Source of the DNA: a virus | Virus record (IMG/VR): IMGVR_UViG_3300049483_000131 | Location: 1 to 23,043 of that record | Strand: one strand, 5' to 3' | DNA length: 23,043 nucleotides | In this document: positions 1-23,043 of the stretch, in pieces | Numbering within the stretch: the first letter of the stretch is position 1 | Layout: the number at the start of each line of letters is the position of its first letter | Position numbers and translations under genes: made by a program | Notes under the pieces: generated by a model | What the model was told of the DNA's origin: nothing | The model's database searches: none | What the model saw: only the letters and a program-made list of their open reading frames with translations

Positions 1-114
1 ATCCCGGGCCGAGGCCACTTTGGCGTTTGCCGGAAGCACAAGAACTGGCGCCCCCCGCCCACACACGGACAGTTGGCGTTGATCAGCAGCAACTACGTTA
101 CAATCGGAGGCAGC

Positions 115-306
115 ATGGCGAAGGCACAGGCGAAGGCGGAAGACCCGGAAATCACCCTCTACACAATCAAGCGGGAGGGAAACAACTTCCGCATGGTGAC
201 GGCGATCATCAAGGGGGATCGGGTGCTGGCGGTGGACGAGTCCGACATCGACGCCCGGATGTCGCAGCTCGGGAGGGTGGAGCTGGCGCTGCGGAGGATT
301 CCGTGA
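115..306 (+). CDS. Small hypothetical phage protein (63 aa)
   Basis: I do not recognise a family for this protein. It is a small, charged protein beginning MAKAQAKAEDPEITLYT, with a predicted beta-strand/turn core and no membrane segment. The start is chosen because a strong Shine-Dalgarno GGAGG sits at 106-110, four bases before the ATG. The same frame is open upstream to position 1, with an alternative TTG at 73 and high third-position GC, so a longer form beginning outside the window cannot be excluded. Its stop overlaps the next gene by four bases (GTGA, 303-306), which ties it to the packaging operon. It may be an early-late boundary gene, but no function can be assigned. Confidence 0.6.
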   Translation: MAKAQAKAEDPEITLYTIKREGNNFRMVTAIIKGDRVLAVDESDIDARMSQLGRVELALRRIP

Positions 307-545
307 TCGCCCTCGCCATCGCTCTCGCCTACCTGGGCTCGCTCGCCTTCGTCGCCTGGCGCATCCATCTCGACCGCCGGCACCCCAAGGTCGCCAACGC
401 GGAGATCGTCGCTTTGCGCGAAGCCCTGGACGCTCAGGCGACCATCGTGCGGAAGCTCGCGGCCATCGCTGACGCTGGCGCGCTCGCGCGTGGCACTCCC
501 CGCAAGGTGCAAGGCATGTGGGCCGACACCGGGGGTCAGGGATGA
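303..545 (+). CDS. Small membrane-anchored coiled-coil protein (80 aa)
   Basis: Residues 1-17 or so (VIALAIALAYLGSLAFVAW) form a single hydrophobic N-terminal helix. A basic stretch follows (RIHLDRRHPK), then a helical, heptad-like region (EIVALREALDAQATIVRKLAAI). The topology is probably N-out or signal-anchor with a cytoplasmic or periplasmic helix. Small phage proteins of this shape are often holin-, spanin- or accessory lysis-like, but the family is not identified. The GTG start at 303 overlaps the previous stop as GTGA, and a GGAGG lies at 293-297. Its design resembles the two membrane/coiled-coil genes near 21767 and 22075. If the source genome is circular, this gene could sit close to that lysis region. 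Confidence 0.6.
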   Translation: MIALAIALAYLGSLAFVAWRIHLDRRHPKVANAEIVALREALDAQATIVRKLAAIADAGALARGTPRKVQGMWADTGGQG

Positions 546-715
546 GCGAGCGCCGGCAGCACGAGTGGGTGACGAAGGAGGGCCGAGGCTGGATCAAGAC
601 CCGGCCGGCAAACGACGCGTACCGCGACGGGTGGGAGCGCACGTTCGGGAAGGGAAAGAAGCCGAAGGACGAAGCAAAGAGCATGCCTGAGAGCAAGGGT
701 GCTGAATGTGGGTAA
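542..715 (+). CDS. Small basic hypothetical protein (57 aa)
   Basis: This is a short, highly charged protein starting MSERRQHEWVTKEGRGWIK and ending in a lysine/glutamate-rich tail. No membrane segment or recognisable motif is visible. The ATG at 542 overlaps the upstream stop as ATGA, and the gene ends with TAA at 713-715, ten bases inside the next gene. The overlaps on both sides and the even reading density support a real gene. Its place directly before the packaging genes suggests a packaging accessory or DNA-binding role because of its basic character, but that is only inference. Confidence 0.55.
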   Translation: MSERRQHEWVTKEGRGWIKTRPANDAYRDGWERTFGKGKKPKDEAKSMPESKGAECG

Positions 716-996
716 AGGGCCAAAGCGGAAACCCCGGCGGAAGGTCGAAAGAGTCGCAGGAAGTGCGCCGGCTCGCCAAGGAGAAGACCCCGGAGGCGCT
801 GGCGACGATCATCGCGCTGATGACGGGGGCCGAGAAGGAGGGCACGCGCCTGGAGGCCGCGAAGACGGTGCTCAAGTTGGCGGGAGTGTCGTTCGATTCG
901 GAGGAACTGACGGAGGCGCTGGCGGCAGCGAAGATGCCCACAACGAAGCCCCAAGCGCTGGCGGCAGTGTCCCGGCCGGACCTGCCCCTCAACTGA
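706..996 (+). CDS. DUF5681-type protein, probable small terminase subunit
   Basis: The N-terminus MWVKGQSGNPGGRSKES carries the G-x-SGNPGGR-x-K signature of the DUF5681 family. These proteins are regularly encoded next to large terminase genes and are commonly treated as small-terminase-like DNA-recognition proteins. The rest (residues 20-65) is a predicted helical pair (EALATIIALMTGAEKEG, LEAAKTVLKLAG), and the tail is Ala/Pro-rich. The length of 96 aa is short for a classical TerS but usual for this family. The start has an AAGGG stretch at 695-699, about six bases upstream. Its TGA stop (994-996) overlaps the proposed CTG start of the large terminase. A GC-rich alternative frame runs through the whole gene, but the family signature fixes the true frame. 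Confidence 0.75.
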   Translation: MWVKGQSGNPGGRSKESQEVRRLAKEKTPEALATIIALMTGAEKEGTRLEAAKTVLKLAGVSFDSEELTEALAAAKMPTTKPQALAAVSRPDLPLN

Positions 997-2417
997 CCCG
1001 TGAAGAAGCGATTGCCTACCTCTGGGAGATCGGGTGCCTCGGAGAATGGAAGCTCTTCGCGGACCAGTTTGAAATCTACCGCGCGGTCTGCGACTTCCTC
1101 GAGAACCCGGCGACGCAATACGAACAGTTCTGGTTGGACCTCGCACGACAGTACGGCAAGACCTTCATCGGGATCCTCATCGCAGACGAGTGCGCCCGTC
1201 GCTTCCCCGGATGGGCTATCCGTTACGTCTCCTATTCTCGCAAGGGCTTGTTTGACTTCACCCTCCCCAACTTCGCAGTGCTCTTGCAGGACTGCCCCGC
1301 GCACCTGAAACCAGAGTTCAAGTACACGGAGGCCGCTTGGGTCTACCCCAACGGCTCCCGGATCAGCATGTACGGGGCGAATAACGGGCACGAAGACGAT
1401 GCGCGAGGCCCGAAGGCCAACCTGATCATCAACGAGGAGATCGGGTTCGTTGACCGCCCCGCGTACCTCGTGACCAGCGTGGAATTGCCCCAACTCACGA
1501 CCACTGGCGGGCGAATCATCCACATCAGCACCCCGGCCGAGACGCCTGCTCACGAGAGCACGGCGATCAAGCTCGCATGCAAGGCGAAGGGTAACTACGT
1601 CCGGCGCACCATCGACGACAACCGGCACATCAGCCAGCGCGCCAAGGACAAGCTGATCGAGGAGATGGGGGGCCGCACCGCAACCAGGGCCAGGCGAGAA
1701 CTCTGGTGCGAGGACGTGACCGACGAAGCGCGCGCCATCATCCCGGAGTACACCGCGCAAGCGGATACGGAGATCGTCGCGCCCGTCGCAGCCATCGGCT
1801 GGCACTACCCGCTACTCGCGATGGATGTGGGCTTCGAGGATCTACACTTCATCTTGGCAGGCTACTGGGACTTCAAGCGGGCGAAGCTCTGCGTGCAGGC
1901 GGAACGCGCGCTGCACCGGGCCACAACCGCGAAGATCGCAGGCGCCATCAAGGAAGTCGAAGAGACCCTGTGGAGCACAGCGCGGCGCCGCGACAAGGTT
2001 ACGCGCTGGACGGACGTCGACCCGCGCCTGGTGGCGGACCTCGGGGTCGATCACAACCTGTCGGTCATCCAGACGGACAAGGACGACCTGGAGGCGCAGG
2101 TCAACGCGGTTCGCATGCTGGTGGCGGCCCGGAAGGTGGAGATCGACCCTTCCTGCGAGCTGCTCCGGCGCACGCTCCTCCAAGGAATCTGGAACAAGCA
2201 ACGCACGCAGTTTGAGCGGCTTCCGGGCATCGGGCATTCGGACGCCATCGCCGCGCTCATCTACATGACCCGCAACGCCAACCGGGCAAACAATCCGTAC
2301 CCGGCGCTCCCGGAGGACGTTGGGCTGGAGACCCACCAGATCCCGCGTAGGATGCTCAATCAGAAGTCGGCCGAGGCGGAAGCGCTGGCGCGCGTGTTCG
2401 GCATCCGGAGGCGGTGA
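993..2417 (+). CDS. terL: Terminase large subunit (packaging ATPase/nuclease)
   Basis: This is the motor that cuts concatemeric DNA and pumps it through the portal. Numbering from CTG 993 gives 474 aa. The Walker A motif is ARQYGKTF (51-58, K56). The Walker B-like strand is LIINEE (144-149), with a Glu where Asp is usual. The coupling motif is HISTP, about 30 residues later. The C-terminal RNase H-like nuclease carries the expected acids at D278 (AMDVGF), D341/D343 (TDVD) and D417 (HSDAIAAL). There is no ATG, GTG or TTG in this frame between GTG 708 and the Walker A region. CTG 993 overlaps the upstream stop as CTGA, like neighbouring ATGA and GTGA junctions, and so is preferred. The alternative starts, GTG 699 or 708, would add roughly 95 low-complexity residues. 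The function is certain; the start is not. Confidence 0.88.
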   Translation: MTREEAIAYLWEIGCLGEWKLFADQFEIYRAVCDFLENPATQYEQFWLDLARQYGKTFIGILIADECARRFPGWAIRYVSYSRKGLFDFTLPNFAVLLQDCPAHLKPEFKYTEAAWVYPNGSRISMYGANNGHEDDARGPKANLIINEEIGFVDRPAYLVTSVELPQLTTTGGRIIHISTPAETPAHESTAIKLACKAKGNYVRRTIDDNRHISQRAKDKLIEEMGGRTATRARRELWCEDVTDEARAIIPEYTAQADTEIVAPVAAIGWHYPLLAMDVGFEDLHFILAGYWDFKRAKLCVQAERALHRATTAKIAGAIKEVEETLWSTARRRDKVTRWTDVDPRLVADLGVDHNLSVIQTDKDDLEAQVNAVRMLVAARKVEIDPSCELLRRTLLQGIWNKQRTQFERLPGIGHSDAIAALIYMTRNANRANNPYPALPEDVGLETHQIPRRMLNQKSAEAEALARVFGIRRR

Positions 2418-4496
2418 GTGGCTGCATACGACAACGAATACTGGGCCGGGAAGCCTGCCTCCGATGCCGTCAAGGAGGTGTACCGCCGGATCGACAACTA
2501 CTACCAGTGGCTTCGCTTGACCGGCACCTACGACCTGTGGGTGCGCTCGGTGCAGGAATACTACGCGGGCTACAACACCCGCGGGCAGCTCGGGGTCACG
2601 GGCGAAGCGGATGAGTACCTGACCTCCAAGGAAAACCACCTCCACAACATCGGGGAGAACATCGTCATCATGACGACGGGGAGTCGCCCGTCGTTCGAGC
2701 CCAAGGCCAAGAACAGCGACCATAGCAGCGCGGCGCAGACCATCATCGCCGCGGGCCTCCTCGACAACGCGCACCGCGAGAAGGACCTAGAGGGCATCGG
2801 CATCCAGGTCGTGCGCGACGCGGGGTGCCTGTTCGGCGAGGGCGTGGCGACGGTCCTGTGGGACTCGAATGCAGGCCAGGACTTCACGCGCAACCCGGAC
2901 ACGGGCAAGAACGAGAAGACGGGCGACATCAAGCTCCGCCGGCACATGGCGATCGACACGGCCCGCGACCATACCAAGACCAACCCCGACGATCACATCT
3001 GGTACGCGGTGCGCACATGGGAGAACCGCTACGATCTGGCCGAGACGCGGCCGGAGATGCGAGCGACCATCTTGGGCCTGCCGAGCCGCTACGATGAGAG
3101 CGCGAAGCGGCCCACGCTCACGCGCGACTGGAAGGGCATCGTTTCCACGGACAGCGACGACGTGGCTGTGTGGGACTTCTTCCACGCGGACACCCCGGGC
3201 CTGCCCGGCGGGCGCCGGCTGCGGTTCTGCGCCGAGGACTGCATCATCTTCGAGGGACCGCTACCGATGGACGAGTTGCCCGTCTATCGGATGACCTCCG
3301 AGGACATGGTGGGCACGCAACTCGGATACGCGCCCCTGTTCGATCTCCTGGCGCCACAGCACGTCGTGAACAGCCTCGACTCGACCATCACCAGCGCCAT
3401 CGCCAACGTGGGCTATGGCTCCGTGTGGGTGAAGGCGGGGGACAACCTCGACGTCGAGTCGGTTACCGGCAATCTCAAGATGATCCGCAGCGCCAACAAG
3501 CCGGAGCCGCTCAACCTCCTCGAGATCCCGCAACTGGTGAACGAGTACAAGAATCAGAAGATCGCCGGGATGGAAGCGATCTCTGGCGTCAACAGCGCGC
3601 GCCGCGGAACGCTGGTGAACGAGAAGGCGATGAGCGGCGCCGCGCTCGCCCTCGTTGACGCGAAGGCTATCGAGTACAGCAAGGGCCTGGAACGCGGGTA
3701 CGTGAAGTGGCTCGAGCGGATGGCTACGGCCATCATCCGGGCTTACCGGCGCTACGCCAAGGTTCCCCAGGTGGCGCTGGTGGCGGGCAAGGCGAACCGC
3801 TCGTACATGAAGCAGTTCACGGGCGCGGACCTCGACCGGATCGAGCGCGTGACGGTGGACCTGGGCAGCCCGCTTGCCCGCACGGTGTCGGGGCGCATGA
3901 ACCTCGCCCAGATGTTCCTGGGCATGGTGAACCCCAAGACGGGCGACAGCGTGATCAAGACTCCCGACCAGCTCGTGCAAGTGCTCAATACGGGCCGTCT
4001 CGAACCGGTCATCGAGGCCACGACTGCGGAACTGATGAACATCCGGGCCGAGAACGAGCGGCTTTCGGACGGGAAACCCTGTCACGCGCTCATCAGCGAC
4101 AACCACCCACTCCACATCCGGGAGCACCTGATCACCACGAACAGTCCCGAGGCGCGCGAGAGTGCGCAGCCTGGTCCTGACGGGATGCCGGGCGTGACGC
4201 CCGCCGATGTCGCCTTGGAGCACGTTCAAGAGCACATGGCGCTTTGGTCCGAGGCGCCGCCTGCGTTGCTCGCCGCCCTCGGGGTCCCGCCTCCTCCGAT
4301 GCCCGTGGCCCCGGTCCCTCCCCCGGGCGCGGTGGACGGGGGAGGCGGTGGCCCCGTTCCGCCCGGCCAGCCGCAGCCTGACGGAGCGGTGCCTGCGCCT
4401 GGCGGGATGGGGGACGCTCTACAGGGGTCCATGCCCCAGATGCCGAAATCGCCGCTCACGGGAGAGCGCGCGGAATACCCGATGCCGGGGGCGTGA
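2418..4496 (+). CDS. Portal protein
   Basis: This 692-aa protein is called as the dodecameric portal (head-tail connector core) through which DNA is packaged and ejected. It lies directly after terL, with the GTG abutting the terL TGA and a GGAGGCGG ribosome site at 2407-2414. Its size is close to P22-type portals. The region SGAALALVDAKAIEYSKGL, followed by a long helix with YVKWLERMATAIIRAYRRY, matches the stem/wing pattern of phage portals. An N-terminal section rich in Tyr/Trp (residues 1-60) is typical of podovirus portals. The last 80 or so residues are Pro/Gly/Ala-rich and probably disordered or internal to the capsid. The TGA shares its A with the next ATG (TGATG). The family assignment rests on position, length and sequence style; no search was run. 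Confidence 0.85.
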   Translation: MAAYDNEYWAGKPASDAVKEVYRRIDNYYQWLRLTGTYDLWVRSVQEYYAGYNTRGQLGVTGEADEYLTSKENHLHNIGENIVIMTTGSRPSFEPKAKNSDHSSAAQTIIAAGLLDNAHREKDLEGIGIQVVRDAGCLFGEGVATVLWDSNAGQDFTRNPDTGKNEKTGDIKLRRHMAIDTARDHTKTNPDDHIWYAVRTWENRYDLAETRPEMRATILGLPSRYDESAKRPTLTRDWKGIVSTDSDDVAVWDFFHADTPGLPGGRRLRFCAEDCIIFEGPLPMDELPVYRMTSEDMVGTQLGYAPLFDLLAPQHVVNSLDSTITSAIANVGYGSVWVKAGDNLDVESVTGNLKMIRSANKPEPLNLLEIPQLVNEYKNQKIAGMEAISGVNSARRGTLVNEKAMSGAALALVDAKAIEYSKGLERGYVKWLERMATAIIRAYRRYAKVPQVALVAGKANRSYMKQFTGADLDRIERVTVDLGSPLARTVSGRMNLAQMFLGMVNPKTGDSVIKTPDQLVQVLNTGRLEPVIEATTAELMNIRAENERLSDGKPCHALISDNHPLHIREHLITTNSPEARESAQPGPDGMPGVTPADVALEHVQEHMALWSEAPPALLAALGVPPPPMPVAPVPPPGAVDGGGGGPVPPGQPQPDGAVPAPGGMGDALQGSMPQMPKSPLTGERAEYPMPGA

Positions 4497-4732
4497 TGGA
4501 TCGAGTCGAGCCAAAGAGCGGGCTGCGAAGCACGGAATTCTACGTCGCGGTGGTGGCGATGGGCATCGGCGGCGCTGCGATGTTCTTGGGTCACCCGTGG
4601 GTCGGGGGCTTGGTGGTGTCTGCCGTTGCCGTCGGCTACGCGGTGGCTCGTTCCCTCGACAAGCGCGCCGCGCACTTGGCGAACGGCGAGACCAACGCCG
4701 CCGTTGCCTCTAGCCGCTCGAGGACGGTCTAA
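4496..4732 (+). CDS. Small two-helix membrane protein, holin-like
   Basis: This 78-aa protein has a short polar N-terminus (MDRVEPKSGLRSTEF), then two hydrophobic segments. They are about residues 15-32 (FYVAVVAMGIGGAAMFLG) and 35-52 (WVGGLVVSAVAVGYAVAR), separated by a tight HP turn. A charged C-terminus (SLDKRAAHLANGE) follows. Small phage proteins with the S-G-x-x-x-T-E-F entry and a helical hairpin occur widely and are often annotated as holin-like. The position here, between portal and virion genes rather than beside the endolysin, leaves room for a non-lysis role. The start is ATG 4496, fused to the portal stop as TGATG. An in-frame GTG three bases earlier is also possible. Confidence 0.6.
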   Translation: MDRVEPKSGLRSTEFYVAVVAMGIGGAAMFLGHPWVGGLVVSAVAVGYAVARSLDKRAAHLANGETNAAVASSRSRTV

Positions 4733-5134
4733 GTGGCTACCTGGGCAGAACTCGGCAGCTCGGGCCGCAGCGTGACCAGCACGCAGAATGCGACTGACTC
4801 CGCGCCCACGCTGGATACCGAGGGCTGCAACCTCAGCGACGTGGGCGGATTCGATCTCTTCGTGGAGTGCCAGAACGCGCAGACGTTCACGGGGACCACC
4901 GGTTCCTTCCAAGCCTACAAGTGGAGCGAGAACCTTGCGGCCTGGTACCGCGCTCCGGAACTCGACGTGAGCATCCCGACCGGAGGGGTCGGGCAGCGCC
5001 GCGTGGTGTTCCCAGGCTGGAACGTGAGCGCGCCGCGCGGCCGGGTGGCGCACATCGCCAACAGCGTTGCGGTGTCGGGCGGCACCCTGACGGTCAGCTA
5101 CATCTGCTCAACCATCTACGCGGCAAGGAGCTAG
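4733..5134 (+). CDS. Small beta-rich putative virion protein (133 aa)
   Basis: I do not recognise a family. The protein is rich in Ser, Thr, Gly and Val, with alternating hydrophobic residues typical of beta sandwiches, for example TGSFQAYKWSENLAAWYRA and GTLTVSYICSTIYAARS. There is no signal peptide or membrane helix. It contains three cysteines. It begins at GTG 4733, immediately after the TAA of the previous gene, and ends seven bases before the next gene. Placement in a run of similar small beta proteins beside portal and capsid genes suggests a capsid decoration or minor head protein, which is inference only. Confidence 0.65.
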   Translation: MATWAELGSSGRSVTSTQNATDSAPTLDTEGCNLSDVGGFDLFVECQNAQTFTGTTGSFQAYKWSENLAAWYRAPELDVSIPTGGVGQRRVVFPGWNVSAPRGRVAHIANSVAVSGGTLTVSYICSTIYAARS

Positions 5135-5140
5135 CGGGTC

Positions 5141-5563
5141 ATGGCGATCACCAGCGCAGTTTCCAACACCTACAAGCAGAGCGTGATGAAGGGGTGGCAC
5201 CGCTCCGGCGACACCTACAAGATGGCGCTGTACGTCGCTGCGGCCACCCTCGACGGCACCACCAGCGCCTACACCGCGACCAACGAGGTTGCGAGCGGTG
5301 GCGGGTACACGACCGGAGGCGCCACGCTCGCCGGGTTCTCCGTGTCGCTCTCCACGAACACGGCACGCCTGACCTTCACGACTCCGACCTGGCCTACGTC
5401 GACCATCACGGCGCGCGGGGCCATGATCTACAACACCTCGAGCGGGACGAACGGCGGCGCCGCGAACGAGATGGTTGCGGTGGTCAACTTCGGCTCCGAC
5501 ATCAGCAGCTCGGGCGGCACGTTCACCGTGACGCTGCCGCTTGACGCCATCACCCTGACCTAG
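5141..5563 (+). CDS. Conserved-type phage structural protein (140 aa)
   Basis: The pattern MAITSAVSNTYKQSVMKGWH, then TYKMALYVAAATLDG, TATNEVASGGGYTTGGA and TITARGAMIYN resembles a common family of small phage proteins found in head/tail modules. In that family the core reads 'KLALYTSSATL...NEVSGTGYTAGG...TARGALIYN'. This resemblance comes from memory, not a search. The fold looks all-beta, and no enzymatic residues are apparent. The start is ATG 5141, six bases after the upstream TAG at 5132-5134. The role is probably a virion surface or tail-associated structural component. Confidence 0.7.
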   Translation: MAITSAVSNTYKQSVMKGWHRSGDTYKMALYVAAATLDGTTSAYTATNEVASGGGYTTGGATLAGFSVSLSTNTARLTFTTPTWPTSTITARGAMIYNTSSGTNGGAANEMVAVVNFGSDISSSGGTFTVTLPLDAITLT

Positions 5564-5566
5564 CCC

Positions 5567-6469
5567 ATGCGCAGACTCATGCTTGCCGCCCTGGTGGTTG
5601 CCCCGCTGGCGGCTGGGGCGCAGTCGGCCGTGAAGGTCTACTCGACCGACACGGTGCAGGCCGGATGCTCCCTGGGCGCGCTCAACGCCACCTGTGAAGT
5701 GGAGATGGCGGGGAAGACCTCGGCCGGATTCGTCGTGACCGCCGTGTCCAGTCCCACCGGGATCACCCTGGTGAACGAGTCCACCCGGGATGGCACCAAC
5801 TGGGACGGCCACCGCTTCGTGGACGCGGATGGCGGCACGACGCTGACCTCGGTGCCCAACGCTTCGCTGGCGGTCGGCTACGGCAAGGGCCTGGTGCTCG
5901 GCTCTGGCGCGAAGCGGGTGCGGGTGCGAGTCAGCGCCTACACCAGCGGCAGCGCCACGGTCACCGTGCGCGCGAGCGACACTCCCTACCCGTCGATCTT
6001 CCCCACCTACGAGGTCAACGACGGCGCGGCGCAGCCCACGGCGGTCACCACCGGGGAGTACCGCGCCCCGCTGGTGGCGCCGGACGGGCGACAGTACGTC
6101 CAGCTGGGCGGCCCGGTGCTGTGGCGGTGCAGCGTCAACGCTATCGCGGCCACACTGACCCAGTGCCAAGCCGCCCCGGCGGCGGGCCTGTCCCTATACG
6201 TGTCCTGGCTCGCGTGGCAGAGCACCACGACCACGGCTGGGACGGGCGCGATCCAGAGCGGCACGGGCACCAACTGCGGCACCACAACCACGGCGATCTT
6301 CCCGGCTTCGGGCACTGCCAACCGTTACGGGTACCCAGCTTCCAGCGCGGCAGCTACCACGATCTTCTTCCCGGTGCCGATCAAACTCACCGCGGCGCAC
6401 GCGCTTTGCGTGATCGGGGTGGCGACGAACACCGTGCGCGCTGATCTCGGCGGGTTCACTGCCCCATGA
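5567..6469 (+). CDS. Sec-signal beta-rich protein, function unknown (300 aa)
   Basis: Residues 1-18 form a classic Sec signal peptide: basic n-region MRR, hydrophobic core LMLAALVVAPLAA, and an A-G-A cleavage site followed by QS. The mature part is Ser/Thr/Gly/Ala-rich and all-beta in appearance. It has cysteine pairs spaced as in C-x9-C near residues 33-43, plus further cysteines in the C-terminal half (WRCSVN, LTQCQ, TNCGT, ALCVIG), consistent with disulfides outside the cytoplasm. No enzyme motif is seen. The ATG at 5567 lies three bases after the previous stop. Its own stop overlaps the next gene as ATGA. An exported product is unusual between portal and scaffold genes. It could be an envelope-located accessory (moron-like) protein or a virion protein with a fortuitous leader. 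Confidence 0.7.
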   Translation: MRRLMLAALVVAPLAAGAQSAVKVYSTDTVQAGCSLGALNATCEVEMAGKTSAGFVVTAVSSPTGITLVNESTRDGTNWDGHRFVDADGGTTLTSVPNASLAVGYGKGLVLGSGAKRVRVRVSAYTSGSATVTVRASDTPYPSIFPTYEVNDGAAQPTAVTTGEYRAPLVAPDGRQYVQLGGPVLWRCSVNAIAATLTQCQAAPAAGLSLYVSWLAWQSTTTTAGTGAIQSGTGTNCGTTTTAIFPASGTANRYGYPASSAAATTIFFPVPIKLTAAHALCVIGVATNTVRADLGGFTAP

Positions 6470-7212
6470 TTCGCGCGCTGCTCATCGCCGCGGCGCTCCT
6501 CGGGCCCACGAGGCTCCCGTCGTCCGGGGCGCAGGGGACAGGCTCCGGGACCTGCAACAACAACTGCACCGCGCTGATCTCGGTGGTGAGCGGAACGCCG
6601 GTTACTTGCAGCGGTACTGGCAACGCCACCATCACCTGCACGATCCCCGCTTCAACCTACCAGACCAACGACATCATCGTAGCCCTGTTCAGCAATGGCG
6701 ACAGCCAGTGTGGCGCCCCTGCGCTTACCAACGTCAGCGGGGCGGTCCTGGGTTCGTTCACCAGGGCGCCCTGCACCTTCGTCGCCAGCGGTTCGGCGTC
6801 GATCTGGTACAAGGTGGCGACCGGCAACCAGGCAGCCTCCACGGAAGCGATCTCCCTGCTCAACGATGACGGTTCGGGAGGCCTTACCTCGGGAGCGGTC
6901 TATGTCGTGCGTGGCGCGAACACCGCGGGGCCGTTCAATCTGACCACCACGGGGACTGCCACCGGAACCGCGGCCACCCTCACCCTCACCACCCAATCCG
7001 CCTCATTCACTTTCGTCGCGCTTCACTCCGGCACCTCGGCCACGACGCTCACGCCGAACAGCGACACTACCTGCGCTTTCAACACTTCGGGCAACGGCCA
7101 AGGCAACGCCCTGTGCATCTCGAATAAGGCCCTAACCACGGCCACGCTCGGCGGAACATGGGGCGCAAGCAATACCTGGGTCGCTGCCGAAATGGAGATC
7201 CGCTCCAACTAG
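6466..7212 (+). CDS. Second Sec-signal, cysteine-rich beta-sandwich protein (248 aa)
   Basis: The N-terminus MIRALLIAAALLGPTRLPSS followed by GAQ looks like a signal peptide with cleavage near residue 22. The start of the mature region is dense in cysteines (GTCNNNCT, VTCSG, ITCTI), with more later (SQCGAP, RAPCTF, TTCAF, ALCIS). The central part (NDIIVALFSNGD, then SIWYKVATGNQAAS, then SGAVYVVRGA) follows the pattern of a beta-sandwich domain often seen in phage fibre and adhesion proteins. That pattern is hydrophobic 'D-x-hhhhFh', an 'hWYKVAt' strand and a 'hhhhRGh' strand. The function is unknown. Its ATGA overlap with the preceding secreted-type gene suggests the two products work together. 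Confidence 0.7.
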   Translation: MIRALLIAAALLGPTRLPSSGAQGTGSGTCNNNCTALISVVSGTPVTCSGTGNATITCTIPASTYQTNDIIVALFSNGDSQCGAPALTNVSGAVLGSFTRAPCTFVASGSASIWYKVATGNQAASTEAISLLNDDGSGGLTSGAVYVVRGANTAGPFNLTTTGTATGTAATLTLTTQSASFTFVALHSGTSATTLTPNSDTTCAFNTSGNGQGNALCISNKALTTATLGGTWGASNTWVAAEMEIRSN

Positions 7213-7219
7213 GAGAGTC

Positions 7220-7513
7220 ATGGCTGCTCCGACCGCAGTGGCTCAGAACACCGTGAGCGTTTCCGGTGGCACCGGCACCGGCACCACGCTCGACACCAAC
7301 GCGGCGAGTCGCCAGATCGTGATGGTCGAGAATCAGGGGACGGAGGAGTTGACCGTGGTTCTCTCCACGGGGGCGGCTCCCACTGTCACAGTGGGTACCG
7401 GGTACATCATCTACCCGGGCTCCTCCGAATGGTTCTGGGCTGGCACCGGGCTCAGGTTCTACGCCCGCCAGGCCACCACTGCCGCAAACGTGAACGTGGT
7501 TGAGCTGAGCTAG
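7220..7513 (+). CDS. Small beta-rich putative structural protein (97 aa)
   Basis: This is a small all-beta protein with no membrane helix and no signal peptide, beginning MAAPTAVAQNTVSVSGG. The core has VMVENQGTEELTVVLSTG, then YIIYPGSSEWFWAGTGLRFYA. This reads like a compact beta barrel or sandwich of the kind used as capsid decoration or fibre-tip domains. GAGAGT-like purine bases precede the ATG at 7220. An inverted repeat (7379-7395) lies inside the coding region. It ends at TAG 7511-7513, one base before the next GTG. The function is inferred only from context. Confidence 0.6.
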   Translation: MAAPTAVAQNTVSVSGGTGTGTTLDTNAASRQIVMVENQGTEELTVVLSTGAAPTVTVGTGYIIYPGSSEWFWAGTGLRFYARQATTAANVNVVELS

Positions 7514-7514
7514 A

Positions 7515-8366
7515 GTGGCAACGACCCGCAACAAACTGGCGCTGATCGCCGCTATCGCGGCGGTGACGGGCGGGGCTGGCGACGCGACCGCCACATGGTC
7601 ATCGCGGTCGATGACCGCGGCGGTCGGGACTTGGACCGCGACCGGCGACGCAGCGACGACGTGGAGCAGCCGGGCTATCACGGCTGGCTTGGGAACGTGG
7701 GTAGGGGCGGGCGGCAGCACGGTTTCGTGGCCGTCTCAGGCGATCACTTCCGGTCTTGGCACCTGGGCGGCTACTGGTGGCAGCACTGTCGCGTGGGCGT
7801 CGCAGGCCGTCACCACTGGACTAGGAACGTGGGCGGCTACCGGCGGCGCCACCATCACATGGGGCAGCCAGGCAGCGACGTTCGGGCTTGGAACGTGGGT
7901 CGCTGACGGCGGCGCTGGAACGCCTGGCAACGCAACCTGGCCTAGCCAGGCGATATCGGCTGCGGTTGGGACCTGGGCGGCAACCGGTGGCGCCGACGTG
8001 GCGTGGAGTACGCAGGCGATCACCGCCGCGCTAGGTTCGTGGGTCGCTTCTGGAGGCGGCACGACTGCGTGGCCATCGCAGGCCTTCACCGCGGCGCTGG
8101 GCACATGGTCTGCCACCGGAGGCGCGACGGTCACTTGGCCCTCCGAAGCGGTCACGTTCGGGCTGGGAACGATCGCTGCCTACGTGGCGCCGCCTATCGC
8201 CTGGCCTTCTAGAGCAATCAGCGCGTCCCTTGGTTTCTGGGTGGCGGATGGTGGCGGAGGTAGCGTTTTGCCACCCGCGCCCAAGGAACGCCCGGGACGT
8301 AGCAGGCTCGGCGCCTTCACCCCTTGGTACAAGAGGCATGTGATCAGGCGCACACGGAGGAACTAA
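7515..8366 (+). CDS. Ten-unit tandem-repeat protein (283 aa)
   Basis: After a short N-terminal segment (MATTRNKLALIAAIAAVTGG), residues 28-250 are built of ten tandem units. Their first tryptophans fall at residues 28, 50, 72, 94, 116, 142, 164, 186, 208 and 230. The period is 22 residues, with one 26-residue unit. The consensus unit is W-x-S-[QR]-A-[IVM]-[TS]-x-[AG]-[LV]-G-[TS]-W-x-A-x-G-G-x-T-x-x. Two aromatic positions per unit, regular glycines and alternating residues suggest a repetitive beta solenoid or fibre. The C-terminus (residues 251-283) is basic and proline-rich (PPAPKERPGRSR, HVIRRTRRN). I recognise no named family. It may be a head fibre, a decoration protein or an assembly ruler. 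The start is GTG 7515, one base after the previous stop. Confidence 0.72.
   Translation: MATTRNKLALIAAIAAVTGGAGDATATWSSRSMTAAVGTWTATGDAATTWSSRAITAGLGTWVGAGGSTVSWPSQAITSGLGTWAATGGSTVAWASQAVTTGLGTWAATGGATITWGSQAATFGLGTWVADGGAGTPGNATWPSQAISAAVGTWAATGGADVAWSTQAITAALGSWVASGGGTTAWPSQAFTAALGTWSATGGATVTWPSEAVTFGLGTIAAYVAPPIAWPSRAISASLGFWVADGGGGSVLPPAPKERPGRSRLGAFTPWYKRHVIRRTRRN
7596..8270 (+). repeat. Tandem 66-bp coding repeats (ten units)
   Basis: Each unit is about 66 bp and encodes 22 residues. One unit, from the codon for W116, is 78 bp. The DNA copies are clearly diverged: TGGGCGGCTAC and TGGCTTGGGAACGTGGGT type blocks recur with many silent changes. The repeat is therefore old and held by selection on protein, not a fresh slippage product. 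This makes the unit count a real property of the protein and a site where copy number could differ between relatives. Confidence 0.8.
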
Positions 8367-8371
8367 GGAGG
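8365..8371 (+). promoter_or_regulatory. Strong ribosome binding site for scaffold gene
   Basis: AAGGAGG is a near-perfect anti-Shine-Dalgarno match, placed eight bases before the ATG at 8380. It overlaps the end of the repeat-protein gene (TAA 8364-8366). It is among the strongest sites in the window, which fits a protein needed in large amounts. Confidence 0.7.
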
Positions 8372-8379
8372 CCACACAC

Positions 8380-9342
8380 ATGGCAGATGCCGCAGCGGCG
8401 GCTACCCCTACCGATACCGGCGGGGCGTCGTCAGCAGGAAGCGGAACCGAGTCGCAGGCAGCCCCCGTCGTTCAGGACAGCAAGACAGGCGAGACGACTT
8501 CGCCCGGGGGAGAGCAGAAGGCCGCAGAGCAGAAGCCCGCTGAGCCAAAGACGTACAAGCGGAAGATCAACGGGCGGGAGGAGTCCATCCCCGCCGACGC
8601 GATCGACGCCGCAGCCAAGGCTCTCGGGATCGATGCGCAGGATCTCCTGAACGGATCGCAGCTCAAGAAGGCAGCCTACGAGAAGTTCGAGGCTGCCCGG
8701 AAGGAAGCGGAGCGCGTCGAGAAGTTGAAGGCCAGCAAGGACCCGAGGGCCATCGCCCGTGAGTTGCTGGGCATGGACGAGGCCGCGTACCGGAAGCACG
8801 CGGAAGACTTCCTGCTAGCCGAGTTGCAGCGCGAACAGCAGATGGCCGCGCTCACCCCGGAACAGCAGAAGTACGAGTCCCAGCGCCAGGAGTTCGAGCG
8901 GCAGCGGCAGGAGTTCGAGCGTCAGCAGTCGGAGGCCAAGGAAGCGCAGCTCGCCGCCCAGGTCACGGAGGTTCGCGGGAAGCTCGAGCCGATGATCCTC
9001 GGGGCCATCGAGAAGGCGGGGCTTCCCCGCACCCCGGCTGCCGTGCGGGCCGTGGTGGACGAGTTGCAGGCACAGCAGCGGTACGGCCTGCCCCTCGACG
9101 TGGATGCTGCCGTCAGGGACTCCCAGCGTGGCCTGGTGGAACCTGTGGCGCAGATGCTCGGCAAGATGCCCCCGGAGCGCCTCGTCCAGTTGCTCGGGAA
9201 GGAAGCCTATGACGGGCTCCTCCGCTACTCGATCTCCCAGAAGGGCGAGCCGCAGCGGCCCCAGACTCAGCAGCCGGCGGCGGCGAAGGAGAAGGGGCGT
9301 TCGTGGATGACGGAGCAGGAGTGGCGCGAGAAGTACGGGTAG
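8380..9342 (+). CDS. Capsid scaffolding protein
   Basis: This 320-aa protein lies directly before the major capsid gene. It has the composition expected of a scaffold: a disordered Ala/Gly/Ser/Thr N-terminus (1-55), a charged helical middle and a coiled coil at about 140-205. The coiled coil includes a duplicated heptad-like block (RQEFERQ repeated at about 169-182). The C-terminal section ends in a Lys/Arg-containing helix (KEKGRSWMTEQEWREKYG), where scaffolds usually contact the capsid protein. Cysteines are absent. Scaffolds organise the procapsid and then leave or are cleaved. No protease motif is visible here. The AAGGAGG site supports ATG 8380. Confidence 0.82.
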   Translation: MADAAAAATPTDTGGASSAGSGTESQAAPVVQDSKTGETTSPGGEQKAAEQKPAEPKTYKRKINGREESIPADAIDAAAKALGIDAQDLLNGSQLKKAAYEKFEAARKEAERVEKLKASKDPRAIARELLGMDEAAYRKHAEDFLLAELQREQQMAALTPEQQKYESQRQEFERQRQEFERQQSEAKEAQLAAQVTEVRGKLEPMILGAIEKAGLPRTPAAVRAVVDELQAQQRYGLPLDVDAAVRDSQRGLVEPVAQMLGKMPPERLVQLLGKEAYDGLLRYSISQKGEPQRPQTQQPAAAKEKGRSWMTEQEWREKYG

Positions 9343-9546
9343 GACGCTCCCGAAGGGCCTGACAGGACGCGTGGTAGATTGGCGGTGTCTCGTGGATTCA
9401 ATCCCGGGGCGCCGCCAAGCCTTTCGGGGCCGTGTGCGTATCCGGGGAGGGAATCGACGGGGCCGCATCGCAGAAGGGCGCGCGGATTGGCCGGGCTACC
9501 CGAAGGCGAGTGATGAAGTCAATCGCTTTGCTTTTGAGGTAACACC
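9343..9546 (+). other. 204-bp non-coding leader of the capsid gene
   Basis: This is the longest gene-free stretch in the window. It holds a 40-base hairpin (9379-9418), a repeated CGGGGCCG (9425-9432 and 9458-9465), a small CGGG-CTA-CCCG hairpin (9492-9502) and an AT-richer end. Just before the capsid ATG is a GAGGT ribosome site at 9536-9540. No convincing -35/-10 pair was found. Open frames crossing it do not show coding character and run out of frame into the capsid gene. It probably acts as a 5' untranslated region that controls capsid mRNA level or stability. Confidence 0.55.
9379..9418 (+). promoter_or_regulatory. Long hairpin upstream of capsid gene
   Basis: The outer arms TTGGCGGTGTCTC (9379-9391) and GGGGCGCCGCCAA (9406-9418) pair along 13 positions, three of them G-U. 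The helix continues with G9392-C9405, a bulged T9393, then GGA with TCC around a five-base TTCAA loop, giving about 17 pairs in all. G-U pairs in place of A-U suggest function in the + strand RNA, because the complementary strand would have A-C mismatches there. There is no following T-run, so it is not a classical intrinsic terminator. It could be an mRNA stabiliser, a processing site or a protein-binding element. Confidence 0.6.
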
Positions 9547-10839
9547 ATGGCTACCAACGTTTCAACCGCGCAGCTCACCGGTAACTTCAAGGAAGTCTAC
9601 GGCGATCTCAAGGTCCTGTACCCTGAGATGGCGCTGCTCATCAAGGAGGCTGGCGAGCTCACCGAGGCCGAGCGCGTCGGTAACGAGTACCACCAGCCCG
9701 TCCTCCTCACTCGAGAGCAGGGCTACACCTACGGCGGGTCGAGCGGCGATGCCTACACCCTGTCCAGTTCCGTCGCGCTCAGCATGGCCGACGCGAAGCT
9801 CCAGGGTGTGGAGAACACGCTGCGCAGCCGCATCTCGATGCGCGCCGCGACCAAGGCCGTAGGGAGCACCAAGGCGTTCAAGCAGACCATCGGCCTCACG
9901 CTCAAGAGCAACATGAGCAGCCACGTTCTCCGCAAGGAGAAGGAGATGCTCTACGGCGGTTCGACCCTGGGCCTGGGCGTCTCGGCCTCGATGGCGAACA
10001 CCTCGAGCACCGTCACCACGATCACCCTGACCGCGGCCACCTGGGCTACCGGCCTGTGGGCTGGCGAGGAGGGCGCGACCCTGAACGCCTTCCGCACCGA
10101 CACCGGCGCCCTGATCTCGTCCGGCGCGGACGCGATCTTCACCGTGACCAGCGTCGACCCGGACAACCGGGCCGTCGTGCTCACCGGCACCACCACCGGC
10201 ACCACCGCCATCCAGGCGCAGGCCGCGAACACCACGCTCGCCTTCGCCGGCGCCCGCGCCGCGCTCGCCACCCTGGCCGAGGCCACCGGCCTGCACTACG
10301 TCTCCGCAGTCGCCGCCGGTACCACCGTGTGGAACATCTCCAACACCAACACCCTGTGGCGGCCCTCGCAGCACTCCTGCGCTTCGGGCGCCCTCACCTT
10401 CGGCAAGGTCGTCGCCGGGATGCAGAAGCCCATCGCCAAGGCGGCGCTGGACGAGAACGTGAAGCTCTACGTGTCCACCGACACCTTCCCCAGCATCGTG
10501 GACTCCTTCGCCGCTGCCCGGATGCTCGACAGCTCGTACAGCCCCGAGGAGTACAAGAACGGCGCCGGCAAGGTCAGCTACGTGTTCGGTCCCGGCATCG
10601 CCACCGTGGTTCCGCACCCGATGGTGATGGGCGGCCACGCCTTCGCGGTCCCGGTGGGCGCTGCCAAGCCGAAGAAGGTGGGGTCGACGGACATCACCTT
10701 CGACGTGCCCGGCCGCGGCGAGATGTTCACCCTCATCCCGGACGCCAACGGGTTCGAGTTCCGCAGCTACTCGGACTACGCCCCGTTCCTGCCCGAGCCC
10801 GCCAAGTACGTCCTGTTCACCAACATCGTGAACCCGTAG
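9547..10839 (+). CDS. Major capsid protein
   Basis: This 430-aa protein follows the scaffold gene and has the HK97-fold style. An N-terminal helical arm (FKEVYGDLKVLYPEMALLIKE) is followed by an extended loop region with Tyr/Gly (EQGYTYGGSSGDAYTL) and long helices (KAFKQTIGLTLKSNMSSHVLRKEKEMLYGG). Residues about 150-225 form a Thr/Ser/Val-rich beta block (TVTTITLTAATWATGLWAGE) that looks like an inserted domain. The C-terminal part has VKLYVSTDTFPSIVDSFAA and a terminal GFEFRSYSDYAPFLPEPAKY. It is preceded by a GAGGT ribosome site and flanked by RNA hairpins on both sides. Codons are strongly biased to C-ending forms, as expected for very high expression. Confidence 0.88.
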   Translation: MATNVSTAQLTGNFKEVYGDLKVLYPEMALLIKEAGELTEAERVGNEYHQPVLLTREQGYTYGGSSGDAYTLSSSVALSMADAKLQGVENTLRSRISMRAATKAVGSTKAFKQTIGLTLKSNMSSHVLRKEKEMLYGGSTLGLGVSASMANTSSTVTTITLTAATWATGLWAGEEGATLNAFRTDTGALISSGADAIFTVTSVDPDNRAVVLTGTTTGTTAIQAQAANTTLAFAGARAALATLAEATGLHYVSAVAAGTTVWNISNTNTLWRPSQHSCASGALTFGKVVAGMQKPIAKAALDENVKLYVSTDTFPSIVDSFAAARMLDSSYSPEEYKNGAGKVSYVFGPGIATVVPHPMVMGGHAFAVPVGAAKPKKVGSTDITFDVPGRGEMFTLIPDANGFEFRSYSDYAPFLPEPAKYVLFTNIVNP

Positions 10840-10846
10840 TGACCGA

Positions 10847-10886
10847 GTGATCGGGGAGGCTGGCTTCGGCTGGCCTCCCCGGTCGC
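10847..10886 (+). terminator. UUCG-capped hairpin after capsid gene
   Basis: The arms GATCGGGGAGGCTGGC (10849-10864) and GCTGGCCTCCCCGGTC (10869-10884) form a continuous 16-bp stem with only G-U wobbles as exceptions. It is closed by C-TTCG-G, the very stable UUCG tetraloop, and can be lengthened by two pairs to 10847-10886. It lies eight bases after the capsid stop. No T-tract follows (GCACATGG), so termination would be partial. It more likely protects the capsid mRNA 3' end or lowers transcription into downstream virion genes. Confidence 0.75.
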
Positions 10887-10902
10887 ACATGGAGATCCAC
10901 AC

Positions 10903-11406
10903 ATGGCTTCCATCGTCGTCACGCTCTCCGGGGTCTGGAACGCGGCCGATCTCGGCATCAACACCAAGGACGATCCCCGGGACAACCTGGAGGCCCTCTC
11001 CGGCCTTCTGCGCGGCCTTCAGAACGGCTCCTACTCGGGCTCCGCGGTCATCGGCGGCTCGGCCACCGACGCGGTGCGCGCCTCCTGCACCGTGACCGCC
11101 ACCACCTCGGGCTCCCTCGGTACGGTCATCAACGGCACGACCGTCACCACGGCCTTCTCGACCTCCCAGGACGGCACCGCGACGCAGGCCGTTGCGGACA
11201 TCAACGCCAACACCACCGTCAACAAGCTCGTTCGTGCGAGCAAGGGCGCAACCAACACCTTCGTCCTGACCGCCCTGGTGCCCGGCATCTTCGGGAACTG
11301 CTGCACCGTGACCGTGACCGGTACCGGCGCCAGCGCTACCGGCTCCGGCAAGCTCGCCAGCGGCGCCGGCAACGATGGCAACCCCTCCACCTACAGCCTG
11401 GCCTAG
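10903..11406 (+). CDS. Putative head decoration/minor virion protein (167 aa)
   Basis: This is a small beta-rich protein directly after the major capsid gene. It starts MASIVVTLSGVWNAADLG at ATG 10903, with GGAG at 10891-10894. The middle reads DGTATQAVADINANTTVNKL, then ATNTFVLTALVPGIFGN. This is a helix-strand pattern known from phage virion domains where 'Ax-x-IxANTT' precedes a strand and a 'PG-x-x-GN' turn. A similar INANTT block occurs in the large tail protein downstream. The position after the capsid gene suggests a decoration or head-completion protein. No enzyme motif is present. Confidence 0.68.
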   Translation: MASIVVTLSGVWNAADLGINTKDDPRDNLEALSGLLRGLQNGSYSGSAVIGGSATDAVRASCTVTATTSGSLGTVINGTTVTTAFSTSQDGTATQAVADINANTTVNKLVRASKGATNTFVLTALVPGIFGNCCTVTVTGTGASATGSGKLASGAGNDGNPSTYSLA

Positions 11407-11414
11407 GAGGGACC

Positions 11415-11603
11415 ATGCCGTTCCCCTTCGCAACGAAGCCCGCCGCTCAGGTCGCTCCCGCTCCCGAGAAGGACCCGATCGCTTCCGCTCTGGAGGCCAT
11501 CCGCGCCGCGGTCGATGACGCGGAGCGCAAGCTGCGCACCGGGAAGATGGAGGAAGACGCGGAGGGCCCGCCCGAGGCTTCCGAGCCGAACGAGGTGGAG
11601 TGA
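11415..11603 (+). CDS. Small acidic hypothetical protein (62 aa)
   Basis: The N-terminus is proline/alanine-rich (MPFPFATKPAAQVAPAPEK). One predicted amphipathic helix follows (SALEAIRAAVDDAERKLRT), then an acidic, disordered tail (EEDAEGPPEASEPNEVE). No family is recognised. The ribosome site AGGAGGG lies just before ATG 11415. The TGA shares its A with the next ATG (TGATG). A small helix with flexible ends beside capsid genes could be a linker or assembly chaperone; this is inference. Confidence 0.55.
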   Translation: MPFPFATKPAAQVAPAPEKDPIASALEAIRAAVDDAERKLRTGKMEEDAEGPPEASEPNEVE

Positions 11604-11974
11604 TGGCCCGCTCGACCCACACCATCTACGACACGACCGGCACCAGCGCCGGGGCGGTGTCCACCGGGGTTCTCGACGCGTCGGACTACGATGAGATCAC
11701 CGTGTGGTTCATTGGCGCTGGCGCCGCAGCGCCCACGGGGTGCTCCGTCACTCCCTGCGATGTCGCGGGAACGGCGCTCCCCGCCGTCTCCGTGACGGTA
11801 GCCATCGCCGGGAAGTCGCCTGCGGTGTTCGGGGCGGTCCCGGCGTCGGGCGTGACCAACGCGGTCGCGCTGGGCCCGGTCACTCCCAAGTTCTCGGCTA
11901 CGGGGACCGGCGGCGCGGCCTCGACCGTTCGGATCCTCGTTCACGGAGTCCGGTACCGCTTCGGCGCAAACTAG
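11603..11974 (+). CDS. Small beta-rich putative virion protein (123 aa)
   Basis: The protein begins MARSTHTIYDTTGTSAGAV and is dominated by short beta strands (EITVWFIGAG, AVSVTVAIAG, STVRILVHGVRYRFG) with Gly/Ala/Thr turns. It has no membrane segment or signal peptide and contains two cysteines (CSVTPC). ATG 11603 overlaps the previous stop as TGATG; an in-frame GTG at 11600 is the only close alternative. Its place between capsid and adaptor genes suggests a head-surface or neck component. The family is not recognised. Confidence 0.62.
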   Translation: MARSTHTIYDTTGTSAGAVSTGVLDASDYDEITVWFIGAGAAAPTGCSVTPCDVAGTALPAVSVTVAIAGKSPAVFGAVPASGVTNAVALGPVTPKFSATGTGGAASTVRILVHGVRYRFGAN

Positions 11975-11983
11975 GGAGGCGCA

Positions 11984-12877
11984 GTGGCCTGGCTCATTGA
12001 GGACCTGATCGCTTCCGCGAAGCTCTACGCTTCGATCCCCACCGCGCAGGCCACGTTTCAGACGGCAGACTTTCTCCGCATCGCCAACGAGGAGCTGCTG
12101 ACCTACGTCGTCCCCCTCGTCACGTCGCAGCGGGAGGACTTTTTCATCGCCCATTACGACGTGCTCCTCCAGAACGGGGTGACGGAGTACCGGATCCCGC
12201 CTCGCGCGGTTGGCACGTCGCTGCGCACGGTGTGGGTCATCAGCCCGCAGAGCAGGCTGATTAAGTTCCCTCGCATCTCCAGGGACGACCTCGAGGGAGC
12301 GAGCACTGGCTTCTACCTAGACGGCAACATCCTGTCCCTGGTGGTGGATGACCCGAACAACGTGAGCCAGATCGGCACCGCGTTGCGGATGACGTACCAC
12401 ATCCGCCCCAACACCCTCGTTGCCTCGACGGCCGTCGGCACGATCTCCAACATCAACACCGGCACCAAGCAGGTCACGGTGTCGTCGGCGCCCGGTACGT
12501 TCTCCAGTACCGCTCGCTACGATCTCCTCCGGGGCCGCTCCGGGTTTGAGCACCTCGGGATCGACCTGTCCGCAACCGTGGCCGGGGGTGTGCTGACGTT
12601 CACGGACACGCTGCCCGCGGACCTCGTGACCGGCGACGTGGTGGCGCTGGCTGGGGAGGGGAACTACCCGCAGATCCCCGTCGAGCTTCACCCGCTCCTC
12701 GCCAGGCGCGTTGCGATGCGGTGCCTTGAAGTGATGGGGGACAACGAGAACCTCCAGAGCTGCGCTTCCGTCTTGGCCCGGATGGAAGCGGATGCGGTGA
12801 AGATCATCACCCCGCGCGTGCCCGGGAACGTGGAGCGGCTCGTTAACCGCGGCAGCCCGTTCAGGTTGAGCTGGTGA
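11984..12877 (+). CDS. Head-tail adaptor protein
   Basis: This 297-aa protein has features I associate with podovirus connector/adaptor proteins that dock below the portal. The N-terminal helix pair is LIEDLIASAKLYASIP, then FLRIANEELLTYVVPLV. The segment EYRIPPRAVGTSLRTVWVI follows. The C-terminal helical part is ELHPLLARRVAMRCLEVMGD, ending in NVERLVNRGSPFRLSW. A beta-rich insert lies near residues 150-215. The GTG at 11984 has GGGAGG ten bases upstream. Its TGA overlaps the next gene as GTGA. The order capsid, small head proteins, adaptor, large tail protein is that of short-tailed phages. The assignment is from pattern and position. Confidence 0.78.
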   Translation: MAWLIEDLIASAKLYASIPTAQATFQTADFLRIANEELLTYVVPLVTSQREDFFIAHYDVLLQNGVTEYRIPPRAVGTSLRTVWVISPQSRLIKFPRISRDDLEGASTGFYLDGNILSLVVDDPNNVSQIGTALRMTYHIRPNTLVASTAVGTISNINTGTKQVTVSSAPGTFSSTARYDLLRGRSGFEHLGIDLSATVAGGVLTFTDTLPADLVTGDVVALAGEGNYPQIPVELHPLLARRVAMRCLEVMGDNENLQSCASVLARMEADAVKIITPRVPGNVERLVNRGSPFRLSW

Positions 12878-15411
12878 CCCGGTGGCTTCCATGCCTGTTC
12901 CTACTCGCCTGCGGGGATCCTGACGTGGCCCAGCAAGTCACCGTGACCGCGAAGGGCCTGTACACCTCCCCCAACCAGTTGGGAGAGGTGCCTGACGGCG
13001 CGCTTGCGCAGGCCGACAACGTGGTGATCTCGAAAGAAGGGGTCATCGAACCGAGGCACGGGGCATCGGGCATCGCCGCTCTGACTACTGGTCACGCTGC
13101 GAGGCTTGCTGCCTACGGCGGAAGCCTGGTCATGGATTCTGTTTCCTTGGGCGTGGTTATGACGCCCGCCAGGTATCGATCATCGGATGGAGTTACATGG
13201 ACGGCTTGGAACGACGCAAACGGCAACATTTCATTTCCCGGAGATCGGACCCGCCACGTTACGGGAGACAACGGAGAGGCGATCTTTAGCGGCTACGACT
13301 CGGTTTGGGCGGCTTCGGCGCTTGGATCCGCGCTTATCCCGGCCGGTGGTCCCGCTGGAACGTATCTGAAACTTGCCTTGGCGGCTGGCACCGGGACCGC
13401 TGTTGCCAACAACAAGGACGTTGCTTACCGGGCCGTGTGGAGTGCGGTTCGTAGCGACGGGACCACCCGGGAAGGCGCGCCATCGTCGCGGTTCACGGTC
13501 TCCAACGCCAGCGGAAGCGCAAAGGACATCACTGTCAGCATCGGGGCCCCGTCCAACTACGGAGCGTCGGGGTTAAAGGCATCCCTCTACCGGTCGGCTG
13601 AGGTTGCGGTAGGGGCAACCCCAAGCGAGGAGATGCAACTTGTTCAAGAGCGCACCGTCACGCTCCCATACGTGGCTTCCGGGGAAACCGTATCGAGAGT
13701 GACGAACGTAGTCACCATCACCACAGCAACGGCTCACGGGTTTGCGGTTGGCGACGTGATCTATGCGAGTGGACTGACCAGTGCTCCGGCCACCGGCTTT
13801 TTCACGCTGACGGGCGTCACGTCTACGACCATGTCGTTTGCCAGCGTTGGAGCCAACGAGTCCGGCACCAATGGAGCCCATCGCCTCATCGAGGCCGTTT
13901 GTACCGACAACGTGCCGGAAGCCCTGATGGGGGCGACGATCTACGTCGCTCCCTCGCAGGGCGGGATCCTAGCATCAAAGTACCAGCCGCCCACCGCGTA
14001 TCACATAGAGTTGTTTCGCGGGTCCACCTTCTACGGGAACGTAGTGGAGGCGGCGGAGCAGTCCTTGACGCTCCTAAGCGTTGGCGCCCCGTCCGGATTG
14101 CAATCCGGGGATACGGTAACGCTTGGGGTGATCTCCTTCACGGCTGGGGCGGCGGAAAATTACACAACCAAGACCTTTCTGCTCACCACTGGTGGGACTG
14201 CGGCGGCGAACGTGGAGGCTACCGTTGCCTCCCTAGTGCGCGTCATCAACGCGAACACGACCACGGCCGGCGTTACTCCCGTGGCTTTTCAGGAAAGCGA
14301 CGAGTCGCCGGGGCGAATGGTGGTCCGCGTTGCCGGGTCCAAGTCGCTTGCGCAGGGCGTGCAACTGGCGGTGTCGCGTGCGACGTGCTGGCTGGAGACG
14401 CCAGGAAATGTGTACGCGCAGGCCCGGCCGTCTAGGCTCTACTGGTCGAGTCCAGGCGAGGCGGGGGCCGTTCCGCTCACGAACTACGCAGATGTCGGCG
14501 GCTTTGGCGCAGAACTTCGGCGCCTCGTCGCCACCCGGGACGCGCTCTTCGTCTTCAAGGACGACGGCATCTGGCGCGTCACGGGCACCGGCGGCGTCTG
14601 GGACGTGCAGCCCGTTGACCCGACGATGTCGTGCCCGGCACCGGAGTCGCTGGTAGCGTTTGAAAACGCGGTGTTCGGGCTCCTTGACTCGGGCGTAGCG
14701 AAGGTTACGGAGTCCGGGGTCGAGATCATCAGCACCCCGATCTACTCCAGCCTGGAGCCGCTGATCGCCCCAGCGGTCAAGGCGACGACGGAGGCCGTAG
14801 CCTTCGGGATCGCGTACCACTCGGCGCACAAGTACATCCTGTGGCTTCCCGCGGCTGCGGGTGACACGGTGGCGAAGCAAGCGTTCGTGTTCGACTCCTG
14901 GACCAACTCCTGGGAGCGGTGGCTTCCTCCGACCGGCGTGACGGGCTTCTATCACGGGGTCGTGAACCCGGCCGATGACCGGCTCTACATGGTCGACGGC
15001 ACGAACGTCTGGCAGGAGCGCAAGACCTCCTCCTCAGCGGACTTCACGGACGGCACCGCGACGGCGATCCCAACCGTCGTCAAGTGGAGTCCGAAGGTGG
15101 GGGGCAACCCCGGCGGGCGGCATCATTTCCGGGAAGTCGCGCTGCACTTCCGGTCCGTGCAGTTCACCACCGCATCGATCTCCTTCGCCACGGACGTTTC
15201 CCCGGCGGAGGAGACGATCACGCTCACCGGGACCGACTACGGGGTCGATTCCGCGCGAGGCCCCACGGTCATCCGGGCGCTGGTGCCGCTCGAGAAGGCG
15301 CGCGGGTCGCAACTCCTCGTGAAGTTCTCGCACGCGAACGCGGGGATGACCTACGAGCTGGAAGGCTTGAGCGTCGTGTTCAACCCCGGGTCTACGAGGG
15401 TGGGGCGCTGA
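12874..15411 (+). CDS. Large tail (nozzle/propeller-like) protein, 845 aa
   Basis: This is a probable tail tube/nozzle component attached to the adaptor. From GTG 12925 the sequence starts MAQQVTVTAKGLYTSPNQLG, then GALAQADNVVI. That opening is common in podovirus tail proteins whose bodies form beta-propeller-like blades. Later sections include RRLVATRDALFVFKDDGIWR and FVFDSWTNSWERWLPP, both propeller-like. Two inserts are visible. Residues about 274-332 carry the HGFAVGDVI pattern of E1-FCCH-like domains in phage proteins. Residues about 395-492 carry an INANTT block like that in the gene at 10903. The upstream GTG 12874 gives the GTGA overlap typical here. It also adds a lipoprotein-like leader (CLFLLAC-GDPD), so the true start is unsettled between 12874 and 12925. 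Confidence 0.8.
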   Translation: MTRWLPCLFLLACGDPDVAQQVTVTAKGLYTSPNQLGEVPDGALAQADNVVISKEGVIEPRHGASGIAALTTGHAARLAAYGGSLVMDSVSLGVVMTPARYRSSDGVTWTAWNDANGNISFPGDRTRHVTGDNGEAIFSGYDSVWAASALGSALIPAGGPAGTYLKLALAAGTGTAVANNKDVAYRAVWSAVRSDGTTREGAPSSRFTVSNASGSAKDITVSIGAPSNYGASGLKASLYRSAEVAVGATPSEEMQLVQERTVTLPYVASGETVSRVTNVVTITTATAHGFAVGDVIYASGLTSAPATGFFTLTGVTSTTMSFASVGANESGTNGAHRLIEAVCTDNVPEALMGATIYVAPSQGGILASKYQPPTAYHIELFRGSTFYGNVVEAAEQSLTLLSVGAPSGLQSGDTVTLGVISFTAGAAENYTTKTFLLTTGGTAAANVEATVASLVRVINANTTTAGVTPVAFQESDESPGRMVVRVAGSKSLAQGVQLAVSRATCWLETPGNVYAQARPSRLYWSSPGEAGAVPLTNYADVGGFGAELRRLVATRDALFVFKDDGIWRVTGTGGVWDVQPVDPTMSCPAPESLVAFENAVFGLLDSGVAKVTESGVEIISTPIYSSLEPLIAPAVKATTEAVAFGIAYHSAHKYILWLPAAAGDTVAKQAFVFDSWTNSWERWLPPTGVTGFYHGVVNPADDRLYMVDGTNVWQERKTSSSADFTDGTATAIPTVVKWSPKVGGNPGGRHHFREVALHFRSVQFTTASISFATDVSPAEETITLTGTDYGVDSARGPTVIRALVPLEKARGSQLLVKFSHANAGMTYELEGLSVVFNPGSTRVGR

Positions 15412-15827
15412 TGGCCAAGGCGCCCACCATCGCCCTCAAGAGCGAGGACTTCGCGGACCTCCTGGCGGACTACCAGGAGGCGGATGCGCTCCTCCGTGCA
15501 ATCAACCGCTTCGGGACGGGCGTGAGCGCGGCCCTCAACCGTGGCCTGACGCTGGCGGAGAACCAGTGTGCCCAGGTCGTGGATGTGGACGTTGACGGCT
15601 CGGCCCCGACGCTCTCCGTCCAGTTGAAGCTTCCGACGGGGCGCAAGGCGCAGGGCGTGACCGTCATCTACGGGCGGGACATCACCAACCGCAACGCGCC
15701 CACGGGCATCGGCGGGGCTCCTTGGGTGGACTGGCGCGAGGACAAGGGCCAAGTCGTCATCGAGGGCATCACCGGCCTGACCGCCGCGCACAAGTACACG
15801 CTTCGGCTGCTCATCTGGGGGAACTAG
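15411..15827 (+). CDS. Putative tail accessory/fibre-tip protein (138 aa)
   Basis: The N-terminus is helical and charged (MAKAPTIALKSEDFADLLAD, followed by YQEADALLRAINRF). The C-terminal two thirds are beta-rich (AQVVDVDVDGSAPTLSVQLK, GVTVIYGRDITNR, KYTLRLLIWGN) and resemble a fibronectin-like sandwich. ATG 15411 shares its A with the upstream TGA (TGATG), so translation is probably coupled to the large tail protein. It may cap, decorate or chaperone that protein. No known family or catalytic motif is seen. Confidence 0.65.
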   Translation: MAKAPTIALKSEDFADLLADYQEADALLRAINRFGTGVSAALNRGLTLAENQCAQVVDVDVDGSAPTLSVQLKLPTGRKAQGVTVIYGRDITNRNAPTGIGGAPWVDWREDKGQVVIEGITGLTAAHKYTLRLLIWGN

Positions 15828-15828
15828 C

Positions 15829-16569
15829 ATGGCGTACCTGTCTCGCTTCTTCGCGCAGGGCCGGAAGCCGGATGCGCTGGCGTCTGGCGGACCCTCGGCC
15901 CTGACCGCCGATGCCCCCGTGGGCGCTGCTCCGGGCCCGACGGCTGCGCCTACCGCCCCGGCCGGTGGCGTCAACGACATCCGCGCGTTCTTCGCTGCCA
16001 ACCAGGGCGCCGGAGATCAGATGCTCTCCGGGATCGCGGACAGCATCAGCCAGCGCCTCGGGGACGCGGGCAACCAGGCGCGCGGAGCGGTCCGGCAGGA
16101 GACCACGACCACGCCGGGCGGGTTCACTAACGGCCTGCCGCAGGGCCAGGGGTTCGGCGGTCTCGGCTACGCGCCTCCCTCTTCCTCGACCCACAACGTC
16201 ATCGATCAGGGCCGTATGGACGCAGCGCAGGGGGCCTATGACTCCGCCGCGGGCGACGCGCGGGCGCTCATTGGCGGCGACACCTCTGGCCTGTCCGCCC
16301 TCCTGCCGCAGGGTGGTAGTCGAATGGGCCGCAACCTCGACGCGTGGTTGATGCAGGGCGCGATGGGACGGGGCGACACGGCCAGTCGTCTACAGGGCAG
16401 CATGGACAACGCCCAGAACGCGATCCGCGACACGCTCGATCCGCCCACTACCCGGGCCTTCGTTGACGTCCCCGCGGGCACCACGGACCCGGCCGAGGAG
16501 GCTCGGCGCAGGCAGGGCAACCCTCGGGGCGGTGGTGGGGCCCCGTACACCGGAAGGGGAGGGCGCTAG
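15829..16569 (+). CDS. Putative internal virion (ejection) protein 1, 246 aa
   Basis: This is a low-complexity, Ala/Gly/Pro/Gln-rich protein starting MAYLSRFFAQGRKPDAL. A disordered N-terminus comes first (20-55), then short amphipathic helices (NDIRAFFAANQGAGDQMLSG, and the region around residues 120-195) and a Gly/Arg-rich tail. Proteins of this type cluster in threes between tail and spike genes of podoviruses, where they are packed in the head and injected ahead of DNA. The start is ATG 15829, one base after the preceding TAG. No lysozyme or transglycosylase motif is visible. Function is inferred from context and composition. Confidence 0.6.
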   Translation: MAYLSRFFAQGRKPDALASGGPSALTADAPVGAAPGPTAAPTAPAGGVNDIRAFFAANQGAGDQMLSGIADSISQRLGDAGNQARGAVRQETTTTPGGFTNGLPQGQGFGGLGYAPPSSSTHNVIDQGRMDAAQGAYDSAAGDARALIGGDTSGLSALLPQGGSRMGRNLDAWLMQGAMGRGDTASRLQGSMDNAQNAIRDTLDPPTTRAFVDVPAGTTDPAEEARRRQGNPRGGGGAPYTGRGGR

Positions 16570-17280
16570 ATGGACCCCCTGAGCATGGCGGCGCTGGGTA
16601 GCGTCGGCGGAAGCATCCTCGGCAACCTGTTCGGTGGCGGGGATGGCGAGGAGGAGGCCCTCCGGCGGGCCCTGGAGGCCATCCAGGGTGCCAACTGGGA
16701 GGCGGGTCCCTCCGCCTACGGGACCGATCAGGACTACGGCGCTGCGCTCGCAGCGATGCGCAACGAGGCGCAGAGCGGCGGCATGTCCACCGCGGACCGC
16801 ATGACCCAGGAGGCTGCGGCGAACGCTGCGGCTCGGCAGGCGCGGGGTCAGCAGGGCGCCCTGATGCAGAACTTCGCGGCGCGCGGGCAGGGCGGGGGCG
16901 GCGCGGAGCTCGCGGCCCGGATGCAGGCCAACCAGAACCTTACCGAGGCTCAGCACGGGTACGCGGCTCAGCAGGCGGGCGAGGCGCAGCGGCGTGCCCT
17001 CCAGGCTCTCCAGGGCTGGGGCGGGATGGCCGGGCAGCGTGCCGGCGCGGCCGACGCGATCTCCAGGTTCAACGCGTCGCAGCGGGGCGCGAAGGCTCAG
17101 GCCACCGCGGGCGTCTACGGTCAGCAGGCAGGCGCGGCTGCGGCTCAGGATCAGCGAACCCGGGACATGTTCGGCGGGGGTGGTGCAGCCGCGGGGTACC
17201 TTGCTGGTGACTACTTCTTCCCGAACAAGAAGAAGGAAGACGATAGGGCAGCGATTCCAGAGTGGCCCAGGGAGCAATAG
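16570..17280 (+). CDS. Putative internal virion (ejection) protein 2, 236 aa
   Basis: The N-terminus MDPLSMAALGSVGGSILGNL is a glycine-spaced hydrophobic stretch able to insert into membranes. A long Ala/Gln/Arg-rich helical region follows (about 30-205), with repeated QA/AQ motifs typical of coiled ejection proteins. A short hydrophobic patch near the C-terminus (GGGAAAGYLAGDYFF) precedes a Lys-rich end (PNKKKEDD). Overall it resembles gp14-like podovirus internal proteins in size and style, although sequence similarity was not tested. It directly abuts the upstream gene (TAG then ATG). Confidence 0.62.
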   Translation: MDPLSMAALGSVGGSILGNLFGGGDGEEEALRRALEAIQGANWEAGPSAYGTDQDYGAALAAMRNEAQSGGMSTADRMTQEAAANAAARQARGQQGALMQNFAARGQGGGGAELAARMQANQNLTEAQHGYAAQQAGEAQRRALQALQGWGGMAGQRAGAADAISRFNASQRGAKAQATAGVYGQQAGAAAAQDQRTRDMFGGGGAAAGYLAGDYFFPNKKKEDDRAAIPEWPREQ

Positions 17281-17282
17281 AG

Positions 17283-18413
17283 ATGCCGCTTCCTCCCGAA
17301 GTCGAGGAGTACCTGCGAAAGAACTACGGGGACATCCCCGCTAGCGTTCTGTCCGGTCCCAAGGTCGGCCCTCCTCCGCCGGAGTTCGTCGCTGCGCAGG
17401 ATGCGGACGCGGCAGCTCGTGAGGACGCCCAGCGCCAGGCCGTGCTGGGCTCTGCTGCCAACGCGTTCGCGGGTCGTGGATTCCGGATGCCGGAGCGGGT
17501 CGCGCCGATCAACGAGAACGTGCGGCGCTACCTCGAGCAGCAGCAGGCGGCGAGGGCCGCGACCATCGACCCGATGGAGGCCATCAAGCGTGCGATGGAC
17601 ATCCGCAAGGGGAACCTGGACGCCAGCAAGACCGGGGCGGAGATCGGGAAGCTAGGTGCGGAGACGGGGAAGATCGGGGTGGAGATCCCACAGGTCATCG
17701 CCAGCACCGCCAAGACGGCAGCCGAGACGCCCGGCGCCGCGGCGGACTCCGCCATCAAGAAGGGGCTTGCCGGTCCCGTGACTCCGGCCGCGCAGGCGGT
17801 CGCCAAGGAGTACGGGTTCCAGTTCCCTCCGCAGACGACGGAAGAGGGAGCGCGGACCCTGCTCAAGCAACTCGACGACGCGAAGAAACTGGAGGCGCAG
17901 AAGGGCGAGAAGGCCAAGAACGTCACCACCGATCTGCGCAAGGAGTTCCAGGGAAACCAAGTCTACAAGGACGCTCAGCAGATCGCCTCCTCCCACGAGA
18001 AGGTGCGAACCGCGAGCCCTACGCCGGCCGGCGACATCGCGCTTGTCTACGGGTTCATGAAGATCCTCGACCCGGGGTCTGCGGTGCGAGAGGGGGAGTA
18101 CGCCACTGCGGCAAACGCGGGCGGCGCCTTCGCCAAGCTGGGCAACGTCTACAACTCGCTTCTCAAGGGCGACAAGCTCCCGCAGTCGGTGCGCGACGCC
18201 TTGAAGGCGGAAGCCACCACGACCTATCAGGCGCAGATGAAGCGGTACGAGTCGCTTGCGGAGCCGTACCGGGGCCTTGCCCGGAAGTCGGGAGCGAACC
18301 CGGAAGACGTGGTGTTGCCGTTCGTTCAGCCGGACGAGGCGCCCGCCGCGCCTTCCGCTCCGGCCGCCGACCCTGCCACTTCCAACCTTCGCAAGAAGTA
18401 CGGGCTTGAGTGA
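17283..18413 (+). CDS. Putative internal virion (ejection) protein 3, 376 aa
   Basis: ATG 17283 (MPLPPEVEEYLRKNYGDIPA) is preferred because GGGAG lies eight bases upstream at 17270-17274. GTG 17262 would add seven residues. The middle is helical and Ala/Lys-rich, with a short KTGAEIGKLGAETGKIG imperfect repeat. The region from about 225 to 330 (YGFMKILDPGSAVREGEYAT, then LGNVYNSLLKGDKLP) and the close YRGLARKSGANPEDVVLP match a pattern I recall in phage structural/DNA-transfer proteins. No catalytic centre is seen. The position between other ejection candidates supports a packed, injected protein. Confidence 0.65.
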   Translation: MPLPPEVEEYLRKNYGDIPASVLSGPKVGPPPPEFVAAQDADAAAREDAQRQAVLGSAANAFAGRGFRMPERVAPINENVRRYLEQQQAARAATIDPMEAIKRAMDIRKGNLDASKTGAEIGKLGAETGKIGVEIPQVIASTAKTAAETPGAAADSAIKKGLAGPVTPAAQAVAKEYGFQFPPQTTEEGARTLLKQLDDAKKLEAQKGEKAKNVTTDLRKEFQGNQVYKDAQQIASSHEKVRTASPTPAGDIALVYGFMKILDPGSAVREGEYATAANAGGAFAKLGNVYNSLLKGDKLPQSVRDALKAEATTTYQAQMKRYESLAEPYRGLARKSGANPEDVVLPFVQPDEAPAAPSAPAADPATSNLRKKYGLE

Positions 18414-19870
18414 TGGCCACCCCGTCCGCCGCGGAGATGATGGAAGACCTCCGGGCCGCAGACGCGGCCGGAGACACCGCGCTTGCCCAGCACATCGCCG
18501 GGCTCATCAAGGCGTCCGGTGGAGCGCCGAAGGCGGAGCCCGCCCGCGTCGGGATGGGAGACGTTCAGGCTGCGCCCTCCTCATTCCCCGACACCAGCAA
18601 CATCCCGGTCGGTGCCCTGACCGGTGACCCGGCGACGGACGCCCGGCTTGCGGCCGCATCCGCAGCCTCTGGGGGCAGGCACTCGGGTACCACGCGGGAC
18701 GCACTGGGCGCCGGGGCGGTAGGGCTCGGCATGGCCGGCGCCGCGCTGCCCGGAGCCCTCCCTGCGGCGATCTCTGGGGCGCTGATGTCCGGTGGCCTCA
18801 AGGCGGCGACCCCTGACGCATCCGCCGGAGAGATCGCCAGCGCGGCAGGCATCGGAGGGACCGTCTCCGGCGGGCTCGCGAAACTGGCCCCCTACCTGCT
18901 GGGCAAGATCGGGTCCTACGCCCGCGGGAAGGTGGACGCCGCGGAGGCGAAGACACTGGCGCAGGCCGCGGGCGAGAAGGCGGCGGAACTGAAGTCCGCC
19001 ACCAGCAGCCTCGGCGGAGCCTCCCAGGACCTCAACCGAAAGGTCGAGTGGGTGATCCGGCTCCTCGATGAGGAGGCGAGCGGCGCCCTGTCACCCGCCA
19101 ACCGGAAGCTACTGGAGCAGTTCCGCCAGACCCCGGAATACGCGGACGTGGTCAACAAGGCGGCGGAGCGCGTCCTCGGCACCGCCCCTGGAGCCGCGGG
19201 CAAGGTTACAGCCAAGGAGGCGCAGGTGGCCGGGCTGCAACAGTCGCTCCCCCAGGACATCGCGGAGCGGTCCGATCAGCTTCTCTCCCCGGCCACGGCC
19301 AAGGAGCAACTGTACTCCCGTCTGAAGCGGTACTGGATCCCGGCTGCCGGTGGCGTCATCGGCGGAGCCATCGGGGGGCCCGCCGGCGCTGGCGTCGGGA
19401 TGCTCGCGGGTCGCGGCGCTAGCCCGTCCATCCAGGCGCTCGGACGGATGGTGCAGCACCCCTCGTGGCAGAAGGCGATGTACGAGCCGCTTACGGGCCT
19501 GGGGTCTGGCGCGGTGGCGAAGAGCGGTCTTCCCCCGGCTGGCATCGGGGCGCTGGTTGGCCAGGAGGCTCCGGCGCTTCGCTTCGCGCCCTCTGCGGCC
19601 GATAGCACTCCAGCGTCAGTAGCCCAAGGACCAGCAGGAGACGCACCCACGTCGGCACCCGCGCAGGGTACTCCGCAGCCCCCCGCCACGTCTACCGCCT
19701 CCATCCTACAGCGCCTCGACGCCACGCCCCAGACCAAGACCTATGCGGACTGGCTCCGCAAGGTCGAGGCCCAGGCTGGCCCCGGTGGCGTCGCCGCCGA
19801 ACACGCGAAGCTCTACGAGCGAGACCCCGCCTACCGCCAGGCCGTCAGCGGCCGGGAGCCGACTCCGTGA
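18413..19870 (+). CDS. Large membrane-active ejection protein candidate, 485 aa
   Basis: This Ala/Gly-rich protein has an N-terminal helical head (ATPSAAEMMEDLRAADAAGD). Residues about 98-128 and 140-165 form a glycine-zipper-like hydrophobic stretch (GAGAVGLGMAGAALPGALPA). A coiled, charged middle follows (170-300), then a second glycine-rich segment at about 307-335 (IPAAGGVIGGAIGGPAGAG). The C-terminus is Pro/Ala-rich and ends in a helix (DWLRKVEAQAGP). Glycine-zipper segments are typical of proteins that line or perforate membranes. This fits formation of a channel for DNA across the host envelope. ATG 18413 overlaps the previous TGA (TGATG). No lysozyme motif was found. Confidence 0.62.
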   Translation: MATPSAAEMMEDLRAADAAGDTALAQHIAGLIKASGGAPKAEPARVGMGDVQAAPSSFPDTSNIPVGALTGDPATDARLAAASAASGGRHSGTTRDALGAGAVGLGMAGAALPGALPAAISGALMSGGLKAATPDASAGEIASAAGIGGTVSGGLAKLAPYLLGKIGSYARGKVDAAEAKTLAQAAGEKAAELKSATSSLGGASQDLNRKVEWVIRLLDEEASGALSPANRKLLEQFRQTPEYADVVNKAAERVLGTAPGAAGKVTAKEAQVAGLQQSLPQDIAERSDQLLSPATAKEQLYSRLKRYWIPAAGGVIGGAIGGPAGAGVGMLAGRGASPSIQALGRMVQHPSWQKAMYEPLTGLGSGAVAKSGLPPAGIGALVGQEAPALRFAPSAADSTPASVAQGPAGDAPTSAPAQGTPQPPATSTASILQRLDATPQTKTYADWLRKVEAQAGPGGVAAEHAKLYERDPAYRQAVSGREPTP

Positions 19871-21573
19871 CGCACGTGAACTCCAACGCCGTCTACGGCG
19901 GCACCTCTCCCGTGGGGTCTCCCTACGGGCGTCAGTCGGACGTCGACCGGATCGACGTGCACACGAGCGGATACATCAACGTCAAAAGCTACGGCGCCGC
20001 AGGGGACGGGGTGACCGACGACACGGCAGCGATCCAGGCGGCGGCTGCTGCGCTCACCTCCGGCCAGACGCTCACACTGCCTATGGGGACCTACGCAGTC
20101 ACCTCCAACATTCCGATCAACGTGGCGGGCGTGCGCCTCCTGGGGCACGGCGCGAAGATCGTGCAGAGCGGCGCAGCACAGCAGGGCATCGCCATCAATG
20201 CGGCTAGAGTCACCATCGAGGGGCTGTGGCTCTACAACTCCCGGGGGGGCTCCGATTGGTCTGGCGCAGGCATCACCAACGCGACCGGCATTCGCCTCAA
20301 CACCGGGGCGGACTACGCCCGGATCGTGGGGAACCGCATCGAGGGCTGGGGCTGCGACGGCATCCGCTGGAACGGCGATGCGCGGGGTGTGCTCATCGAG
20401 GGCAACACCATCATCGGAATCGGCTCGGCCGGCGGCCTGACCGCAGGGTCCAACTACAACTTCGGGATCGATGCCCAGTCGGCGGGCACCAACTCCTCCG
20501 GCGCTCGCATTATCGGGAACATCATCCGGGACGCGGCGCAGGGAATCTTCATCGGCAACGATTGGGCCGACCTTGGCATCCACGGAAACGTCATCGAGGG
20601 CATCGTCGGTCAGCACGGGATGTACGTTGACAACACGGTTAACCTCTCCATCACCGGCAACGTGATCTCCGACGTGGGGCAGAACGGGATCAAGGTCCAG
20701 ATCGCCAGCAACGCCACGAAGGACAGCAACAACGTCGTCATCAGCGGCAACACGGTGAAGGGCAGCGGCCAGGTTGGGATCATCGTCATCCCGGCGCAGG
20801 CTGGCTTGTCCTACTTCTTCCACAACGTGGTCATCGCCAACAACGCCATTTTTACGAGCGGCAGCGAGGGCATCCGCATCGACCAGGCGGATGGTTGGCT
20901 GGTGAGCGGGAACACCGTGAACGGGGTCGCCACATTCGGGATCCGCAGTGACGTGCGCAACCGGAACGGGCGCATCGCCGGAAACACCATCTACAACACC
21001 ACCCAGACCGCGCTCCACGTCGCGCTGGCCTCAACGTCCTACGTCGCGATCATCGAAGACAACCTCATCGTAGAGCCCTCGACTGCTGGTGGCGGGTCGG
21101 CCGACCTCAACTCGGTCATGTACCTCACCACTGGTGAACACATCGTCAGGCGCAACGTGGTGAAGTCCTCGGCCACGCCCTACACGAACAACATCACCTC
21201 TCACGCTGCGTCGGTGGTTTCTCTCTACGAGAACCGCCTCCCCACCGGGAAGTCGAACTCTCTCTCTGGGACCGTCAACGCAGCTTTTACCGGATCGGTG
21301 AGTGCCGATAGGGGCGATAACAGTGTCACCATTCAGGCGGGAGTGGATGCGGAGATGCAACGCTTCGCTACCGCCCTGACCGCGAATCGAACGGTGACGC
21401 TCTCCACCACCAGCGCAACGAAGGGCGATACGTTCCGGGTGGTCCGTACCGGGCTGGGCGCTTTCACGCTCGATGTGGGTGGGCTCAAGACGATCCCCAG
21501 CGCCACGGCGGCCTTCGTGGACGTGGCCTACAACGGCAGCGCCTGGGTGCTAACCGGGTACGGGGCGCTGTGA
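19867..21573 (+). CDS. Tailspike with right-handed beta-helix
   Basis: This is a receptor-binding, probably polysaccharide-directed spike of 568 aa. Residues 1-35 form a short particle-binding arm. Residues 36-60 (INVKSYGAAGDGVTDDTAAI) carry the hallmark of the pectate-lyase-like (Pectate_lyase_3) family. About ten beta-helix coils follow with recurring x-I-x-GN-x-I motifs (ARIVGNRIEG, VLIEGNTIIG, LGIHGNVIEG, LSITGNVISD, VVISGNTVKG, WLVSGNTVNG, GRIAGNTIYN). The C-terminal 90-100 residues are a beta domain (TVTLSTTSATKGDTFRVVRT), probably for trimerisation. Whether it cleaves sugar cannot be judged from sequence alone. GTG 19867 overlaps the preceding stop as GTGA. Confidence 0.85.
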   Translation: MTHVNSNAVYGGTSPVGSPYGRQSDVDRIDVHTSGYINVKSYGAAGDGVTDDTAAIQAAAAALTSGQTLTLPMGTYAVTSNIPINVAGVRLLGHGAKIVQSGAAQQGIAINAARVTIEGLWLYNSRGGSDWSGAGITNATGIRLNTGADYARIVGNRIEGWGCDGIRWNGDARGVLIEGNTIIGIGSAGGLTAGSNYNFGIDAQSAGTNSSGARIIGNIIRDAAQGIFIGNDWADLGIHGNVIEGIVGQHGMYVDNTVNLSITGNVISDVGQNGIKVQIASNATKDSNNVVISGNTVKGSGQVGIIVIPAQAGLSYFFHNVVIANNAIFTSGSEGIRIDQADGWLVSGNTVNGVATFGIRSDVRNRNGRIAGNTIYNTTQTALHVALASTSYVAIIEDNLIVEPSTAGGGSADLNSVMYLTTGEHIVRRNVVKSSATPYTNNITSHAASVVSLYENRLPTGKSNSLSGTVNAAFTGSVSADRGDNSVTIQAGVDAEMQRFATALTANRTVTLSTTSATKGDTFRVVRTGLGAFTLDVGGLKTIPSATAAFVDVAYNGSAWVLTGYGAL

Positions 21574-21770
21574 CCCTTCCGCCCGAAGTGTTCCGCTGGC
21601 CTCTTCCCGCGGCCGAGGCCTACGCGGAGCGGCTGGCCATCATGGTGGTGGACGGGGGCATCCCCGAGGACGAGGCCCGCCGGCTGGCCGAGGCTCGGGT
21701 CCGGGTCGAGTGGGGAAGGGAGGAGGTGGCAACCATGGCGAAGAAGGCGGAAGGGGTGCTGACGTCGTGA
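21570..21770 (+). CDS. Small helical hypothetical protein (66 aa)
   Basis: The protein reads MTLPPEVFRWPLPAAEAYAE, then a helix with an alternating Glu/Arg pattern (EDEARRLAEARVRVEWGREE) and a Lys-containing end. No membrane segment or known motif is visible. GTGA overlaps occur at both ends (21570-21573 and 21767-21770), which support it strongly as a real gene in the spike-lysis operon. It may be a spike chaperone or lysis accessory, with no direct evidence. Confidence 0.6.
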   Translation: MTLPPEVFRWPLPAAEAYAERLAIMVVDGGIPEDEARRLAEARVRVEWGREEVATMAKKAEGVLTS

Positions 21771-22078
21771 ACGACCTCGAGAACCTCAAGCTGGCTCTCA
21801 GCGCAGTCACCGCCGGGATGATGGTGGTGCTCGGGGTGCTGGGGTGGTCGCTGCGGCGCAACCTCCGGGCCCAGGACGAGAAGCTCATGGAGATCGCCAC
21901 TGACACCCGGCAACTGGCCGGCACGGTGGGGAAGCACTCGGAGCAGCTCGCGAGCGGGGTGGTGCGCTTCCAGGAGATAGAGCGGCGCGTCGGCGGCCTG
22001 GAGACGAGGGAGCGCGACCGGCTGGAGGCGGCGGCGAACCACAGCCACCGTCGCCACGGGGACTCGGTGACGGGATGA
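21767..22078 (+). CDS. Single-TM coiled-coil protein, lysis-region (103 aa)
   Basis: GTG 21767 is chosen because it makes a GTGA overlap and gives a clean N-terminus, MNDLENLKLALSAVTAG. Residues about 13-28 (VTAGMMVVLGVLGWSL) are one membrane helix. It is followed by RRNLRAQ, which should stay cytoplasmic, or periplasmic if the N-terminus is in. A long helical region (DEKLMEIATDTRQLAGTVGK, then FQEIERRVGGLE) has heptad spacing. Such proteins near endolysins may be holins or inner-membrane spanins. A spanin partner with a lipobox is not seen beside it. Confidence 0.65.
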   Translation: MNDLENLKLALSAVTAGMMVVLGVLGWSLRRNLRAQDEKLMEIATDTRQLAGTVGKHSEQLASGVVRFQEIERRVGGLETRERDRLEAAANHSHRRHGDSVTG

Positions 22079-22332
22079 CCGAGGCGGAGGTGGTGCGCTG
22101 GTTCGACCGGGTGGCGGGCGTGCTGGCCGGGCTGGTGCTTGGGCTCGGGTGGTCGCTGGCCATCACCTGGCGCCTGGTGGGACTCGGCGCGCGGATGGGG
22201 ACGGAAGTGATGCGGGCGTCGAGGTTGAGCACACACACGTCGCGCGAATACCAGAACCTGAAGCAGCGCATCGAGCGGCTAGAACGGATGGTACAGGTAA
22301 GGCAGGGCGATGACCTGGAGGAAGGATCGTGA
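22075..22332 (+). CDS. Small TM plus coiled-coil protein, lysis-region (85 aa)
   Basis: Residues about 12-34 (VAGVLAGLVLGLGWSLAITW) are a glycine-containing membrane helix. A positively charged loop follows (RLVGLGARMG), then a C-terminal coiled coil (REYQNLKQRIERLERMVQV) with an acidic end. The layout is similar to the preceding gene, and the two may form a hetero-oligomer or be duplicated holin/spanin-type parts. ATG 22075 overlaps the preceding stop as ATGA, and its TGA overlaps the endolysin as GTGA. Coupling to the endolysin makes a lysis role likely. Confidence 0.65.
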   Translation: MTEAEVVRWFDRVAGVLAGLVLGLGWSLAITWRLVGLGARMGTEVMRASRLSTHTSREYQNLKQRIERLERMVQVRQGDDLEEGS

Positions 22333-22751
22333 ACGTTCCCCTTCTGATGGCGGAGCTGGAGCGCGACGAGGGCCTGCGGCTGTTTCCTTACAAGGACAGC
22401 GTCGGCAAGACCACCATCGGCATCGGCCGCAACCTCGACGACGTGGGGATCTCCGAGGCGGAGGCCCGCGCAATGCTCGCCTCCGACATCGCGCGCGTCG
22501 AGGCCGACCTCGACAAGGCGCTGCCCTGGTGGCGGAAGCTCGACGAGGACCGGCAGCGGGTGCTCGCCAACATGTGCTTCAACCTCGGCCTCGCGAAGTT
22601 GATGACCTTCCGTAACACGCTTGGGGCGATATTCCTGGGCGACTTCACCGACGCGGCAGCCTCGATGCTCGCCAGCAAGTGGGCGCAGCAGGTAGGGCCA
22701 CGCGCCGCGAGACTCGCCGCGCGCATGCGTGGCGACGGCAGCATCACGTGA
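22329..22751 (+). CDS. Endolysin, T4-lysozyme-like (GH24)
   Basis: This muramidase cleaves the N-acetylmuramic acid to N-acetylglucosamine bond of peptidoglycan. The catalytic triad spacing of phage T4 lysozyme is intact: E14 in ERDEGLRL, D23 in PYKDSVG and T29 in KTTIGIGRNL (E-8-D-5-T). The TIGIGR loop and the later NMCFNLGLAKLMTFRN segment (family pattern 'NxxFNxG...L..F') support GH24. The length of 140 aa is slightly shorter than T4 lysozyme (164). There is no signal peptide, so release should depend on a holin from the same operon. GTG 22329 is the start, overlapping the previous stop as GTGA. Confidence 0.92.
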   Translation: MNVPLLMAELERDEGLRLFPYKDSVGKTTIGIGRNLDDVGISEAEARAMLASDIARVEADLDKALPWWRKLDEDRQRVLANMCFNLGLAKLMTFRNTLGAIFLGDFTDAAASMLASKWAQQVGPRAARLAARMRGDGSIT

Positions 22752-22762
22752 AAGGAGACGGC

Positions 22763-22876
22763 ATGGCTCTAGCTCTCGGATTCGGCGTCACTCTCGGCAT
22801 CGGCCTCACGTACATGGGGCTGCGCCTCTTCCCTCGCTTCCGGGCCTTCGTCCTCGACGGCCTCCCCAAGGAGTGA
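22763..22876 (+). CDS. 37-aa small membrane protein
   Basis: ATG 22763 is preceded by AAAGGAG (22751-22757), an excellent ribosome site. The product MALALGFGVTLGIGLTYMGL is a single hydrophobic helix followed by a basic, amphipathic end (RLFPRFRAFVLDGLPKE). Genes this small are easily missed. The strong ribosome site and the position right after the endolysin make it credible. It could be a pinholin-like or regulator peptide, or part of the lysis machinery; no family is recognised. Confidence 0.55.
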   Translation: MALALGFGVTLGIGLTYMGLRLFPRFRAFVLDGLPKE

Positions 22877-22878
22877 AC

Positions 22879-23043
22879 GTGTTCCCCTTCTTCCAGCGAC
22901 TCTTCCGCGCCTTCTTCTGGAACCCCGACTCCTTCGAGGCCTCGCTCCGCTCGCTCATCACCTTCGTGGCCGCGTCCTTCGCGACGGTGATGGCCAGCGC
23001 CTCCGACGCCACCGGGCAGATCAACCTGGAAGTGCTCCGGGCC
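22879..23043 (+). CDS. Partial gene for small membrane protein (cut by window end)
   Basis: GTG 22879 lies two bases after the previous TGA and opens a frame that runs to the window edge (55 codons seen). It reads MFPFFQRLFRAFFWNPDSFE, then SLRSLITFVAASFATVMASA. The first 15 residues are aromatic and basic, and residues about 24-41 form a membrane helix. A helix of this type next to an endolysin fits a holin, but the end of the gene is missing. GAG in 'AAGGAGTGA' a few bases upstream acts as the ribosome site. Confidence 0.5.
   Translation, partial: MFPFFQRLFRAFFWNPDSFEASLRSLITFVAASFATVMASASDATGQINLEVLRA

Follow-up and report, generated by a model that had tools for sequence, protein, structure and literature searches.

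Phage head fibres and decoration proteins (phi29 gp8.5, crAss001 gp21 and gp29, T4 Hoc, phage L Dec) are accessory products encoded among the head genes, and they are presumed to be elongated and surface-binding. To our knowledge, none of them is built as a beta-solenoid of 22-residue repeats, and we know of no signal-like N-termini described for them. The trimeric head fibre of crAss001, gp21, is numbered after the portal, gp20 (PMC10172136). Most decoration proteins are rich in beta structure, and several help attachment (PMC7602432). Variable structural cassettes of phages are already known to encode beta rods made of repeats. Outside virions, the right-handed beta-solenoid surface proteins, represented by the TpsA-type HxuA secretion domain, the SRRP binding region, tapirins and putative Bacteroidales adhesins, are exported and surface-binding, whereas bactofilins, small right-handed beta-helices with a hydrophobic core, are cytosolic and cytoskeletal. 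The T5 Llp type stands for phage-encoded envelope proteins of receptor blocking or superinfection exclusion; Llp, a lipoprotein, is described as an early-expressed product whose gene adjoins that of the receptor-binding protein, and T5-type lipoproteins are the precedent for an exported receptor-blocking phage protein (PMC8624392).

The repeat protein described here, encoded by an uncultivated phage of the short-tailed type, shares with the head fibres and decoration proteins a location among head genes, an accessory character and a presumed elongated, surface-binding form, but it has no homology to them. It resembles the right-handed beta-solenoid surface proteins in its predicted coils of ∼22 residues, which match theirs at 2.0-3.0 Å. 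Unlike them, it carries two tryptophans per coil, is far shorter and ends in a basic tail, and there is no sequence similarity. Bactofilins match its five-unit model at 2.2-2.4 Å (VIA Z 8.4-8.8), but the protein has no Pfam match. Like Llp, it may be an exported phage product at the host surface, as proposed here; in contrast to Llp, it has no lipobox, is encoded in a late operon and is a predicted solenoid.

Repeat architecture and selection

The window, that is, the whole stretch of DNA analyzed, is the linear IMG/VR virus record IMGVR_UViG_3300049483_000131 (23,043 bases, positions 1 to 23,043). According to the ORF list and repeat statistics, the repeat protein (7515..8366, +) has 283 residues, a mass of 28 kDa and a pI of 11.4. 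Its GTG codon lies 1 base past the stop of the upstream gene, behind a weak Shine-Dalgarno-like stretch, and is the likely start because the next in-frame start falls within unit 1. Ten tandem units (7593..8264, +, residues 27-250), delimited by repeat statistics and a unit model, follow the consensus T-W-P-S-Q-A-I-T-A-G-L-G-T-W-A-A-T-G-G-A-T-V and start at residues 27, 49, 71, 93, 115, 141, 163, 185, 207 and 229. Nine are 22 residues long, and the fifth reaches 26 through a 4-residue insertion in the Gly-rich loop. Self-identity at lag 22 reaches 107, whereas 2000 shuffles never exceeded 51 at any lag. Scored with a model derived from the units themselves, all ten give 33-41 bits, which is circular but shows their mutual likeness; the N-terminal 26 residues score -3.8 bits with the same model and are thus not a degenerate unit.

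The units are followed by the basic C-terminal tail GSVLPPAPKERPGRSRLGAFTPWYKRHVIRRTRRN (8259..8363, +), modeled mostly at low AF2 confidence. The last 38 residues of the protein hold 10 K/R and 1 D/E, and tblastn of the tail against phages gave no meaningful match. The layout proposed in the original prediction, ten 22-residue units with one 26-residue variant and then a basic tail, is therefore borne out by the ORF, the unit starts and the lag-22 signal. A detail absent from it is the degenerate ninth unit, in which W14 is replaced by I and the GG is lost.

Neighboring units are identical at 27-48 of 66 bases and at 7-16 of 22 residues. Over all unit pairs, mean pS is 0.71 and mean pN is 0.32, with pN below pS in 45 of 45, and W2 and G12 are invariant across units despite silent changes. 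Purifying selection between the units is supported by these sequence comparisons, in agreement with the earlier reading of the silent divergence as selection on the protein.

Predicted fold

Structurally, the full-length AF2 model from the single sequence is all-beta (pTM 0.67). Within the units, most pLDDT values lie at 76-87 and fall where the insertion and the degenerate ninth unit occur; residues 1-17 and the tail are modeled with low confidence. A second run, on units 1-5 with a shallow six-row self-alignment, is again all-beta (pTM 0.66); its five models disagree, with mean pLDDT from 75 down to 34. Both predictions take the form of a right-handed beta-solenoid. Foldseek alone returned no match in PDB or BFVD at E ≤ 0.001 for the repeat protein model. 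With VIA-align applied to the Foldseek candidates, right-handed beta-helices match at 2.0-3.5 Å, many of them exported adhesins. For the full-length model these include the HxuA secretion domain (Z 16.8), SRRP (Z 16.5) and tapirin (Z 15.5), beta-helices of this type aligning at 2.7-3.0 Å over ∼200 residues. The best VIA match of the five-unit model is the beta-helix of the putative adhesin 4opw (Z 11.3 at 2.0 Å). Left-handed helices (LpxA type, LpxD/GlmU) align only at ∼12 Å.

AF2 yields beta-solenoids from >40% of random perfect repeats, a bias that, according to the same authors, may matter mainly with near-perfect repeats (PMC11795689). The units here are imperfect, with neighbors identical at only 7-16 of 22 residues. 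Support independent of AF2 comes from the conservation pattern: the even unit positions (W2, S4, A6, T8, G12, W14, A16, G18) are conserved and the odd ones variable, and period 2 is the strongest mode of conservation along the unit (p about 0.007). This alternation suggests beta-strands with one buried face. The sole indel, in unit 5, falls in a predicted Gly-rich loop. Taken together, the two models and the alternating conservation indicate that the protein is probably a beta-solenoid, so that the rod or solenoid guessed at the outset appears likely. If folded as modeled, it would provide a simple two-tryptophan, 22-residue beta-solenoid repeat that is useful for studies of solenoid folding and design.

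Homology searches

Searched against the profiles of Pfam, PHROGs and NCBIfam, the repeat protein hit no family even when E values up to 1 were admitted, and no match was found among PDB sequences, which upholds the view that the unit has no named family. No relative was recovered by tblastn against phage and plasmid records, by full-protein peptide scans of IMG/VR contigs, or by a scan of GTDB contigs from bacterial genomes with six exact peptides. The same holds for two IMG/VR patterns, one for the DNA of a single unit and one for the G-T-W/W/G-T-W spacing, both of which recover the window's own units. The best score of the unit model outside the window (L153, E 7e-4) was judged to be chance, as it falls on a 48-residue frame inside the region of another phage gene. 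Short W-x-x-G-x-W type repeats (∼10 and ∼20 residues) turned up through the spacing pattern in unrelated viral ORFs of two records, L155 and L162.

The relatives of the phage itself are distant only, with 31-35% identity for the coat protein, 32-37% for the terminase and ∼35% for the portal; a scan of IMG/VR with the portal found nothing. The repeat protein is absent from the 15 records of distant relatives identified by a terminase or coat match at 30-36%, a search in which the window alone served as positive control. Absence from relatives, which the original prediction had named as evidence against itself, thus applies to the distant relatives found, and the collections searched hold no close relative of this phage. 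By these searches, the repeat protein is an orphan, and its unit is without a named family.

Genomic neighborhood

Genomic neighborhood analysis places the repeat gene in the last position of a variable accessory cassette of seven ORFs (4493..8366, +). The left border is the portal gene (2418..4496, +; phrog_156, E 4e-6; 35% identity to relatives). The right border is a scaffold-like gene (8380..9342, +), assigned from synteny, charged coiled composition and weak BLASTP matches to the gene that relatives carry between portal and coat. The major coat protein (9547..10839, +) shares 31-35% identity with coat-position genes of relatives and was named by synteny. The proposed placement in the head module, just before the scaffold gene, is confirmed by the PHROG match of the portal and by synteny and BLASTP for the other two.

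Directly upstream of the repeat ORF lies a gene for a 97-residue beta-type protein (7220..7513, +), whose stop codon ends 1 nt before the repeat ORF start and which has no significant family or profile match. Two further cassette proteins with signal-like N-termini by an N-terminal heuristic, one with 6 Cys (5567..6469, +) and one with 8 Cys (6466..7212, +), are likewise without family match. Within the cassette, a clear PHROG match exists solely for 5141-5563 (phrog_644, unknown function, E 5e-17, nearly full length).

In BLASTP comparisons with the relatives L002-L017, the terminase, portal, scaffold-like, coat, adaptor-like and nozzle-like genes match, whereas none of the seven cassette ORFs (4493-8366) does. 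The interval between portal and coat holds the scaffold gene only in L005, L006, L011, L013, L016 and L017, one or a few small extra ORFs in L007, L009, L012 and L014, and four to five accessory ORFs in L002-L004, unrelated and encoding small beta or fibre-like proteins. Because the content of the slot varies between relatives, the repeat gene occupies a variable accessory slot and does not belong to a conserved assembly set; an essential scaffold or assembly factor should be retained wherever relatives share these head genes, and the repeat protein is missing from the relatives found.

Among the slot proteins of relatives are paralogues that vary in their N-terminal parts and have a C-terminal beta domain in common, and one (L002:7957-8592) matches the tail-fibre family phrog_30742. 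Profile comparison of the L002 and L003 slot proteins with those of the window gave no significant result. Recurring motifs such as VTQSTSPWVVSGTV occur in two slot proteins (L004:4998-6830 and L003:7398-8297), in L003 ahead of the common C-terminal beta domain. The slot may be a site where this phage group exchanges surface-acting genes.

N-terminal features

The N-terminus of the repeat protein, MATTRNK-LALIAAIAAV-TGGAGDATA (7515..7592, +), is signal-peptide-like by a Kyte-Doolittle heuristic. The stretch MATTRNKLALIAAIAAVTGGAGDATA has a 10-residue mean of 2.98, the highest near the N-terminus among the window genes checked; basic residues (R5 and K7) precede it, and A-x-A at residues 24-26 stands immediately ahead of unit 1. 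Judged heuristically, the sequence thus has the Sec-type traits of a basic n-region, a hydrophobic h-region and a small-residue cleavage site. Of the 7 cassette genes, 3 encode a signal-like N-terminus; among the ORFs of relatives the figure is 2 of 237 (Fisher 1.4e-4, with a cut-off set after seeing the data), and among the other window genes it is 0 of 15 (p 0.02, under the same post hoc cut-off). The export criterion is a post hoc hydrophobicity heuristic, and Ala-rich frames in high-GC DNA can mimic an h-region. With their signal-like N-termini and even Cys counts (6 and 8), the proteins at 5567-6469 and 6466-7212 are candidates for phage products that are exported and disulphide-bonded. 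Should these signal-like N-termini prove genuine, exported envelope proteins would come from a late head operon, which is unusual.

Possible functions

The best-supported reading is that of an accessory beta-solenoid, expressed late, that would act at a cell surface. More specifically, we tentatively read the repeat protein as an exported solenoid acting on the envelope or surface of the host cell. This reading is slightly favored over a head fibre, as the signal-like N-terminus tips the interpretation toward export. Each of the ten units would form about one coil of a right-handed beta-solenoid. Inside, W2 and W14 would line up as two tryptophan ladders packed on the small residues S4, A6, T8, G12 and A16, with the variable residues outside. 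The N-terminal 24-26 residues would serve as a Sec signal, and the solenoid may leave the cell along with at least two cysteine-rich neighbors of the same cassette. There, a likely job would be to cover glycans or receptors on the cell, which would spare progeny from being lost to debris or bar superinfection, and the basic tail would anchor it to an anionic envelope polymer. Export, which would keep the protein out of a virion assembled in the cytoplasm, was not part of the original prediction, nor were the signal-like N-terminus and the variable-cassette location. Against it, the gene sits in a late virion operon, the slot proteins of L002-L004 lack signal-like N-termini (one being tail-fibre-like), and so strongly basic a C-terminus is unusual in an exported protein. 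A broader version, in which the late head operon exports at least three accessory proteins (the Trp-ladder beta-solenoid and two disulphide-rich proteins) that jointly remodel or shield the host surface, whereas relatives use the slot for virion fibres, seems unlikely.

The position of the gene in the head cluster, between the portal and scaffold-like genes of the late operon, favors a virion surface appendage, and a head fibre or decoration protein is a plausible alternative. Its rod would be bound to the capsid at one end, perhaps through the hydrophobic N-terminus or the basic tail, its solenoid would bind host-surface glycans, and it would be dispensable in the laboratory. A variable slot fits accessory surface proteins; relatives hold a fibre-like protein there (L002:7957-8592, phrog_30742) as well as the paralogues that join a variable N-terminal part to a common C-terminal beta domain, and crAss001 provides a precedent. 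However, no homology links the protein to known head fibres or decoration proteins in PHROG, Pfam or PDB sequences, or to the slot proteins of relatives, and its signal-like N-terminus also speaks against this role. The tail, with ten basic residues against one acidic, might instead bind packaged DNA or scaffold within an internal, ejected or assembly-aiding protein whose N-terminal leader is removed during assembly. The P22 ejection protein gp7 has such a cleaved leader, and the repeat gene lies immediately ahead of the scaffold-like gene. We consider this role decidedly improbable: all relatives found assemble without the protein, ejection proteins do not typically fold as beta-solenoids, and other candidates for internal proteins are encoded downstream of the tail genes (15829-19870). 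The suggestion of a new virion or assembly element therefore survives only in part. A virion location is plausible, if indirectly, from the place in the late operon and the fibre-like genes in a relative's slot, but a part in assembly does not fit a slot that is empty in several relatives and a protein found in none.

Finally, the ORF might be a spurious frame, or a low-complexity repeat that expanded recently and does not fold stably. Its codon-position GC (0.58, 0.76, 0.74) is atypical of this genome, as other genes peak at position 3; A, G and T dominate the composition, and there are no relatives. Recent expansion, however, predicts near-identical DNA copies, yet adjacent units match at only 27-48 of 66 bases. 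The selection evidence, with pN below pS in all 45 unit pairs and W2 and G12 held invariant amid silent changes, weakens the case for a non-functional repeat and leaves it very unlikely.

Farther downstream, in the coat and tail region, the gene for the nozzle-like tail protein of the window (12874-15411) begins with a GTGA-overlap start, and its product opens with MTRWLPCLFLLACGDP, a lipoprotein-signal-like extension ahead of the part matched by BLASTP in relatives. Near the coat and tail genes of relatives are ORFs judged by eye to be HNH-endonuclease-like (L003:11239-11610, L002:15651-16073 and L005:11264-11956).
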